From Halorubrum aquaticum (GTDB lineage: Archaea; Halobacteriota; Halobacteria; Halobacteriales; Haloferacaceae), in the NCBI RefSeq assembly GCF_900113615.1, contig NZ_FOPZ01000003.1, positions 1 to 64,000 on the forward strand: a DNA stretch of 64,000 bases, read 5' to 3'. The position numbers were made by a program, and so were the translations under genes. Below, piece after piece: positions 1 through 64,000 of this stretch (its first letter is position 1; every line of letters begins with the position of its first letter). The notes under the pieces are model-generated. The model was not told the origin of the DNA. It searched no databases and was given only the letters and a program-made list of their open reading frames with translations.

Positions 1-51
1 AACAGCGACGTGCGACTCATCTTTATGAAGGTCGATTCCGAGGTAGTACAT
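1..51 (-). CDS. IS110-family transposase, N-terminus only (cut by window edge)
   Basis: Seventeen residues are visible, beginning MYYLGIDLHKDESHVAV. The YLGIDLHK block carries the first Asp of the DEDD catalytic tetrad and is the standard start of IS110-family transposases, which excise and insert the element through a Holliday-junction-like, RuvC-type active site. The rest of the gene lies left of the window. The start is the ATG at 49-51 on the minus strand. The non-coding stretch upstream of it (52 to about 240) is highly structured, as expected for the left end of an IS110 element. Family assignment is firm despite the short length because the motif is diagnostic. Confidence 0.85.
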   Translation of the reverse strand, partial: MYYLGIDLHKDESHVAV

Positions 52-70
52 GGTTCCTGTGAGGCGGTTT

Positions 71-237
71 GTGCGTGAAGGGAGCCACACCTATTCGGGT
101 TCGCCGCCCGGATGCTGACGGCATCCGGGCGGCCTCCCATGATAGTGCGTCCTTGGCAGGTAGGCCAATCAGAGCCACGCGTTCTATGACGCTGTTGAAT
201 CATCGGCCTTTGACCGCCCCAGTGCCTCTTCACGCAC
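71..237 (-). ncRNA. candidate IS110 bridge RNA / left-end non-coding region
   Basis: This non-coding stretch lies directly upstream of the IS110 transposase start. It is closed by a perfect 10-base inverted repeat, GTGCGTGAAG at 71-80 and CTTCACGCAC at 228-237. Inside is a perfect 13-bp stem, 103-115 paired with 121-133, with a five-base loop. IS110 elements encode their guide (bridge or seek) RNA in the non-coding left end upstream of the transposase, with internal loops that match target and donor. Position, size (about 165 bases) and folding all fit. The transcript itself, its exact ends and its target-binding loops are inferred. Confidence 0.55.
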
Positions 238-408
238 GCTGGGGACTTAGCAGGCTTTCATCCCATCAGAGCCCAACGGGTGGATTCTCCCGGCAACGTA
301 CCGCACAAATTTATGTCGGCTGGGCGGCGTTGTGCCAATCATGAATTGTATCGCACACTTCTCCCGTCTCCCTGCGGTCACTTCCGCTAACGTCAGTGGG
401 GTGTCGTG

Positions 409-2298
409 ATGAGCGGTCAGTGGGGCTTCACCACGTCTCGGCCGACCGATGCTCGATACGGTGACGACGTCGCAAAGTACGCGATGTCGCACGGTGAACC
501 CGGGCTGAAGACTTTCGTCCGAGAGGTACTACAGAACTCGAACGACGCACGGTTGGACAACGATCAACCAGCACGGGTGACGTTCAAGCTGGAATCCTTA
601 CAAGACGACGAGGCAATTGAGTATCTCAGGGCACTGGATATCGAGACGTGGTCTGACCACGCTAATCTAGCGACAGACACGGAGAGCGGGAAGCATATCG
701 CTGAGGCGATCAAACGGATACAAGACGAAGAGGAGCTCCGGGTTCTGACTATTGAGGACGAGAACACGGAGGGACTCCTCGGTGAAGAGAACGCCGACGA
801 ATCCAACTTCACTGCTCTCGTTCGGGACGTTCTATTCAGCAGCAAGTCGGGAGACACCGCCGGCGGGAGTTATGGTCTAGGGAAAGCTGTTCTCTGGCTG
901 TACTCGGGCCTTTCACTCGTCATGTTCAACTCCACGCTGAGCGAACCTGACCCGGAAGACCAGTCCCCCCGGCTGATCGGTCGGACGCGCTTGCCAACAC
1001 ACAAGTCTGAGGACGGAGATACGGTCTACCAAGGACACGGTTGGTACGGTAGTCTGAACAGCGACGAGGAAGGTGCGAGACCCGAGTCTATCTGGGGAGA
1101 CGAATCCGAATCGATCGCAGATGCCCTCCATTTGAGCCGTCCGGACGTACCGGGAACGAGCATCCAAGTCGTGGATTTCCGTGTACCCACAGCGGAAGAG
1201 CGACTGGATAACGAGGAGTTAGCGGACCAGATCACGGAGATGGCAATCGAATGGTTCTGGCCCGCGATTTATCGTGGTGATCTGGAGGTGGCAGTTGAAG
1301 TAGAAGGCGAGACGAAGCAAGCAAGTATCGACGAATATCCCCAGTACGAACCCTTCACGACCTGTCTAGACGACCGAGATGATTCGGTCAGCCAACTGGA
1401 CGAACCTGGAGATGTAGCTCAGGAGACGATCTCACTGAACGTACCCGAGAAGAGTGACGGCGGTGATGGTGCAGACGGCCAACTTGATTTACTAGTTCGA
1501 TATGCAGATTCGGGCGAGTATCAGCATCGGAACGAGGTAGCGTTCGTCCGAGGCGCGGGGATGGTCGTTGAGTACTACGACCGAAATCGAGTCGTCGTTG
1601 GAAACCAAGACTTTCACGCCGTCCTCCTCGGTGGCCGTGCACGTACGTGGGGGACTGATGAGAGCTCCCGAGACGCAGACACTATCGTAGAGGAATTCTT
1701 GACCGCTGCAGAGCCGCCTCAACACGACGAGTGGGTACGAACGGAGACACTGGCGAACTCCTACTCTCGGGGATTCCGGACCGCAGTGGAGGGTGTCAAA
1801 TCCGACGTGACCGAGACGTTACGTGGACTCGTCGCACCGGACGTTGACCGAGGCACGACTGGACCTCAGCGTCTGGGGAACCGGTTCAAAATCGGAAACG
1901 AAGCAAGAGGTGGTCGAGCTGATCGTGAGTCGCCCAGTAGCCAGCGTGTTACCGGAAACACGAACATCTCCTTTGACGAGGTGTACACACACTGGTCATT
2001 CAATGGTGAAGTGGAACCCTTGAGCGACCGAAACGAGATACGGGCGGTGACCGTCTCACTGATCCGGATGGCTGAGGAAAGAGCGACTTCGGATCGTCTC
2101 CCGGTACAGAACATCTCGTCAGATACGGCCGGCGTTTCGATATCGCTTCCGGAGCAGAATGGAGTCCAAGTAGGTCGGCTGGAGCCAACTTCTGGCACAT
2201 CGAAAATCTCCTTTGAGGGAGTTTCGACAGAAGACAATAGACAGGTTGAGACCAGATTGAAAGTGTCGGTTGACGTGGCAGAGCGGAGGGAGAAATAA
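409..2298 (+). CDS. GHKL-type ATPase, first gene of a three-gene operon
   Basis: This 629-residue protein has a Bergerat-fold (GHKL/Hsp90-like) ATP-binding module at its N-terminus. The N-box is E39-N43-D46 in VREVLQNSNDAR. A DEN-rich motif near residue 117 and a glycine lid GGSYGLGK at 152-159 complete the pocket. The remaining 450 residues match nothing I recognise. MORC- or Hsp90-like ATPases with large unknown tails are recurrent parts of prokaryotic antiphage operons, so a sensing or clamp role is plausible but inferred. The ATG at 409 was preferred to the GTG at 406. The next gene overlaps the stop codon (TAATG at 2296-2300), so the genes are translationally coupled. Confidence 0.75.
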   Translation: MSGQWGFTTSRPTDARYGDDVAKYAMSHGEPGLKTFVREVLQNSNDARLDNDQPARVTFKLESLQDDEAIEYLRALDIETWSDHANLATDTESGKHIAEAIKRIQDEEELRVLTIEDENTEGLLGEENADESNFTALVRDVLFSSKSGDTAGGSYGLGKAVLWLYSGLSLVMFNSTLSEPDPEDQSPRLIGRTRLPTHKSEDGDTVYQGHGWYGSLNSDEEGARPESIWGDESESIADALHLSRPDVPGTSIQVVDFRVPTAEERLDNEELADQITEMAIEWFWPAIYRGDLEVAVEVEGETKQASIDEYPQYEPFTTCLDDRDDSVSQLDEPGDVAQETISLNVPEKSDGGDGADGQLDLLVRYADSGEYQHRNEVAFVRGAGMVVEYYDRNRVVVGNQDFHAVLLGGRARTWGTDESSRDADTIVEEFLTAAEPPQHDEWVRTETLANSYSRGFRTAVEGVKSDVTETLRGLVAPDVDRGTTGPQRLGNRFKIGNEARGGRADRESPSSQRVTGNTNISFDEVYTHWSFNGEVEPLSDRNEIRAVTVSLIRMAEERATSDRLPVQNISSDTAGVSISLPEQNGVQVGRLEPTSGTSKISFEGVSTEDNRQVETRLKVSVDVAERREK

Positions 2299-3362
2299 TG
2301 GCGACTGTCAACGAGGGAGTTGAAGGTACAGAACCGGAAGAAGAAGAAGATGTCCGGACCGGTAGCTTAGTCAGCCAGTCTCTTCCGCATAAGTACCGAG
2401 AAGAAGCGCTGGAATTCGATGTTGATTCTTTTCGTCTAGATGGATCTCCACTCAGTGATAGAGGTGAACTGGATGAGGATGATCAGTTCCTGTCCTTGGT
2501 GGACGAGGGTAACTGGGAGACGTTGGAGTTGGAAGGTACGGTCGCCGTGGATCAGGACACTGTTGAGGAGGTCTTCCCGTTTGACGAGTGGGAGGGGACG
2601 CCAGGTCGCCTGGCACTGGTGACGGAGAACCCCCTCGCAATGAGTCGAGATCGGCAGATACTCGCCGACTCTCCCTTCAATGGAGGTTCCTACGAGTTCA
2701 CTCTGTCCATCAACCGTGACGACTACCGTGGGCAGGTGAAGATCAAGCCGTTCCTCACCAGAACCGAGAAAGGTGGATCTGGTGGATCAAAACACGCGTC
2801 TAAGGTCGGTTCACGAGTCGCTGACGGCATTTCGTGGATCGTCCGACTTGACGAAAGGGACGACGGCGGAAGCCTTCTCATGCCGATCATTGAGGACTTC
2901 AGCGACTACGACAGCTTCCCCGACGAGAATCACATCCACTATCTCAGCCTAGAGGCACCTCGGAACCCACAGCTCTACCTGAACAGAGAACATCCACAGG
3001 TGGTTGAGGTTCTGAACAACACGGGATACACGGGTGGACCTCCCCGACTGCGAGACGTACTCTATGATTACATTGAGCACTCCGTCTGGACGCAACTACT
3101 GTTACAGACAGCACGTGATACGAGCCCAGACACCGGCGAACCAGAGTACGGCTGGCAGGAAGACGTATTAGACATCTTCTTAGATGATTTGTATCCGAAC
3201 CTTGCAGACGACGAAGCGGCGATTCAACTTGCTGAAGATGTCCGGAGTCACGTTGACATTCCGGATCTTGTTCAGCGGATCGGGCGTACGGTTCACCAGC
3301 AGTACGATATCCCGTCGGATACCACGAATCTGATTGAGGAGGCGATCCAGAGTGACGACTGA
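2298..3362 (+). CDS. uncharacterised acidic protein, second gene of GHKL operon
   Basis: This 354-residue, strongly acidic, soluble protein begins inside the stop codon of the GHKL ATPase gene and overlaps the start of the third gene. I see no catalytic motif, membrane segment or signal peptide. The middle (about residues 100-240) alternates predicted strands and charged turns with a glycine-rich loop (GGSGGSK). The C-terminal third looks helical. Its tight coupling to an ATPase gene suggests an obligate partner or effector, but no function can be assigned from sequence. Confidence 0.7.
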   Translation: MATVNEGVEGTEPEEEEDVRTGSLVSQSLPHKYREEALEFDVDSFRLDGSPLSDRGELDEDDQFLSLVDEGNWETLELEGTVAVDQDTVEEVFPFDEWEGTPGRLALVTENPLAMSRDRQILADSPFNGGSYEFTLSINRDDYRGQVKIKPFLTRTEKGGSGGSKHASKVGSRVADGISWIVRLDERDDGGSLLMPIIEDFSDYDSFPDENHIHYLSLEAPRNPQLYLNREHPQVVEVLNNTGYTGGPPRLRDVLYDYIEHSVWTQLLLQTARDTSPDTGEPEYGWQEDVLDIFLDDLYPNLADDEAAIQLAEDVRSHVDIPDLVQRIGRTVHQQYDIPSDTTNLIEEAIQSDD

Positions 3363-4143
3363 GCTTTACCACTTACAGAGTGCAGCCCATCCGATGATCG
3401 ACAACCGATTCCTTGCGGGTGACCGCGAGCTCACGAAGGATGACCTCCGTCCGTACTTACAGCCGCTAGGTCGATCTATAGACCTAAGTCCGGTAGACGA
3501 GCGAATTGAGGAGATTCGAGCAGACGATGACATTGACGCCCAGGATCCTCTCATTGACGCCGAGTTAGCACCCACACTCCACCGCACTCTCGATCTGACA
3601 CGCAACGAAGCAGCAGACGCTGGGCTGTGGCACTACCTCTGTATCGTTCGGTTCCCAGAGTTCGTTCACTACCGGTGGGATCATGTATTCGATCCGGAGA
3701 GTCCGGACAATATGGAAGAGAAGTTTCTGAAGGCCGGTACGGACGCCTACTCCAATGCACTGCACCGGATCTGGTGGGGTGCTGAACTCACCTACGAGGA
3801 GGCTGACTCAGGGGCGGTTGAGGATCGGGACTACAGTCGAACGAAGCAGGTCCTCGGTTTTCAGGAACTCGCCAACGATATCCTAGACCACGATTTCGCA
3901 CGATACAGTCCTGTTACGCACGCCTGCGGCGATCTCCTCTGTCACGACACACTAAACGAGATCAAGGAAGAGGACACGTATGGTGATCCCCCCTCTAACA
4001 GTAACATCGTGAGTCGAACCACGACGCTACTCCGGGAGGAGCTGACAGTCCGACGTGTAGAGATGATGGACGAAGACAATATCGTAGAGACGATAGAGGA
4101 TCTACGTGACGACGTGATGCGTGGGGAGGCCGGTTGGTCGTAG
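3352..4143 (+). CDS. DUF6339-like protein, third gene of GHKL operon
   Basis: This 263-residue protein is taken from the GTG at 3352, which has a GGAGG ribosome site about ten bases upstream and lies inside the end of gene 2. It is soluble, with a conserved-looking core around LWHYLCIVRFPEFVHYRW (about residues 85-102). That pattern (leading LYHL, then LWxYLC, then a Tyr/Arg/Trp cluster) reminds me of DUF6339 proteins, a family of unknown activity often found beside ATPases in defence neighbourhoods; the match is from memory. No nuclease motif is evident. It ends the operon: the next 210 bases are AT-richer and non-coding. Confidence 0.65.
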   Translation: MTTELYHLQSAAHPMIDNRFLAGDRELTKDDLRPYLQPLGRSIDLSPVDERIEEIRADDDIDAQDPLIDAELAPTLHRTLDLTRNEAADAGLWHYLCIVRFPEFVHYRWDHVFDPESPDNMEEKFLKAGTDAYSNALHRIWWGAELTYEEADSGAVEDRDYSRTKQVLGFQELANDILDHDFARYSPVTHACGDLLCHDTLNEIKEEDTYGDPPSNSNIVSRTTTLLREELTVRRVEMMDEDNIVETIEDLRDDVMRGEAGWS

Positions 4144-4172
4144 CGTGAGATTGAGAAGCTACACAAACATGA

Positions 4173-4924
4173 GGATGCTATAGAACACTTCACAAGATGT
4201 TGTTTTCACTATCTTCTATCCAAACCACCTGGTAGAATGAACTGCGTTTTGATTAATAATAGTGAATCATGTCATTTTCAGGCGTTTCGATTGTATCTGA
4301 GAACCATCAGTGTCAAGAAATTTCTTGTCCTACGGAACTATTGCGTATAGAGGTATGGCAGTCAACATCCAATTCGGAACGCTGATTCTCGCCCTTACAA
4401 CTCTCATAGGTGCGTTTGTTGGTGCGACCGTTCGGATTCTTTGGCAAATAAGGAACGAGCAGAAACGTCGGGAGAACTTACGACGGGCAATTTGGGCGGA
4501 GATGATGACAATGCGACCCTACCTCTCGGGTAAGCGGGGCCCTGAAGACCAATTCCTCCGGAAGACCGTCTACGAGTGTAACGCGGATGATCTTGGGCTT
4601 CTCACAGAGAATGAGGTCGAAGCTATTGTAGCCTTTTATGGCTCTGCGACGAACGTACAGCGAGCTAGTAACTCGTCCAAAACCGACCATATGGAACCGA
4701 CAAATGTTCCGACTGCGATTATGAATACAGGCGTCCAACAATGGTTTAATCACGCCGTAGAGCAACTCTACCCCTATGTAGATATTGACGATGATCTTGA
4801 AGATATACAAATTTCCGCTACACTAAGCTATGGATAGCTTTATTTTCTGAATGTATTGAGCGATCCGTAGGTACCCTGTATTGAGCGATCTTGATCCGGG
4901 TGTTGGAACATTTCTATGACACCC
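4173..4924. repeat. possible cassette flanked by imperfect inverted repeats
   Basis: The left copy, GGATGCTATAGAACACTTC at 4173-4191, faces an inverted relative at 4902-4924 whose reverse complement starts GGGTGTCATAGAAATGTTC. The two agree at about 13 of 19 positions. They bracket the small membrane-protein gene at 4355-4837. The right-hand version is very close to sequences at 35819 and 53660, so this is a dispersed repeat. It could be the end of a small transposon or a MITE, but no transposase and no target duplication is visible. Confidence 0.3.
4355..4837 (+). CDS. small membrane-anchored protein of unknown function
   Basis: A 160-residue protein from the ATG at 4355. A longer in-frame start at 4310 would add 15 residues but makes a poorer N-terminus. 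One membrane helix occupies about residues 5-30 (FGTLILALTTLIGAFVGATV), followed by a basic helix (RNEQKRRENLRRA) and a cytosolic domain of about 110 residues. This layout, one N-terminal helix then a soluble domain, is common for defence and stress effectors, but I do not recognise the family. The gene stands alone between the GHKL operon and a divergent pair and is framed by an imperfect inverted repeat. Confidence 0.6.
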   Translation: MAVNIQFGTLILALTTLIGAFVGATVRILWQIRNEQKRRENLRRAIWAEMMTMRPYLSGKRGPEDQFLRKTVYECNADDLGLLTENEVEAIVAFYGSATNVQRASNSSKTDHMEPTNVPTAIMNTGVQQWFNHAVEQLYPYVDIDDDLEDIQISATLSYG

Positions 4925-4952
4925 TCAAACATATCTAGACCTCTTCCAACTT

Positions 4953-5273
4953 CTACCACCCGCCAGGGACGGTGCGGCTCATACGAACCACATACACGTC
5001 GTCCTTGTTGTGAACGATGCGGGGCTTGTCCCAGTCTGGAGCAGGCACGTCCGGTAATTCGTTGAGCGCGGCGCGGATTGCTTCGCGGCACGAGTCGCTA
5101 CGCAGAAAAACGATCGCTACGTTCTCGCCGTTAATGAAATGAATGTCATTTCGTCCATATCTATAATCACGTTTGGGTGATGACTGTGGTTTATCGCCAT
5201 TTCCGAACATCCCGATGCAGTCATCGAAATTCGCATCGATTATATTCACAAAGAATCCTTTGTGGCTGATCAA
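4953..5273 (-). CDS. hypothetical protein, divergent from the helicase-nuclease operon
   Basis: A possible 106-residue protein. The only start covering the whole frame is TTG at 5273. An internal ATG near 5210 gives 85 residues. The region FINGENVAIVFLRSDSCREA looks like a real strand-helix fold and the composition is acidic, as for local genes. An AT-rich block at 5290-5300 sits about 20 bases upstream, so a leaderless transcript is possible. I recognise no family. It could be a small regulator or antitoxin of the neighbouring operon; this is a guess from position only. Confidence 0.4.
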   Translation of the reverse strand: MISHKGFFVNIIDANFDDCIGMFGNGDKPQSSPKRDYRYGRNDIHFINGENVAIVFLRSDSCREAIRAALNELPDVPAPDWDKPRIVHNKDDVYVVRMSRTVPGGW

Positions 5274-5284
5274 TCGGAAATACT

Positions 5285-5315
5285 ATTCTGATTTAATATA
5301 CAAATAGTTTTTATA
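5285..5315. promoter_or_regulatory. AT-rich bidirectional promoter region
   Basis: The stretch around TTTAATATACAAATAG (5291-5306) reads as a TATA-like element on both strands. The plus-strand ATG at 5320 and the minus-strand TTG at 5273 each lie 20-28 bases away, the spacing expected for leaderless haloarchaeal transcripts. This supports divergent transcription of the small minus-strand gene and the operon that follows. Confidence 0.45.
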
Positions 5316-5319
5316 ATGA

Positions 5320-5688
5320 ATGCATTACCCAGAAGTGGCTGAAAACGCCCCCGGTGCTGAGACACCGGGAACATCGCTGCCAGCTATGACAGCAAACGAC
5401 ACTAATCGTGTCGGGAGTGATAACTCTGACTCTCGGGCCCCCGAGAGTGCGGAGATCGTCTCCGAACACGATACACGATACAGACGAATCGTCGAAGAAA
5501 CACGCGCCGTTGGCGGCACGACGACGCGCAGAGATCTCGTTGCGAGAACCGATCTTCCTCCAGCGGATCTGGATACCCAGCTTCGGAAGTTGACGGATAG
5601 CGGTTACGTCGATCTGATCGGTGAGTCTGAGCACGAACTGATCGTGCTCACACACCGTGGCGAACGTCTCACTGGAGGCCAGCGATGA
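5320..5688 (+). CDS. winged-helix protein, first gene of the AddAB-like operon
   Basis: A 122-residue protein. The first 50 residues are low-complexity and acidic. The C-terminal 70 form a winged helix: TTRRDLVARTDLPPADLDTQLRKL is the helix-turn-helix, and GYVDLIGESEHELIVLTHRG is the wing. It begins 20-28 bases after a TATA-like block, so it is probably leaderless. Its stop overlaps the next start. Likely an operon-specific DNA-binding protein, either an autoregulator or a DNA adaptor for the nuclease complex; that role is inferred from position. Confidence 0.65.
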   Translation: MHYPEVAENAPGAETPGTSLPAMTANDTNRVGSDNSDSRAPESAEIVSEHDTRYRRIVEETRAVGGTTTRRDLVARTDLPPADLDTQLRKLTDSGYVDLIGESEHELIVLTHRGERLTGGQR

Positions 5689-6065
5689 CGGGTCCCGACG
5701 AAGGTTACGGCATACCGATCGATCCGGACGACGCGTTCAGGGTGATGTCCAACAGCCGTCGTCGGCAGGTGGTCTTATCGCTTACACAGTCGGACGAGCC
5801 GCTCACTGCCTCCGAACTGGCCCGTGAGATTGCCGCGATAGAGAACCTCGTCGATCCGAGTGAAGTGACAGGAGAGCAGCGAACGACCGTCTACGTCGCC
5901 CTGATTCAATCTCACCTAGAGACGCTGGACGATGTTGGTGTGGTGGATTACGACGAAAGGGGGAAGCGAGTCAAGGCGACCCGAGCTACGCAGCCGATCG
6001 CCAGTCACATCCGAGAAATCACCCGCGTGTGCTACGAACCGGAGGGATCCGAATGCCCCGTGTGA
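5685..6065 (+). CDS. DUF7344-like winged-helix protein
   Basis: A 126-residue protein with the typical haloarchaeal layout of a short acidic leader, then DDAFRVMSNSRRRQVVLSL and LTASELAREIA, a recognition helix, and a VDYDERGKRVKAT wing. These features match DUF7344-type transcription factors, usually found beside genes they regulate. The start at 5685 overlaps the previous stop (ATGA). With two winged-helix genes heading the operon, one may be the regulator and the other a structural DNA-binding part. Confidence 0.7.
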   Translation: MTGPDEGYGIPIDPDDAFRVMSNSRRRQVVLSLTQSDEPLTASELAREIAAIENLVDPSEVTGEQRTTVYVALIQSHLETLDDVGVVDYDERGKRVKATRATQPIASHIREITRVCYEPEGSECPV

Positions 6066-6550
6066 ATGACGACGATCTAACTGGGGAGCTGGTGATTCGG
6101 AATCTGACGTATCAGTTCGACCGGACGCTCCAGCTGTTGGAGTGTCTCACCGTGGATAACGGTGAAACCGAACCGTTCGTCAGCGTGTTGGGATCCTACT
6201 CGCAGCGGAAGGTGGAGTTTGCTGCGGAACAGGCACTTACCGGTTGGTCGCTACCGACGGATACGACCTGTAGCGAGTGTGGTCAGACTCTCGGTCCCTA
6301 CGAGCCAGTCACAGTCGTAGCCCGAAGACCCTTGGAGTTACTCACGTGGTTTCTCGACTCGTTTGTCTGCGACGAGTGCGACACGACGCTCGACCCCAAA
6401 CCGGACAGTATGGACGTGATCGCGTCCGCGTGGATCACCAAATGGGACGACCCCGAGTACAGGCGACCGATGATGCTGAGCGAGATTACTGTCGAGGAAG
6501 CGAGCGGGACCCACTATCGCGGTGACGTGGATATGGAGGTCACCGAGTGA
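6053..6550 (+). CDS. zinc-ribbon protein of the AddAB-like operon
   Basis: A 165-residue protein from the ATG at 6053, 13 bases inside the preceding gene. Two Cys pairs, CSECG near residue 73 and CDECD near residue 110, can form one zinc ribbon split by a strand-rich insert. The N-terminal 60 residues are a helical domain with no match I recognise. Position between the DNA-binding proteins and the helicase subunits suggests a bridging or loading factor. The stop overlaps the next start at 6550. Confidence 0.65.
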   Translation: MPRVNDDDLTGELVIRNLTYQFDRTLQLLECLTVDNGETEPFVSVLGSYSQRKVEFAAEQALTGWSLPTDTTCSECGQTLGPYEPVTVVARRPLELLTWFLDSFVCDECDTTLDPKPDSMDVIASAWITKWDDPEYRRPMMLSEITVEEASGTHYRGDVDMEVTE

Positions 6551-7434
6551 TGACCGACAACGGTTCAGGCAGGGACGCTGTAGCAACGGGAACGACGAGT
6601 CGTCGTCGAAAAACAATGGAAGTCGAACGCAGCCAGGTCGATCGGATGCCGGACCAACTGACGGTTCACGTAGGTGGCGAAGACGCCTTGTGGGAGCGGG
6701 CTCAGCGGTGTACCCAACCGATAGAACTCATTGTCTCCCCCGTTGAGCTCCATCAACGGAACCTTCAGCGCCGGCTACGAGAGGCGAACCTTCCGAAGAA
6801 CGCTTTCTCTTTCGAAGATCCCGTCGGAATAAGCAATCAGATACTAGATCAGACGAGGGGATCGACGACGACCATCGACCGGATCGATCGTCTCAGTCTG
6901 CTCCGGTCCTTCTTCGACGGATCGACGCCTGATGAGGAGATGGAAGTCTCTCTCCCACCCGGGATTTCGTCTCGCGCTCCACAACAGATCGAGCAGATCC
7001 GCACGGAGGTCGAGACGATCACCAACTTCCACCCCCAGCGTGTCGCAGCGTGGCGAAACACGGCAACCGAAATCTACCATCCAATCGACGAAGAGGCCGA
7101 GGTGTTTCTCGAAACCGCACTCGCCGTGGAGCGTCAGCTTCGAGAGCGAACTACAAAGGCTGTCTCGGAGACCGGCCTCATCCGGCGTGCGACTCGTTCG
7201 CTGGTACGGACGGACGGATCCGTCTGGGAGGAGGCGTACCCGGACATCCAGCGTGTCTCCCTGCTCGGTCTCAGCAGTCTCTCCGCTCCACACACGGACT
7301 TGGTACACGCGCTGTGTGCGACGACGCCCGTTGAGGTACACGTTCATTTTCGATCCGGAACCGGGGAGTACCTGCAGAGCCGGGTCGAGAGCCTCCTCGA
7401 TATCACTAATCCCGGAACTGAGGTGTTCGAATGA
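6550..7434 (+). CDS. AddB/RexB-like N-terminal half (first part of a split subunit)
   Basis: A 294-residue protein from the ATG at 6550, overlapping the previous stop. The start of the folded part (LTVHVGGEDALWERAQ, then IELIVSPVELHQRNLQRRL) and the helical DQTRGSTTTIDRIDRLSLLRSFF resemble the inactivated helicase domain 1 of AddB-type proteins. It stops just where AddB would continue into domain 2, and that domain is encoded by the next gene, which overlaps by four bases. I see no nuclease motif. The AddB assignment rests on this arrangement and on the AddA-like partner downstream, not on strong motif matches. Confidence 0.55.
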   Translation: MTDNGSGRDAVATGTTSRRRKTMEVERSQVDRMPDQLTVHVGGEDALWERAQRCTQPIELIVSPVELHQRNLQRRLREANLPKNAFSFEDPVGISNQILDQTRGSTTTIDRIDRLSLLRSFFDGSTPDEEMEVSLPPGISSRAPQQIEQIRTEVETITNFHPQRVAAWRNTATEIYHPIDEEAEVFLETALAVERQLRERTTKAVSETGLIRRATRSLVRTDGSVWEEAYPDIQRVSLLGLSSLSAPHTDLVHALCATTPVEVHVHFRSGTGEYLQSRVESLLDITNPGTEVFE

Positions 7435-8669
7435 CGTCTTCGAATAGACTTGCGCTCTCCGGGACAATCGAGACACCCGACGTTCCGACTGTTGAAATCG
7501 TGTCGCCGACGCGTCGAGAGGAAGCACGATGTGCGATGGCCGTCGTATCCGAACTCCGTAATCGGGACGTGCCGATTCGGGATATCGCCGTCGTGGTTCG
7601 AGACCTCGACCCGTACGAGGAACCGTTGTTCCGTGCGGCGGTCCAGTACGGCATCACGCCCGTGTTCTGGACACAGTTGCGGGTGACGAGAACCCGACCG
7701 TACGCACTTATCGCGGCCGTCTGTGAAACTCTGGCGGAGGATAGCACCGACTTGGAGACGCTGATTCAGCCACTCGAACTCGGCTGGGCACCGCCCGAAG
7801 CAGGGTCCGAGACGTGGCCGCTCTCGCCGAGAGAGCTGTATCGATCGGTCGAGCGACTACCACGTGATGCCCGGACAGCTTCAGAGTGGAGCGAGATCGT
7901 CGAAGCGACCGACGGTGTAGATACCCGACTCCGACAGTTCGCGGAGTGGGTTTCGGACGCTCCGAATCCGGAACCGGAGTCGATCGCTTCGTTGCTTGAC
8001 GACGTGGTCGAAGCGTACGCGGAACACGGGCTTCCAGAGACGAAAGCCGTGGATTCGCCGGCGTTACTCGAAACGGAACTTGATGCTCGCGCGGTCGTCC
8101 GCGTTCGGACGCTGGTTCAGCAGTTGCGACTCAAGTTCGCTGATCGGCTCGAAGAAGGCACCGTCGCACGCTCCTGGGGCGACGTCGCCGAACTCGCTGG
8201 TGTGATCGCTACACAACGGCCAGGCCGCCGGGAGCACTCGAACGCTCGGGCGCTGGACGTACTGGAGGCGAACGACGTGTGGGCACTGGATATTCCGTAC
8301 GTCATCACCCTCGGGTTAACGGACGACCAGTGGCCCCAGCCACCACAGTCCCTGATTCCCCCGGAATTTCGAGAGGCAGTTCTGCGCGGAGACGAACGGG
8401 CGGAGGTTCTCGCGCCGCAACCGGTGTGGGCTGGCGGCCGAGACCGCGACCAGTTCCTAGACACGCTTCGATCGGCGGGCCGGTGCGTCATTCTGTCGAG
8501 ACACACACGAACGGCTGAAGGCGACGACGTGCCACCTTCACCGCTCCTCGATCATCTCGATCCGGAGCGCGTCACCGAGGAAGCGAGACGACGGCTGGTC
8601 GGGACTGAGCGTGACCTTCCACCGGAAGTGCAGGGATTCGTCAAGGAAACGGAGGAGCCGGATGAGTGA
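7431..8669 (+). CDS. AddB-like C-terminal half, UvrD-type domain without nuclease
   Basis: A 412-residue protein. VEIVSPTRREEARCAMAVV and IRDIAVVVRDLDPYEEPLFR match helicase motif IV-like segments of AddB/RexB and UvrD proteins. PYVITLGLTDDQWPQ matches the conserved segment before motif VI (xGLxxxxxP). No RecB-type nuclease domain or iron-sulphur cysteines are present, unlike bacterial AddB. Together with the preceding gene it reconstitutes one degenerate helicase subunit of about 700 residues. The stop overlaps the AddA-like start at 8662 (ATGAGTGA), so expression is coupled. Confidence 0.65.
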   Translation: MTSSNRLALSGTIETPDVPTVEIVSPTRREEARCAMAVVSELRNRDVPIRDIAVVVRDLDPYEEPLFRAAVQYGITPVFWTQLRVTRTRPYALIAAVCETLAEDSTDLETLIQPLELGWAPPEAGSETWPLSPRELYRSVERLPRDARTASEWSEIVEATDGVDTRLRQFAEWVSDAPNPEPESIASLLDDVVEAYAEHGLPETKAVDSPALLETELDARAVVRVRTLVQQLRLKFADRLEEGTVARSWGDVAELAGVIATQRPGRREHSNARALDVLEANDVWALDIPYVITLGLTDDQWPQPPQSLIPPEFREAVLRGDERAEVLAPQPVWAGGRDRDQFLDTLRSAGRCVILSRHTRTAEGDDVPPSPLLDHLDPERVTEEARRRLVGTERDLPPEVQGFVKETEEPDE

Positions 8670-11600
8670 CGACACTGGCGACGGAGATGTGGACCCGATC
8701 GTTCTGCAGGACGCACAGCGAGCGATACGAGAAGCGTACTTCGACTACGAAACCGGGCTCTTCACGCTGAACTGCGTACCTGGCTCCGGAAAATCGGTGG
8801 TCGCCCATCACCTCGCTGCAGAAGATATCCTTCGTCGATACGTGGCTGGCGACCCTACGCCGGAGCTACACGTCGCGGTGGTCTCGTTCAACCGCGATGA
8901 GGCCGCCGACATCATTCCGGAGGTCTGCGAGAGACTGGAGACGATCGTTGAACACGACCTCGTTCCAGTCGCGTCCGATATCTCCGACGAAGAGCTACAG
9001 TACCTCCTCCAGCGCATCCGACAAGCCCCCTACGTTGGAACCATCGATGGGCTCCTGCGTAGTATTCTTCAGGATATCGCTCACGATGCCGGCTTCGACG
9101 AGATGCCGTCGGTGGGGAACGACGCACTGCTGAACCGAGTCCACCGTGACTGTTACGAACGGCTTCAGAGTACCCCGGACTACACCGAACGACTTGACGC
9201 TCTCGAAGCAGCATACCCCGATGGAGAGTACGACGACAGCGTCGCCGAAATGCTCGAAGCCGCGCTCACGTTCTGCCGCGACCAGCGCATCTCGACTGCG
9301 GAGTTCCGGGACGAGTTGGAGCGGACGCGCGACTCTACGTATCCCGGTGGAAAACCGGACTCGTTTTCCGATATCGTGCGGTCGGTCGAACGGTTCGCCG
9401 GCGACGATGAGGCCGTCGGCGAACGGATTAGAGACGCGGTACACGAGTTGGACCGCGACCGGCTGCTCGAAGCCGACCGCGAGCTGTACGAGGCGTGGTG
9501 TGACCGGATCGACGACTTCTGTACGGTCCTTTCGGCGTACCGTGCCGCGTATCGTGAGACCGTCCGTGACTACGGTGTCGTCGCTCACACCGATGTCGCC
9601 TATCTCGTGGACGCCTACTTTGACGACACGACTGACCGGTCGGAGCTTCCCGAGCCACTCCGCGCTATCGACGACTCGCACCGAACACGAGTCCTCCAGC
9701 GGTACCGGTCACGGATCCAGAGCCTGATCATTGACGAGGCCCAGGACGTTTCGGCCATCCAGCACGCAGCGCTGTCCCATCTCGTGACTGACGACTCACG
9801 CGTGTTCGCCTGTGGAGATGTTCTACAGGGAATCTACCTGTGGCGGCACGCCGACCCGACCTGGTTCGACGCCGCAACGAGGGGAGGCGAGTACCTCGGC
9901 GTTGACTGGGACACACACGAGAATCGGACCGCGACCACGACGTATCGGTGTGTCCCCGACATCGCTGCGGGTATTAACGCGATCGCCGAGCCGATGGTCA
10001 CCGATCTTGCTCGTGGGAATATCGGTGACCTGGACACCACGTACGCACGGTTGGACGCGGCTCGTGACGGTACCGACGAGCCATCGGTACACGTCTCCTC
10101 GTTCACCGGCATCGGTCACCCCGGATCGGAAGCGTGGGCGAATCCCGATGGAGAGGTCGGAGAGGCGAACATGCTGGCGACTCACATCTCACGAGGGTTC
10201 GCCGACGGTACGTTCTGCGACGACGAGGGCGAGCCACTGGATGTCACGGTGCTGTTCCGACGTGGTACTCGAATGCCAGAGTACGAGAAAGCGTTCGCTG
10301 CGGAGGGTCTCCGCGTCCACACCACGGGTGAGGGGCTATTCGACTGTCCTGCGGTCGAAGCTGTGTTTGCCGTCTGCGACTGGCTAGAACACCCTGGCTC
10401 TCCTGACCGTACGGAGACTCTTCTCACCGAACCTCTGCTGGGTATCATCGAGGACACGGAAGCGTTTGAGGCCCACTCCTGGGATCTAGACCGTGTACTT
10501 AGCGAAAATGTACTTGACCTCACAGAGACGCAACGGCGGACACTGCGTGCTCTGCTTCGGCTCCGTGATCGAAGTGACGTCTTCCAACGCCAGCCGGCCA
10601 GCGTGTACGTAGAAGAAATCGTCGAAGCGCTCGAACTGAGAGCCGATCCACAGAAGATAGCCACTGGAAGTGGACCCAAACAACGAGTCGCCAATCTGGA
10701 TGCGCTCGTCGAGACTCTCTCCCAGTGGGAGGGTGAGACGCATTACACGCCGGCCGAATTGACGGACCTCGTACAACCGTTCCGCGACGATCCCGACGAT
10801 GGTCCGACGCAGCCGAGTACGACGGCAACCACGTACGACGTCGAATTCCGAACCGCACATAGGGCAAAAGGAGATCAAGACGACGTCGTCGTCATGGCTG
10901 ACCCCGGATTCGACGTCTGGTCTCAAGGCCCGCATACCCAGCGGTTCATCACGCAGGCCTCGATTGCGGGACTCGCACCACCGACGGACACAGATATCCC
11001 CCGTGACATCACGATTCCGCCATTCGGGTGCGGACTTTATGAGGCACCGGGCGGGTTTGACCGTGACACCGGCCTTCGCTGGGCGACTGCCCATTGGTTC
11101 GACTCCGTGTCCGATTCAGCGCCCCGTGACGAACTCGTCGGCTCCGAACGTCTGTGTCGCGTCGCGGCGAACGAACGCGCCGAAGCATGGCGCTTGTTGT
11201 ACGTGGTGCTGACTCGTGCCCGGGACCACCTCGTCGTACCGCTACCTCGCTCCGACTTTGAGGGAGACCAATCACGAGATCGGTGGCTCGACACGATCCG
11301 TGAAGGGATCGAATTCGATCAATCCGGCACCGACTCGTACACGCTCGAACTCGGTGCCTCGGATCCGAACGCGGATGATATCGAGATCGGCGTCAACGAC
11401 GCTGACTTGTTCACAGAGTGGCGTCCGACGGGAGCCCCCCCGACCAACAACGGAGTTTCGGTAACTCCGCCACGGCGAGGCGATCTTGAACGGTGGATCC
11501 CCCGGTTCCTCGATCCTAGCACGATGTATCCACTGACGGAGTCGCTGGACGAGCACATCATTCCGCATCTGCTGGGTGAGCCGCTTCACACCGAGACGAA

Positions 11601-12216
11601 CGATGTCCGTGACGACATTCCGCTACAGTTCGACGAGCTGGGTCCGGAAGACGTGGGATCCTGTTTACACGAGGTTCTGACTACGACCGTCGAACGCGAG
11701 GTCTCTGAAGAGACACTCGATTCGCCGAAGGACGAAGTTCGCAACGTGTTCGACGACGTCATTGACGACCGCGCTCCGCGAATCGACGACGACGAACGTG
11801 ACGGACTGTTCACGTTCTTCCGAGGGGAAGTCCTCGACGACTTCCTTGCGTCCGACCTCTGGAGTCGTATTCAACGGGCCGAACGCGTTTCGGTTGAGCG
11901 GCCTGTCGATGGGCTCCTCACGATCGACGACGTCGAAATCGAAATCCACGGGACGATCGACTTCATCGTCGAGTCACCCACCGGAGAACGGCACGTGGTA
12001 GACGTGAAAATCACACTGACGGACCCAACACCGGAAACACGACGACGGTACGAGCTCCAAGTGGCAGCCTACTCGTACCTCCTCGAACAGCAGCAACACT
12101 CGAAAACCTCCGTACATCGGACTGTGGAGACCTTCGGAGTCGAGCGTGAGACAGTAGAGTCGTCGTGGCCGTCGGACGTCGTGAAACGGAGACTCGCTGC
12201 TCTAGTTCGACAGTAG
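8662..12216 (+). CDS. AddA/UvrD-like helicase fused to RecB-type nuclease
   Basis: A 1184-residue SF1 helicase-nuclease. Walker A is CVPGSGKS at about 38-45, motif Ia-like VVSFNRDEA follows, motif II is LIIDEAQDVS, motif III lies in FACGDVLQGIYLWRHADP, and motif V/VI are FRTAHRAKGDQDD and LLYVVLTRARD. The C-terminus holds a RecB-family PD-(D/E)XK nuclease: an SCLHEVL histidine motif, GTIDFIV with the metal-binding Asp, VVDVKIT with D-x-K, and QVAAYSY. The full set of residues argues for an active ATP-driven DNA translocase and nuclease. It probably acts with the two AddB-like proteins encoded just upstream. Confidence 0.85.
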   Translation: MSDDTGDGDVDPIVLQDAQRAIREAYFDYETGLFTLNCVPGSGKSVVAHHLAAEDILRRYVAGDPTPELHVAVVSFNRDEAADIIPEVCERLETIVEHDLVPVASDISDEELQYLLQRIRQAPYVGTIDGLLRSILQDIAHDAGFDEMPSVGNDALLNRVHRDCYERLQSTPDYTERLDALEAAYPDGEYDDSVAEMLEAALTFCRDQRISTAEFRDELERTRDSTYPGGKPDSFSDIVRSVERFAGDDEAVGERIRDAVHELDRDRLLEADRELYEAWCDRIDDFCTVLSAYRAAYRETVRDYGVVAHTDVAYLVDAYFDDTTDRSELPEPLRAIDDSHRTRVLQRYRSRIQSLIIDEAQDVSAIQHAALSHLVTDDSRVFACGDVLQGIYLWRHADPTWFDAATRGGEYLGVDWDTHENRTATTTYRCVPDIAAGINAIAEPMVTDLARGNIGDLDTTYARLDAARDGTDEPSVHVSSFTGIGHPGSEAWANPDGEVGEANMLATHISRGFADGTFCDDEGEPLDVTVLFRRGTRMPEYEKAFAAEGLRVHTTGEGLFDCPAVEAVFAVCDWLEHPGSPDRTETLLTEPLLGIIEDTEAFEAHSWDLDRVLSENVLDLTETQRRTLRALLRLRDRSDVFQRQPASVYVEEIVEALELRADPQKIATGSGPKQRVANLDALVETLSQWEGETHYTPAELTDLVQPFRDDPDDGPTQPSTTATTYDVEFRTAHRAKGDQDDVVVMADPGFDVWSQGPHTQRFITQASIAGLAPPTDTDIPRDITIPPFGCGLYEAPGGFDRDTGLRWATAHWFDSVSDSAPRDELVGSERLCRVAANERAEAWRLLYVVLTRARDHLVVPLPRSDFEGDQSRDRWLDTIREGIEFDQSGTDSYTLELGASDPNADDIEIGVNDADLFTEWRPTGAPPTNNGVSVTPPRRGDLERWIPRFLDPSTMYPLTESLDEHIIPHLLGEPLHTETNDVRDDIPLQFDELGPEDVGSCLHEVLTTTVEREVSEETLDSPKDEVRNVFDDVIDDRAPRIDDDERDGLFTFFRGEVLDDFLASDLWSRIQRAERVSVERPVDGLLTIDDVEIEIHGTIDFIVESPTGERHVVDVKITLTDPTPETRRRYELQVAAYSYLLEQQQHSKTSVHRTVETFGVERETVESSWPSDVVKRRLAALVRQ

Positions 12217-12373
12217 CCGCCTGAGTGGCGACGATCCCACTTCACATCTACCGGACTGAAACCCAACGCGAATGACTTTCATGAAGAATCGCCCCAAACG
12301 CAAACCGGACCGAATGAATACTTCTCTGTCTCACGGCTGACCCTTTTCCCGCAAACGCTCATATGAGGTGTGC

Positions 12374-13813
12374 ATGACGAACCCAAACGCCCTTCCGTCG
12401 GCCGATAAAGCCCTCAACACGGACGCCTACTTTCGACTCTATCAGGGCGCGCTCCGGATCAAGGACCCAAGTGCACGACTCGCCGCCTGTTATATCATCC
12501 TGCTCGCTGGGCGACTTGGACTCCGCCTCCAAGAGATTCAACACCTCCGTGAGGAGTGGATCGACTGGCGACGCGGCGAAATCAAGATACCCAGCTACGA
12601 TCCCTGCGGCTGCAAGCGGTGTTGGCTCACTGCCCGCGACATCTGGGGCCGCCGCGGCCTATCGGAGCTCCAAGACAAAGGCGAGTGGGATGGTGACATC
12701 AAGTGGCGGGACCTGAACGCAGACGCCCGCGACACCGTCGTTGAGAAGGCGAGCTATTGTCGGCCAGAGAGCTTAGAGGACATCCTCTACAGCGAGCGCT
12801 GGGAACCCAAATACGACCGGTCAGCACGTACCGTCCCATTCGGGTGGTCTGAACGCATCACTGCGTGCCTCATAACATTCTTCGACCACAATGACTGTCT
12901 CCAACACCAGCGGTACTCGGTAAGCCGACTGATTACGAAAGCTGCGGAAAACGCCAACGGCGTGGACCCTGATGAGCTGTCTCCCCATCCACTTCGAGCG
13001 ACCGGTCTCACGTTTCTTGCGGACATTTCTGTTGACCCGAAGATGCTATGCGACCTTGCGGGTTGGCAAGATATCCAGACCGCTGCCCGATACCTGCGGG
13101 AGAGTGGCCGCATTACAAGCCACAAGGTATACTCGTTGCTCGGAAAAGAAGACGAAGCTCCGCCTGTCGTGCCGTCCGAGCCCGAGTATCAATATCCAGT
13201 CGTGATGAATCCGGTTCCGTTTGAGGGGGAGCCGTTCGCGCCGATCACGCCAGACGGAATTCGGTTCGACCGAGATGTCCGGCTTGCCCGCCATCATGAG
13301 CAACGTGATACCCCGATTCGGCTCGTCCATCCACGCGAGGCTTCGCTCCCGTACAACTATGCTGGCTTCCCGGACGTAGACGATCTGAGTTACGATCCCC
13401 GGAAGCACGATCTACCTGGTCATTTGGATTGGGATTCCGACCGCGTTCAGTTTGACAAAGGTGAACCTGTGACGACAGCGACGACGATTGCAGACCTTGA
13501 GGACCCTCACCGTGTAGATCCAAGTGAGCATGCGCTACCGGAAGAGTACCGTGCGGAGACAGTGGACACCCGGCTGTCGGACTATCTTGACGAGGACCAC
13601 GACAGCGACAGGTTGGCGGCTACAACCTTCACAGGTGCGGCCGTGTTCACGGCTGGAACTGTGTGGTCGCGGCTTGGTCGGGAGTGGGATCAATACTGGA
13701 TGGCTGGTGGGGGTGCTGTCCCAGACGGAAAACGACTGGCGAAGGGAACAACCGCGTACATCATGCTGGTTGTGTGGCCACTAGCGGTGAATCTCGCGTT
13801 CCTCTTTCAGTAG
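12374..13813 (+). CDS. tyrosine recombinase with C-terminal extension and membrane segments
   Basis: A 479-residue site-specific recombinase. The catalytic set is visible: R51 in GLRLQEI, H205-x-x-R208 in HPLRATG, W231 in LAGWQ, and nucleophile Y240 in AARYL. A Cys cluster (C78, C80, C83 in CGCKRC) may bind zinc. Residues after about 260 form a 220-residue tail, ending in two hydrophobic segments (near 425-445 and 460-479), which is unusual for an integrase. It follows the AddAB-like operon and may mark the boundary of an integrated segment. The ATG at 12374 is used because the reading begins MTNPNALPS. Confidence 0.8.
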   Translation: MTNPNALPSADKALNTDAYFRLYQGALRIKDPSARLAACYIILLAGRLGLRLQEIQHLREEWIDWRRGEIKIPSYDPCGCKRCWLTARDIWGRRGLSELQDKGEWDGDIKWRDLNADARDTVVEKASYCRPESLEDILYSERWEPKYDRSARTVPFGWSERITACLITFFDHNDCLQHQRYSVSRLITKAAENANGVDPDELSPHPLRATGLTFLADISVDPKMLCDLAGWQDIQTAARYLRESGRITSHKVYSLLGKEDEAPPVVPSEPEYQYPVVMNPVPFEGEPFAPITPDGIRFDRDVRLARHHEQRDTPIRLVHPREASLPYNYAGFPDVDDLSYDPRKHDLPGHLDWDSDRVQFDKGEPVTTATTIADLEDPHRVDPSEHALPEEYRAETVDTRLSDYLDEDHDSDRLAATTFTGAAVFTAGTVWSRLGREWDQYWMAGGGAVPDGKRLAKGTTAYIMLVVWPLAVNLAFLFQ

Positions 13814-13960
13814 ATAGGGATTCGTGAAATTCTCAGTAGGGGATAGTCTTCAATAACGTGCTGAATACAGGGTTCGAGTCTTGGACGACATTTCCTGTAG
13901 ATTGAACCAAATTGAATCGGTCAATACAGTTCTGGACCGAGTCATAGCGTGGTTAAGCAT

Positions 13961-13966
13961 TTATAT
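13961..13966 (+). promoter_or_regulatory. TATA element for the small membrane protein
   Basis: TTATAT lies 23-28 bases before the ATG at 13989, the spacing expected for a leaderless haloarchaeal transcript. An AAGCAT stretch just upstream could serve as the BRE. Confidence 0.5.
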
Positions 13967-13988
13967 CGTCGTCTAATCATAATTCACT

Positions 13989-14156
13989 ATGCCAGATGCG
14001 TGGATTAGCCTGTCACTACCTTCTGTAGTCTGGCTTGCTTCGGCAATCATAGCCGTAGCGTCTCTTGAAACGAGTGTATTTGGGGTAATTGGGGTCTTGG
14101 CTTGGCTTGTATTCTTGGGCGGGATTATCGCGTTCTTCGCCTTCATTTTTGCATAA
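13989..14156 (+). CDS. 55-residue two-helix membrane protein
   Basis: The translation from the ATG at 13989 gives 55 residues ending in TAA, with two hydrophobic helices (about 11-25 and 30-54) around a short ETS turn. A TATA element sits at leaderless distance. Such tiny membrane proteins occur as small toxins or as membrane partners of recombinases and ATPases, but nothing specific is visible. The next 440 bases contain no convincing gene. Confidence 0.55.
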   Translation: MPDAWISLSLPSVVWLASAIIAVASLETSVFGVIGVLAWLVFLGGIIAFFAFIFA

Positions 14157-14480
14157 TAGTCATGATGATAGTAACGAAAATGCACACCTCTACCAACTGA
14201 TTCAGCACAGCAAACCCAAACAAACGAAGTCATTGAGCTATACGGCCTCTGTATTCCCAAATTTTCCTATCTGTTTCTGATGGTTTCAACGGACCAATAG
14301 AGCGTTAACCGAGTGCGCGCCAGGTCCTCGTCAGAGAAAGGTATTTACGTATCAACATTATCAGCCGTGCGGGGTAGTACGATAGAGTGCACATCGTCAG
14401 CAAGCAGACGTTCTAACTATCGAGTCTTATCAGGCACCGATACTGAACTGCCAGGGTGCCATTTCCGATCGAGACCCCAT

Positions 14481-14595
14481 TACCTAAATAATGATTATCT
14501 AGGGTATGAACAGGGACCGGATTATTTCTCTCGATCCCTATTCCGAAGATCACCTTCCAAAATAACTAAGTCATTATCTGGATAATCATTAGGTA
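14481..14595 (+). promoter_or_regulatory. inverted repeats in the promoter of the DUF234 ATPase
   Basis: The perfect arms ATTATC and GATAAT enclose TG at 14573-14586, starting 27 bases before the start codon. A longer inverted pair frames the region: TACCTAA...ATGATTATC at 14481-14499 against GATAATCATTAGGTA at 14581-14595. These look like operator sites for a dimeric regulator. The second DUF234 ATPase in the window has similar AT-rich palindromes upstream. The rest of 14157-14480 shows no gene. Confidence 0.5.
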
Positions 14596-14599
14596 GCGA

Positions 14600-16003
14600 A
14601 TGGCCTTCTACAACAGGAACAATGAACTGGAGGCTCTCAACGCGGCATTCGAGTCACCGGGCCACGACTTCTACGTCATCTATGGTAGACGGAGGATCGG
14701 GAAGACAGAACTTCTAAAAGAGTTCTGCCAACATCGGTCTCACGTCTATTTCCTCGCCTCTCAGGAAGCCGAGGAACGACAACGAGAGAAATTTGTTGAG
14801 CAAATAGCGGATCACTTCGACGATCGCGTACCGAGAATCGACGGATGGGACGAGGCTCTGGAGTACTTGGGAGATAAGATCGCGGATAAAGATCTCATCG
14901 TCGCCATTGACGAGTTCCCATATCTCGTCGAAGAGAACGATTCACTCCCGTCCTACTTCCAGTCGTTCGTGGACGAGCATCTGCAGGAAACGGACTCGAT
15001 GCTCGTTCTCTGTGGGTCAAGCATCAGTACGATGGAGTCGGAAGTGCTCGGTCACGAGAGCCCCCTCTATGGTCGTAGAACTGGACAACTCAACGTCCAG
15101 CCGTTCTCGTTTCAGCAGGCACGCGAGGTCATCCTGTATGATATTGAGGACGCGATTCGATCCTATTCGGTCACCGGTGGGACGCCGATGTATCTTACCC
15201 TGTTCGACTATTTCGACTCTTCTCCTGCTGAGAACATTCGATCTCACATCCTCTCGCCGTCGGCAGTACTCTACAATGAGCCGGAATTCCTCCTTCGGAC
15301 GGAACTACGGAGTCCAGCACGCTACATGAGCATCTTGGAGTCAATCGCCCTCGGCCACACAACACCGAACGAGATCTCGGGGGCGACCGGGATCGACTCG
15401 GGGCCCCTCTCGAAATATCTCCGTAAGCTCCAGCAGCTGCGGCTCATCGATCGGGAAGTACCCGTGACCGCATCGGCGAAGAAGTCGAAGCGCTCCAAGT
15501 ACTACGTCGCGGACGAGTTCCTCCGGTTCTGGTTCCGTTACGTCGAGCCGAACCGATCGAGTATCGAGGAAGCACCGGCAATCGTATACGAGAACACGAT
15601 CGAACCTGACCTCCCGAACCACGTCGGCGAGACGTTCGAAGACATCTGTCAGGAGGCGATCTGGGAAGGTATTCGACGCGAAGAGTTTGAGCAGTACTCG
15701 GAGCTCGGCCGGTGGTGGTACGGTGAGAATGAGATCGATATTGTCGGGCTCTCGCCGACAGACGACAGAATTCTCTTTGCCGAGTGTAAGTGGACCTCTG
15801 AGCCGGTTGGCCGGGGACTCGTCGAAGACCTCCGTGCGAAAACCGAATACGTACGGTGGGGACCGGCTTCTCGGACTGAACGATTCGCGTTGTTTTCGAG
15901 GAGCGGGTTCGTGGAGGGACTCGATCAGGAGTTGGATGATGCGTGGTCGCTGTTCGATGTTAGTGAAATTGACCGAATCTTAGGAAGACCAACCGAGATC
16001 TGA
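14600..16003 (+). CDS. archaeal AAA/STAND ATPase with DUF234 nuclease-like domain
   Basis: A 467-residue ATPase_2-type protein. Walker A is GRRRIGKTE at 29-37, Walker B is LIVAIDEF at about 99-106, and LCGSSISTME is the sensor segment. A winged helix covers about residues 255-290. The C-terminal DUF234 domain has ENEIDIVGL and LFAECKW, the D...ExK signature of PD-(D/E)XK nucleases. The family is abundant in archaea, often mobile, and of unclear role. A paralogue lies at 60010-61401. Palindromic operators precede the start. Confidence 0.85.
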   Translation: MAFYNRNNELEALNAAFESPGHDFYVIYGRRRIGKTELLKEFCQHRSHVYFLASQEAEERQREKFVEQIADHFDDRVPRIDGWDEALEYLGDKIADKDLIVAIDEFPYLVEENDSLPSYFQSFVDEHLQETDSMLVLCGSSISTMESEVLGHESPLYGRRTGQLNVQPFSFQQAREVILYDIEDAIRSYSVTGGTPMYLTLFDYFDSSPAENIRSHILSPSAVLYNEPEFLLRTELRSPARYMSILESIALGHTTPNEISGATGIDSGPLSKYLRKLQQLRLIDREVPVTASAKKSKRSKYYVADEFLRFWFRYVEPNRSSIEEAPAIVYENTIEPDLPNHVGETFEDICQEAIWEGIRREEFEQYSELGRWWYGENEIDIVGLSPTDDRILFAECKWTSEPVGRGLVEDLRAKTEYVRWGPASRTERFALFSRSGFVEGLDQELDDAWSLFDVSEIDRILGRPTEI

Positions 16004-16097
16004 CGTTCACCTATCGAGTAACGTTTCGTGCGCAACAGATGCTACATCACAGTTAAATTGGATCACAGAGTGGTTGGTGTCGCTCATCGGAGTCACA

Positions 16098-16307
16098 TCA
16101 GCCGAGACGATCGGCGAAATCGACTGCTGCCTCCGTATGGACCTGGCCGTCATCGTCTTTGAAATCGATAAGGATCACACCACTTGGGACCCGTCCTTGT
16201 GTCTCAGTTTCAGACACCTCGACCGATGAGTACTCTCGATAAATACGCTCGATGGTAACAACGCCGTGATTGCTGTGTTCGCGTTGAGTATGTGTGACAA
16301 GATCCAT
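16098..16307 (-). CDS. small conserved-looking haloarchaeal protein, divergent from recombinase operon
   Basis: A 69-residue acidic protein from the ATG at 16307. The pattern (MDLVTHTQREHSNHGVVTIERI, then VPSGVILIDFKDDDG) looks like a small beta-rich fold. There is no membrane segment or metal motif. It is transcribed away from the AbrB/serine-recombinase pair across a 140-base region containing a strong palindrome. It could be a regulator of that pair, which is inferred only from the divergent layout. Confidence 0.45.
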   Translation of the reverse strand: MDLVTHTQREHSNHGVVTIERIYREYSSVEVSETETQGRVPSGVILIDFKDDDGQVHTEAAVDFADRLG

Positions 16308-16374
16308 GTTTTAGAGTCGGCACCTCTGGTGATTAACTTGGCTCCGTGATCTGGGACTGTGGCTCCCGCTTAAC

Positions 16375-16444
16375 TGTCTCAGAAAGGTGGGTTTCTGAGA
16401 CACACCTAATTAACACTAAGTGTATGGCTACGATTAGTACTAAT
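16375..16444 (+). promoter_or_regulatory. cluster of palindromes upstream of the serine recombinase operon
   Basis: Three inverted repeats lie in 70 bases. TGTCTCAGAAA (16375-16385) pairs perfectly with TTTCTGAGACA (16392-16402) around a six-base loop. ACACTAAGTGT is at 16413-16423. ATTAGTACTAAT, a perfect 12-base palindrome, is at 16433-16444, just before the start codon at 16450. The arrangement fits either operator sites for the AbrB-like protein or a recombination (res-like) site for the serine recombinase. Confidence 0.5.
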
Positions 16445-16449
16445 TACGC

Positions 16450-16632
16450 ATGCCCGAAACCACCGTCACGAAAACGACGTCGAGGAGTGGCGACCGCGAG
16501 ATCGTGCAGTACAGAACGACCGTTCCCAAGGGGCTCGCTGAGTCGTTCGACTTGGAGGGGAAGAAACTCGACTGGGAAGTCGCGTCTGGGAACAAGTTCG
16601 AACTGACGATCGTGGACGCTAAGGATGAGTGA
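16450..16632 (+). CDS. AbrB/SpoVT-like small DNA-binding protein
   Basis: A 60-residue basic protein. REIVQYRTTVPKGLAESFDL followed by GKKLDWEVASGNKFELTIV has the swapped-hairpin pattern of AbrB/MazE-type domains, in which a VPK-like turn follows a strand. It overlaps the recombinase gene by eight bases, so the two are expressed together. It probably binds the palindromes upstream and represses the operon. The role is inferred from family and context. Confidence 0.65.
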   Translation: MPETTVTKTTSRSGDREIVQYRTTVPKGLAESFDLEGKKLDWEVASGNKFELTIVDAKDE

Positions 16633-17281
16633 AACAGCTGTCGGCTACATCCGTCTCTCGCAAGACGGGAAGTCGCTGGAGCGCCAGCACCGTGACGTCA
16701 AGGAGTACGCTGACGCAGAAGACTTCGACCTCATGAAGGTGTATAACGAGGGCCGACACGCCTCTGGCTTCGACGAGGACCGTGCGGAGTACCAGTCGCT
16801 ACTGGAGCACGTCGGTGACGGCGACGTCGCCGCTGTCGTCGTGCCGAACCTCTCACGCCTCTCACGCGATCGGAAGGAACGTCTCCGGCTGCTTTTGGAC
16901 CTCGACGCCACCGACGTGGAGCTGCACTCGCACGAGCTCGGGCGCGCAGTCAATCTCGACGACGACTGGGAACTCGTGCAACAGTCGATCAAGGCGACGA
17001 CCGATGACGTCGAGAAACGAAAGGAGATAGAGCGCTCGAAGCGGGCAACGAAGGAGAGGATCGAGAACGGCTACGACCACGGTCGCCCGCCGATCGGCCT
17101 CCAGTTCGACGACACCGGTGAGTATTGGGTTCCTAGTGAACGGTTCGACGACGTCTTGGATGTCATCGCTCTCCGGAAAGACGGTGTCTCGTGGAGGAAG
17201 ATCGCTACTGAGACGGGTGTCGCCAAGGACACCGCTCGTCGTGTGTGGGACAGGAAGGAGCGCTATTTGGCGGAGAAATGA
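16625..17281 (+). CDS. serine recombinase (resolvase/invertase family)
   Basis: A 218-residue small serine recombinase. The start of the catalytic domain is VGYIRLSQDGKSLERQ, where the usual Ser follows YIR-L. VVVPNLSRLSRDRKE (about residues 78-92) carries the conserved SRLSR motif. The C-terminal helix-turn-helix is VSWRKIATETGVAKDTARRVW. The length fits a resolvase rather than a large integrase. It is paired with an AbrB-like gene and has no TnpB, so it is not a complete IS607 element. Confidence 0.85.
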   Translation: MSETAVGYIRLSQDGKSLERQHRDVKEYADAEDFDLMKVYNEGRHASGFDEDRAEYQSLLEHVGDGDVAAVVVPNLSRLSRDRKERLRLLLDLDATDVELHSHELGRAVNLDDDWELVQQSIKATTDDVEKRKEIERSKRATKERIENGYDHGRPPIGLQFDDTGEYWVPSERFDDVLDVIALRKDGVSWRKIATETGVAKDTARRVWDRKERYLAEK

Positions 17282-17488
17282 TGGCACCCAGATCTTAGTC
17301 ACCGCTCTCACTACTCATAATATTCATCTTGTACGGTTGCCATTAGTTGGTGTCTCTGTGCTTGAGAGTCGTGTGAGAGCTAGTATGTGGTCTCTGGCGA
17401 GGGGGGCTGCCTCCACAGGATGTATTCAGTCCATTATTCGAGGACTTCTGAAAACAATTGACCGATGGGGGGAAATTGTAGGGCTGGT

Positions 17489-18241
17489 TTACGCGTTCCA
17501 TTCTGAGTTATGGTCAGGCCACGCGTGGCCCGGTTGTTGCGTGTCACTTACGTTTCGATACTGGAACTCCGCTTGTCGAAGGTCTTGGCGCTCCAGATCC
17601 TTTTGGAAGAACTCGGCCGCACTCAGCTTCTCCTTGATACTCCTCGATAGCCGTCGCATCGTTCGCTTATCCAGATTAACTGACTCAGCGAGACGTTTGA
17701 AATCTCCAGTCTCCGAAATTCGCGTACCATCCTCGTCCCGCAAGTGTGCGAAGCGATTGTAGTTGACGACGACCCGAATGACTGTTAACGCTACTTTTTC
17801 GATCCGTTTGTTCTGCCCGAAGTCGTCGAGATTCAACAATAGCATCGCCCGTACTGCCTCATCTCGCTGGAACTGAGTGACATCGAACCGTGAACAGTAC
17901 GCTTGCGTGATCCGCTTCTTATCAAGTCGAGCAAGTCGCGCACTCAGCGTCCCATCTGACGGATGCCGTCCCTCGTTATGTTTGGCGAGACGATCAGCTG
18001 GTGTTCGAAACCGAGAGAACTTGGAGTGGCGGTAACGCTCTGAAGCATCCCCAATAGAGGTCTCCCCGACAGGTTCGTACCCGACGGCGTATGATTCAAC
18101 ATCGACTCCCCATGCCGGCGGCAGATCTCCGTCCCCTTCGCCCTCGTGTATGGGGCCTGCCCGATAATCTAACCGGGCACCAGTAGTGATATCCCGGATA
18201 GTATCGTCAATAGTGGCAGTCTCCCATACCGATTGGCTCAT
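17489..18241 (-). CDS. haloarchaeal hypothetical protein, possible cyclin-like or RNA polymerase epsilon-like
   Basis: A 250-residue protein. The first 110 residues are variable and acidic. Residues 110-230 are helical: ITQAYCSRFDVTQFQRDEAVRA, KVALTVIRVVVNYNR, then DFKRLAESVNLDKRTMRRLSR, which resembles a helix-turn-helix. The pattern recalls cyclin-like (TFB-type) or haloarchaeal RNA polymerase epsilon proteins, but I cannot confirm either. It lies alone downstream of the serine recombinase and converges on it. Confidence 0.5.
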   Translation of the reverse strand: MSQSVWETATIDDTIRDITTGARLDYRAGPIHEGEGDGDLPPAWGVDVESYAVGYEPVGETSIGDASERYRHSKFSRFRTPADRLAKHNEGRHPSDGTLSARLARLDKKRITQAYCSRFDVTQFQRDEAVRAMLLLNLDDFGQNKRIEKVALTVIRVVVNYNRFAHLRDEDGTRISETGDFKRLAESVNLDKRTMRRLSRSIKEKLSAAEFFQKDLERQDLRQAEFQYRNVSDTQQPGHAWPDHNSEWNA

Positions 18242-18352
18242 CTATTAACCCTGTACAGGACGCATTCTTTAATGCAGCGCTGCTGAACAGTCAGGAAAAC
18301 AATAGGATCCAAAATAAAAATGGAGGTGCTTGCTTAATTTTGGTTTAAATAT

Positions 18353-18530
18353 GGTCCTGCGACAATACTGTTATTGAGGGGTTCCCGGCTGAGGTGGCTC
18401 GAAGAGCCAGCGAGAGTATGCCGATTTCCCAGCCTCTATTCGAGGCTTTCCCCGACACCCTTTACCTGCCTTATGGCAGGTTCTGGCGATAGGTTCGACT
18501 TCGTCAGCTAAGGGTATTACTTGTGGCGCT
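18353..18530 (+). ncRNA. candidate structured RNA with three consecutive hairpins
   Basis: Three perfect stem-loops follow each other: TGGCTC/GAGCCA (18395-18409), AGCCTC/GAGGCT with a five-base loop (18431-18447), and ACCTGCC/GGCAGGT with a TTAT loop (18464-18481). CTGGCGA and TCGTCAG near 18483-18510 may form a fourth, imperfect stem. The stretch lies in a 590-base gap (18242-18831) with no convincing gene. It could be a guide RNA of a lost mobile element, a leader, or an unrelated RNA. Strand is unknown; plus is given because the next genes are on plus. Confidence 0.35.
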
Positions 18531-18831
18531 CGCCCGCGAAGGATTAGACACGAAGGGGCTTCGGGCCCTTTGACCCTACGTCGAGCGGTGTCAGGAGATG
18601 ACTCCGTGGATTGCGAAGGGTATTCAATGTTCTAAGCAGCAGCCTTGCTTCAGTTACCATTCTGCCAAAGTGAACTTGAGCCCAAAGCATCGTCACTGAG
18701 CGTAGCGCGTAGCTTGCCGGTCCGAGATTCCCCTCACCCAACGGCACGATAGCAATTCTCAGAGACCGTTCGTCCGACTGAGCACACTTCGGTAGGGCCA
18801 GCTCCGTCCTGCCGACCAGAGGATTCTACCC

Positions 18832-19224
18832 ATGAACACGAAAACCACTAGCGACCAGCATCAGCGTCCAGTTGTGTCGTCCCACGCAGCAGACGAGTAC
18901 GACAACCGATTCGACAACGGAGACATCCCCCTCGCAACAGCGTGGGAACGCGGTGTACGAGTCGAAGCACCGGACAAAGACTACCACGAGGCTCGGCTCC
19001 ATCCGCTGATGGACCTCCTGATGACCTGCAAGAACGGAGTCATCACAACCGTGATGTACGCCAGCAAAACACGGGTTCGAGCACCCGGCAAAGTCCGGTG
19101 TCAGGGGTGTGGTCATCCCCATGAACCGCTCCGAACAAACGAAACCTGCCTGTGGTGTGGTTCGACCGCCGAGGCTGGCCGGAGCACCGGAGCGATCAGC
19201 ATCACTCGAAAGGGAGGTAACTAA
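18832..19224 (+). CDS. zinc-finger protein of plasmid/virus type
   Basis: A 130-residue protein with a C-terminal zinc knuckle made of CQGCG and CLWCG, 16 residues apart (about residues 87-110). The preceding segment, NGVITTVMYASKTRVRAPGKVRC, resembles strands leading into a DNA-binding ribbon. It is followed at once by a second small gene with a strong GGAGGT ribosome site, so the two form an operon. Similar small zinc proteins are common in haloarchaeal plasmids and proviruses; the exact function is unknown. Confidence 0.6.
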   Translation: MNTKTTSDQHQRPVVSSHAADEYDNRFDNGDIPLATAWERGVRVEAPDKDYHEARLHPLMDLLMTCKNGVITTVMYASKTRVRAPGKVRCQGCGHPHEPLRTNETCLWCGSTAEAGRSTGAISITRKGGN

Positions 19225-19225
19225 G

Positions 19226-19540
19226 ATGGCACAAAAGCAGGGACTCGCTGATCTCACAGATCTGTCCGGGTCAGGCGACAATGTCCTGGTCAAAGCTCAG
19301 GTCACATGTGAGCAAGACCTGAACAGCCATCGCCCCTACCAGAAGGGACTCCTCTGGGACAAGTCGATGAACTACGGAGACATCCGGGCCTTCGTTGTCT
19401 ACGACCCCGACGTTCGACTTGAACCTGGAAAGGTCTACATGTTGAACGGCAAAGACCACTACTACGACCCCCGGGACGAAGTCCAGCTTATGCTCCACGA
19501 TGGAGCCTACGTGAAGGAGCTCTACGACACCAATTCGTGA
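19226..19540 (+). CDS. small beta-rich protein, possible OB-fold
   Basis: A 104-residue protein from the ATG at 19226, with a clear AGGGAGGT ribosome site eight bases upstream. The strand pattern (NVLVKAQVTCEQDL, IRAFVVYDP, LEPGKVYMLNGKDHYY, DEVQLMLHD) and the KVYMLNG turn recall OB-folds of RPA-like single-strand binders. It has no catalytic motif. With the zinc-finger protein upstream, a role in plasmid replication or repair is plausible but inferred. Confidence 0.55.
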   Translation: MAQKQGLADLTDLSGSGDNVLVKAQVTCEQDLNSHRPYQKGLLWDKSMNYGDIRAFVVYDPDVRLEPGKVYMLNGKDHYYDPRDEVQLMLHDGAYVKELYDTNS

Positions 19541-19554
19541 GCTCCCGGCCTCTA

Positions 19555-19560
19555 TTTTTT
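19555..19560 (+). terminator. T-tract terminator
   Basis: A TTTTTT run lies 15 bases after the stop codon of the gene ending at 19540, as expected for intrinsic archaeal termination. Confidence 0.4.
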
Positions 19561-19679
19561 ACCCACCTCTGGTGTGCTCAGTCGTCGATTGGGTTTGGTA
19601 GTTCCATTATCACCCTACGTTGAGAATTTGATTACGGGCTCTCTGGGTTTATGTGGTGACTCTCCAATACAAATAATAG

Positions 19680-20609
19680 ATGCCAGGATTCCACAAGCAC
19701 AAGGGCGCAGGCTCGTATTATTTTGTCCCAAAGCGACACGGGGACTTCCACACCTACCAACTGGAACCCGAGGCACGAGACATGGTTCTTGCGACCGGGA
19801 ACGAAGACGGAGATATCGTCTCCTGGGATATATTCTATACGTTGAATGACCTCGGCCTACTCTACTTTAAGAACAGTAATGCTGACCCTCGGGACACAGC
19901 TCCAGACCCATCGGCTGTCGATTTCGATATAGTGAGTGAACTTTCAGTTGAGAAGCGATGTTTGTTCGTAGAACGCGTACTGGCTCATTACGAGCTTCAC
20001 GAAGTGGATTCCAACGCATTCCATCGAGTCGTCGTTTCCCTCAGTGAGGCATCTTCCAACCAACTGGATTCCGTCCTTGACAAAATCTTCGATCACACCC
20101 CTGCTTCCGCCGAATGTATTGCTCCGCTGATGTTTATGTTTGAAGAAGGTCTGCCCGATGAGTTTGATTCGATTGCATTAGCGGTCGTTCTTCACTACGC
20201 GTACGTTGTTGTACGCCAAGACGATAATACACCAACTATCGTCGATCTCTACGACGGTGAATCTCTCTGTGAGACTGAAAACTACATCTATTACCTCGTT
20301 GATGCTGATTTCTGGGATGCTGAAGACGACGCTCAACACCTCGAAATCACACTCCCGGAGACCTATCAAGAAGGGTTCAAAGTCAGTGAGGTAGATGAAG
20401 ATGTTTTCTTGTCTCTTTGTGAGAGCGTGCTTTCAGCCTCACTACGTGTAGTTCTGAACGAAAAAGAGTCTCGTATCGGTCGAACTGTCATTAAAGGATT
20501 ATCTGAGGTTGACGATACGTCTGTCTTCGCCGCACCCAAGGAGAGTATTATCGACACTGATGTAGATCTTCTTTCGGAGATTGTGGCTTCATTCGATAAG
20601 TCGATATGA
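19680..20609 (+). CDS. acidic hypothetical protein
   Basis: A 309-residue, very acidic soluble protein, without membrane segments or motifs that I recognise. The N-terminus (YYFVPKRHGDFHTYQLEPEAR) and the dense helical middle suggest a globular fold. The start ATG at 19680 follows AAATAATAG, so a leaderless or short-leader transcript is possible. It is AT-richer than core genes and sits among mobile-element genes. Confidence 0.55.
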   Translation: MPGFHKHKGAGSYYFVPKRHGDFHTYQLEPEARDMVLATGNEDGDIVSWDIFYTLNDLGLLYFKNSNADPRDTAPDPSAVDFDIVSELSVEKRCLFVERVLAHYELHEVDSNAFHRVVVSLSEASSNQLDSVLDKIFDHTPASAECIAPLMFMFEEGLPDEFDSIALAVVLHYAYVVVRQDDNTPTIVDLYDGESLCETENYIYYLVDADFWDAEDDAQHLEITLPETYQEGFKVSEVDEDVFLSLCESVLSASLRVVLNEKESRIGRTVIKGLSEVDDTSVFAAPKESIIDTDVDLLSEIVASFDKSI

Positions 20610-20877
20610 ATGTGCTTCGGGATCATCCTCTATCCATACCCCTGGTCTACCCCAAGAACATCCTGAATACTGTTATTGACTCATACACCAACCCCGGATC
20701 TTATGGCAATTGGTGAAGTTTGGAGTCTACTTATGCTGTTCAGACATCAGAAGCCGGGTATTTAACAGCGAGTACTTCACATACGACTGGTTCAACTGGG
20801 ATACTACGCCTGACGTATCGGAACACAACGAGTAACTCCGACGAAAAATGATGTATTAGTATCTAAAAAATTAGATA

Positions 20878-21012
20878 ATGAAACGCCCGGACATCGGTGA
20901 TACGTTCACGAACGGGATCGATAACATCACCGACGACAGGACCGGACAAATCAAAGACCACTCGGTCTATCTATCGGATCGTCGTGGATCGGCCGCGGTA
21001 GTTGAACTGTAA
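20878..21012 (+). CDS. 44-residue TRAM/OB-like small protein
   Basis: The sequence from the ATG at 20878 translates to MKRPDIGDTFTNGIDNITDD and continues to a TAA at 21010-21012. The GDTF...ITDDRTGQI pattern is like the short TRAM-domain proteins of haloarchaea (GDTFxxxVxxITDxGxGxI), in which the second half is normally longer. AT-rich sequence (TCTAAAAAATTAGATA) lies just upstream. It is either a very small TRAM-like protein or a shortened copy. Confidence 0.45.
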   Translation: MKRPDIGDTFTNGIDNITDDRTGQIKDHSVYLSDRRGSAAVVEL

Positions 21013-21050
21013 ACCGTTATTTACCAGTGTGAGCTCATTATGGTACTCTG

Positions 21051-21986
21051 ATGCCGGTCACAGATATCACGATCCCCGATTCGCTGCAGACGGAAGTTGA
21101 GGAGTTCGCGTCACGCTATTATTCAATGGTCAAAGAGACGTACGAGTCGCGTGATTCGAGTATGGGGTGGCTTCATCCTGTGATTACGTGGACAGAAGAA
21201 ACGGCTGAAGAGCACGGATGGGAGTATCTCGATAATGGCGGGGCGCGACTAGTGATCAAGATTCCTCCGACGGCCTGTGCGCCATATGATGGAGCACCAT
21301 TGGTGCTCAAACTCCCGATTTACCGAGATGATCCACGAGACGGTAGGTACCAGAACGCGTGTGAGGTGAATCTGTGGGCTGAGGCATCGAATGAGCTACG
21401 GCCGTATTTACTGCCAGTACTCGCGTCCGGCCAGCTGTATCGGTGGTTACTGATGCCTTGTGCTGATACTGAGAGCGTAGATCGGGACTTGATTTCCCAG
21501 CGGTCGCAGGAACTGGTACACGAGCAGGATATTCTGTCTAATGAGGTGGTAGCGGCCCAGAACTGGGGGGTCTGGGAAGGGGAACCTCGGTTGATCGATT
21601 ATGGGCACGAAATCTCACAGTTTGTGTTGGATGATGTGGACCAGGTGGCTGTAGAGGAGTATGCGCCGGAGATTCCGGCATCGTACGATGACTTGGATAC
21701 CGGCGATGACGATGATGTTGATAACGAGGTAGACAGAGAAGAGGCGCAGGACGAGACGGTGGATGGACCGGATGCTGAGCAGGTGGTCCTAGATGGGAAT
21801 GGCCTGCTGCCAACGGAGAAAAACGAGATCCGGGGGCAAGTAGCCGATCAGGGTGCGGTTGCGGGTGAGGCAGTGGAGGTAGATGTTGGTGAAATTATGG
21901 TTGTGGAAACGACGCCTTCAACGGGGTCTGCCTTTAGCGTTGATGAGACACTTATTACGGATGAGACGCGAATTCGGTTTGATTGA
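21051..21986 (+). CDS. degenerate protein-kinase-fold protein with acidic tail
   Basis: A 311-residue protein. Residues 60-190 keep the landmarks of a kinase fold: ARLVIKIP and VLKLP (K87 as possible beta-3 Lys), E105 in the following helix, hinge-like YRWLLMPCADT (130-140), N171 in QNWGVW, and D183 in LIDYGH, the DFG equivalent. The usual glycine loop and HRD motif are not evident. Residues 205-250 are an acidic linker, then a small strand-rich end. It may be an ATP-binding or pseudokinase protein of plasmid or virus origin; activity is uncertain. Confidence 0.55.
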   Translation: MPVTDITIPDSLQTEVEEFASRYYSMVKETYESRDSSMGWLHPVITWTEETAEEHGWEYLDNGGARLVIKIPPTACAPYDGAPLVLKLPIYRDDPRDGRYQNACEVNLWAEASNELRPYLLPVLASGQLYRWLLMPCADTESVDRDLISQRSQELVHEQDILSNEVVAAQNWGVWEGEPRLIDYGHEISQFVLDDVDQVAVEEYAPEIPASYDDLDTGDDDDVDNEVDREEAQDETVDGPDAEQVVLDGNGLLPTEKNEIRGQVADQGAVAGEAVEVDVGEIMVVETTPSTGSAFSVDETLITDETRIRFD

Positions 21987-22039
21987 CGACAGTTCGTGGC
22001 ATTTGAGCTGTCGTTCTTGAATTTGCTAAAGGTGTCACC

Positions 22040-22378
22040 ATGCGCTTGGGGGGTCAGGATTATCTCGATCTTCTATGTCGCTCCCGATATCCCAAGTGTT
22101 GTCACCTGACGGCCCAATGCGAGGGTAGCTGCTATATTCACCGGGAAGTTGACGTTCATTTCCATCACGTAGAGTCGAAGTTCGCGCTCCTGCAACTCGA
22201 TAATATCACGCCGGGAACAGACAACCTCTCCTATGTGCCGATCGGACGGATGCACGGAGATAGTCGTCTGGTACTACCGTTCTTTCCCTATGGATACGAT
22301 GGAAGTGGCTTTAGCTTCCTGATTGGGGCCCTCGTGGCACTTCTGGTCGTGATTGTCTTGGGGGTGGCAATACCGTGA
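22040..22378 (+). CDS. small protein with C-terminal membrane helix
   Basis: A 112-residue protein with Cys/His-rich sequence near the N-terminus (CRSRYPKCCHL, CEGSCYIH), which could hold a metal, and a single membrane helix at the end (FLIGALVALLVVIVLGVAI). No family is recognised. The ATG at 22040 follows a weak GGTG site. Confidence is limited because codon use is less typical than for its neighbours. Confidence 0.4.
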   Translation: MRLGGQDYLDLLCRSRYPKCCHLTAQCEGSCYIHREVDVHFHHVESKFALLQLDNITPGTDNLSYVPIGRMHGDSRLVLPFFPYGYDGSGFSFLIGALVALLVVIVLGVAIP

Positions 22379-22466
22379 TGTCCTTGTTAGAGAATTTGCC
22401 CCCGTGATCTTCTCTGCGGAGCCTTGGATTCAATAGCGAGGCGGGTTGAGCGTTATATGATCAACT

Positions 22467-23381
22467 ATGGGAGAGTCTTCCTCAGCGACCGAGATCTTCC
22501 GATTGCTTTCCGACGAAACCCGGGTCGATATTCTGTGTGCGATCGCCGTCGCGCAGTCTGAACTCGAACAGGCTGGGTCAGGACCAGCTGAACTCGCATT
22601 CTCCGACATCTACGACCATGTAGACGTAGAAAATACATCGAAGTTGTCGTACCATCTCGGAGAACTCACAGGAACCTATCTTCGGAAGAGTGATGAGGGA
22701 TATTCGCTCTCGCATGCGGGGGAACGTATCGTCCGATTCATCCTGTCGGGTAATTACGAGCAGCCCGAGTCGTTCGGGCCGGAACCGGTCGATGGGATGT
22801 GCGTGTTCTGTGGCGAAGAAGCACTTGAAACACGTCTCTCGCATCAGTTTTTCCGTATTGATTGTGCGGCGTGTGACCAACAGGTTGCAGGGCAGCCAAT
22901 TACGCCGGCACAGGTTCGGGACCGAACGGCCGAGGCGCTCATCCGAAGTGTAAAATTACAGGGTGCGGAGGATTACAGGCAGGTGCGACGGGGACTGTGT
23001 CCTGAGTGTGGGGCGCAACTCTCAGCTGAAGTACTGGGGCTGCCAGAGAGTCCATTACCGGATGCTGATTCGTTTCTCGTGACGAGTCAGTGTGATGCGT
23101 GTCTACGGACGTACAACAGCCCGCTGACTTACAGCGTCGCTTACCATCCGGCGTCTATCGCGTTTTACTGGGACCACGGGATTGACGTGACGACGAAAGG
23201 TATCTGGGAGTTTCACGAGTACGTTTACGATGGACGGTGGGCGTCTGAGCAAGTGGCGTCTGATCCTGACGAGTACGAAGCTCTGATGCAACACGGTGAG
23301 GACACTCTTCGACTTCGGCTTGATTCGAGCGCGACCGTCACGGCGACTGAGCGCGTGCGACGTGAGAGCCGCGAGTTTTAG
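22467..23381 (+). CDS. ArsR-type winged-helix regulator with zinc ribbons (DUF7351-like)
   Basis: A 304-residue regulator. The N-terminal winged helix (FRLLSDETRVDILCAIA, then LSYHLGELTGTYLRKSDEGYSL) is of ArsR type. A Cys-rich region follows: CVFCG near 112, CAACD near 132, CPECG near 175 and CDACL near 208, enough for two zinc ribbons. This combination is typical of the haloarchaeal DUF7351 family, transcription factors of unknown ligand. It probably regulates the following methyltransferase and protease genes. Confidence 0.75.
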   Translation: MGESSSATEIFRLLSDETRVDILCAIAVAQSELEQAGSGPAELAFSDIYDHVDVENTSKLSYHLGELTGTYLRKSDEGYSLSHAGERIVRFILSGNYEQPESFGPEPVDGMCVFCGEEALETRLSHQFFRIDCAACDQQVAGQPITPAQVRDRTAEALIRSVKLQGAEDYRQVRRGLCPECGAQLSAEVLGLPESPLPDADSFLVTSQCDACLRTYNSPLTYSVAYHPASIAFYWDHGIDVTTKGIWEFHEYVYDGRWASEQVASDPDEYEALMQHGEDTLRLRLDSSATVTATERVRRESREF

Positions 23382-23588
23382 CGAACCTAACAGAATTTTT
23401 ACGAAAGCGGCGTTGAGAGATGCGTCCTGTTGACCATCGATTTCCCTAACCGGCGGTGATAATCGCCTGTACGTCGGGTAATTCGCTCAACCGATATTTT
23501 GAAACGAACGCGATAAATTATCAAATATACGATAGTTTTATTGGTGCTGGAGGTACGACTCTCACTTGCAGTCAACGGACACCGACCC

Positions 23589-24290
23589 ATGCAATCAAAC
23601 ACCCCCGCTGACACGCCAGACCAGCAGCACCGTCCGCAAAGTCCCAGTGACGACCAAAAGCAGTCAGACCAATCACGTTCGATGTCAGCCGACGATATCG
23701 CCGACGCGTACGCAGACGTAGCTGACAAACTCGCCCGATGGCGACACCTCGACCGTCTATTCGCCGGTCGATATCGCCGCCACCAGTTCGCGGATGCGGA
23801 CGGCCGTGTCCTCGACGTTGCCTGTGGCACCGGCCGGAACTTCCGATATCTCAGCAATGCGCGAGAAGTCGTCGGTATCGATATCAGCGCCGACATGCTC
23901 ACTCATGCCCGCGACGAACTCGACCGACTCGGACTAGACGGCAGCGTCCACCAGATGGACGCGCAGGCACTCGACTTCGCCGACGACAGCTTCGACACCG
24001 TCATCTCGTCGTTCTCCACGTGCACGTTCCCCGACCCGGTCGCAGCGCTCCACGAGATGGAGCGCGTCTGTGACCCTGACGGCGAGATACTGTTGCTCGA
24101 ACACCGTCGCAGCGACGCCGCACCGCTCGCCTGGCTCCAGGACTGGCGCGCCGAGTCCCACTACGAGAAGAACGGCTGTCGATTGAACCACGAACCCGTG
24201 GCGACCGTCCAGCGCGCAGGATTCTCGGTCGAAAACGTCTCCCCGGCGTTCTTCAGCCTCATCTCTACCATCGACGCCACTCCGAGGTGA
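23589..24290 (+). CDS. class I SAM-dependent methyltransferase
   Basis: A 233-residue methyltransferase taken from the ATG at 23589. The glycine motif VLDVACGTGRN (about residues 77-87), VVGIDISADML (motif II acidic Asp), MDAQALDF and FDTVISSF are all present. The pattern is closest to UbiE/type-11 methyltransferases acting on small lipophilic molecules. The substrate is unknown. It heads a run of membrane and exported proteins, so a lipid or quinone target is a reasonable guess. Confidence 0.8.
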   Translation: MQSNTPADTPDQQHRPQSPSDDQKQSDQSRSMSADDIADAYADVADKLARWRHLDRLFAGRYRRHQFADADGRVLDVACGTGRNFRYLSNAREVVGIDISADMLTHARDELDRLGLDGSVHQMDAQALDFADDSFDTVISSFSTCTFPDPVAALHEMERVCDPDGEILLLEHRRSDAAPLAWLQDWRAESHYEKNGCRLNHEPVATVQRAGFSVENVSPAFFSLISTIDATPR

Positions 24291-24298
24291 CCATCCAA

Positions 24299-24451
24299 TG
24301 AACACTCATACTACCCGCACTTCCACGCCTCGACACAACACCAACCACTCCACTACTAAGGTTCCCGGCCGACCGATGCGACAGCAGCACAGCACGCATA
24401 CGGCCCCGACCCCGAGTTCGGCCGACACGCCGGAGGTGCCGTATGTCTAAC
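24299..24451 (+). CDS. 50-residue Thr/His-rich small ORF
   Basis: The ATG at 24299 opens a frame of 50 codons, rich in Thr, His, Pro and Arg, ending in TAA that overlaps the next start (ATGTCTAA at 24443-24451). The overlap favours a translated leader or coupling peptide. The composition is not typical of a haloarchaeal protein, and it has no fold I can name. Confidence 0.3.
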
Positions 24452-25393
24452 GTCCGAGCTCGTCTTCACTCCATCGTCTGGGGTCAGGAAACTGGCCGCG
24501 TCCGCGCCGTCTGGCGCGTCCTCGTCCCGGTACTCGTTGGCTTCCTCGCGTTACGACTCGCAGGTGCAGCCGCGCTCGGATTCGACCTGAATCGCGGTGA
24601 AATGATGCTGACCGCCTTCGCCGGAACCACCCTCGTCATGCTGGCTGTGCTCAGCGTCTCGGCCCGGTATCTCGACCGCCGTCCAGTCAGAGAGTACGGG
24701 TACACCCTGTCCCGTAACTGGTGGCTCGACCTCGTCGTCGGCATCGGACTCGGGAGTCTCGTCGTTGGCATGACGTTCGTTATCGCGCGCTACACCGGGT
24801 CGCTACGAGTGACCAGCAACACAGTCCTCCCAGATGCCACCACCCTTGGCTGGCTCATCGCGTTCTTCGCTGGGTTCGTCGGTGTCGCCTTCTACGAGGA
24901 GTTCATCTACCGCGGCTCGTTCATCACGAACACGGTCAAGGGACTCACCGCTCGCGGTGTCACTCGGCCTGTCGCAACTGCTGTTGCGTTGCTCGCAAGC
25001 ACGGCCGCCTTCGCACTCATCCACCTGCCGGGTGCGATCATCGCAGACGCCAACGTCGTGCTCGTTGCCGTGAAGACCGGGTTACTCGGCGGCTTGTTCG
25101 GCGTCGCGTACCTGCGCACCGGCGAACTCGCACTCCCAATGGGCCTGCACCTCGGTGTGAACTATGCGTTGATGCACGTCTTCGGCATCGGTGCCGCAGA
25201 AACGCCCGGCATCCCGACGCTACTCACGGTCGAACACACCGCAACCGGCCTGTGGAGTCCGGGTCGCGGCCTCCCGCTGTTCGCAGCGATCCTCATCGGG
25301 TACGGCCTCGTCATCGCGTGGACACGATGGCGACACGACACCAGTACCGCCCAGCAACGCACACCCCTCACCCACACCCGTTCCGACTCATGA
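24443..25393 (+). CDS. CPBP-family intramembrane metalloprotease
   Basis: A 316-residue membrane protein with about eight helices and the CPBP (CAAX/Abi) motifs: YEEFIYRG (EExxxR) near 155, FALIHLPG (FxxxH) near 192, and MGLHLGVNY (HxxxN) near 238. These residues bind zinc in the membrane and cleave peptides there. In archaea the substrate is not known; bacterial relatives process prenylated or bacteriocin-type peptides. It lies between a methyltransferase and an exported serine hydrolase, overlapping the latter by four bases. Confidence 0.85.
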   Translation: MSNVRARLHSIVWGQETGRVRAVWRVLVPVLVGFLALRLAGAAALGFDLNRGEMMLTAFAGTTLVMLAVLSVSARYLDRRPVREYGYTLSRNWWLDLVVGIGLGSLVVGMTFVIARYTGSLRVTSNTVLPDATTLGWLIAFFAGFVGVAFYEEFIYRGSFITNTVKGLTARGVTRPVATAVALLASTAAFALIHLPGAIIADANVVLVAVKTGLLGGLFGVAYLRTGELALPMGLHLGVNYALMHVFGIGAAETPGIPTLLTVEHTATGLWSPGRGLPLFAAILIGYGLVIAWTRWRHDTSTAQQRTPLTHTRSDS

Positions 25394-27087
25394 CACGATC
25401 ACGATCCGCCACAGTACGCTCCAGCGACGATGGAACCACGCGGCGAGCGTTCCTCACGACCCTCGGCGCACTCGGACTCACAAGTCTCGGCACCACAGGT
25501 CAAGCCAGCGCCACGACCGACGCCCATACCGATATGGCACGTTCAAGTACCGACCCGTTCCCTGACTCAGTCGAACTCGAAGCATTCGTTGACGACGTGA
25601 TCGCTGACCGGATTGGGACGACGACCCCCGGCGCAACTGTCGCCATCGTTTCCGGGGACACACCGATCCTCACCAAAGGATACGGCTCCGCTGATGTCGA
25701 TGCAAATATCCCGGTCCGCGCTGACGAGACGGTCTTCCGGGTCGGATCAGTCGGGAAACTCGTCACGTACACGGCCGTCATGCAAGGCGTCGAACAGGGT
25801 GTGCTTGACCTCGACACGGATGTCAACACGTACCTTACCGACTCCGCCGTTACAGTCGCAGACACGTACGATGACCCCGTGACGCTCCGGCACCTCGGTA
25901 CCCATACCGCCGGGTTCGAGTCAACACTTGACCCGGAAATCGTCGCTGACCCCGAGGCACTCACCTCACTGGAAACGTTGCTCGCTGATCACCAGCGCTC
26001 ACGTGTCCGCCCGCCCGGTGAACACGTCGGGTACTCCAACTACGGCGCAGCGCTCGCCGGCCACATCGTCGCCGAAGCCCACGACACCACGTTCGAAGAG
26101 CACGTCCAGTCGGAGATCTTCGACCCGCTGGAAATGACCCACAGCACGTTCGCTCAACCCGTGCCAGGCGATCAGCCCAGCGACCTCGCAGCCCCACACG
26201 TCCGTGACAGCGAGTCGTTCCTCGCAGCTGACGACGTGTACATCAACATGCGCCCAGCGGGCTCGCTCAGCGCCTCAGCGACCGACATGGCAGCGTTTAT
26301 GAGCGCCCACCTCGGCGACGGCGCACTCAATGACAGCCGTATTCTCGATGCGGACACCGCCGAGCGGATGCACAGCCGCCACCACGTCCGACACCCGGCA
26401 GTCACCAACTGGCGGTATGGCTTCCACGAGTACGGTGATCCCGACGCTAACCTCATCGCTCACTCCGGGGCCACGGTTAACTTCACGAGCCATCTGCTGC
26501 TCGCCCCTGACCATAACGTCGGTATCTTCGTCGCCTACAACAGCAAGCCAAGCGAGCAACCAGCAGCCATCGTTGATGAAATCGTCGCCGAGTACGACCT
26601 GCAACCCGCACCGACCACCCCGCAACCGACAGCCAAAGAAGACGGCCGAAAGCGCGCCGAAACCGTCGCTGGAGAGTACAGTGTCACGTACCTTCCCCAA
26701 CGCGGGCCACTCCAGGTAGCGGACCTGCTGGAACACGTGACTGTCGAACCTACAGGCGACAGCCAACTCCGCACGACGACACTCGAAGGCGACGCCCGAC
26801 AGTGGGTCGAGACCGAACCGTATGTCTACCACGAGGTCGGCGGACACGATGTCATCGCTTTCGAAGTCACAGATGGTACCGTAGACGTGATGAATATGAG
26901 CAGCGAACCGACCGGCGTCTACCAGCCAGTCCCGTTCCATGAACAACAGGTCGTCACCGGAGGTATCCTCGGGACGGCGCTTTCGGGCTTCGGCCTCTCG
27001 CTCGCCGGGTGGGGTGGCCACAGCGTCTGGCAGCAGTGGAAGCAGCATCGTAGTGACGACGAACTAGGTATGGAGGACTCCCAATGA
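25390..27087 (+). CDS. Tat-exported serine hydrolase (class C beta-lactamase/PBP-like)
   Basis: A 565-residue protein. A Tat signal (RRAFLTTLGALGLTSLG) begins at residue 18. The serine beta-lactamase fold has SxxK at S120-V-G-K123, YxN at Y215-S-N217 and an HSG triad-like motif near residue 360. A C-terminal helix (GGILGTALSGFGLSLAGW) could anchor it. Haloarchaea lack murein, so it more likely acts as an esterase or peptidase on small or surface substrates. The start ATG lies in the previous stop (TCATGA). Confidence 0.85.
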   Translation: MTRSRSATVRSSDDGTTRRAFLTTLGALGLTSLGTTGQASATTDAHTDMARSSTDPFPDSVELEAFVDDVIADRIGTTTPGATVAIVSGDTPILTKGYGSADVDANIPVRADETVFRVGSVGKLVTYTAVMQGVEQGVLDLDTDVNTYLTDSAVTVADTYDDPVTLRHLGTHTAGFESTLDPEIVADPEALTSLETLLADHQRSRVRPPGEHVGYSNYGAALAGHIVAEAHDTTFEEHVQSEIFDPLEMTHSTFAQPVPGDQPSDLAAPHVRDSESFLAADDVYINMRPAGSLSASATDMAAFMSAHLGDGALNDSRILDADTAERMHSRHHVRHPAVTNWRYGFHEYGDPDANLIAHSGATVNFTSHLLLAPDHNVGIFVAYNSKPSEQPAAIVDEIVAEYDLQPAPTTPQPTAKEDGRKRAETVAGEYSVTYLPQRGPLQVADLLEHVTVEPTGDSQLRTTTLEGDARQWVETEPYVYHEVGGHDVIAFEVTDGTVDVMNMSSEPTGVYQPVPFHEQQVVTGGILGTALSGFGLSLAGWGGHSVWQQWKQHRSDDELGMEDSQ

Positions 27088-27491
27088 CAGAACAACCTGT
27101 CTCTCAGTCCAAGACCGGACAGCAGACCGAGCACGATGACCGGAACAGGTTCGCTTACGGTGTCAAACGCCGAGTGACCAGTCCCTCCTGGCTCGCCCGC
27201 GCAGCAGGCGTCGCTCTGAGCAGTGTCTCCATCGGGTTCGTGGTGCTTTTCCTCTTCGTCTTGGAAACGAGCGGCGAACTCGCGCTCATTACGCGACCAT
27301 TCCCGATGCAAATCGCGTTAGCACTCCCAGTTGTGATCGCGGTTCTCACCATTGGAACGACGGTTGGTGCAGGGCTCGCGTGGTGGAATCGGTACTGGTC
27401 ACTTCGAGCCCGAATTCACCAAACAGTCTTAGCGCTACTGGGACTCGGATTTTGCTGGCAACTCGTTACGTTAGGGTCCCTCTCGTTGTAG
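27084..27491 (+). CDS. three-helix membrane protein
   Basis: A 135-residue protein overlapping the hydrolase by four bases. The first 40 residues are hydrophilic and basic. Three hydrophobic helices follow (about 42-62, 72-95, 110-130). There is no recognisable motif. Co-translation with the exported hydrolase suggests it is an accessory or anchoring subunit. Confidence 0.65.
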   Translation: MTEQPVSQSKTGQQTEHDDRNRFAYGVKRRVTSPSWLARAAGVALSSVSIGFVVLFLFVLETSGELALITRPFPMQIALALPVVIAVLTIGTTVGAGLAWWNRYWSLRARIHQTVLALLGLGFCWQLVTLGSLSL

Positions 27492-27529
27492 GACAAACCA
27501 CTCATTAACGAACCATAGAAGAATCAACA

Positions 27530-28037
27530 ATGCTTCCGAGCTTGGGATACATTACGGAACTGGAACAGGCTGCCGACCGTGGAAACGCAGCGATCAATTC
27601 AAAGGTAGATGTCGAACCCCAAGAAGTCCGAGACGCAGCACGAGCAGTGCTTCCGGATGCGGACTCCGTCACCCTCCACAGAGAGCTAACAACCGGAGCT
27701 GGCGGCATTAACATACGTCTTCACAGCCGAGGATAAAGCGTCAAAGTACGTTCTCAAAGTCGCTCCAGAAGAGGCTGCAGACCGCATTCAGAAAGGAGCC
27801 GAGATGTATGAGTATCTCCACCGTCTAACGGAGGTTCCAGTTCCAGCAGTATACTCTATTCGCCCCTCCCCCTCCAAGCTCTCGTATCCGTATTCGATCG
27901 TTGAATACGTACCAGGTGATGAGCTGACGAGCATTCCGCAGTTCAAATCGTTTCCCCGGGAGCAGAAAAAGACGCTAATACGTGAAATGGGCCGTGTACT
28001 CGGTCAACTACACACAAACGCAATTCGAGACCCCTAA
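27530..28037 (+). pseudogene. frameshifted, truncated phosphotransferase (APH-like)
   Basis: Two frames join into one N-terminal kinase-fold fragment. The first (27530-27736) reads SVTLHRELTTGAGGIN. The second, from about 27716, reads YVFTAEDKASKYVLKVAPEEA and continues through YPYSIVEYVPGDELT to a stop at 28035-28037. The VLKV segment carries the conserved Lys, and IVEYVPG is the hinge of aminoglycoside/choline phosphotransferases. A frameshift lies near 27715 and the catalytic loop is missing, so the gene is dead. Confidence 0.7.
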
Positions 28038-28087
28038 TCAATAGGGTTCGAAACAAATAATCAACGACACTACTTGAACCGTCGTAT

Positions 28088-28789
28088 ATGAGACTGGTCG
28101 CTGAATTCGAGATCAAGTGCGAGGCTCTCCCTCTCGTTGAAGTAGCATCGTCAGTTCCCGAGGCAACGTTGATCCTCAAGCTGCAATTCAATCACGGGGA
28201 ACGACCGCTCTTTCTCGTCACCGTGAGTGGTAGTTCACACCAAGAGATTGGGGACGCTCTTACTGCTGCCTACGATGTCGGTGAGTGGACGCTAGTCGGA
28301 CAGGCCGGGGACACACACCGCTATCAGGTTATACCGGCGCTCAGTTTCGAAGAGCAACTCGGTGGCCACATTGACGACCTTTCGGGGCTTGAATCGCTTG
28401 CGACGGCAGACGCCATCATCGAGCGAATCGAGGTATTACCGAATGGTTGGCAACAGACAGGCTGGTTTGCCAGCCGCGAAGCATTCGACAATTTCGCCTC
28501 GTTCTGGCAACAGAACGCCGATTTTCAGTTATCTCGCCTCACTCGTGACGGCGAATCTGAACCGCCCGGCGACGGATTAACAGACCAGCAGCAGGAGGCG
28601 CTTCGGACGGCCTACGAACTGGGTTATTTCGACATCCCACGGCAGGCGTCGTTGGAGACGGTCGCTGCAGAACTAAACATCTCTGCATCGTCGGTGTCCG
28701 AACGGTTGCGCCGCGCTCAGACGCAACTCATCGAGGAGACAGTGGCGACGACCTGGCCGCCTCTCCCTGACCGAACCACCACACACTGA
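28088..28789 (+). CDS. bat-type HTH-10 transcriptional regulator
   Basis: A 233-residue regulator of the haloarchaeal bat/HTH_10 family. The C-terminal segment LTDQQQEALRTAYELGYFDIPR and LETVAAELNISASSVSERLRRA is diagnostic. The N-terminal 150 residues are the usual variable sensing domain. It lies in the same direction as, and 77 bases before, the alpha/beta hydrolase gene and probably controls it. A related regulator is at 29690-30370. Confidence 0.8.
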   Translation: MRLVAEFEIKCEALPLVEVASSVPEATLILKLQFNHGERPLFLVTVSGSSHQEIGDALTAAYDVGEWTLVGQAGDTHRYQVIPALSFEEQLGGHIDDLSGLESLATADAIIERIEVLPNGWQQTGWFASREAFDNFASFWQQNADFQLSRLTRDGESEPPGDGLTDQQQEALRTAYELGYFDIPRQASLETVAAELNISASSVSERLRRAQTQLIEETVATTWPPLPDRTTTH

Positions 28790-28865
28790 GATCACCCCGT
28801 ACTTAAACGGCCGGATGATTGAGAGACAGTAATTCCTCGGGTCCGTGCGACCATAGAGATGTACA

Positions 28866-29672
28866 ATGCAGACAGTACCCTCCGCAGACGGTACCAGTAT
28901 CGCGTTCGAGCAACACGGAGAGGGACCACCGCTCATTCTCCTCCACGGTGGCTCGTCTCCCCAGTATTGGAAGCCGATAGTTCCGCGGTTCGCCGAAGAC
29001 TATACGGTCGTTATCCCCCATCGACGCGGCGTGGGAGAAAGCGGCGACTCTGAAGAGTATAGCCTGGACCGGGGTGTCGAGGACGTTCGTGCGGTTATCG
29101 ATGCAGTTGATGGGGAACCGGTTCTGTTCGGACACTCATTCGGCGGCTTGCTGGCGATCGAGACCGCTCGGACTACGTCAGTCGAGAAACTCATCGTATA
29201 CGAACCGGCAGTCCTCGTTGGTGAGTACAGAGAACAAGCAGACCTCGCGTCACAGATGCAGGCACGAATCGATGACGGGGACCGCCGGCAAGCGATGAAG
29301 TTCTACATCCGTGAAGTCATGCACGGTGGCGACATTGACGATCTCGACGGCTGGCTCGCCGAGTGGCCGCCGTGGCCCGACATCGTCGCTCTGACAGAGA
29401 ACATCGCACGAATCAATCGTGCCATCGAACAGTACCGTCTCCCCGACTCGCTAGACATCGACGCGCCAGTACTTATGCTGACCGGAACCGAAGGACCGCC
29501 CCATCTCCAAGATGGCATCCGTGCGGTTGATGACGCCCTCTCGAACCGTCAGCTTGTCGAGTTCGAGGGTGTCGGTCACGGTGGCCCGACAGAAGCACCC
29601 GATCGCGTCACAGCTGAGGTGCGCCCCTTCATCGACGGAGAGGAGAACCCAGTTCCCGAGAGCGGCGACTGA
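28866..29672 (+). CDS. alpha/beta-fold hydrolase
   Basis: A 268-residue hydrolase. The oxyanion-region motif LILLHGG, the nucleophile elbow GHSFGG (Ser near residue 92), and a catalytic-His region VGHGGPTEAP are present, with the acid probably in the MLTGTEGP strand. It resembles haloperoxidase/esterase-type enzymes for small esters. Flanked by two HTH-10 regulators and followed by a P450, it fits a catabolic cluster. Confidence 0.8.
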   Translation: MQTVPSADGTSIAFEQHGEGPPLILLHGGSSPQYWKPIVPRFAEDYTVVIPHRRGVGESGDSEEYSLDRGVEDVRAVIDAVDGEPVLFGHSFGGLLAIETARTTSVEKLIVYEPAVLVGEYREQADLASQMQARIDDGDRRQAMKFYIREVMHGGDIDDLDGWLAEWPPWPDIVALTENIARINRAIEQYRLPDSLDIDAPVLMLTGTEGPPHLQDGIRAVDDALSNRQLVEFEGVGHGGPTEAPDRVTAEVRPFIDGEENPVPESGD

Positions 29673-29689
29673 GCCCGAGTCACCTCATC

Positions 29690-30370
29690 TCATCCCGTCG
29701 CAGACCGGTCGTCGTAGAGCGCAACAAGACGCGCCTCTGCTTTTCGCAGATGGTCCGCGGCGGTGCTTTTCGAACACCCGATTTCATCAGCGATTTCACG
29801 AACGCTCGCCTGACGAGGAATTTCATAATAGCCGCGTTCCCGTGCTACTTCAAGTACTTCCTGTTGCCGGTCAGTTAGCGCTGTGACGTGGGATTCTCGA
29901 TACGCGTCGTACTCACCAAGCCGGTTGATAGACACAGCGAGCTGATCGGGTAGATTGGCAACCAAGCCTTGCAGTGCGTCTTGGTCGCCGGCGACTTCGA
30001 AGAGCATCTCACCGTCAGACCCGTATTCGACTGGTGGCACGATGAGTAGTTCCGTATCGGTAAGGAGGGCCCGAAGGCGACTGGCGAAATCCTGTGCAGT
30101 CTCCCGAATGAAGACGTAGAAACTGCGGTCATCGACTGGTGTCACATCGTATTCCTGAATGGTCTCGACGGTGTCGAGCGCTGCGACATACTCCTCACGG
30201 CCTTCTTCGACCTTCCCGATGACGTGGAGCAGCGTCGTCACGTACTCGGGGTTCGAGAAGTTCCAGTGGCGTAAATGCGCTCGTTGAATCGAGTTCTGTT
30301 CGACGAGGAACTGGTGCATCGGATGTCTCGCTTCAGGTGGGAAGTGAATCTGCAGCTGGAGGTATCGCAT
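29690..30370 (-). CDS. bat-type HTH-10 transcriptional regulator
   Basis: A 226-residue regulator from the ATG at 30370 (MRYLQLQIHFPPEA). The C-terminal signature is LTDRQQEVLEVARERGYYEIPR and VREIADEIGCSKSTAADHLRKA. It runs divergently from the P450 gene across about 85 bases, so it is the likely regulator of that gene and of the amidohydrolase behind it. The N-terminal domain is the ligand or stress sensor typical of the family. Confidence 0.8.
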   Translation of the reverse strand: MRYLQLQIHFPPEARHPMHQFLVEQNSIQRAHLRHWNFSNPEYVTTLLHVIGKVEEGREEYVAALDTVETIQEYDVTPVDDRSFYVFIRETAQDFASRLRALLTDTELLIVPPVEYGSDGEMLFEVAGDQDALQGLVANLPDQLAVSINRLGEYDAYRESHVTALTDRQQEVLEVARERGYYEIPRQASVREIADEIGCSKSTAADHLRKAEARLVALYDDRSATG

Positions 30371-30456
30371 TGTCGGAGACAGCAGTCCAGGGGTAGTAAA
30401 AAAGGGTGGACTTGTCCGACAGAACACCGGAGTTCACGTGTCGAAAATGTATTCGT

Positions 30457-31797
30457 ATGAGCACAGAGACGAGGTACCCGCCCGGTCCACGTGGACTGCC
30501 AGTCGTCGGAAACACCGTCGATTTGAGCCGCGATATTTTCGCGTTTTTCGAGGAGCTACGCGATGACTACGGCCATATTGCTAGCTACGAAGTATTTGGG
30601 ACAGATGCGTGTATGGTCGCTCATCCGGACGCAATTCAGCAAGTACTCCTCGATAAACACGAGGCCTTCGAGAAAGGCGAGGTGCTGACGCGAAACCTCG
30701 CCGACACAATGGGTGAGGGACTCTTCGTGACGGGTGGCGAACAGTGGCAGAACCAGCGGACACAGGTCCAACCAGCGTTCTACCGCGACCGATTGAACAC
30801 GTACGTCCCTGAGATGCGTGCCACGGCGGAAGAAACGGTCGAACAATGGCGTGACGGGATGGTCGTTGATGTAAACGACCGGATGACCGAGGCGACGATG
30901 GACGTACTCGGCCGCACGTTGTTCGGTGTGGACGTAACGGAGAACCCGATCGTCTCAGAGGCCTCGGACGCGATTCTCGCACGGTTCGACACGAGCCGGT
31001 TCTGGTCGTTCCTCCCAGACCAGATCCCAACGCCGACGAACCGGCGATACAGGCAAAAACTCGACCAGCTCAACGCGTTTGTTGACGACCTCGCAGACCA
31101 GCGGCGCGCTCAATCACCTGCTGATCGAGGTGATGATTTACTCTCGATCCTCGTCTCATTCGTCGAAGCAAGTGATCTCACGCAGGAGGAGTTCCGTGAC
31201 AACATGATCACTTTCCTCTTCGCCGGTCACGAAACGACAGCACTCGGGCTAACGTACACTCTCCTTTGTCTCGCCCAACACCCCGAAGAACAAGAGAAAC
31301 TCTACACGGAAATCGACACCGTCGGTGACGGGCGCGTAACTGCCGAGGACCTCCCCGGCCTTGAATACATGGAGCGCGTTATTGACGAAGCGCTCCGGCT
31401 CTACCCACCCGTGTATATGTTCTTCCGCGAAGCGACGCAAGACGTAGTGCTCCAAGGATACGACATCCCAGCAGGCACGACCCTCGTCTTGCCGCAGTGG
31501 GCTGTCCACCGTGACCCGGAGTGGTGGGACGACCCCGAGGCGTTCCGTCCAGAGCGGTTCGCAGACGATGCCGACCGACCTGAATACGCGTACTTCCCGT
31601 TCGGCGGCGGGCCGCGTCACTGCATCGGCATGCGCTTCGCGCGTATGGAGATGAAGACCGTCCTGGCGACGATTCTTAGCGAGTATACGTTCGAACTTGC
31701 GTCTGAACCGAACCCAGAACTGGTCGCCAGCACGAATCTCAAGCCGGGAGACCCGATCGAGATCAGCCTCTCCCAACGCGAACGGGCTGGCCATTGA
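30457..31797 (+). CDS. cytochrome P450
   Basis: A 446-residue P450. The I-helix oxygen motif is FAGHETTA (about 256-263), the ExxR motif is EALR, and the heme-binding loop is FPFGGGPRHCIG with C389 as axial ligand. The PPGPRGLPVVGN start matches soluble CYP enzymes of bacteria and haloarchaea. The start is the ATG at 30457; an upstream in-frame start gives an unlikely extra 17 residues. The electron donor is not encoded nearby. Substrate unknown; the neighbouring amidohydrolase and hydrolase suggest degradation of a xenobiotic-like compound. Confidence 0.9.
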   Translation: MSTETRYPPGPRGLPVVGNTVDLSRDIFAFFEELRDDYGHIASYEVFGTDACMVAHPDAIQQVLLDKHEAFEKGEVLTRNLADTMGEGLFVTGGEQWQNQRTQVQPAFYRDRLNTYVPEMRATAEETVEQWRDGMVVDVNDRMTEATMDVLGRTLFGVDVTENPIVSEASDAILARFDTSRFWSFLPDQIPTPTNRRYRQKLDQLNAFVDDLADQRRAQSPADRGDDLLSILVSFVEASDLTQEEFRDNMITFLFAGHETTALGLTYTLLCLAQHPEEQEKLYTEIDTVGDGRVTAEDLPGLEYMERVIDEALRLYPPVYMFFREATQDVVLQGYDIPAGTTLVLPQWAVHRDPEWWDDPEAFRPERFADDADRPEYAYFPFGGGPRHCIGMRFARMEMKTVLATILSEYTFELASEPNPELVASTNLKPGDPIEISLSQRERAGH

Positions 31798-31810
31798 ACC
31801 ACGACTGTCA

Positions 31811-31817
31811 ATTATAT
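31811..31817 (+). promoter_or_regulatory. TATA element of the amidohydrolase gene
   Basis: ATTATAT lies 26-32 bases before the ATG at 31843, consistent with a near-leaderless transcript separate from the P450 message. Confidence 0.4.
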
Positions 31818-31842
31818 CGAGTTGGCAAATGTAAATAAAAAT

Positions 31843-33363
31843 ATGACAGCGTCAACAGATCAAGGGTCTTCCGTCGGTACCGTCAGCACGGCAGACGAAG
31901 CGGACATCGTGATCCACGATGCAATGGTTGTGACGGTTGACGGAGACAACCGGATTTTCGAGAACGGGACGGTAATAATCAATAATAATGTGATTACCGA
32001 GGTGCGGTCCACGCGCGACCGCGACCGAACCTGCGACGCCGACCGCGTTATCAACGGTGACGGGAAGCTCGTGATGCCGGGGCTCGTGAACGCACACACG
32101 CATCTGGAACTGACGCCCTTGATCGGGGCATTCAGCGACATGGAACTCACGGAGATGATGACGCGGATGACCGCGCTGTACGACGACTTCTGGACTGGTG
32201 AGCTGGACTATCTCATAGACGCAGGCATGGAGTTAGCCGCACTCAACTTCCTTCGCGGCGGCGTGACGACAGTAAATTCAATGGATGCTCGCCCACAAGC
32301 GGGTATCGACACATACGCCGAGACCGGACTCCGTGGATTCTTTGGACCAAGTATTTCGGACCTCTTTTGGGACCATCCCGTTGACGAACAGGTCGAACGA
32401 TTCCGGTCGTTCACCGAGCAGTACCACGGGAGCTACGATGACCGGATCCGGGCGACGCTCTGTCCGCATGACGACTGGTCGGTTACCAGAGACCTGTGGG
32501 AGCAGTGTGCGGATCTTGCGGCAGAGTATCCGGATGTCATGGTCCACACGCACCTTCTGGAACTGGAGCAGAGCAACACAGTAGCACGCTCAAGCGGCGG
32601 AGAAGACTCACTGAATCTTCTCAACGAAGTAGGGCTATTGAACGACCGTCTCGTGGGCGCACACTATCGCGTCGCGGACGAAGAAGACATCGAACGGACC
32701 GCCGAGGCCGGCGTGTCAGTCGCACACTGTCCGTCCATTTTCTGTCACTGGAACGTTGACCCGGATATGCAGTGGACGCCAGTCCCCGAGCTTCGCGCAG
32801 CAGGTGTCGATGTCGGATTAGGTATTGACGACCACTACTGGCACGACTCCTACAATATGTTCGGCGAGGCGAGGCAAGCACGGCTCGCGGCCAACCTGAA
32901 GAAAGGTGCCAACCAGTTCGACTCCGTGGAACTGCTGCGGATGTTAACTATTGAGAGTGCACGAGCACTCGGCGTCGGCGATGAGATCGGCAGTCTAGAA
33001 CCCGGCAAACGCGCAGACCTGATTGTCCTCAAGTGGGATGTTCCGAAATTCACTCCCTCGACGAACGTGTCCGGGCATCTCGTTGGCCACGCCACACCGG
33101 CAGACGTGGAGACGGTCGTCGTTGACGGCTCCATCCTGCTGGACCACGGTGAATACCTGACTGTCGAGCCAAGTGCCGTCCAAGAGCGCGTTAGAGGTGC
33201 ACTTGAACGGTTCGAGACAGAATCGGACTGGACGTTCTCACTCACTGGCAGCGACTCGCCAGGCACACTTAACGTGGCCAAGAGCCTCCCCAAACGCGGT
33301 CCAGTTCACATGCTCAGCCGGATCGCCGTCCAGTCCGCGAAAGACTCACTTCCATTTCACTGA
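31843..33363 (+). CDS. amidohydrolase-superfamily deaminase/hydrolase
   Basis: A 506-residue enzyme of the cytosine deaminase/MTA-SAH deaminase branch. GLVNAHTHLELTPL gives the H-x-H metal pair, VHTHLLELE another metal His, VSVAHCPS a substrate His, and GIDDHYW the metal Asp region. The amidohydrolase barrel is framed by small strands at each end. HTHLE, with TP following, is like the SAH deaminase or atrazine chlorohydrolase type. With a P450 and hydrolase beside it, nitrogen-containing ring compounds are possible substrates; this is inferred. Confidence 0.85.
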   Translation: MTASTDQGSSVGTVSTADEADIVIHDAMVVTVDGDNRIFENGTVIINNNVITEVRSTRDRDRTCDADRVINGDGKLVMPGLVNAHTHLELTPLIGAFSDMELTEMMTRMTALYDDFWTGELDYLIDAGMELAALNFLRGGVTTVNSMDARPQAGIDTYAETGLRGFFGPSISDLFWDHPVDEQVERFRSFTEQYHGSYDDRIRATLCPHDDWSVTRDLWEQCADLAAEYPDVMVHTHLLELEQSNTVARSSGGEDSLNLLNEVGLLNDRLVGAHYRVADEEDIERTAEAGVSVAHCPSIFCHWNVDPDMQWTPVPELRAAGVDVGLGIDDHYWHDSYNMFGEARQARLAANLKKGANQFDSVELLRMLTIESARALGVGDEIGSLEPGKRADLIVLKWDVPKFTPSTNVSGHLVGHATPADVETVVVDGSILLDHGEYLTVEPSAVQERVRGALERFETESDWTFSLTGSDSPGTLNVAKSLPKRGPVHMLSRIAVQSAKDSLPFH

Positions 33364-33495
33364 GCACTGCGACAGACTTCAATCACATTCGGTGTGAGTT
33401 CTGCATTTGCGCCCTGTATTCACCTTTATAGAAGTCGAATTCAGACAGCCTTCGATGGTACCGGGGATCAGAAGAGAGATTGACGAGGGTCTGTC

Positions 33496-34155
33496 TCAGA
33501 TTGTTTCCCACTCCGTGAAGTCGATGACAGTCTCGTTTTCAAGGTTGACTGTGGCAGAATAGTACGTCTCGTCGGTAGCAGGGTCGCGGAACCTGACGAC
33601 GGCCTCGCCCTCGACGTATTCGGGATCCCGGTCGATAGTGACTGTACCCGTCTCATCACTGTCTTCGACCGTTAGGGAGAACGTTTCCTCTCCTTCAGCT
33701 GTCTCACCGTCTATCGAAGAGTTGTTGAGACCGGTGAAGGACCGGGTCTGGGCAGAGTCTACGGTCAGTTTGTGGATCGGTTCCACGGCCAGTTCGTACT
33801 GGTTCAGGTCCTGGAGGGATTCCTGTACGGTCGCATTGTCTCGGGCAATTGCTTTGGCCTGGCTACGCTCGCGGTCCGTTAACGGGTCGTCAGTCTCCGT
33901 GTTCACCTGGTAGGTGCCGCTCCCCTGTTGTTCAATCTTGATGCTATCGACACGGGTCATGTTGCCGAGGACGGTCGCCTGCTGGTCGCCGTGTTCGAAG
34001 GTGACGTTGTCTTCGGATACGACAAACGCTGCACCTGGCCCGGAGGCGGTGAGGTGGGTGGTCGCACCGACTTCGGTGCCGATAACAGCGAGCCCGACAC
34101 CGATAACAGCGAGGATCACCAATACGGTGAGACGGGACCGCAAATCTGATGTCAT
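33496..34155 (-). CDS. exported protein of unknown function, divergent from membrane winged-helix gene
   Basis: A 219-residue protein with an N-terminal membrane helix or signal (LTVLVILAVIGVGLAVIGT). The mature part is Thr/Asp/Glu-rich with strands and no enzyme motif. It is transcribed away from the winged-helix gene at 34303. The 147 bases between them contain the TGAAACGCGTTTCA palindrome. A similar short exported protein lies at 35054, so both are probably regulon members. Confidence 0.6.
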   Translation of the reverse strand: MTSDLRSRLTVLVILAVIGVGLAVIGTEVGATTHLTASGPGAAFVVSEDNVTFEHGDQQATVLGNMTRVDSIKIEQQGSGTYQVNTETDDPLTDRERSQAKAIARDNATVQESLQDLNQYELAVEPIHKLTVDSAQTRSFTGLNNSSIDGETAEGEETFSLTVEDSDETGTVTIDRDPEYVEGEAVVRFRDPATDETYYSATVNLENETVIDFTEWETI

Positions 34156-34218
34156 TCGTATTCGGGATTTGGGTGAAAGAACACATCAGTGCTGCGTGAA
34201 ACCAGTTGGAAAACGCTT

Positions 34219-34232
34219 TGAAACGCGTTTCA
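34219..34232. promoter_or_regulatory. perfect 14-bp palindromic operator
   Basis: TGAAACGCGTTTCA is a perfect palindrome in the divergent intergenic region. Related halves flank it (GGAAAACGC at 34208-34216 and GTGTTTCA at 34237-34244), so several dimer sites may be stacked. The same motif, less perfect, recurs at 34907-34920. Confidence 0.6.
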
Positions 34233-34302
34233 CAGGTGTTTCAACCCGGTTTTACAGCCAAAGAGCGATACGCATTAGACGGAGTCCTCACTACCCGTTC
34301 AT

Positions 34303-34887
34303 ATGGACCTGTCAGCCCTCCACGGCAAGCGCCTCGTCGCGGCGGCCGTGTTCGTCGCCGCGGTCCTCGTGCTTGCCGTCCAACTGATCACGCCCTCACC
34401 AGTTATGGTCTCTCTCGGAGACAACGGCGCACAGACCACCCAACTCGGCCAGTACTTCACCTACACCGATGTCGCCCTCATCACGTTCGCGTCCTCCCTC
34501 CTCGGTGCCAGCGGCACCTATCTCCTACTCCACGACTACACCACAACGGTCACCGCTACTGAATCGACGACACCGTATGCCACCGCGAACGACGGTCAAC
34601 AACTGACACGCTTGGCGGCTAGTGACGGACACGGCAGCGGAGCCGTCCAGCACGACACAACGGACCCTGAGAAACGGTGGGAGAAAACAGTCGATCGGTT
34701 ATACAACAACGAGGAAACAGTCTACACCGTCGTGCTTGAGGCTGGCGGCGAACTCCCGCAACGCGACATTGTTGAGGGGACCGACCTGTCCAAGGCCACG
34801 GTCAGCCGGACCCTTGACACCCTCGAAAGCAAGGATTTGGTCGAACGGAAACGCAAGGGAATGGGCAACGTCGTCGTTCTCACCTAA
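34303..34887 (+). CDS. membrane-anchored winged-helix regulator (DUF7343-like)
   Basis: A 194-residue protein with two N-terminal membrane helices (about 10-28 and 55-75) and a cytosolic winged helix. The segment KTVDRLYNNEETVYTVVLEAGGELPQRDIVEGTDLSKATVSRTLDTLESKDLVERKRKG shows the helix-turn-helix and wing (given here only by its key parts: TVYTVVLEAGG, DLSKATVSRTL, LVERKRKG). Such membrane-tethered regulators are common in haloarchaea. The 14-bp palindrome at its own promoter and upstream of the next gene suggests autoregulation and regulation of both exported proteins. Confidence 0.7.
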   Translation: MDLSALHGKRLVAAAVFVAAVLVLAVQLITPSPVMVSLGDNGAQTTQLGQYFTYTDVALITFASSLLGASGTYLLLHDYTTTVTATESTTPYATANDGQQLTRLAASDGHGSGAVQHDTTDPEKRWEKTVDRLYNNEETVYTVVLEAGGELPQRDIVEGTDLSKATVSRTLDTLESKDLVERKRKGMGNVVVLT

Positions 34888-34906
34888 TCCTCGCTGAACG
34901 ACCGGC

Positions 34907-34945
34907 TGAAACGGGTTCCAAACCGATTCCGTAATGCGTTTCCAA
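34907..34945. promoter_or_regulatory. second, degenerate copy of the TGAAAC operator with half sites
   Basis: TGAAACGGGTTCCA at 34907-34920 matches the perfect palindrome at 12 of 14 positions. Further GATTCC and GCGTTTCC half-sites follow to about 34943. This cluster lies between the regulator gene and the exported-protein gene at 35054. Confidence 0.5.
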
Positions 34946-34980
34946 TCAATCACTTTCTGGTCTTTCATATAACAGTCTAC

Positions 34981-35030
34981 GTGGAGCGCACCACTCCTCC
35001 TGTGTTTGGAGGCCTCGGTGGTGCCTCCAC
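34981..35030 (+). promoter_or_regulatory. long nested hairpin just before the exported-protein gene
   Basis: GTGGAGCGCACCAC (34981-34994) pairs with GTGGTGC plus CTCCAC (35018-35030) with one bulged base. Inside, CCTCC (34996-35000) pairs with GGAGG (35008-35012) around TGTGTTT. It ends 23 bases before the ATG at 35054. It may act as a terminator for the regulator gene, or as a leader structure whose inner GGAGG is sequestered. Confidence 0.45.
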
Positions 35031-35053
35031 GCGACGAGGTGAATTAACGAACT

Positions 35054-35710
35054 ATGCGCACGAAACTTGCCGTCCTTGCGGTCGCCGCACTGCTTGCCTT
35101 TGGTACAGGCAGTGTCGTCGCCGCAATGGACACTCCTACGACCGACACAGCGTCGGATGACGTATTACCAGCCAACCATTCTGTCGATGTCATCGACCCC
35201 GGAGAGATGAGCGATGAAAAAATCGACCAAGCCATCGAGACAGCTTGGGAGAACGAGACGGTTCGGAGCTACTTCGATGACGATGCTGCTGTCCATTTTG
35301 AGGTCTGGGCCTCCGGATTGGACGAGGACGTGATCCACGTCAAGGTTGCCCCAATCAAGGAGCCGGACGAGACACGAGTCATCGCCGATGTCAACCTCTC
35401 GCAACAGCGGGTCACCTACATCGATGAACCGGTGAAACTCAACGCCTCCAACGCCATCACGATCAACGCCAGCGACTACGACCTCAACGACACGGACCAC
35501 AGTCAGGGCACGAACGACGAAGAAAACACCACGAGGCTCACCGCTGACCAAGTTACCCCAATAGAGCTCAACGAGAGCTCAATCGAACGCGGCGGAGACG
35601 GCACCTTCACCCTCGAAGTCGAAGGCGACGGAACCACCCCGACTGTCCCCTCGGACGAGATTATCAGGATTGACCTGCAACCAGAGAATCGCACGGTCAC
35701 TGACGAATAA
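35054..35710 (+). CDS. exported protein of unknown function
   Basis: A 218-residue protein with a Sec-type signal (LAVLAVAALLAFGTGSVVAA, cleavage near residue 24). The mature part is acidic and rich in Asn, Thr and Asp, with several N-x-S/T sites suited to glycosylation. It has no membrane anchor at the C-terminus. Its arrangement behind the membrane winged-helix regulator and a shared operator suggests it belongs to the same surface-stress regulon as 33496-34155. Confidence 0.6.
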   Translation: MRTKLAVLAVAALLAFGTGSVVAAMDTPTTDTASDDVLPANHSVDVIDPGEMSDEKIDQAIETAWENETVRSYFDDDAAVHFEVWASGLDEDVIHVKVAPIKEPDETRVIADVNLSQQRVTYIDEPVKLNASNAITINASDYDLNDTDHSQGTNDEENTTRLTADQVTPIELNESSIERGGDGTFTLEVEGDGTTPTVPSDEIIRIDLQPENRTVTDE

Positions 35711-35818
35711 CGTGGACGGCCACTAAGAAAGAGCTACCCGTCACACGTTTCCTTCGTGTCTTCCCCCTCTTTGTCTCTCCTGAATCAGCCGCTCTCTACA
35801 CTTGCTTCCACTCATCCA

Positions 35819-35877
35819 GGGTGTCATAGAACAGTTCACAAGGTGGTTGATTTCAGGACTATTGGAAATGAATCACC
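35819..35877. repeat. dispersed repeat copy followed by an imperfect hairpin
   Basis: GGGTGTCATAGAACAGTTCA (35819-35838) is nearly the same as 53660-53680 and the reverse complement of 4902-4924. It is followed at once by GGTGGTTGATTTC and its imperfect complement GAAATGAATCACC (35842-35876, 11 of 13 pairs). The convergent location between two genes also suits a terminator. This looks like the end of a small mobile element. Confidence 0.35.
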
Positions 35878-35897
35878 TGGTCAGTAGAGGGTGTACC

Positions 35898-36488
35898 TTA
35901 CTCGGCTGTGTCAAGTTGAACAAGTGCAATACAAGCAACCCACTCGTCGCTGTTTTCTGGGTCAGGAACACCGAGTTCCGCAGCATACAAACCCGGCTCA
36001 AATGCCGGTTCCTCCTGAATGGACTCCACCGCCTCGATAAACGACCACGAATGTGTATCATCTGGCGACGTAGTCAGGCGTCCATCACCCGACAGTTCCT
36101 GCTGGAGTTCCTCCCATTCAGTTCCCGAATTGTGCCAGATGCTCCAACTGTGTGGATTGAACGTGAGTTCATTGGAGGACTGATTGTAGAAGGTCAGCGT
36201 AATATCGTCAACAGGTGTCCCGTCATCGAGGGTGCTGCTTTCTGGATTCGGCTCAATATACACTGATGCCGTGTCTGTGTCTACTGTGTGAGAACAGACG
36301 GCACTATCACGTTCCGTTTCGTATAGCGGGCACGGCTGGTCATCAATCTCGGGGGTTAGAGTATCTACTTCTCCATCTGATTCATTGCCGGCTTCTGGCT
36401 CATCAGGCGTCTCAGCGCCACCGAGGCAACCAGCGATACCGACGATTGACCCACCTCCAATGTGAGAGAGGAGGTTGCGGCGGTTCAT
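35898..36488 (-). CDS. Tat-type lipoprotein
   Basis: A 196-residue lipoprotein from the ATG at 36488. MNRRNLLSHIGGGSIVGIAGC has the twin-Arg motif and a lipobox ending at Cys21. The mature protein is acidic with strand-rich sequence (ITLTFYNQSSNELTFNPHSWSI), like an immunoglobulin-type or DUF domain of haloarchaeal surface lipoproteins. No enzymatic residues are seen. Confidence 0.7.
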   Translation of the reverse strand: MNRRNLLSHIGGGSIVGIAGCLGGAETPDEPEAGNESDGEVDTLTPEIDDQPCPLYETERDSAVCSHTVDTDTASVYIEPNPESSTLDDGTPVDDITLTFYNQSSNELTFNPHSWSIWHNSGTEWEELQQELSGDGRLTTSPDDTHSWSFIEAVESIQEEPAFEPGLYAAELGVPDPENSDEWVACIALVQLDTAE

Positions 36489-36909
36489 AACTAACACTAA
36501 ACCGTCTGTAAATAAGGTGGTATGGGAAGCTAAAACACCCCTTTGACCGATGACCGATAACTTTGCAACTCCCATCGACAGCTGTTTCAGGCGAGAAAAT
36601 ATCTGAAGAAGAGGATTTCAACAGAGCCAGATTAGAATTTACTGCCCCAAGCGGATCCATTGACTGTCTTGTTTGATCTGCTTTCCTCCCGGATCTCAGC
36701 ACACCGCGACGCCCTCCATGCAACCGAAAAATACGATGAACAGGAGTACCTGCCGCGCTCATCACTGTCATAGACTACTGCAGGGACGACACGTTCGACA
36801 CCGGTCTGTTCTAAGCGCTGACGTAGTAGGCGAAGACGAATTTCAGGAAGATATGTCCCGCGGAAACCAATCTGAAGGGTTGAAAACATGGACGCGGTCT
36901 TTGCTTACT

Positions 36910-36945
36910 GAGCGGGACCAGATTTGAACCGGTGAAGGGACGGAA
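36910..36945 (-). repeat. tRNA-Leu-like 3' fragment (T arm and acceptor strand)
   Basis: Read on the minus strand, ACCGG-TTCAAAT-CTGGT forms a T arm and CCCGCTCA looks like the 3' acceptor strand plus discriminator base. There is no matching 5' acceptor half upstream, so it is not a whole tRNA. Such 3' ends are left at attachment sites when elements integrate into tRNA genes. Confidence 0.45.
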
Positions 36946-37470
36946 GCGCGATTGAAGTCCAGTAGCGGACACACTGGCCGGTAAGCACTGCTCACGATCG
37001 AGCAGAGCCGTCAGAAGCGGGCGCTACTGGCAACCCCAGGCCTGTTACCGACATGTGTGACAAGCACCACACCGGCCCCTACGGGCCAGCATGAACCTTC
37101 TTGTCACTGTCTCTCGAATGAGAGATTGAACCGCCAGCCGAAGCGGGCGGCAAGTCGAGCTCAGAAGATGATTGGGAACCTTCGGACCAAGCGTTTTGGT
37201 CAAGCTTTTGCCCGACGCGAACCCCGACGCGGGAGGGGTGAGCGAGGGGAAAAGGTTGGGGTTCCAAATCCTGCAGCGCCCATCCTGCCACGACTCTCTT
37301 AAAATATAGCAGAAGGCGAAGCTACGCTTAAAACAGTCTGTGTGTGCCGATGGGAGAGTCGAAGTCCCGGTGTTATCGCTCACAGTTACCGGGTAGTGTT
37401 ATCGCTCACTGTGCCCGCTCGGTGTTACCTCTGCTGAGAGTCGAGGGCCCGGCAACTAACAGATCTGCAG

Positions 37471-37521
37471 ATCGGGTTTGAACCGGTGGACTCCTACGGG
37501 ACAGCGGCCCGCTCAACGGTT
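37471..37521 (-). repeat. second tRNA-Leu-like 3' fragment (anticodon to T arm)
   Basis: On the minus strand CGCTGTCCCGTAGGAGTCC and then ACCGGTTCAAACCCGA match the anticodon-stem 3' side, the long variable arm and T arm of haloarchaeal tRNA-Leu. CGTTGAG just before suggests a GAG anticodon loop. Acceptor bases are lost. It is a remnant, probably of an old attachment site. Confidence 0.5.
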
Positions 37522-38059
37522 GTATCGCAGAACGCTGTGCCTCACATTACTTTTATAATTCGAGGGGCAGTTGGTCGCGGAGCGAACACGGTATTTGACC
37601 GCCCAACGCGCGCGAAGGCGCACGCGCTCAGGATGACCTGTGCCAGTCCGAACAGCTCCTGTTGCCTCCATTGTTTATGTGCCACTGGAGCCAGATAGCT
37701 CACTCTAAATGTGACCAGGTACGCAATGGCACAATTTTCACGCTGGTCCCCAAAAGGGACCCGTTTAGCAGATGATGCGCCAGATGTTCGGCAACGAGTA
37801 ACGAACATCTACACTCCTTTAACTTCTATTTCGACCCTGAGCGACCGCTTCGTCCACAGTTGGCTCCCATCTGGGTGTGGTCGCAGTGACCGACTCGGAC
37901 GACTTCTTCGGGCAACTCGAAGAGGCCACGGCGACGAACTGTTAATCTCCGATGTGTCGCTCGGCGTCGATTCTGCCGGTGTACATTCGAGTAGCACCGC
38001 ATCACCACGGACAACGGGACCACCAGTAGTCTTTTGCGAGTTGGTGGGCAAAGTCAGGT

Positions 38060-38212
38060 ATGAGTCTCACTTCGGACGACTTCGAGGAGTTCGTTTCCTC
38101 TGACCCCGATGATGACGAAACGGTCCCGCTCGGACAGGCACTCTCAGAGCTGGGACTCGATGTCGAGGTTGACTCCGTCGAAGCCGTTCGTGACGTCCGC
38201 GAACGGTTATGA
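38060..38212 (+). CDS. VapB-like antitoxin
   Basis: A 50-residue acidic protein from the ATG at 38060 (MSLTSDDFEEFV..., ending VRERL). It lies directly upstream of a PIN-domain gene and overlaps it by four bases (TTATGA at 38207-38212). Its size, acidity and linkage fit a type II antitoxin wrapping a VapC toxin. No DNA-binding fold is obvious in such a short protein. Confidence 0.6.
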   Translation: MSLTSDDFEEFVSSDPDDDETVPLGQALSELGLDVEVDSVEAVRDVRERL

Positions 38213-38612
38213 GGATACTTCTCGACACTAACGTTCTCGTCGCAGCAGTTACTCGGGATACCGATCGGTCCGATGAGGCAATCGAACTGCTTGACCGAGT
38301 TGATGACCCCCACTCGTTTCGGTTCTCAGTCTCATGGAACTACGGAGTGTTCTGAGCAAAAAGAAACGGTTCGAACGGGACCGAATCGATGCCATCGAGA
38401 ACCGAGTTACCGCTCGTATGACCGTGACTTTTCCAGACGCCTCCGATATGATGGCGGCGAACCGCCTCCAATCGGAAACGCTGTTGTACCCCATGGACGC
38501 GATGATCCTTTCGGCGGCCGACGCTGCCGACGCAACCCTCGTCTCGTTTGATTCCGAATTGGTCGAGCACGGTGCGGATCTCCCTCAACAACTGCTCGAC
38601 GAGGACGAGTGA
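38209..38612 (+). pseudogene. VapC-like PIN-domain toxin, frameshifted
   Basis: The frame opens MRILLDTNVLVAAVT with the first PIN acidic residue D6, and runs to a stop at about 38360. In the +1 frame from 38332 the protein continues SLMELRSVLSKKKRFER, then MDAMILSAADAADATLVSFD with the other PIN acidic residues, to TGA at 38610-38612. The Glu of MELR and the two later Asp residues complete the RNase site. One frameshift near 38330 inactivates it unless it is a base-calling error. Confidence 0.7.
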
Positions 38613-38639
38613 ATCGGGTCACCACGGCACGCGAAGGAC

Positions 38640-38810
38640 GTGACCGGTATCGGGTTCACCGATATCGAAGACCATATCGAGCGCTTCCTGAACGAGGTGT
38701 CCAGATCAGTGACGGACGATAACGCCAGTGGATCCGCGCCCGAAGACCTGAACCATTTCGATACGCTCCGGATCACGACCTTCTCGGCCTATCTCATGTC
38801 GTGTTCATAA
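38640..38810 (+). CDS. short ORF or gene remnant after VapC
   Basis: A GTG-started frame of 56 codons (VTGIGFTDIEDHIERFLNEV, ending SAYLMSCS) has haloarchaeal-like composition, but no ribosome site or known domain. It is more likely the C-terminal relic of a lost gene at the island edge. Confidence 0.25.
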   Translation: MTGIGFTDIEDHIERFLNEVSRSVTDDNASGSAPEDLNHFDTLRITTFSAYLMSCS

Positions 38811-38906
38811 ATCAAACACAGCCGACTACTCATGCGCCAGAATGTTCCAACGAGTAGACACGGTCGTCGAACGACGCCCGTCGACCACGACGACGGGTCC
38901 GCTCGA

Positions 38907-40091
38907 TCACCTCTCGAAACCGTCCTCCCATCGGAAGGTCCCGTCGCGCTGGACGACCTCGCCGTCGACGGCCATGACGGAACCCGTGCTCACGTCGCTT
39001 ATCATGTCGACGTGAACCGCGCTCTCGTTACCGGACTCGCCGTCCGGCAGGCAGGCGTCGTAGGCGCGGCCGACCGCGAGGTGGACCGTGTCGCCCATCT
39101 TCTCGTCGAAGAGGATCGAGTCGGTAAAGCGATCGATCCCGCGGTTCATCCCGATGCCGAGCTCGCCGAGCCGACGGGCTCCCGGGTCCGTCTCGAGGAC
39201 GCTCGCGAGCGCGTCCTCGCCCGTTTCGGCGGCGAAGTCGGCGACCTCGCCGTCCTCGAAGACGAGGTGGACGTTCCCGACGCGGGTCGCGTCGATCGTC
39301 ATCGGGACGTCGAAGAAGACCTCGCCTTCGGTGTCGTAGGGTGCGGTGAACACCTCTCCGGAGGGGAGATTGTGCGAGTCGTACGCCACCGACGCGGCGG
39401 AGTTGACCGCCGTCCGGCCCGCGATCGACATCGTCAGGTCGGTATCGGGCGCGTCCTCGCGCTCGGTGTGGATCCGGACCTCCTCGCCCGCATCGAGGAT
39501 CCGCTTCATCTCCGCCATCTCCTCGGCGAGGGCCTCCCAGTCACGCAGGACGGCGTCGTAGACGAACTCGCGATACTCCTCGTAGGCCATTCCGGCCTGC
39601 TGGGCGAGCGAGCGGGTGGGGTGGACCGTCGACACCCAGTCGGTGTCCATCCGGCGCTCTCTGACTTCCTGCCGGGACCTCGCGTGGGCGCGTCTGGTTT
39701 CGCGGGGCACGTCCGCGGTCGCGGCCGTGTTGCGGCCGCCGCCGAGTCGGAGGTAGACGTCGGCCGCCTCGAAGAGCGCCCGGTCGACGACCGGGTCGGG
39801 GAACTCGGGGACGGATGCGGCGGGGTCGTCGCCGCCAGCGTCCTCGTCGCTCTCCTCTCCTACCTCTCCTTCCTTGCTCCGCGACGTGGCCCCCTGTAGA
39901 TACGCCCGGTTCATCTCGTCGGAGCCGTACAGCGTCGTCACGGCCGCGCCGCGCTCGCCGAGCGCCTCCGCGACGGCGACGCCGAGCTCGTGTGTGTCCT
40001 CGGCGACGCTCACGACGACGTGGTCCCCGGGATCGACCCGCGCGCTCCAGTCGACGAGCACCTCTGCGTGTTCGCGTACGCGTTCGTCCAT
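38907..40091 (-). CDS. M29-family aminopeptidase
   Basis: A 394-residue metallopeptidase of the thermophilic aminopeptidase (AmpS/M29) type. Metal and catalytic residues of the family fall in GEVFTAPYDTEGEVFFDV (Glu), ELGIGMNRGI, DEKMGDTVHLAVGRAY (Glu and His) and AVHVDMISD (His and Asp). It acts in the cytosol on short peptides. A 20-residue acidic, low-complexity insert (about 73-92) is unusual but harmless. From here on the sequence is GC-rich and coding is dense, so this is core chromosome. Confidence 0.85.
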   Translation of the reverse strand: MDERVREHAEVLVDWSARVDPGDHVVVSVAEDTHELGVAVAEALGERGAAVTTLYGSDEMNRAYLQGATSRSKEGEVGEESDEDAGGDDPAASVPEFPDPVVDRALFEAADVYLRLGGGRNTAATADVPRETRRAHARSRQEVRERRMDTDWVSTVHPTRSLAQQAGMAYEEYREFVYDAVLRDWEALAEEMAEMKRILDAGEEVRIHTEREDAPDTDLTMSIAGRTAVNSAASVAYDSHNLPSGEVFTAPYDTEGEVFFDVPMTIDATRVGNVHLVFEDGEVADFAAETGEDALASVLETDPGARRLGELGIGMNRGIDRFTDSILFDEKMGDTVHLAVGRAYDACLPDGESGNESAVHVDMISDVSTGSVMAVDGEVVQRDGTFRWEDGFER

Positions 40092-40261
40092 GATGATCGG
40101 CGAGTCGTGGCCGGGAGGTAAATCGGTGCCGACGCACTGAACGCCTCGCCGAGCTCGGCGGTCGGCGACTCCACCGCACGTAGCGTCGTGGGTTCCGGAC
40201 AGGTTACGAACGAGGCCGTCTCCGAAGCCGGCTTTTTAGTCGTGCGCCTCGACCCGAGGGT

Positions 40262-40651
40262 ATGGCCGACCGGAACGTCCACGGGGGGAAACTCGCCGCC
40301 TGTAGCACGGACCCGACGACCGGCTTCGAGCGCGACGGCTGCTGTGGAACCCACCCCGACGACCGAGGGCGACACGAGCTCTGTGCGGTGATGACCGCCG
40401 AGTTCCTGCGGTTCAGCAGGGAACGGGGCAACGACCTCGTGACGCCGCGGCCGAAGCTCTCCTTTCCCGGGCTCGACCCCGGCGACCGCTGGTGTCTCTG
40501 TCTCGGGCGTTGGGTCGAGGCGCTGGAGGCCACGCGGAGCCGGCGACTCCCTGAGACGACGGTTCCGCCCGTCGTCCTCGAGGCGACCAACGAGGCCGTG
40601 CTCGACACGGTCGAACTGGAGACGCTCGAGGCTCACGCATACGACGCGTGA
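40262..40651 (+). CDS. DUF2237 family protein
   Basis: A 129-residue protein with the full DUF2237 pattern: GGKLAACSTDPTTGFERDGCC, HELCAVMTAEFLRFSRERGNDL, LKPGDRWCLCLGRW-like (here LDPGDRWCLCLGRW) and PPVVLEATNEAVL. The family is widespread in bacteria and haloarchaea and of unknown function. The conserved cysteines (CC, CxC) suggest a metal or redox role. It is convergent with pepF, 10 bases away. Confidence 0.85.
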   Translation: MADRNVHGGKLAACSTDPTTGFERDGCCGTHPDDRGRHELCAVMTAEFLRFSRERGNDLVTPRPKLSFPGLDPGDRWCLCLGRWVEALEATRSRRLPETTVPPVVLEATNEAVLDTVELETLEAHAYDA

Positions 40652-40661
40652 GAACCGACGG

Positions 40662-42461
40662 CTACTCCAACTCCAGCAGCGTCGCGACCTCGTCGAGGTA
40701 GTCGTCGTAGATCCCGACGGCCGACTCGATCGGGTCCGAGGAGGCCATGTCGATCCCGGCGAGCTCGACGACCTCGAGCGGGTAGTCGGAACCGCCCGCC
40801 TCCAGCATCTCGCGGTAGTCGGCGGCGGCGGGCTCTCCCTCCTCGAGGACGCGCTCGACGATCGCGGCGGCCGCGGAGATTCCGGTCGCGTACTGGTAGA
40901 CGTAGAAGTCGTAGTAGAAGTGCGGTATTCGCTCCCACTCGCGCTCGATGCCGCCGGTGAGTTCGGCGGGCTCGTAGTAGTCGCCCTTGAGGTCGGCGTA
41001 GGTCTCGTCGAGGACGTCCGGCGTGAGCGCCTCGCCGGCCTCGACGCGCTCGTGGATCCGCTGTTCGAACGTCGCGAACATCGTCTGTCGGAACAGCGTC
41101 GAACGGAAGCGCTCGAGGTACTCGTCGAGCACGTGGGTCCGGAGCTCGTCGTCCTCGACGGTCTCGAGCAAGTGGTGGGTGAGGAGCGTCTCGTTGACCG
41201 TGGAGGCGATCTCGGCGACGAAGATCTCGTAGCTCGCGTCGTGCCACGGCTGGGCGTCGCCCGCGAGCTCGGAGTGCATCGAGTGGCCGAGCTCGTGTGC
41301 CAGCGTGTACATCGAGGCCACGTCGTCCTGATAGTTCATCAGGATGAACGGTTGGGTGTCGTAGGTGCCCGAGGAGAACGCGCCGGAGCGCTTCCCGCGA
41401 TTCTCGTAGACGTCGACCCACCGGCTCTCGAGGCCCTCGGCCATCCGGTCCTGATACGCCTCGCCGAGCGGCTCGACCGCCTCGACGACCCACTCGACGG
41501 CCTGCTCGTACTCCACGTCCGGCCCCTGATCGCCCGTCAGCGACATGTAGAGGTCGTGGCTCTCCAGCGTGTCGACGCCGAGCGCTCGTTCCTTCAGTTC
41601 GGCGTGGCGGTGGAGCGTCCCGAGGTTGTCGTCGACCGTGTCGACGAGGGTGTCGTACACCTCGACGGGGACGTTCGAGCCGTCGAGGGCGGCCTCGCGG
41701 GCGGTGTCGTAGTCGCGGATCCCCGCGCTCGCGACGTGTTCGCGTACCGCCTTCTCCAGCGAGGTGCCGACCGTGTTGCGGACGTCCTCCCACTCGTCGT
41801 AGAAGGTCTCGTGGACCCGCCGGCGGAAGTCGCGGTCCGGGTTCGTCTGGAGCTTCGTGAAGTTGGCCTGGGTGATCTCCACCGACTCGCCGTCGGGGTC
41901 GTCGACGACGCCGTAGGTCATGTCCGCGTTCGTCAGCATCGAGTAGATCTCGCTCGGCGCGCTCGTGACCTCCGAGAGGTCCGCGAGCACCTCCTCGACC
42001 TCCGCCGAGCGCGTGTGGGGTTTCATCCGCAACACGTCCTCGAGGTAGTGTTCGTACTCGGCGAGGTCCGGCTCCGCCTCGAGGAACTCGGCGAGCGCCT
42101 CCTCGGTCAGCGACTGGAGCTCCGGCTGAAGGTACGAGATGGCGCTCGAGGCCTCGGACTGGAGCGAGGACGCCCTCGCCGACATCGCCTGGTACTCTTG
42201 GTCCCGCGTGTCCTCCGCGCTCCGGAGCTGTGCGTACACCGAGACCGCCGACAGCTCGCGGAACACCTCCTCGCGGAGTTCCAACAGCTCGAGGAGGGTC
42301 TCGGGGCTCTCCGTGACGCGGCCCTCGTAGGCCCCGAGTTCGTCGATCCGACCCTCGACGTCCTCGTAGGCGGCCGCCCACGCCTCGTCGTCGTCGAACA
42401 CGCTCTCGAGGTCCCACTTGTACGCCTCGTCGATCTCGGACCGCTCGGGAACCGAACTCAT
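40662..42461 (-). CDS. pepF: oligoendopeptidase F
   Basis: A 599-residue M3-family zinc peptidase. The active site is HELGHSMHS, with the first His at residue 388. The third metal ligand lies in YEIFVAEIAST about 30 residues on. The N-terminal two thirds are the helical channel domain. The length fits PepF exactly. It degrades peptides of roughly 7-17 residues in the cytosol. There are no upstream partners; the flanking genes are unrelated. Confidence 0.9.
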   Translation of the reverse strand: MSSVPERSEIDEAYKWDLESVFDDDEAWAAAYEDVEGRIDELGAYEGRVTESPETLLELLELREEVFRELSAVSVYAQLRSAEDTRDQEYQAMSARASSLQSEASSAISYLQPELQSLTEEALAEFLEAEPDLAEYEHYLEDVLRMKPHTRSAEVEEVLADLSEVTSAPSEIYSMLTNADMTYGVVDDPDGESVEITQANFTKLQTNPDRDFRRRVHETFYDEWEDVRNTVGTSLEKAVREHVASAGIRDYDTAREAALDGSNVPVEVYDTLVDTVDDNLGTLHRHAELKERALGVDTLESHDLYMSLTGDQGPDVEYEQAVEWVVEAVEPLGEAYQDRMAEGLESRWVDVYENRGKRSGAFSSGTYDTQPFILMNYQDDVASMYTLAHELGHSMHSELAGDAQPWHDASYEIFVAEIASTVNETLLTHHLLETVEDDELRTHVLDEYLERFRSTLFRQTMFATFEQRIHERVEAGEALTPDVLDETYADLKGDYYEPAELTGGIEREWERIPHFYYDFYVYQYATGISAAAAIVERVLEEGEPAAADYREMLEAGGSDYPLEVVELAGIDMASSDPIESAVGIYDDYLDEVATLLELE

Positions 42462-42579
42462 ACGCCCCCGTCGATCCCCTCGGCACTAAGCCTTGTCAAA
42501 GTCGGAAACGGGGAGGTCTCGGGGCGGTCGAGGCGCTCGAAGCGGTCGGGGGGCCGAAGCGGTCGAGGTGGTCGAGGCG

Positions 42580-43053
42580 TCACCCGCCGTGGGCCCACTC
42601 GGCGAGGTCCACCACGAGCACGAGCGCGTCCTCGCCGTCGCGGTAGTACCGCTTCGCCCGCCGGACCGGCTCGAACCCCTCGGTCGCGTACAGCGACCGG
42701 GCGGGATCGTTGCCCTCGCGGACCTCGAGTTTGACGACGGCCGCGCCGGCGGCCCGGAGCCGCGCGAGCCCGGCTCGCAACAGCGCCCGGCCGATCCCCC
42801 GGCCTCGAGCGTCGGGGTGAACCGCGAGGTCCTTGATGTGGCCGATGTCACGGCCGGCGTTCGGGGTGATGTCCGCGACGACGTACCCGACCACCGCCCC
42901 CTCCCGCTCGGCGACGAGGAACGCCGGCTCGTCGATCAGCCGCTCGAAGGCGTCGTACGGCCAGGGGTCCGAGAAACACTCGCGCTCGATCCGGAGTACC
43001 GACAGGAGGTCGGCGCGCTCGACCGGCCGGATCGTCACCTCGGCGGGGGTCAC
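42580..43053 (-). CDS. rimI: ribosomal-protein-alanine N-acetyltransferase
   Basis: A 157-residue GNAT acetyltransferase. The acetyl-CoA loop is HPDARGRGIGRALL (R/Q-x-x-G-x-G/A) at about residues 78-91. VKLEVREGNDPARSLYATEGFEP is the RimI-type C-terminal segment with the conserved N and Tyr. In archaea this enzyme acetylates N-termini of many proteins (ArdI/RimI type). The start ATG at 43053 gives a normal length. Confidence 0.85.
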   Translation of the reverse strand: MTPAEVTIRPVERADLLSVLRIERECFSDPWPYDAFERLIDEPAFLVAEREGAVVGYVVADITPNAGRDIGHIKDLAVHPDARGRGIGRALLRAGLARLRAAGAAVVKLEVREGNDPARSLYATEGFEPVRRAKRYYRDGEDALVLVVDLAEWAHGG

Positions 43054-43144
43054 GTCCGCGTTTCGGGATCCCCCGGAATAAACGCGACGGGCTCCTCCCG
43101 CGCTCGGACGGACGAGGACCGCGCGGGTCCCGTTGTCGTCCGGG

Positions 43145-44743
43145 TCACGGCTCGATCCACGGCTCCGCGTCGTCGACCGTCGCCGGCGTCGGCGCGCGGA
43201 TCGCGAAGCGGGCTCCGTTCGGGATCCGGTCCGCGATCCGCGGATCGGCCTCGACAGTCGAACCGGGCTCGACGACCTCTATCACCCACCCGTGTGAGTC
43301 GACGATCTCGCGGACGATGTCGAGGCCGTAGCCGGTCCCGTCGGTCCGCGTCGTGAACCCGGACTCGAAGACGTCCTGGCGGTGTTCGGGCGGGATCCCG
43401 GGACCGTCGTCGGCGACGACGATCCCGCGGTCGGTCGCGCTCACGACGACCGTGAGGGGAGCGGCGGCGTCGGCCCGTGGCCGACTGCCAGTCGAGCCGT
43501 GTTCGACGCTGTCGCCGGACTTCGTCCGGCTGCTCGTGGAACCGTGTTCGACGCTGTTCCGAAACAGGTTCTCGAACGCCTGCCGGAGCCGGCCGCGGTC
43601 TCCGCGGATCCGCGCGTCGGCCGCGACGACGAGTTCGGCCCTCTCGCCGCCGGCCGTCCCCCACGCGTCGCGGACGACCCCCTTGAGCGAGAACTCGGTC
43701 GGCTCGTCGATCCCCGAACCCTGCCGAGCGAGCGTCAGGAGCTCGCTGACGAGCTGTTCGATCCGTTCGGTCGCGCGCTCGCCGCGCTCCAGCGGCTCGG
43801 TGTCGTCTTTCACCCGCGCCATCTCGATCGACCCACGGATCACGGAGAGCGGGTTCCGGAGGTCATGCGAGACGATGCTCGCGAAGCGATCGAGGCGCTC
43901 GTTCCGGTCGGCGAGCCGGCGCTCGCGCCGCTTCCGCTCCGATACGTCACGCGAGTTGATGACCAGCCGACCGACCGCGGCGTCGTCGGGAAGCGCTCGC
44001 GCCCGCGACTCGAGCCAGACCCAGTCGCCGTCGGCGGTCCGGTATCGATACTCCAGCGCGTCGGCGCGGTCGGGGTCCGCGAGCGCCTCGTAGAACTCCG
44101 CCGTGATCCGGTCTCGGTCGTCCGGATGGACGTATCCGAGCGGGGAGCGTCCGACGAGCGAGCCCTGTTCGTACCCCAGCACGTCCTCGACCGAGGGGCT
44201 CTCATAGCGCACGCGGCCGTCCGCGTCGACGACGGTGACGATGTCGGTTCCGTACTCGAGGAACTCGCGAAAGCGCTCGGGGAAGGTCCGGTCGGCGTCG
44301 ATACGCCGTCCGGTGACGACCCGTCCGCCGAACTCGGGGGCGAGGTCGTCGTCGACGACGGACTCGACCCAGGCGTACCCGCCGTTTGCGCGGCGGATCC
44401 GGTGTGTGACCCGTCGCTCGGTCGCGACCGCGGAGAGGGCGTCGGAGACCTCGTCCCGCTCGTTCGGGTGGACGTACTCGAGGAAGTCGCTCCCGCGGAT
44501 GGCCTCCCGGTCGTCGCCGATCAGCGCCGGCATCGACGGTCCCGCGAACAACACCTCGCCGTCGACGGCGACCGCGGCGAGGAACCGGTCCGGATCGGCT
44601 CCGATCCCGCCCGGCGCATCGATCGCCGCTCCGCCCGCGGTCGGCACGTCCGCTCGATTCCCGTACCGGCGTTTCGAGCCGTCGGCATCGGCGCTCGAGG
44701 CGGCTTCGGGGGCGGACCGTCGACCGGAGGAACGCGGCTCCAT
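43145..44743 (-). CDS. PAS-domain sensor histidine kinase
   Basis: A 532-residue soluble kinase with two PAS domains (about 50-140 and 150-265), H-box IVSHDLRNPLSVI near 291, N-box ENLFRNSVEHG near 390, G1 DDGPGIP and G2 GTGYGLDIV. A SVEHGSTSSRTKSGD / SVEHGSTGSRPRADA duplication sits directly after the N-box. No transmembrane segment is visible, so the signal is cytosolic. The partner response regulator is not adjacent. Confidence 0.9.
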   Translation of the reverse strand: MEPRSSGRRSAPEAASSADADGSKRRYGNRADVPTAGGAAIDAPGGIGADPDRFLAAVAVDGEVLFAGPSMPALIGDDREAIRGSDFLEYVHPNERDEVSDALSAVATERRVTHRIRRANGGYAWVESVVDDDLAPEFGGRVVTGRRIDADRTFPERFREFLEYGTDIVTVVDADGRVRYESPSVEDVLGYEQGSLVGRSPLGYVHPDDRDRITAEFYEALADPDRADALEYRYRTADGDWVWLESRARALPDDAAVGRLVINSRDVSERKRRERRLADRNERLDRFASIVSHDLRNPLSVIRGSIEMARVKDDTEPLERGERATERIEQLVSELLTLARQGSGIDEPTEFSLKGVVRDAWGTAGGERAELVVAADARIRGDRGRLRQAFENLFRNSVEHGSTSSRTKSGDSVEHGSTGSRPRADAAAPLTVVVSATDRGIVVADDGPGIPPEHRQDVFESGFTTRTDGTGYGLDIVREIVDSHGWVIEVVEPGSTVEADPRIADRIPNGARFAIRAPTPATVDDAEPWIEP

Positions 44744-44821
44744 CTACGCGTCGGGAGTTCGGATCACGGGAGATAAACCCATCCGATCCAATTATCAAAA
44801 ATGATTCTTACGGAGGGCCGG

Positions 44822-47308
44822 TCACGGTTCGACGGTCGGGTCGGCCGTCTCTGCCGGTTCGCCCGTCGGCGTACCGGATCGCAGTCGATCCCAGAGGAAC
44901 AGCGCGGGCGGGAGCGCGATCACGGAGATGACGAACGAGTAGAACACGCTCAACGCGATGAGCGCCCCGAAGTCGCCGAGCACGGGCGTGATCGCGAGGC
45001 CGAGCGCGCCGGTGCCAAGCGCCGTGGTGAGCATGCTCCCGGTCAGCGCGCCGCCGGTGCCCGTGAGCGTCGTCCGCAGCGAGGCCGCCACGTCGCCGTT
45101 CTCCCGGTACTCGTCGATGAACCGGGCGGTGATGTGGACCGAGTAGGCGATCCCGATCCCGATCGCGATGGAGAGGATCGTCGCCGTCAGGGCGTTGAGC
45201 GGATAGCCGAGAAAGCGCATCGTCCCGACGAGCGACGTGACGGCGATCGTGATGGGGAACACGTTCACGATCCCGAGCATCGGCATCCCCTCCAGAACGC
45301 CGTAGGTGAACACGAGGAACACGCCGCTCAGTCCCACCGCGAGCACGAGTCCCTGTATCGCGGAGTCGAAGATGATCGCCGTGATCGCGTCGAAGACGAC
45401 GATCTGTCCGGTCGCGGTCGCCGCGTACCGGTATCGGTCCGCCTGTTCGCGGCCGTCAGCGGAGACCTCGCTCTGGGTCGCGCCGCTCTCGACGGTGTAC
45501 TCGACCTGTGCGCTGCGGCGGTCGTCGGTGAGGTATCGGCCGGCCTCCGCGGCCATCGGGGAGTCGAACAGCTCCTCGTAGATCCGGTCGAGGTTGCGGT
45601 CGGGGATCCCGTCCCCGTCGCGGTCGTTTCGAGCGACGAGCGCGGCGAACTCCTCGTCGGTTCGGGCGTGCGACTGGATGATCGTCACGATGCTCGTCGT
45701 CTCCGCGCGTCCGCCCTCGCCGACCGCCAGCGTGTCGGGCGGGTCGTCGGTCGGCGCGGCGAGCGCCTCCAGGGCGTGGTCCTCCTCGAAGGGTCCCTCG
45801 ACGTACACCGTGAGCGACGCGTCCTGGCTCGCCTCGAAGTCGTCCTCGAGCAGGCTCAGCGTCTCGGTGACCGTGTACTCGCCGGGCGCGAACGGCTCGG
45901 GGATGTACTCGACGTATCCGGGTTCCTCCTCGGGCGGGAGGAAGTCCTCCTGTTCGAACGTGGTGTCGACGCCCGCGCCGTACGCCCCCAATCCGCCGCC
46001 GACGAGCAACAGGAGGACGACGAAAACCGCCGGCGCACGCTCGCCGACGTCGACGGAGACGGCCAACAGCCGGCCGAGCGCGGAGTCCTCGGAGGCGATC
46101 GGCGTGGTGCCGAACTCGGGCACGCCGTACCGCTCTCTGAGCCGGTCGAGTTCGAGCTTCGCCGCGGGCAGGAACAGCCCGAAGATGAGGAACGTGAAGA
46201 CGATCCCGACCGCCGAGACGATCCCGAGGTTCCGGATCGGGTCGAGGTCGGAGGTCACGTTCGCGCCGAAGCCGAACACCGCGGTCACGGTGACGATGAC
46301 GAACGCGATCGCCAGCTGGTCGGCGGCGGTGCGCATCGCGGTAACCGCGTCGTACCCTTGGACGGTCTCCTCGCGGTACCGGTTGATGAAGTGGATCCCG
46401 AAGTCGACGCCGACCGCCAACAACAGGACCGGCACGGCGATCTGCTGTTGGTCGAACGGGATCCCCGAGAAGCCGAGGAAGCCGAACGTCCAGATCAGCG
46501 TCATCAACAGCGCGAACAGCCCGAGCGCTAAGTCGATCGGGTCCCGATAGGCGACGACGAGGAACCCCAAAAGCAGGACGAGGACGATCGGCATCACGAT
46601 GAGAAGCGAGTCGGCGATGATGCTGGCCGTCTCGGCGTTGATGACGCCGGTCCCGAAGGTGCGGATGTCGGCCGGTTCGTCCTCCGCGAGCGACCGGACG
46701 TCGGTCTGGATCGATTGGAGGTCGTCGAACCCCGGAGGCACGTCGTGGGTCACGACCGTGATCGTCGTCGACGCCGACGCCTCGTTGCGGTTGAAGTCGT
46801 CGGAGACGACCATCGAAAAGCGCTCGTTCTCGCTCAGGCCTCGAACGGTTTGCCGGAACTCCGACTCCGTCGCGCCCTCGACCGCGCGCCGCATCTCCGC
46901 CGGCGTCTCCGCGGTCGGATCGATCGATCGCGCGACGAGCGTCGCCGGGCCGTTCGCCGACCCCATCCGGAGGTCCTCCCGGGACTCGATCCGCTCCAAC
47001 AGCCGCAACATCGTGAGCGTCTCCTCGCGGGTGAGGACGTCGTTGCCGTGGTGGATCAGCTGTGTCCGCTCCGCTTCCGGCTCGAAGGGATCGTCGAACT
47101 CGCTGTTTATCGCGTCGAGCGCCTCCTGTTCGGGGAGGTCCTCGGAGAACCCCTCCGTCGGCTCCGTCTGCGTCTCGATGGCACTCATGCCGCCGGCGAA
47201 CGTCGCGGTCACGAGCAGGAACGCGACGATGACGGCTCGCGGCCGCGAGACGATGACCCCGTTGAGTCGCGTGGTGGCGTTCTCGATCCACCGGCCGGCT
47301 CGGCTCAT
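44822..47308 (-). CDS. RND/MMPL-family transporter
   Basis: An 828-residue membrane protein with the RND duplication: two sets of six membrane helices, with large extracytoplasmic loops after helix 1 and after helix 7. The membrane blocks LLIVMPIVLVLLLGFLVVAY and AVPVLLLAVGVDFGIHFINR (Asp in the proton relay) are typical of the MMPL/HpnN-type branch. It follows the COG1361 gene without a gap, so both are made from one message. Probable role: export of lipids or drugs, or lipid transport at the cell surface. Confidence 0.85.
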   Translation of the reverse strand: MSRAGRWIENATTRLNGVIVSRPRAVIVAFLLVTATFAGGMSAIETQTEPTEGFSEDLPEQEALDAINSEFDDPFEPEAERTQLIHHGNDVLTREETLTMLRLLERIESREDLRMGSANGPATLVARSIDPTAETPAEMRRAVEGATESEFRQTVRGLSENERFSMVVSDDFNRNEASASTTITVVTHDVPPGFDDLQSIQTDVRSLAEDEPADIRTFGTGVINAETASIIADSLLIVMPIVLVLLLGFLVVAYRDPIDLALGLFALLMTLIWTFGFLGFSGIPFDQQQIAVPVLLLAVGVDFGIHFINRYREETVQGYDAVTAMRTAADQLAIAFVIVTVTAVFGFGANVTSDLDPIRNLGIVSAVGIVFTFLIFGLFLPAAKLELDRLRERYGVPEFGTTPIASEDSALGRLLAVSVDVGERAPAVFVVLLLLVGGGLGAYGAGVDTTFEQEDFLPPEEEPGYVEYIPEPFAPGEYTVTETLSLLEDDFEASQDASLTVYVEGPFEEDHALEALAAPTDDPPDTLAVGEGGRAETTSIVTIIQSHARTDEEFAALVARNDRDGDGIPDRNLDRIYEELFDSPMAAEAGRYLTDDRRSAQVEYTVESGATQSEVSADGREQADRYRYAATATGQIVVFDAITAIIFDSAIQGLVLAVGLSGVFLVFTYGVLEGMPMLGIVNVFPITIAVTSLVGTMRFLGYPLNALTATILSIAIGIGIAYSVHITARFIDEYRENGDVAASLRTTLTGTGGALTGSMLTTALGTGALGLAITPVLGDFGALIALSVFYSFVISVIALPPALFLWDRLRSGTPTGEPAETADPTVEP

Positions 47309-49015
47309 CTACTCCCTCTGTGTGACGTATATTCCCGCGCCGAGCACGGCGAGCAGCGCGAGGACGCCGAGCACGAGCGGGACGGTTCCGACCCCGGAGA
47401 GCGGGGAGCTCTCCTCCGCCTCGACGACGGTCACCGGGACACGGGTCGTATCGGACAGTTGGCTGTTCCCGTCGCCGTCGTCGTACCGGAAGTCGAAGGA
47501 GACCGGGTACGTCTTCGCGGTCCCCGACGCCGACGCCTCGAGGTCGAACGTCATCGTCGTCGACTCGCCGGGCTCGAGCGACGCGGCGAACGCCTCGTCG
47601 TTGGCGCTATCGAGCGGGCTGTCGGCGAACAGCCGTGCCTCGACGTCGGTCATCGTCTCGTCGAGGTTGTTCGTCACCTCGACGTCCATCTCGACGCTCC
47701 CGCCGGCCTCGATCTCGCGGTTCTCGACCTCGAGGCGAAACTGGTCACGCTGTGGCTCGACGTCGTACAGCAGCTCCACGTCGTCGTAGGCGCGCCGTTC
47801 GAACTCCTCGTTGCGGTACTGGACGACGACGTCGGAGGTCCGATCGACCGCCTCCGCCTCGCCGCCGATCTCGAGCGGGAGCCGGAACGACCCGGACTCG
47901 CCCGCCTCGAGCGTCCCGACCGCGACCGACCGCTCTATCGGGATCACGTTCGCCGACTGATCGGCGTACTGGACGACGACGTTGCGCGCCTCGTTCGGCC
48001 CCTCGTTCGTCACGGTCCCGTACACGCTCCCCCGTTCGCCGACGTAGAGGTCGGACTCCACGTCGCCGACGCTGAACCGCTGTTCGGGCCTCGGCGTCAC
48101 GCCGACGGAGGGGTCCACGTCGGCGCGCTCGTATCCTTCCGGCGTCTCGAAGGTGACCGACCCGTCGAGGACGTACTCGCGTACCGACGCCCCCGGCGTG
48201 AAGCCGACGTCGTACCGGACGGTCCGCGTCTCGTTTGGCGCGAGCTCGTCGATCCTTGCCGTGTCGCTGGGCTCGCCGCCGAACCCGACGCCGGGACTCG
48301 CCGACTCCAGAACGACGGTCAGGTCGCGGGCGGCGTCCGCGCCGACGTTCCGGACCTCCGCCTCGAGCGTTCCCTCGCCGCCGACCGTCGCGTCGGTCGT
48401 CGCGTTCGTGATCTCGAAGCGGGCGTCCTCGTTGACCTCGACGTCGATCTCGGTCGAGAGCGTTCGCTCGCGGTCGTAGGTGACTCCTCCCGACTGCTGG
48501 TAGGTGTAGGAGTACTCGACCTCGACGTCGATCGTGTAGGTACCCTCATCGACGTCTTCGGGGACGCTCACGCCGATCGGTGCCTCGCCCGGTCTGTCCT
48601 CCGTAACGGCGCCGAGCGCGAGCGTTCCGGTCTCGACGGTTAGTGGCGTTCCCTCCGCGTCCGCCTCGACTCGGACGTTTCGTGCTCGGGTGACCACCGC
48701 GCGCGACGACGAGGTGCCGAGATCCAGGTCGCCGTCGTTAGTGATCTGGAGCGGTACCGTGTTGGTCTGGCCCGGAATGACGGTCGAATTCCGCGTGCTG
48801 ACCGCCAGATCCGGAGAGCCGCGGATCAGCCCGCCCGACTGCTGGGGCGTCACTGCCGAGTCGACGGACCCCGAGGACCCTCCGGCCGTACCCGCAGCGG
48901 GACCGGCACCCCCGGCCGATCCGCCGCCCGTCGCCGCCGCGACGGCGAGACCGGCCGTTCCGCTCGTCAACAGCGTCACCGCGACGAGCGCGACGAGGAC
49001 CGTCCGCGCGTTCAT
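47309..49015 (-). CDS. COG1361-type exported surface protein
   Basis: A 568-residue protein with a signal peptide (VALVAVTLLTSGTAGLAVAA), a low-complexity Gly/Ala/Ser stretch, then three or more CARDB/COG1361-like beta-sandwich repeats (the pattern YEVxxT-NxG, VTNEGPNEARN, VTNNLDETMTD). A C-terminal membrane helix is near 545-565. This family is usually coupled to RND transporters in haloarchaea, acting as the extracytoplasmic partner, and the RND gene here starts on the next base. Divergent TetR is the likely regulator. Confidence 0.85.
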   Translation of the reverse strand: MNARTVLVALVAVTLLTSGTAGLAVAAATGGGSAGGAGPAAGTAGGSSGSVDSAVTPQQSGGLIRGSPDLAVSTRNSTVIPGQTNTVPLQITNDGDLDLGTSSSRAVVTRARNVRVEADAEGTPLTVETGTLALGAVTEDRPGEAPIGVSVPEDVDEGTYTIDVEVEYSYTYQQSGGVTYDRERTLSTEIDVEVNEDARFEITNATTDATVGGEGTLEAEVRNVGADAARDLTVVLESASPGVGFGGEPSDTARIDELAPNETRTVRYDVGFTPGASVREYVLDGSVTFETPEGYERADVDPSVGVTPRPEQRFSVGDVESDLYVGERGSVYGTVTNEGPNEARNVVVQYADQSANVIPIERSVAVGTLEAGESGSFRLPLEIGGEAEAVDRTSDVVVQYRNEEFERRAYDDVELLYDVEPQRDQFRLEVENREIEAGGSVEMDVEVTNNLDETMTDVEARLFADSPLDSANDEAFAASLEPGESTTMTFDLEASASGTAKTYPVSFDFRYDDGDGNSQLSDTTRVPVTVVEAEESSPLSGVGTVPLVLGVLALLAVLGAGIYVTQRE

Positions 49016-49254
49016 TTCTCACCCCGACCGACGGCCGGAAGCGATCGACGCCGCCCTCCTCGATGCGAACTGATCCGCTCGGCCGGTCGCTCCGTCCGAG
49101 ATCCCCGGAATCCGGACCGACTGCCGGCGTGATCCTGCGTCTGTTTCACGGTCGTATGTGAATCCACGAATCAATAACACCTTTGTTTTTGAGTTCCTAC
49201 TGCCGCCATGACGAAACGGAAAGACCCTCGGGGCGCTCGTGTGAGGACACGTCC

Positions 49255-49863
49255 ATGAGTCGATTCTCCGAGTCCGAACGCGACCGGATCCGTTCACAGC
49301 TCATCGAGGACGGTCGCGAGTTGTTCGCCCGGTTCGGGTTCGATCGAACCCGGATCAGAGACGTCACCGAGTCGGTCGGCATCGGCACAAGCACGTTCTA
49401 CCAGTTCTTCGACTCGAAGGAGGCGCTGTACGTCGCGGTGCTCCACGCCGAACGCGAACGGCTCGAGACACACATCGACGAGGCGGTCTCCGAGGCGGAC
49501 ACGCCTCGTGAGGAGGTGAAGACGATGCTCCGAACGACCTTCCGGGAGGTGCGGTCGAATCGGCTCGCCTCCCGGCTGATCGTCGAGGGCGAGCTACAGC
49601 TGCTCTACGACCAACTCTCGGAAGCGGAGCGGCAGTCGATCGGTCCCGACGCCCGCGAGACCGAACTCCCCTACGCCCGACGCTGGGCGGCGATGGACGA
49701 GGTCAGATACGACGACCCCGACCTGATCAGCGGACTCTTTCGCTCCCTGATCTTCGTCACCCGTGCGCAGGACTCCCCGATCGGCATCCTCCACGTCTCC
49801 GAGTACGAGGAGGTCGAAACCGCCCTGATCGAAACGATCGTCGACGGGCTGTTCGTCGACTGA
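49255..49863 (+). CDS. TetR-family transcriptional regulator
   Basis: A 202-residue TetR protein. The N-terminal helix-turn-helix (ELFARFGFDRTRIRDVTESVGIGTSTFYQFFDSKEALY) is given by its key parts: GFDRTRIRDV, GIGTSTFYQFF, SKEALY. The helical C-terminal ligand domain follows. It is divergent from the COG1361-RND operon across 240 bases, the classic layout of an efflux repressor. The start is the ATG at 49255. Confidence 0.85.
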   Translation: MSRFSESERDRIRSQLIEDGRELFARFGFDRTRIRDVTESVGIGTSTFYQFFDSKEALYVAVLHAERERLETHIDEAVSEADTPREEVKTMLRTTFREVRSNRLASRLIVEGELQLLYDQLSEAERQSIGPDARETELPYARRWAAMDEVRYDDPDLISGLFRSLIFVTRAQDSPIGILHVSEYEEVETALIETIVDGLFVD

Positions 49864-49886
49864 GTCGATCCCCTCGGTCACCACCC

Positions 49887-50599
49887 CCACCGAGGGCGGT
49901 GTTCAGATAAGGATTGAAAGGTGAGGCGGTGCGTTTTCAAAGTGTCTATGCCCGAAAACGACCGCCTCAGCGGCTGTTTAGACGAGATTAACTTAGAGTT
50001 TGTGGAGCGAGAAGCAACACCGCGGCTGTTGATGAAGCTCAGTATTCAGCTCCATTTAGCAGGATTATCGCTTTCGAATACTGTTTAGTTTCTTGAGGTA
50101 TTTGGTGTTGATCGGGTTCGATCCACCGTTCACAACTGGGTTCACAAGGCCGATCTACAGCCGAAATCTGGCCGAAGCCCGAATCACGTTGCGGTCGATG
50201 AAACGGTGATTCAGCTTGATGACGAGCACTATTGGCTGTACGCTGCCGTCGATCCTGATTCGAACGATCTGCTACATACAAAGCTTGAGCCAACAAGAGC
50301 GAACGTGATCGCAGATCAGTTTTTCGCGGAACTCCGCGAAAAACACGATGTGGATGACGCGATCTTTCTTGTTGATGGCGCGGTTCCACTTCACCGAGCC
50401 TGTGAAAAACATGGCCTCGATTTCAGATACGAACGACATGGAAATCGGAACAGCGTCGAACGTGTCTTTCGAGAGGTAAAACGCAGAACTACCTGTTTCT
50501 CAAACTGTTTCAGCAACGCCGAAGCAGAAACTGCTGACGAGTGGTTGAGATCGTTTGCTTTCGCATGGAATCAGCTTATCTGAACACTACCCCACCGAG
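49887..50599 (+). mobile_element. IS6-type ISH element with 8-bp target duplications
   Basis: The element itself is 49895-50591 (697 bases), flanked by an exact CCACCGAG duplication at 49887-49894 and 50592-50599. The ends are inverted: GGCGGTGTTC at the left and, reverse complemented, GGTAGTGTTC at the right, continuing in a shared GTGTTCAGATAAG (49899-49911) against CTTATCTGAACAC (50575-50587). Size, ends and 8-bp duplication fit the IS6 group common in haloarchaea. Intact duplications show that it inserted by simple transposition. Confidence 0.9.
49948..50583 (+). pseudogene. IS6-family transposase with an internal stop
   Basis: From the ATG at 49948 the frame reads MPENDRLSGCLDEINLEF, then meets TAG at 50086-50088 (after SLSNTV) and continues FLEVFGVDRVRSTVHNWVHK. 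The DDE residues remain: VAVDETV, FLVDGAVPLH, and NSVERVFREVKRRT. The end SFAFAWNQLI is typical. One nonsense change kills the full-length protein, unless a downstream start gives a partial product. The rest is undamaged, so the loss is recent. Confidence 0.85.
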
Positions 50600-50641
50600 A
50601 GTCAGAAGCGTTAAACGCCCGCCCGGGATACGCCCTCGTGA

Positions 50642-50714
50642 GGGCGCGTAGCTCAGCGGACAGAGCACTTGGTTCCGGACCAAGATGCCGCGGGTTCAAA
50701 TCCCGTCGCGCCCG
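50642..50714 (+). tRNA. tRNA-Arg(CCG)
   Basis: A 73-base cloverleaf: acceptor GGGCGCG pairs with CGCGCCC, D arm GCTC...GAGC, anticodon stem CTTGG/CCAAG with loop TTCCGGA (anticodon CCG, reading CGG), T arm GCGGG-TTCAAAT-CCCGT, discriminator G. No intron and no encoded CCA. It is the attachment target of the element that follows. Confidence 0.9.
50702..50714 (+). repeat. attachment site in the tRNA-Arg 3' end
   Basis: CCCGTCGCGCCCG, the 3' 13 bases of the tRNA, recurs exactly at 57877-57889 and with one change at 59010-59022. This marks an integration crossover in the tRNA gene. Confidence 0.75.
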
Positions 50715-50891
50715 CCTTGTCACGAACCGTTATCCGACTAATGACGATTCTACCGTAGCAACGTTCTACTCTCTGATTTCGACCGATCCGGTTCGGGACG
50801 AACCGGCCCCTGAAATCGGGTTCCATACGTCACCGATCGCGACCCCTTCACGTCGGTCGATCACCCTGACAAACCTCCGGGTGGTGTCGAC

Positions 50892-51137
50892 ATGATGGAT
50901 CTCCGGGTAGCGGCCGTTGAACCCGGCGATTGCTTGGGTTGCGGTGCGAACCTCCCGCCGGACTTCGGTCGCGTTCACGGCGACGAGGACGATCGGGCTC
51001 ACCGGTGCCCCGAGTGTGACTCGTGGATCCGGATCTGTGAGGGAAGCGCGGCCGGCAAGGACGTGTCGACGCCGGACCCGCAGACGAGCCCCTCCCGCAA
51101 CGCTGGCGAGCCGTGGAACGGAGGGCTCTCGGGATGA
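50892..51137 (+). CDS. small zinc-ribbon protein of the integrated element
   Basis: An 81-residue protein. CLGCGANLP and CPECDSW form a zinc ribbon, with HGDEDDRAHRC between them. This resembles short zinc proteins (DUF7563-like) often encoded by haloarchaeal viruses and plasmids. The stop overlaps the next start (ATGA at 51134). A second ATG (50895) would shorten it by one residue. Confidence 0.6.
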   Translation: MMDLRVAAVEPGDCLGCGANLPPDFGRVHGDEDDRAHRCPECDSWIRICEGSAAGKDVSTPDPQTSPSRNAGEPWNGGLSG

Positions 51138-51253
51138 CGCCGTTCGTTCGTGCGAGCCGGCTGTACGACCCGGCTCACGGTCCGCGTGACGCCGTTCGCG
51201 ATGCCGCTCGACTCCGGTGGAAGCACGATGCCGAACGGAGGCGGTCGGCGTGA
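51134..51253 (+). CDS. 39-residue small protein, coupled
   Basis: A basic peptide from the ATG at 51134 (MTPFVRASRLYDPAHGPRDA...). Both ends overlap neighbours by four bases (ATGA, GTGA), the hallmark of a compact element operon. The length and charge give no function. Confidence 0.5.
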   Translation: MTPFVRASRLYDPAHGPRDAVRDAARLRWKHDAERRRSA

Positions 51254-51666
51254 TCGACCGGAGCGAGAAACCCGTGCGCGGGCGTGTGCCTCTGACAACG
51301 CAGCCCGGATGCTCCGGTAGTAGAGAAGACGAGTCCCAGAGACAAAGCGCCGTTTCGGTCAGGTACGGAAATCGCACAGGGGAAGCGGCCGCGATCTTCA
51401 CGTCCCACGGGATTCTCGACGCGGTGACGACCGTCCTCGCAGCTCGAGCGGTCGGCCCGCACGCCGAGGCGAACCCGATCGTTCGTGAGTTGCTCGCGAT
51501 GGGAGAGATCGCGACGATCGTCGGTATCTGTGCTTGTGTTGCGGTCGCGGCCGCCGCATGGCCGACCGCCGCCGACGCCGTCGACGCCCCCGAGTGGGCC
51601 GGGTTCGCAGTGGCGACGGTCGGCACGATCGTCGCCGCGGTGAACTTGGTGGTGGTGTTTGCGTGA
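51250..51666 (+). CDS. membrane protein of haloarchaeal element (DUF5658-like)
   Basis: A 138-residue protein from the GTG at 51250, overlapping the previous stop. SHGILDAVTTVLAARAVGPHAEANPIVRELL is given by parts: ILDAVTTVLAARAVG and EANPIVREL. This motif, followed by three hydrophobic helices (ATIVGICACVAVAAAAW, FAVATVGTIVAAVNLVVV), matches DUF5658-type membrane proteins common in proviruses. The exact role is unknown. Confidence 0.6.
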   Translation: MIDRSEKPVRGRVPLTTQPGCSGSREDESQRQSAVSVRYGNRTGEAAAIFTSHGILDAVTTVLAARAVGPHAEANPIVRELLAMGEIATIVGICACVAVAAAAWPTAADAVDAPEWAGFAVATVGTIVAAVNLVVVFA

Positions 51667-51776
51667 GCCGAATCTGCGAGACGTGCGGCCGCGATCGCCC
51701 GTCGGTTCGGGTTCGTCTCGGCGGCCGCGTCGAGTGTGCCGGCTGCTATCTCGACCGCGAGGTGCGTTCGCGATGA
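51663..51776 (+). CDS. 37-residue zinc-knuckle protein
   Basis: From the GTG at 51663: SRICETCGRDRPSVRVRLGG, then CAGCYLDREV. Two Cys pairs make a mini zinc ribbon. It overlaps both neighbours by four bases. Such tiny zinc proteins are characteristic of archaeal viral operons. Confidence 0.55.
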   Translation: MSRICETCGRDRPSVRVRLGGRVECAGCYLDREVRSR

Positions 51777-53389
51777 AGGCAGTCGCGACCGCTCCGCACG
51801 AGTACATGGCGAACTACGTCTATCCGGGTCTCGGGGCGTGGTTCGGTGCCGCCCGACTCGTCGACGCGACGGGGAGCCGGCGCGGGAGCTTCCGGCTCGA
51901 GGGCGAGAAATGGCACGTCACCCTGTCGTACCAGGAGTCGGGGCTCGCCCCGCCCGAGGGCGGCGAGACGCCGGACGGGACGCGCATCGACTTCGACATG
52001 CTTCGGGAGTTCCGGCTGAACGCGGTCGTCGACGACGAGGTGGGCGAACGGAAGGTGAAGGCCCTGATCCAGCCGCGGTGGTACGGGCTCGAGTCGGAGA
52101 GCGGGAAGTCGGTCGCCCGGCCGATGTGGGATCTCGGCGACGTGGTGAACGTCCGGGTGAACGCGTCGAACGTCGAGTTCGACACGATCGAGACGGTCAT
52201 CCAGCGCGCGGCGGGCGCGGTGACGCTCGACCCGATGTACTTCGAGAACCGCAACGAGGAGTACAGCGTCGTGATGGACGCGGCGCGGTACGTTCGGCTC
52301 GATCGCGACGTGTCGGGGCCGATCCACGCCCGCGAGGGGCCGCTCGCGCGGATGGGCCACCTCCTCGAGAGCGACCGGTCGGGTTACCGGAAGGTCGTCC
52401 AAGACGACACCGAGCGGGCCGGCTACTACCACACGGTGACGCTCGGACCGAAACGGATCCGCGAGTGTTTCCCGGACCACCGAGTGCCGAAGGAGTTGAA
52501 ACACTACTACGGCCGCAACTCGGAGTCGCTTCCCGAGGACCACCCGCTCGCGCATCCGAAGGTCGAGGCGTCCTATCAGACGAAGCGGTGGGACGAAACG
52601 CTCCGGCCGACGGACCACGATCTCCTCGCCGACGAGCTGGAGGAGGCGGTCCTCGCGACGCTCAACGAAGCGGGACTTCCCACCCAGCGGATCGACGACG
52701 ACGGGCCGGGGGGCGGGCGGACGTTCGTCCCGGATCCCTACTTCGACGCCGAGACGGTCGACCGGTCGCGGGTCCTCCCGTTGAATCTCGAGCGCGTCGA
52801 GAGCGACCAGCGGAACGTGGTCGTCCGGCAGCTCGCCGACGGGCTCTCGCCGGTCGAGTGGGACTCGCTTCGGACGCTCGTCACGGACGGCGGGGACGTG
52901 TCGCCGGCGGAGATCGCGGCGGAACACGACTGGCATCCCGACAGCGTCCGGCGAGGGCTCCGGCGGATCGAGGACATGGTGGTCCGCGAGCAGGGGTCGG
53001 TGGCGTTGCGGTCCCATCACGTCGCCGAGCAGGTGGTCGAAGCCCTCGAGTCCGCCCGCGCCGGCGTACGGAACGCGATGGGCGCGGCGGCGAACATGGT
53101 CCAGAACGCCGAGCGGAAGTCGCTCGACGACCGAACCGACGAGCTGATCGCGTTCTGCCAAGCGAACGGGATCCACGTCGAGGAGCGCGAGGCGCGTCTC
53201 CGGGTGAAGATGGGCTACCTCGGCGGCGAGTCCTGGTCGGAGCTGGTCACGCGGCTGAAGCGGTACTGGGTCGACGCGGGTCGTGACCCGGAGCGGCTGA
53301 AGGAGGCGGAGACGCACTACCGCGACGACGCGGGACCGAAGATCAGGCCGGCGCGCGGGGCCTGGGGGGTGGGTCGGAAACTCGGCTGA
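51773..53389 (+). CDS. large element protein with C-terminal winged helix (DUF7845-like)
   Basis: A 538-residue protein from the ATG at 51773. The N-terminal 350 residues are a mixed alpha/beta region. A winged helix lies at about 375-425: DSLRTLVTDGGDVSPAEIAAEHDWHPDSVRRGLRRI (key parts SPAEIAAEHDW, SVRRGLRRI). The C-terminal end is a charged helix. It resembles the long DUF7845-type proteins found in haloarchaeal proviruses next to small zinc and membrane proteins. It could be a replication initiator, but no catalytic motif is clear. Confidence 0.6.
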   Translation: MKAVATAPHEYMANYVYPGLGAWFGAARLVDATGSRRGSFRLEGEKWHVTLSYQESGLAPPEGGETPDGTRIDFDMLREFRLNAVVDDEVGERKVKALIQPRWYGLESESGKSVARPMWDLGDVVNVRVNASNVEFDTIETVIQRAAGAVTLDPMYFENRNEEYSVVMDAARYVRLDRDVSGPIHAREGPLARMGHLLESDRSGYRKVVQDDTERAGYYHTVTLGPKRIRECFPDHRVPKELKHYYGRNSESLPEDHPLAHPKVEASYQTKRWDETLRPTDHDLLADELEEAVLATLNEAGLPTQRIDDDGPGGGRTFVPDPYFDAETVDRSRVLPLNLERVESDQRNVVVRQLADGLSPVEWDSLRTLVTDGGDVSPAEIAAEHDWHPDSVRRGLRRIEDMVVREQGSVALRSHHVAEQVVEALESARAGVRNAMGAAANMVQNAERKSLDDRTDELIAFCQANGIHVEEREARLRVKMGYLGGESWSELVTRLKRYWVDAGRDPERLKEAETHYRDDAGPKIRPARGAWGVGRKLG

Positions 53390-53922
53390 GGCGGCCCCTC
53401 GTGAGTGGCAACACTACCCTGATCCCCTTTTCGCGACAGTTTTCGCCGGGTTCGACCGGGATCGACTCCTCGAGCGGCGTCGATCGCGACCGCAACACAA
53501 GCACGATCTCGTCGGAAGACGTCGATCGGCAGGGTCGGATCGACCCCCGGGGGTCGGTCGACTGTTAGGGGTGTGGCTAAGGCCACAGATTCTAAGGTAC
53601 CCACCCCGTTTTCGCGGACTGTCCGCACGCTTCCGAGGCGATCTTAAATCTAACAAAATGGGAGTCATAGAACAGTTCGCATACCCGATCCACCGCTACT
53701 GTTGATCGTTCAGTACAGCTGATCGACATAACGCGAAGAAACCTGTACAAGATGGAGAGTATGAGTTTAGCAGTTCATTCCAGTGATCGATCGCACATAA
53801 AACTCAGTAGTATACGAGACACGGGTTGGCGCGCGGCGCGTATGTCTTACACTATCGGAAAGTACAATTGTCAATGAAATTCCTGTCGAAATGTTTTTTA
53901 TATGATGGTATGACACGACTGT
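53390..53922. other. non-coding region with change in base composition
   Basis: The first 240 bases are GC-rich with no credible gene. From about 53645 it becomes AT-rich and contains a copy of the dispersed repeat GGGAGTCATAGAACAGTTC (53660-53678). The shift marks a join between two sources of DNA inside the element. Confidence 0.5.
53660..53680 (+). repeat. dispersed repeat copy
   Basis: GGGAGTCATAGAACAGTTCG matches 35819-35838 at all but a few positions and lies at the exact point where composition changes from GC-rich to AT-rich. Confidence 0.45.
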
Positions 53923-55305
53923 ATGACCAAACAGCGGCGAAGTTCGCTGAAATCCACTCGACGAACACTGATAAAAACGGTTGGTGTGGCTGGACTTGTA
54001 ACTACCATCGGGAGTAGTACAGTATCCGCACAATCTAATGACAGGGTTGAGTGGGTTTTTGAGACCGAAAACAATATTCAGACGCCACCGACGATAATCG
54101 GCAGTAACGTCTTTATTGGAAACTGGGCTGGAGCGGTCTACGCCATTGATAGCGCAACTGGAAACGAGATTTGGTCGTTCCAGACTAACGGTTCCGTGAG
54201 AGCAGCACCGACGGTTGTGGATGGGCGGGTTTACTTTGGAAGTAGTGATAATAATGTATATTGCCTCGATGCGGCCTCAGGAAATGAAATATGGAAGTTC
54301 TCAACGGGTGAAGTTCTAGATCGGGAGGGGGTCAATTCCTCACCAATGGTAACCGGTGGGATGGTACTTTTCGGAAATCGATTTAATACTGATGAAGATA
54401 GTGGTATATACGCAATTGATAAAGAATCGGGTGAAGAGAACTGGACATTCACTACCAGTGAGTCTGTAACGGCATCACCAACGGTCGTTGATGAGACGGT
54501 ATTTATTGGTGGACAAGATGGGATTCTAAACGCACTAGACCTTGATACGGGCTCTAGAAAGTGGATCTTTGAAACTGAAAGAGCAATTATTTCATCAGCG
54601 ACAGTAGTAGACGGTACCGTCTACGTCGGTAGTAGTGACAACAATCTCTATGCGGTGGATGCTGAAACGGGTAACGAACGGTGGGTGTTTTCAACTGGTG
54701 GTCCAGTCGATTCATCGCCGACAGCGGTGGATGAGACGGTCTTTGTCGGTAGCTCTGATGGCAACCTATACGCGGTGGATGCTGAAACAGGTAACGAACA
54801 GTGGGTCTTCACAACTAACGATACCGTTCAGTCGTCCCCGACAGTGGTGAATAACACCGTATTTGTAGGAAATCGGGACAAAAACCTGTATGCGGTGGAC
54901 GCTGAAAGTGGTACTGAACGATGGAGATTCAAGACTGAAGGTTCCATTGAGTCATCCCCGACAGTAGTGGATGGGACCGTTTTTGTCGGCAGTGACGACG
55001 GGAACCTGTATGCGCTGGATACAAACGTAAGTGATTCAAGTGGGGGTTCACGCATCGACCTTGGAACTCTCGGCCATCATGGCAACAGTAGTTTTCTTTC
55101 ATCAGAGATGGATTCTTCTGAAGAGAAATCTGTCTCATCAGAGAATGAAGACACAAAAGAAGTCAACTCATCAGACAATATCACACCGAACAATGAGGAG
55201 GAAAGTAGCGACTCAGTTCCCGGATTTGGAATCGGCACGGGGATCGCCGCCGTCGGAGCCACGAGTTACATACTGAAAAGTTGGCTCACAGCGGACACCA
55301 AGTGA
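53923..55305 (+). CDS. Tat-exported PQQ-repeat beta-propeller with PGF-type C-terminus
   Basis: A 460-residue protein. A Tat signal (RRTLIKTVGVAGLVTTIGSS) starts at residue 13. A propeller of PQQ-like repeats follows (W-x-F, then SSPTVVDGTVFVGSSDGNLYA, then DAETGNExW), of eight or so blades. A Ser/Glu/Asn-rich stalk leads to VPGFGIGTGIAAVGATSYIL, a PGF-CTERM-like sorting signal for archaeosortase A. It is a cell-surface protein, probably binding proteins or sugars; no enzyme activity is implied. The gene is clearly AT-richer than neighbours, a sign of transfer. Confidence 0.8.
   Translation: MTKQRRSSLKSTRRTLIKTVGVAGLVTTIGSSTVSAQSNDRVEWVFETENNIQTPPTIIGSNVFIGNWAGAVYAIDSATGNEIWSFQTNGSVRAAPTVVDGRVYFGSSDNNVYCLDAASGNEIWKFSTGEVLDREGVNSSPMVTGGMVLFGNRFNTDEDSGIYAIDKESGEENWTFTTSESVTASPTVVDETVFIGGQDGILNALDLDTGSRKWIFETERAIISSATVVDGTVYVGSSDNNLYAVDAETGNERWVFSTGGPVDSSPTAVDETVFVGSSDGNLYAVDAETGNEQWVFTTNDTVQSSPTVVNNTVFVGNRDKNLYAVDAESGTERWRFKTEGSIESSPTVVDGTVFVGSDDGNLYALDTNVSDSSGGSRIDLGTLGHHGNSSFLSSEMDSSEEKSVSSENEDTKEVNSSDNITPNNEEESSDSVPGFGIGTGIAAVGATSYILKSWLTADTK
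54481..55080 (+). repeat. 120-bp tandem repeats in the beta-propeller gene
   Basis: Units starting at 54481, 54601, 54721, 54841 and 54961 recur at exactly 120 bases (40 codons), with long stretches shared (for example GCGGTGGATGCTGAAA). The high nucleotide similarity between adjacent blades suggests recent amplification or gene conversion. Confidence 0.8.
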
Positions 55306-55456
55306 TCGACTTGTGCCCTACGTCTTATGCGGTGGTGACAACACCATCTGAAACTGACAGGAACCTATAATCAGTGCGCAAGCTCAACGGAACGGCTCTT
55401 GCACACCCTCCTCAACGGACACAAGTCCTTGTGAAGAGTTCTATGGCACCCTCAAC

Positions 55457-55465
55457 AAAATATAT
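55457..55465 (+). promoter_or_regulatory. TATA element
   Basis: AAAATATAT lies 26-34 bases before the ATG at 55491. This fits a leaderless start and favours that ATG over the earlier in-frame start at 55374. Confidence 0.5.
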
Positions 55466-55490
55466 TGGGCCTATCGAGTGTAACGTGGGT

Positions 55491-55865
55491 ATGACAACAT
55501 CGATCGGTACCCAAGCATCTGTACTAGCTGGATTTCTCGCGCTTGTTGTCGCGATCTCTATGAATAGTATTCAGGAGGATGATGGGCATTTATATCGTCT
55601 GTTTGTCGGCGGAATAGGATTAGCATCGCTTGGACCGATTTTTATTGTTCTCTTGTTTTCTGTGTTGGAGCCAACAGGAGGAGTTAATCAGACTAGAGCA
55701 CTTGTATTCACACTCGTGTCATTATTTTTAATATTCATACTTCTTATTGGAACACTACTTAAAGAATCACGCAGAGGCCTTGATTCCGATGACGATAACT
55801 GGTATATGATACTACTCGGTATTTTCGTCTCTTTTTGGTATCTTATCCTTTATACCATATTCTAA
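55491..55865 (+). CDS. four-helix membrane protein
   Basis: A 124-residue membrane protein with helices at about 5-25, 38-60, 70-90 and 102-122. The short charged loops carry no motif. Its AT-rich composition matches the propeller gene upstream, so the two were probably acquired together. The function is unknown. Confidence 0.55.
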   Translation: MTTSIGTQASVLAGFLALVVAISMNSIQEDDGHLYRLFVGGIGLASLGPIFIVLLFSVLEPTGGVNQTRALVFTLVSLFLIFILLIGTLLKESRRGLDSDDDNWYMILLGIFVSFWYLILYTIF

Positions 55866-55876
55866 AAGTTCTGTTA

Positions 55877-56275
55877 TTATTGCTGGATAGTTGACGCGGG
55901 AATCTGTGCCTCCCGTGAGTGACTTCGGTAGTGCGTATCTCCGGGATTCGTCCAATTCGTGATCTCGAGGTCGCGAGCGCGGACCGTACGCGACGAGACG
56001 ACGGTTATCTCGCGACCCTCTGCTCGGTACCACACGAGTGCGTAGCCGCCGTCAGCGTCCGCCAGCGTCGTGTGTTGGTCCTCCCAGAACTTGAACGTCG
56101 GTCGGACGCCGTTGACCATCGAGCCCTTCACGTCCCACGGACGGCCGTTCTCGTCGCTCGCGTCGAACTTGAGCCCGTCCACGACGGGATACTCCAGCGT
56201 GAGGGGGTATCGATCCGTCGCCCACAGCTCGACGAGCTTCCCGTACCGACCGACGATCGCCGGATCGTAGCTCAT
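55877..56275 (-). CDS. small PD-(D/E)XK-like endonuclease candidate
   Basis: A 132-residue protein. FDASDENGRPWDVKG has a D...D-x-K arrangement like the catalytic core of PD-(D/E)XK nucleases, and a strand HTTLADADGGYALVWYRAE follows as in Holliday-junction or restriction-type folds. The acidic residue before the core may be E28 or D34. It may be a viral resolvase or nicking enzyme. Confirmation needs structure prediction. Confidence 0.5.
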   Translation of the reverse strand: MSYDPAIVGRYGKLVELWATDRYPLTLEYPVVDGLKFDASDENGRPWDVKGSMVNGVRPTFKFWEDQHTTLADADGGYALVWYRAEGREITVVSSRTVRARDLEITNWTNPGDTHYRSHSREAQIPASTIQQ

Positions 56276-56406
56276 GGACGGATCCGTTTGGGTTTGTGTC
56301 GCCGAACCGCCGGCCGATCTTGCTCGCGAGTCGATCGCGGCCGGGCCCCCCGCAGATCGCCGGCGTATAAAATAAGGTATGCGCCGGGTGGGTGTCCGTC
56401 ATCGGA

Positions 56407-57513
56407 TTAGTCATCAGCCGGAGCATTCTCTCGCGGAACTATCTCCGTATGGCGTTTTCCGTCCCTCCAGTTTCGATACACTTTCCCGACCCAGTCCGAC
56501 GAGTACGGAACCAACTCGGCCACCTCGTCGTAGGTCGCCCCGCCGTCGGCCGCGCGGATCGCCGTCGCGATGTGTTCCTGTTTGCGGACCTCGTCCACGT
56601 CGATCGCGTCGTCGCCGTCCTCGTCGTCCTCGAGGATGATATCGAACTCCGAGGCCTCGTGTTCCGGGTAGTTCTCGGCGGTGTCCGTGAGCCCCTTGTA
56701 GTCGCCCGCCTCGGTGAATTCGTCCTTCCCGCCCTCGCTCTCGAGTAGCCGGGCGACGCCGGGATCGCTCCGACTCGGCTTGTTGATCGCGAACGACGCG
56801 ACCCGCCGGATAGACTTCGCTGTCTTCGTCCGCGTGTGCCCGACGAGCAGGACCGATCCGCGCTTCGGGTGCGGTCCGTGTCGTTCCTCCTTCTTCCGAA
56901 TGAAAAGCAGGGAGTCGCTGAACTGTTCGGCGGCCTTGTTCCCGCTCCCGAACCCGGAGAGTTCCTGCGCGATCTCGTCGAGAACCGCCAGCACCGGCCC
57001 CTCGATGTTCGCCATCGCCTCGAGCATCTCTCGGTCCGACCGGACCACTCGATCGTAGCCGTCCCACGAGGTGTTTCCGATGAGACTCCCGCCGGTCCGG
57101 ACCTTCCATGACTGCGCCACGTCGAGCGTGGTCGCTGTCTTCCCGGAGCCGGGAGACCCAAACACAAGCCCGATCGCTCCCTCGTGCGTGAGTTCGTTCG
57201 CCGCCGCCGCGTACAGGTCGCCGCCGTCGCGTTCCTGTCCGGTGAGCCCGGTCGCGGACTTCATCTGCGACACCGAGCCGTGTCGAACCGCCTCGTCGAT
57301 CGTCCGGGTCGCCGCGTTCTGGATGATGAGCCGACCGATCTCCGTCTCCTCGATCGGGGCGTCTATCAGCCCGTCGTAGTAGTTGAGAAGCGCGAGCGTC
57401 CGCCGATCGTCGATGAGCCCGGCGAAGGAACGGACGTTTTCGCCCGGATCCTCGCCCCGGAGCTTCGATCCCAGTTCGGCCGCCGCGTACGCTCCCGTCT
57501 TGTCGTTTCCCAT
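56407..57513 (-). CDS. P-loop ATPase of the integrated element
   Basis: A 368-residue ATPase. Walker A is FGSPGSGKTAT at about 140-150, Walker B is VLAVLDEIAQ near 198, and SVLLVGHTRTKT is a sensor-type strand. The C-terminal segment ATAIRAADGGATYDEVAELV, SDWVGKVYRNW is a helix-turn-helix. Similar ATPases occur in haloarchaeal pleolipovirus-like and plasmid elements and may serve partition or packaging. It overlaps the preceding small gene (TGATG at 57511-57515). Confidence 0.65.
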   Translation of the reverse strand: MGNDKTGAYAAAELGSKLRGEDPGENVRSFAGLIDDRRTLALLNYYDGLIDAPIEETEIGRLIIQNAATRTIDEAVRHGSVSQMKSATGLTGQERDGGDLYAAAANELTHEGAIGLVFGSPGSGKTATTLDVAQSWKVRTGGSLIGNTSWDGYDRVVRSDREMLEAMANIEGPVLAVLDEIAQELSGFGSGNKAAEQFSDSLLFIRKKEERHGPHPKRGSVLLVGHTRTKTAKSIRRVASFAINKPSRSDPGVARLLESEGGKDEFTEAGDYKGLTDTAENYPEHEASEFDIILEDDEDGDDAIDVDEVRKQEHIATAIRAADGGATYDEVAELVPYSSDWVGKVYRNWRDGKRHTEIVPRENAPADD

Positions 57514-57755
57514 CAGTTGGCGTCCTCCATCGACAGTGCCTCGGCTTCATCCAGCAGCTCGAAGCCGATCGTCTCGTCGTGCCCGTTCGTCTCCTCGGCG
57601 GGACCGTCGCCGGCCTTCATCGACTCCGGCTTGAGGTCCTCCGGCAGCTCCTCCTCGACGACGGCCGACACGGTCGCGTCGTCGTCGCCGAACGACGGCG
57701 TCCCTCGGGGTGTCGTCTCGGACCAGCTCAACGCGAGCGAGGACGTACTCGACAA
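57513..57755 (-). CDS. truncated acidic small protein upstream of the ATPase gene
   Basis: The frame ends in ETIGFELLDEAEALSMEDAN and is coupled to the ATPase start. Its 5' part, from about 57700 up, overlaps an oppositely oriented integrase remnant, and only a TTG start is available there. The gene has probably lost its true N-terminus at a rearrangement join. The acidic tail may be a real partner of the ATPase. Confidence 0.4.
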   Translation of the reverse strand: MSSTSSLALSWSETTPRGTPSFGDDDATVSAVVEEELPEDLKPESMKAGDGPAEETNGHDETIGFELLDEAEALSMEDAN

Positions 57756-57819
57756 GCACTACGATCGCGCTTCGGAGCGCGAGAAAGCGGATCGCCGCTG
57801 GAGGATTATTCAAGAATGA
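57706..57819 (+). pseudogene. C-terminal remnant of a tyrosine integrase
   Basis: The last 37 residues read RGVVSDQLNASEDVLDKHYD and end RRWRIIQE. This is the C-terminus of haloarchaeal phage-type integrases: VSDQLN(V)S...VLD(K/E)HYD, with Tyr as the nucleophile, 58 bases before the right attachment site. The upstream part of this frame is not integrase-like, so the catalytic domain has been deleted. The element cannot excise itself. Confidence 0.7.
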
Positions 57820-57876
57820 TACACACTAACAAAACGATCGAACCCGACGCTGTCGTGCGATTCCAGATTCTCAAGG

Positions 57877-57921
57877 CCCGTCGCGCCCGTATCGTTCTAA
57901 TCGCATGACTGCGACGGGATA
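57877..57921 (+). repeat. attachment site copy 1 (right end of the tRNA-Arg element)
   Basis: CCCGTCGCGCCCG (57877-57889) is identical to the tRNA-Arg 3' end. It is followed by TTCTAATCGCATGAC (57895-57909), which recurs behind the next copy. The stretch to 58211 has no gene that I can see. Confidence 0.7.
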
Positions 57922-58211
57922 AATACTGTAATACTGCGAGGTGCGTGCTTTCGTTCGATAGCTAGTCGTCCACGGGTGTATCGGTGAGATTCGCCTACAT
58001 TGAAACTGAACTCAGTAGAGAAAATCAATCGCTGATTGACCAATCCATCTCGCTTGGTCGGAGAGTTCATCTCAAATCCGAACAGGATCCAACTACTGAA
58101 TAGCGAGCGTATATTCTGTACAGAACCCTAGTTGTTTTCTCTAACAAAGTCGATGAAACATGTCTGCGTATCGATCACTGAGAGTGTTACAAATAAACCT
58201 CGCTAGAATCG

Positions 58212-58352
58212 TTATTCGTCTTCGAGAGCGTCGTAGACGTCCCGGTTCGCATCTCGGTCGTCCGCCGCAACCCGCCGAACCAGTTCCCGCCGGATGTCCT
58301 CCATCACGTCGTCAAGCGGGGAGGTCGTCTCTGCTCTTTCTTCGGTGGCCAT
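58212..58352 (-). CDS. 46-residue partner of the Doc toxin
   Basis: From the ATG at 58352 the protein reads MATEERAETTSPLDDVMEDI and ends in VYDALEDE, TAA at 58212. It is acidic, helical, and lies 25 bases downstream of the Doc-like gene on the same strand. It is a candidate antitoxin in reversed gene order, or a small conserved companion. The order differs from Phd-Doc, where the antitoxin comes first. Confidence 0.5.
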   Translation of the reverse strand: MATEERAETTSPLDDVMEDIRRELVRRVAADDRDANRDVYDALEDE

Positions 58353-58377
58353 ACCTAAACAGACGCTTCGAACGCCG

Positions 58378-58866
58378 TTAATCGTTCGGGTCCGAAGAAC
58401 CGCCGGTCAACTGATCTAGCCCGTACTGGATGAATTCGTCTCGCCACTCTTCGATCTCACCGACCAGATCCAGTTCTTCTGTGTGGGATCGGAGATACTC
58501 GGTGGTGTCCTCCTCATCGACGGCCGCTTCGTCAGTGCCGAACCCTTTCAGAACTGCCCTAATTTCGTTGTCATACTCGAACCGATACCCGTTGAGGAAA
58601 TAGAAGACGACCGTCACGTTGAGCGCGGTACGTTTGTTCGCATCGACGAAGGGGTGATTGGCGACGAGGAGTCGAAGGAGGTGATACGCCTTTTCGTGGA
58701 CGGTTTCCGGTGAGGAGCCGAAGCTGCCCTCTTCGATGTAGTCCAATGCGAATTCGATGTCACCGCGGTTTCGAACACCGGCGGGTGTATCGGGATACTC
58801 CGCGACGATGTCGTCGTGGATGGCAACGACGTCTTCGGCGGACGGATACCACAACGGGTCGGCCAT
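58378..58866 (-). CDS. doc: Doc-type Fic-domain toxin
   Basis: A 162-residue protein with the Fic motif HPFVDANKRTA (H-P-F-x-D/E-x-N-x-x-R) near residues 71-81. The length and PSAEDVVAIHDDIV start fit Doc (death-on-curing) proteins, which phosphorylate elongation factor EF-Tu in bacteria; archaeal EF-1A would be the analogous target. It is bracketed by two copies of the tRNA-Arg attachment sequence. Confidence 0.8.
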   Translation of the reverse strand: MADPLWYPSAEDVVAIHDDIVAEYPDTPAGVRNRGDIEFALDYIEEGSFGSSPETVHEKAYHLLRLLVANHPFVDANKRTALNVTVVFYFLNGYRFEYDNEIRAVLKGFGTDEAAVDEEDTTEYLRSHTEELDLVGEIEEWRDEFIQYGLDQLTGGSSDPND

Positions 58867-59009
58867 TTCGCTCCAACGTCATCGCTGTACCAGTGTAGAT
58901 GTTGCTATAGATGAGCCGGGTGAGCGATGTCAAAAATCACGGTTTTCAGGACGCCGATTTCGACCGCCTCACACCTGAAAGGTCGAGTCGTTCGACAGTC
59001 GAACCAGCT

Positions 59010-59054
59010 CCCGTCGAGCCCGTAGTCTTCTAATCGCATGACAGCGGCGGGGTA
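59010..59054 (+). repeat. attachment site copy 2, beyond the toxin module
   Basis: CCCGTCGAGCCCG (59010-59022) differs by one base from the tRNA-Arg 3' end. The following TTCTAATCGCATGAC (59028-59042) is identical to the flank behind copy 1. The repeat therefore encloses 1.1 kb that holds only the Doc module. Confidence 0.65.
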
Positions 59055-59150
59055 GTGACTTCCTTCAGAAGCAGAGCGTTGTGATTTGGAACGAAAGCGA
59101 GATTCATGTGTCGACTTTTTTTGGACCGCGGCAGAACACTGCTCACATCC

Positions 59151-59972
59151 ATGGACGTGACGGAAGGAACAGTTCGAAAGATCTGCACTGACGCGGTCTT
59201 CGAACGTGGCGAGAGATACCTTGCTGAGGACCGCATCCTCGATATTCATCGCGTTGACACTACCGTGACTGCCGTCGTGAACGGCAACCGTCAGTACGAC
59301 GCGCGTGTCGATCTCGCTGCTGACGGGTTCGATCCGTGGTGTGACTGCCCGTACGACGGGCCGGGAGCGTGTAAGCACGTCGTCTCCGTGTTGCTTCGAT
59401 GCGTCGACGACTGTCTTCCAGACGAGGGCGACCGGCTTGACGCCGCGCTCGAAGCTGCCGACGCCGACGATCTCCGGGATTTCCTCCGGGAGGCGCTGGC
59501 GACCGATGTTGCCCTCCGTGAACGCTTCTTCGCCCGTTTCGGCGAGTCGCCGACGCGGTCGGTCCACGAACTGCGCGACGCGATCGACCGGCAGTTCGAA
59601 GAGACGAATCCCGACTACTTCGTCGTCTTCGAGCCGATCGACTTCTCGGAGTGGTTCGACCTTGCGGGCGAGTATCGCGATCAGGGGAGGTACGCGTCGG
59701 CGGCGGCAGTGTATCGTGCCCTCATCGAATCGCTTGACGGCAACATGGAACGTGTCGACGGGACGTACGACCACTTCTCGCAGGCATTCAAGCGAGCGCT
59801 CGACGGGTACGTCGACTGCGTGACGGCCGAAGATATCGACGTTGACGAGGCCGCCGACGCCGTCGCGTTCCTCAGGGACCGGGCGGTATCCGGGACGCCG
59901 TTGCTCAGCGAACACTTCGAGCGCGCAGCGACGAAATTAGAGGAAACGCTCACTGAGCGGCGAGAGCATTAA
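59151..59972 (+). CDS. SWIM zinc-finger protein
   Basis: A 273-residue protein from the ATG at 59151, with a SWIM motif CDCPYDGPGACKHVVSVLL at about residues 64-82 (C-x-C...C-x-H). The N-terminal strand region is ERGERYLAEDRI. The C-terminal 180 residues are helical, perhaps TPR-like. SWIM proteins bind DNA or proteins and often accompany SNF2 helicases; none is adjacent here. Confidence 0.75.
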   Translation: MDVTEGTVRKICTDAVFERGERYLAEDRILDIHRVDTTVTAVVNGNRQYDARVDLAADGFDPWCDCPYDGPGACKHVVSVLLRCVDDCLPDEGDRLDAALEAADADDLRDFLREALATDVALRERFFARFGESPTRSVHELRDAIDRQFEETNPDYFVVFEPIDFSEWFDLAGEYRDQGRYASAAAVYRALIESLDGNMERVDGTYDHFSQAFKRALDGYVDCVTAEDIDVDEAADAVAFLRDRAVSGTPLLSEHFERAATKLEETLTERREH

Positions 59973-60009
59973 TTCACCGCTATTTCGCTTTTCCCCGTGC
60001 TTCAATTGC

Positions 60010-61401
60010 TCACTCTCCGAGTGCGGCAGCAATGTCGTCGATCGTATAGAGACGTAAATCGTCACGTCCGGCAGCGGCTTCGCGGACGCTATCCGTAAAC
60101 CCGCTCCGAGAGAACAGCGCGTATTCGACGGTTCGCGTGCCACCGCCCGAGGGCTGCCATCGGAGTTCCTCGACGTGCGTCTCCAGCGATGCCAGCGCGC
60201 CGTAGTCGAGCGGCGATTCCTGATATTTACACTCGCCGACGACGAGCGTTTCCTCGTCGGTGAGTCCGACGACATCGATCTCGTGGTCCTGATACCACCA
60301 CTGTCCGACATCGACGATCGGCGTCTCATCGTACAACGTCCACAGGGCCTCACAGCACAGTTGCTCGAAGGCGGGAGCGACGAAGTCCGCCATTTCCGGC
60401 TCGACGAGTCGTTCGTAGCCCTCGTCGCCAAATTGATCGTAGCGATCCGAACTCCAGTACAGGAATCGGAACCAGAACCGGAACAAGGGGTCACGCAGCC
60501 GATACTGGCTTCGCTTGGATCGCTCCGGCTTCTCAGTCACCGGCACGTGCCGTTCGATGAGTCGAAGTCGAGAGAGCCGATCCAGATACGTCGACAGCTG
60601 GTTGTAGTCGATACCGGTCACACCGGCGATCTCGTTGCGGCCGGTCGCCCCGCCGGCGATCGCTTCGAGGATCGAGAAGTAGCGCGTCGGCTCTGTCAGC
60701 TCCATGCGGAGGACATGCTCCGGTTCGTTACGGAGCGATCCGTGACGAGTCAGCACCGTCTGCTGGATGTTCTCGCCGAGTGATCGGTCGGCGTCAAGTT
60801 CCTCGAGGTAGTAGGGAACCCCACCGAACACACTCCACGCACGCACGGCCTCGTCCGGTGTCACATCGTCTGGTAAAAACTCCGTCGCGGCGTCGAACGA
60901 GAGTTCACGGATGTCAAGTGTGAGGGACGTTCGCCCGTACAGCGGGCTGTCTCCGAGCAGCGTCGCTTCCTCCATCATGCTGATCGACGACCCGACGAGA
61001 ACGAACGTCGTCTCCGACCCGTCGAACTCGTGGTCGAACAACGCCTGTAACACCGACGGGAGACTCTCGTCCTGTTCGATCAGGTACGGAAACTCGTCGA
61101 GGACGACGATCGCGTTCCGGTCGGCCAGATACCGGAACAGTCGCTCCCAGTCTGGGCGAATATCCTCAATACCGGGAACCGTGTCAGCCGCAGCCTCGAT
61201 GAACTGTTCCAGTTGGAGGTCCCGCGTCTTCTGTCGTGCCTGATAGAAGACCGCGTTCTCTCGTCCCTCAAGCGCCTTCTTCACGAGTCTCGTCTTTCCC
61301 AGCCGTCGCCGTCCGTACACGACAGCGAGATCCGCGGTCTCCGAGTCGAAAAGACTGTGAAGCCGCTTCAACTCCTCCGACCGGTTCACGAAGTCTGCCA
61401 T
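60010..61401 (-). CDS. archaeal AAA/STAND ATPase with DUF234 domain (second copy)
   Basis: A 463-residue paralogue of 14600-16003. Walker A is YGRRRLGKTR at about 29-38, Walker B is NAIVVLDEFPYL near 95-106, and VLVGSSISMMEEA is the sensor. A winged helix covers about 255-290. The DUF234 domain has DHEIDVVGLTDEETLVVGECK, the PD-(D/E)XK-like core. It starts at the ATG at 61401, downstream of an AT-rich region with two palindromes. The role is unknown, perhaps defence or mobility. Confidence 0.85.
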   Translation of the reverse strand: MADFVNRSEELKRLHSLFDSETADLAVVYGRRRLGKTRLVKKALEGRENAVFYQARQKTRDLQLEQFIEAAADTVPGIEDIRPDWERLFRYLADRNAIVVLDEFPYLIEQDESLPSVLQALFDHEFDGSETTFVLVGSSISMMEEATLLGDSPLYGRTSLTLDIRELSFDAATEFLPDDVTPDEAVRAWSVFGGVPYYLEELDADRSLGENIQQTVLTRHGSLRNEPEHVLRMELTEPTRYFSILEAIAGGATGRNEIAGVTGIDYNQLSTYLDRLSRLRLIERHVPVTEKPERSKRSQYRLRDPLFRFWFRFLYWSSDRYDQFGDEGYERLVEPEMADFVAPAFEQLCCEALWTLYDETPIVDVGQWWYQDHEIDVVGLTDEETLVVGECKYQESPLDYGALASLETHVEELRWQPSGGGTRTVEYALFSRSGFTDSVREAAAGRDDLRLYTIDDIAAALGE

Positions 61402-61430
61402 GGCGACGGGTTCGTGACTCCGAAATAAAA

Positions 61431-61459
61431 ATATTCTGAATAATCATATTCTAGAATAT
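61431..61459 (-). promoter_or_regulatory. palindromes upstream of the second DUF234 ATPase
   Basis: ATATTCTAGAATAT at 61446-61459 is a perfect palindrome, and ATTCTGAAT at 61433-61441 is a close relative. A TATA-like stretch (AAATAAAAATA, 61423-61433) lies 22-32 bases before the start codon. The architecture resembles the other ATPase promoter. Confidence 0.5.
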
Positions 61460-61482
61460 CATACTTAGATATATTATAATGG

Positions 61483-61791
61483 CTAGTGACGAGCAGCAAT
61501 CGACGGGGTCGCCTCAGGTGCTGTCGAGACGTCCTCCTTGCTCAAGCGCAGGTCGTCGAGGTCCTCGATCCCGTAGCCGCGGAGGACCGTCGCGGCCAAC
61601 TCGCCCTGTGCGGTCAGTTCGTGCGGCGATCCCACGGTAACCAGCCCGAGGGTACGCGCGCTCGCCACGGTCTCGTCGCCGGCCCCGAAACCGTACTCGT
61701 CGGCGATGACGTCGACGAGTTCATCGCGCGCGAGCGGGCCGTACCGGTCGAGCGCGGTCACCACGCGGTCGAACACCGCCGGCTCGTTCAT
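61483..61791 (-). CDS. small winged-helix-like haloarchaeal protein
   Basis: A 102-residue protein from the ATG at 61791. The parts FDRVVTALDRYGPLARDELVDVI, ADEYGFGAGDETVASARTLGLV and ELTAQGELAATVL look like a winged helix. Such small proteins are scattered in haloarchaeal chromosomes as putative regulators. It is downstream of the hydrolase region and separate from the ATPase. Confidence 0.55.
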   Translation of the reverse strand: MNEPAVFDRVVTALDRYGPLARDELVDVIADEYGFGAGDETVASARTLGLVTVGSPHELTAQGELAATVLRGYGIEDLDDLRLSKEDVSTAPEATPSIAARH

Positions 61792-61955
61792 ACCGGAGTC
61801 ACATCCGCGCGGACGATAATCGATTCTCCCGTTTCGCGGCGAGGGGTCCCCCGTTTCGCGACGGGTGACCCCGCCTCGAATGGCAGGAGTGTCGATGCCA
61901 CGCAAGCGTCGGACATATAGGCCGTCGCCGCGTACGCCGGGTCGACACGACGACC

Positions 61956-62558
61956 ATGATGCTTCCGACACACGCGACGGTGGGGTTGGCGATCGCGGCC
62001 CCGATCTCCGCGCTCGCGCCCGACCTCGCTCCCGCCGCGCTCGCCGGCGCGCTCGCCGGGAGCGTCCTCCCCGACCTCGATCTCTACTCGGGTCATCGGC
62101 GAACCCTTCACTACCCCACGGTCTACGCCCTCCTCGCGGCTCCGGCGGTCGTCCTCGCGGCGGTCTCGACGCTCCCAGCGGCCGTCGCGCTCGCCGCGTT
62201 CCTCGTCGGGGCGGCGGTCCACTGCCGCATGGACCGGTACGGCGGCGGTCTCGAGCTTCGACCGTGGGAGGAGAACTCCGATCGCGCGGTGTACGACCAC
62301 GTCCGGGGCCGCTGGCGTCGCCCGAAACGCTGGATCCGGTACGACGGCTCGCCGGGTGACCTGACGCTTCTCGTCGCCCTGACGCTTCCACTTCTCGTCG
62401 TTCTCGAGGGTCCGTTTCGGCTCGTCGCCGCCGCCGCACTCGCCGTCGGCGTCACCTACGTCGCGCTTCGCCGGCGGCTCGCTTCCCTCGCTCCGGTCGT
62501 GTTCGGCTACGCCCCGGAGGTGCTGTCACGGTACGTCCCGGACCGCTACCGGCGGTAG
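61956..62558 (+). CDS. metal-dependent membrane hydrolase (DUF457/YdjM-like)
   Basis: A 200-residue membrane protein. THATVGLAIAA and GSVLPDLDLYSGHRRTLHYP carry the conserved His and Asp residues of the DUF457 family, with HRRTLHYP as the second motif. About four membrane helices follow. The family consists of probable metal-dependent membrane hydrolases related to LexA-regulated YdjM. The ATG at 61956 is one of two adjacent; the second (61959) differs by one residue. Confidence 0.75.
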   Translation: MMLPTHATVGLAIAAPISALAPDLAPAALAGALAGSVLPDLDLYSGHRRTLHYPTVYALLAAPAVVLAAVSTLPAAVALAAFLVGAAVHCRMDRYGGGLELRPWEENSDRAVYDHVRGRWRRPKRWIRYDGSPGDLTLLVALTLPLLVVLEGPFRLVAAAALAVGVTYVALRRRLASLAPVVFGYAPEVLSRYVPDRYRR

Positions 62559-62570
62559 CTCCCGCCGACT

Positions 62571-62660
62571 CGCGAACTCGACTGCGGCCCGACTCACGGT
62601 CACGAACTCGACTGCGATCCGACCCACGGTCACGAACTCGACTGCGATCCGACCCACGGA
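62571..62660. repeat. 30-bp tandem repeat, three units
   Basis: Units at 62571-62600, 62601-62630 and 62631-62660. The second and third differ only in the last base; the first has a few changes (CGCGAACTCG in place of CACGAACTCG). It lies just after the hydrolase stop codon. It holds no ORF and may be a slippage product. Confidence 0.8.
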
Positions 62661-62731
62661 CTCGATCCGCGGACGCGACCCGGCGTTCGTCACAAACACT
62701 TATCACTGCGTGTTGGCAGCATCTCACGTAT

Positions 62732-64000
62732 ATGAGCGGGACCCTCGACATGATCCGCGTCCTTCACGTCGACGACGATCCGGGTCTCGCCGAGATGGTC
62801 GCGACGTTCCTCGAACGCGAGGACGACCGCATCGAGGTTCGGACCGAGCACGACGCCGAGGCGGGACTGCGAGCGTTGGCGGACGACGAGGTCGACTGTG
62901 TCGTCTCCGACTACGACATGCCCGGTCGCGACGGCATCGAGCTCCTGCGAGCCGTTCGGGCGGACCATCCGGACCTGCCGTTCGTCCTCTTCACGGGAAA
63001 GGGAAGCGAGGAGGTCGCGAGCGAGGCGATCTCCGCGGGGGTCACCGACTACCTCCAGAAACGTAGCGGCACCGAACAGTACGCGCTCCTCGCGAACCGG
63101 ATCCGCAACGCCGTCGACGCCGATCGGGCTCGCGAGTTGTTGGCGGAGCGCACTCGCCGTCTGGAGACGCTCATCGAGAACCTGCCCGGGATGATCTACC
63201 GATGTCGAAACACCCCGGAATGGCCGATGGAGACCGTCGAGGGCGAAGCCGAATCGCTCACCGGGTACACGGCCGAGACGCTGGAGCGAAACGAGGTGGT
63301 GTGGGGCGAGGAGGTGATCCACCCGGACGACCGCGAGAACGCCTGGTCCGCCGTCCAGGAGGCGATCGAGACCGACGGCACCTTCGAAGTGACCTACCGG
63401 ATCCATACGAGGGCCGGCGAGACGAAGTGGCTCTGGGAGCGCGGACGTACCGTCCGCGACGACGGCGGCCTCGAGGCGCTCGAGGGGTTCATCACCGACA
63501 TCACGGACCGGAAGGAACGCGAACGGCGGCTCGAACGGACCACGACCCGGCTCGAGGCGCTCTTCGAGAACTCCCCCGACATGATCGACGTCCACGACGC
63601 CGAGGGGACGATCCTCGACGCGAACCCACGACTGTGTGCGGAGACCGGCTACGACGAGTCGGAACTGGTCGGAACCAAGGTCTGGGACCTCGATCGTCGA
63701 CTCGATCCCGACGAGGCTCGCGAGATCTGGAGGGAGATGGACGTCGAGGACCGGCTGGAGCTCGAAAGCGAGTTCGAGCGCCGCGACGGGTCGACGTTCC
63801 CCGTCAAGGTCCACCTCAGACGCTTCGACATCGACGGCGAGAAGCGATTCCTGGTGAGCAGTCGAAACGTCGCCGATCGAAAGCGTCGAGACCGGAAACT
63901 CGAGGAGCTGCGGGAGCGAACGCAACGACTCAACTACACGCGGACCGTCGAGGAGACGACGCGGCTGGCGACGGAGGCGGCCGACGAGATCATCGGCGCG
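62732..64000 (+). CDS. response regulator-PAS-PAS sensor, cut by window edge
   Basis: The first 423 residues are present. A receiver domain (VLHVDDDPGLAEMVATFL, CVVSDYDMPGRDG with the phosphorylated Asp near 60, VLFTGKG, LQKRSG Lys) is followed by two PAS domains (about 140-265 and 270-385) and the start of a GAF domain (LNYTRTVEETTRLATEAADE). Haloarchaeal proteins of this layout continue into a histidine kinase or HTH-10 output domain, which lies beyond the window. The start is the ATG at 62732, 15 bases after CACTTATCAC. Confidence 0.85.
   Translation, partial: MSGTLDMIRVLHVDDDPGLAEMVATFLEREDDRIEVRTEHDAEAGLRALADDEVDCVVSDYDMPGRDGIELLRAVRADHPDLPFVLFTGKGSEEVASEAISAGVTDYLQKRSGTEQYALLANRIRNAVDADRARELLAERTRRLETLIENLPGMIYRCRNTPEWPMETVEGEAESLTGYTAETLERNEVVWGEEVIHPDDRENAWSAVQEAIETDGTFEVTYRIHTRAGETKWLWERGRTVRDDGGLEALEGFITDITDRKERERRLERTTTRLEALFENSPDMIDVHDAEGTILDANPRLCAETGYDESELVGTKVWDLDRRLDPDEAREIWREMDVEDRLELESEFERRDGSTFPVKVHLRRFDIDGEKRFLVSSRNVADRKRRDRKLEELRERTQRLNYTRTVEETTRLATEAADEIIGA

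Follow-up and report, generated by a model that had tools for sequence, protein, structure and literature searches.

The six overlapping genes in the first part of the window (the whole 64,000-nucleotide stretch analysed here, from the first part of a 256-kb contig of the 3.18-Mb Halorubrum aquaticum genome) are predicted to specify a mobile, accessory end-processing machine of the AddAB/RecBCD type. It would consist of three chains: a complete AddA-like protein (A) and two smaller proteins (BN and BC), which together rebuild the AddB scaffold. From the conserved residues, the gene order, the distribution and the structural model of a relative, we put this reading at roughly four chances in five. 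In textbooks AddAB and RecBCD are machines of bacteria, and end resection in archaea is usually credited to HerA-NurA and Mre11-Rad50. The operon belongs to an unannotated AddAB-type family found in about a fifth of haloarchaea and offers a candidate accessory nuclease in genetically tractable organisms.

The operon (5298-12216) comprises one promoter block followed by six genes in the same direction (Table 1), each of which overlaps its successor by 4-13 nt: 4 nt for H1/H2, ZN/BN and BN/BC, 13 nt for H2/ZN (6053-6065) and 8 nt for BC/A (8662-8669). The ORF layout bears out the series of overlapping co-directional genes read off in the preliminary description, and Pfam supports its winged helices and its AddA. 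H1 probably starts at 5386 rather than 5320, since in relatives the aligned promoter and leader are non-coding; the start of A is most likely 8662 rather than 8611. H1 shows only weak ArsR/MarR-like matches in Pfam. ZN has no Pfam family; its four cysteines are all invariant in the family alignment, and its AF2 model is of low confidence (pLDDT 67, with four of five models near 40). The winged-helix and zinc genes, first described as the operon's own, do not belong to its core, as they are absent from most loci: 12 distinct loci, Halorubrum aquaticum included, carry the H1-H2 pair, seven carry ZN and five an HNH nuclease.

Table 1. Features of the operon and its surroundings in the window, followed by related features in other loci (positions in the loci named)
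Feature	Position	Strand	Evidence
Conserved promoter block ATACAAATANNTTTTATA, TATA-like, upstream of H1	5298..5315	+	motif search of loci and genomes
Conserved leader with dyads/hairpins, running into the H1 start	5336..5430	+	15-sequence alignment
H1, small winged-helix protein, 100 aa	5386..5688 (ORF opens 5320)	+	weak Pfam, family alignment
H2, DUF7344 winged-helix protein	5685..6065	+	Pfam PF24035, 6.7e-23
ZN, two invariant CxxC pairs, no known family	6053..6550	+	alignment
BN, N-terminal AddB-like half (first helicase core), no Walker A	6547..7434	+	alignment with fused relatives
BC, C-terminal AddB-like half (second helicase core), ending before the nuclease domain	7431..8669	+	alignment, fold of fused relative
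A, AddA-like SF1 helicase with RecB-type nuclease, 1184 aa	8662..12216	+	Pfam, conserved catalytic residues
Tyrosine recombinase (integrase) after A; associated, not core	12374..13813	+	Pfam PF00589, 1.2e-9
PDC-M33 A/B/C candidate defence system, upstream; associated, not core	406..4143	+	PADLOC, DUF6339, homology
Promoter-leader module copies away from AddAB (loci L203, L205, L195)	about 1386-1520 (L195)	reverse (L195)	
HNH nuclease, Halorubrum saccharovorum (locus L112)	8341-9117		PHROGs HNH, 2e-9
HNH nuclease, loci L144, L118, L123, L040			PHROGs HNH, 2e-9

A matches the UvrD-helicase (1.5e-16) and PDDEXK_1 (7.9e-11) families of Pfam. In a comparison of 23 relatives with 34-76% identity to the Halorubrum aquaticum protein, the helicase residues K44, D358-E359, Q389, R429, K736 and R852 and the nuclease residues H1003, D1100, D/E1114, K1116, Q1133 and Y1137 are conserved in 23 of 23 sequences, the sole variation at the tested motif positions being the choice of D or E at 1114. 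Judged by these residues, A is an intact helicase-nuclease, in agreement with its earlier description as a full AddA with all key residues.

The identity of BN and BC emerges from structure. Neither has a family in Pfam, PADLOC or PHROGs or a meaningful NCBIfam match; Pfam detects no helicase or nuclease domain in them, and no Walker A motif is visible. Sequence profiles of BC searched against the PDB did not retrieve AddB, which was found by fold comparison alone. Some BC relatives carry BN and BC joined as one protein of ~700 aa, and we folded such a natural fusion, the 716-aa protein of Halomicrobium katesii, with an alignment that included BN and BC of Halorubrum aquaticum. In a Foldseek search of the PDB, the first five ranks for the resulting AF2 model (pLDDT 89.4, pTM 0.86) are all AddB chains (E 1e-15 to 2e-16). 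VIA-align matches the model to AddB with a Z-score of 21.9 over 603 residues at 5.0 Å rmsd, the match being limited to the helicase-like part (residues 2-718); the runners-up are UvrD (Z up to 20.4), AdnA (17.0) and RecC (16.7). The split point corresponds to a low-confidence linker at about residues 287-308 of the fused model, between the two helicase cores, and BC stops at the point where AddB's nuclease domain would begin, that domain being absent. Through alignment to this folded relative, BN and BC are predicted to be the two halves of an AddB that lacks its nuclease domain. The split, nuclease-less AddB proposed before is thereby sustained, and the fused protein is predicted to fold like an SF1 helicase. 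In nearly every locus the AddB-like gene stands next to the AddA-like one, and the plasmid-borne AddB genes of the family are annotated as ‘hypothetical protein’.

The 84 distinct loci with AddA show three forms of AddB: split in 53, fused in 21 and long (~1150 aa) in 10. The gene order BN-BC-A recurs in all of the split loci, and in 49 of them BC starts inside a 4-nt overlap with BN; hence the arrangement is not due to chance. The long versions (~1140-1200 aa) keep all four Fe-S cysteines together with an extra cysteine cluster, and seem from their sequences to have lost the (D/E)xK nuclease residues, which would leave a dead, RecC-like nuclease domain. On the AddA tree (quick method, midpoint root) the long form makes up one clade, and the split form requires at least two changes; therefore fission or fusion occurred more than once. 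Long, fused and split forms make a plausible series without proven direction. One could take the split for an artefact, a one-piece AddB interrupted by frameshift or decay, and one-piece versions do exist in sister clades, but the AddA partner stays intact; with the split so frequent and the start codon placed so regularly in the same overlap, we consider decay highly improbable. The recurrence across loci instead marks the AddB split as old and maintained. The family makes visible an AddB whose nuclease domain is seemingly dead, then one from which the domain is absent, and then one broken in two at the hinge, a natural dissection of this subunit.

The BC/AddB family is found in 72 of 391 Halobacteria genomes and 32 of 86 genera, and on 16 plasmid records; in a sample of 393 genomes from the phylum, only Halobacteria gave matches. 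Of 145 haloarchaea, 144 have NurA. Given this near-universality, the AddAB-type machine is a supplement to the core set for end resection, not a substitute. Tabulated in this way the operon is patchy, not core, and its depiction as an accessory engine, out of place beside the ordinary archaeal set, is upheld; so is its mobile setting, with the plasmid records, an adjacent tyrosine recombinase that recurs in other genera, and near-identical AddAB copies in Halobacterium and Halohasta. As these two genera belong to different families, the copies point to transfer of the operon between haloarchaeal families. The integrase also follows A in Halorubrum saccharovorum, Halobiforma haloterrestris and Haloferax sulfurifontis. 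The integrase region (12319-13814) has 85-86% DNA identity to the Halobiforma and Haloferax copies, as against only 65-72% for A, and the integrase must therefore have moved or been exchanged separately. In Haloarchaeobius a 282-nt integrase remnant lies after AddA. Further downstream in the window, a protein with ATPase_2 and DUF234 (14600-16003) shares 90% protein identity with a copy at the same place in Halorubrum saccharovorum, and the G+C content climbs from ~0.55 to 0.67 over about 38000-40503, near a tRNA-Ala gene at 40503, which may be an island edge.

On the model of AddAB and RecBCD, BN and BC would assemble with A, and the complex would load on free double-stranded DNA ends. A would supply one motor and one nuclease, the 3'-5' motor unwinding and the single nuclease cutting; BN and BC would together form an inactive helicase scaffold that splits the strands and possibly senses a sequence, as RecC and AddB do. 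The parts predict a machine that is ATP-driven, depends on DNA ends, and both unwinds and cuts; by this analogy, AddAB/RecBCD-like biochemistry of the operon products is likely. The benefit, on top of the resident NurA-based system, could be either the destruction of linear foreign DNA from a virus or competing element, or the processing of breaks for the element and the host; of the two, breakdown of incoming DNA seems slightly more probable.

In bacteria AddAB and RecBCD serve in repair, which favors a view of the haloarchaeal machine as a supplementary resection system for break repair and recombination of host or plasmid. The core occupies one conserved chromosomal site in eight Halorubrum, a pattern that fits repair as well as defence, in several loci it lies on a megaplasmid or close to orc1/cdc6 or ParA genes, and most neighbors are housekeeping genes. 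However, a machine missing from about 80% of haloarchaea, next to a NurA that nearly all possess, is not what a repair role would lead one to expect, nor is its travelling with integrases or its being common to different families; we hold the repair role as tentative, at rather less than an even chance.

We give close to an even chance to antiviral or anti-element defence, in which the machine would degrade linear DNA, in some loci with HNH nuclease and M33 partners. Its mobility and patchiness suit such a role, and AddAB and RecBCD have been noted as barriers to foreign DNA (PMC9751324). In five close relatives the operon has a seventh gene between ZN and BN, just before BN, which encodes an HNH nuclease extended at its C-terminus; Halorubrum aquaticum has no HNH gene at this position, and a search of its genome, run without a positive control, came back empty. 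The candidate defence system PDC-M33 lies directly upstream of the operon in two divergent loci, those of Halorubrum aquaticum and Haloferax massiliensis, whose M33 proteins are 30-39% identical. In Halorubrum aquaticum it was called by PADLOC (PDC-M33A 5.5e-35, PDC-M33C 2.8e-14) and by DUF6339 (3e-19), with B assigned by homology to the Haloferax massiliensis locus; by eye, the first PDC-M33 protein resembles a GHKL-type ATPase. The M33C family, DUF6339, occurs in 30 of 391 genomes, often in two or three copies per genome within ~20 kb, and Halorubrum aquaticum has a second copy on contig 15 (73464-73913). At the genome level, though, M33C and AddB co-occur no more than by chance (seven genomes against 5.5 expected), adjoining in two of the seven. 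Also at odds with defence, neighbors across loci (PADLOC and Pfam) are mixed, with some defence genes (Mokosh, Lamassu, methyltransferases) and mostly metabolic or housekeeping ones. Among PADLOC systems, BN, BC and ZN have no match, H2 has a weak Csa3-type match and A generic helicase or Cas4-type matches, so that the core proteins match no model beyond these last. One AddB-like nuclease has been described together with a repeat array (PMC10910872); near the operon there is no tandem or CRISPR-like array. The defence or element-specific role, first called likely, is no more than plausible: the adjoining PDC-M33 genes in two loci speak for it, and the mostly ordinary neighbors and the fixed site in eight Halorubrum against it.

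The H1-H2 pair bears on the element side of this question. Each locus that bears H1 has a single copy of ATACAAATANNTTTTATA upstream of it, with 0 or 1 mismatch (one locus has the mismatch), and no further copy within 1 mismatch is present in 2.5 Mb of loci. Across 391 whole genomes, an extended version of the motif is matched 15 times with at most 1 mismatch: 11 matches belong to the AddAB operon and three to other H1-H2 pairs. The leader contains a dyad, CCCGGTG-N6-CACCGGG, at 5350-5369, whose inner CCGGTG/CACCGG arms are kept in 15 of 15 leaders and whose outer pair is either C-G or G-C, depending on the leader. Its RNA fold has a z-score of -3.3, and Rfam gave no match. RNAalifold reported no compensatory pair on the MAFFT alignment of leaders, in which one arm is misaligned in three rows; parsing the alignment by hand yields one such outer pair, C-G or G-C. 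The leader may be an array of operators or dyads in DNA for the regulators, or a structured RNA leader, and H1 and H2 together with it probably keep the operon repressed until needed.

The three H1-H2 pairs that carry the extended motif without AddAB lie near integrase-like genes. One such pair is close to a tail tape-measure gene, which places it in a provirus, and another is followed by an HNH relative. The occurrence beside integrases and in a provirus suggests that H1-H2 is an element-linked regulatory module recruited by this branch of AddAB. H2 relatives are frequent on plasmids that have no AddAB, and thus H2 alone is not diagnostic; H1 had no plasmid match. Since H1-H2 with this promoter and leader also stands next to integrases in other places, one of them a provirus, and an integrase follows A in four loci, the regulated branch could serve a function of an integrative element, such as its replication, recombination or superinfection exclusion. 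This is quite unlikely, as the core mostly occurs without H1-H2 and no relative was found in viral contigs: in IMG/VR, BC gave no match and A matched only generic pieces of UvrD helicases. A bolder proposal is that the three-chain AddAB-type nuclease is an inducible anti-DNA weapon of mobile elements, silenced by the winged-helix pair with its near-unique promoter and structured leader, and sometimes accompanied by HNH and M33; we regard it as speculative and somewhat doubtful.

Irrespective of its role, the accessory three-chain machine can be set against known systems. Bacterial AddAB, for example that of Bacillus subtilis (PDB 3u44, 4ceh), shares with it an AddA helicase-nuclease, an SF1-like AddB scaffold and adjacent genes with B before A, and AddB chains are its best structural match. 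In contrast, the haloarchaeal AddB is split in two and lacks the C-terminal nuclease/Fe-S domain and the Walker A motif, and the host is an archaeon. The features expected of AddAB are present as regards the SF1 helicase motifs and C-terminal RecB-type nuclease residues of AddA and the inactive SF1-like fold of AddB; those missing are the C-terminal AddB nuclease with its Fe-S cysteines and an AddB made as one polypeptide, and with these two missing the operon is not a standard AddAB. RecBCD likewise combines one motor-nuclease with a nuclease-inactive scaffold, RecC, but here the scaffold is split, the operon has no RecD-type second motor (no RecD SF1B family among its proteins), and RecC is the weaker structural match (VIA-align Z about 17 versus 22). 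AdnAB too is an SF1 helicase-nuclease pair, but each of its subunits contains a motor and a nuclease, whereas here only A has either. Gabija was rejected as an identity for the operon: A matches GajB models mainly over residues 350-472, and GajA is absent from the operon proteins. The UvrD-Cas4 fusions linked to restriction-modification loci, accessory in bacteria and mesophilic archaea (Hudaiberdiev 2017, PMC5704561), resemble A in joining an SF1 helicase to a RecB/Cas4-type nuclease in accessory loci, but in the excerpted text of that paper they are described as a helicase-nuclease alone, with no AddB-like partner. HerA-NurA with Mre11-Rad50 also performs end resection of DNA in archaea, but through unrelated proteins that coexist with the AddAB-type genes. 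The operon is best classed as a variant within the AddAB/RecBCD kind, and the open-licence papers searched describe no split or haloarchaeal AddB.
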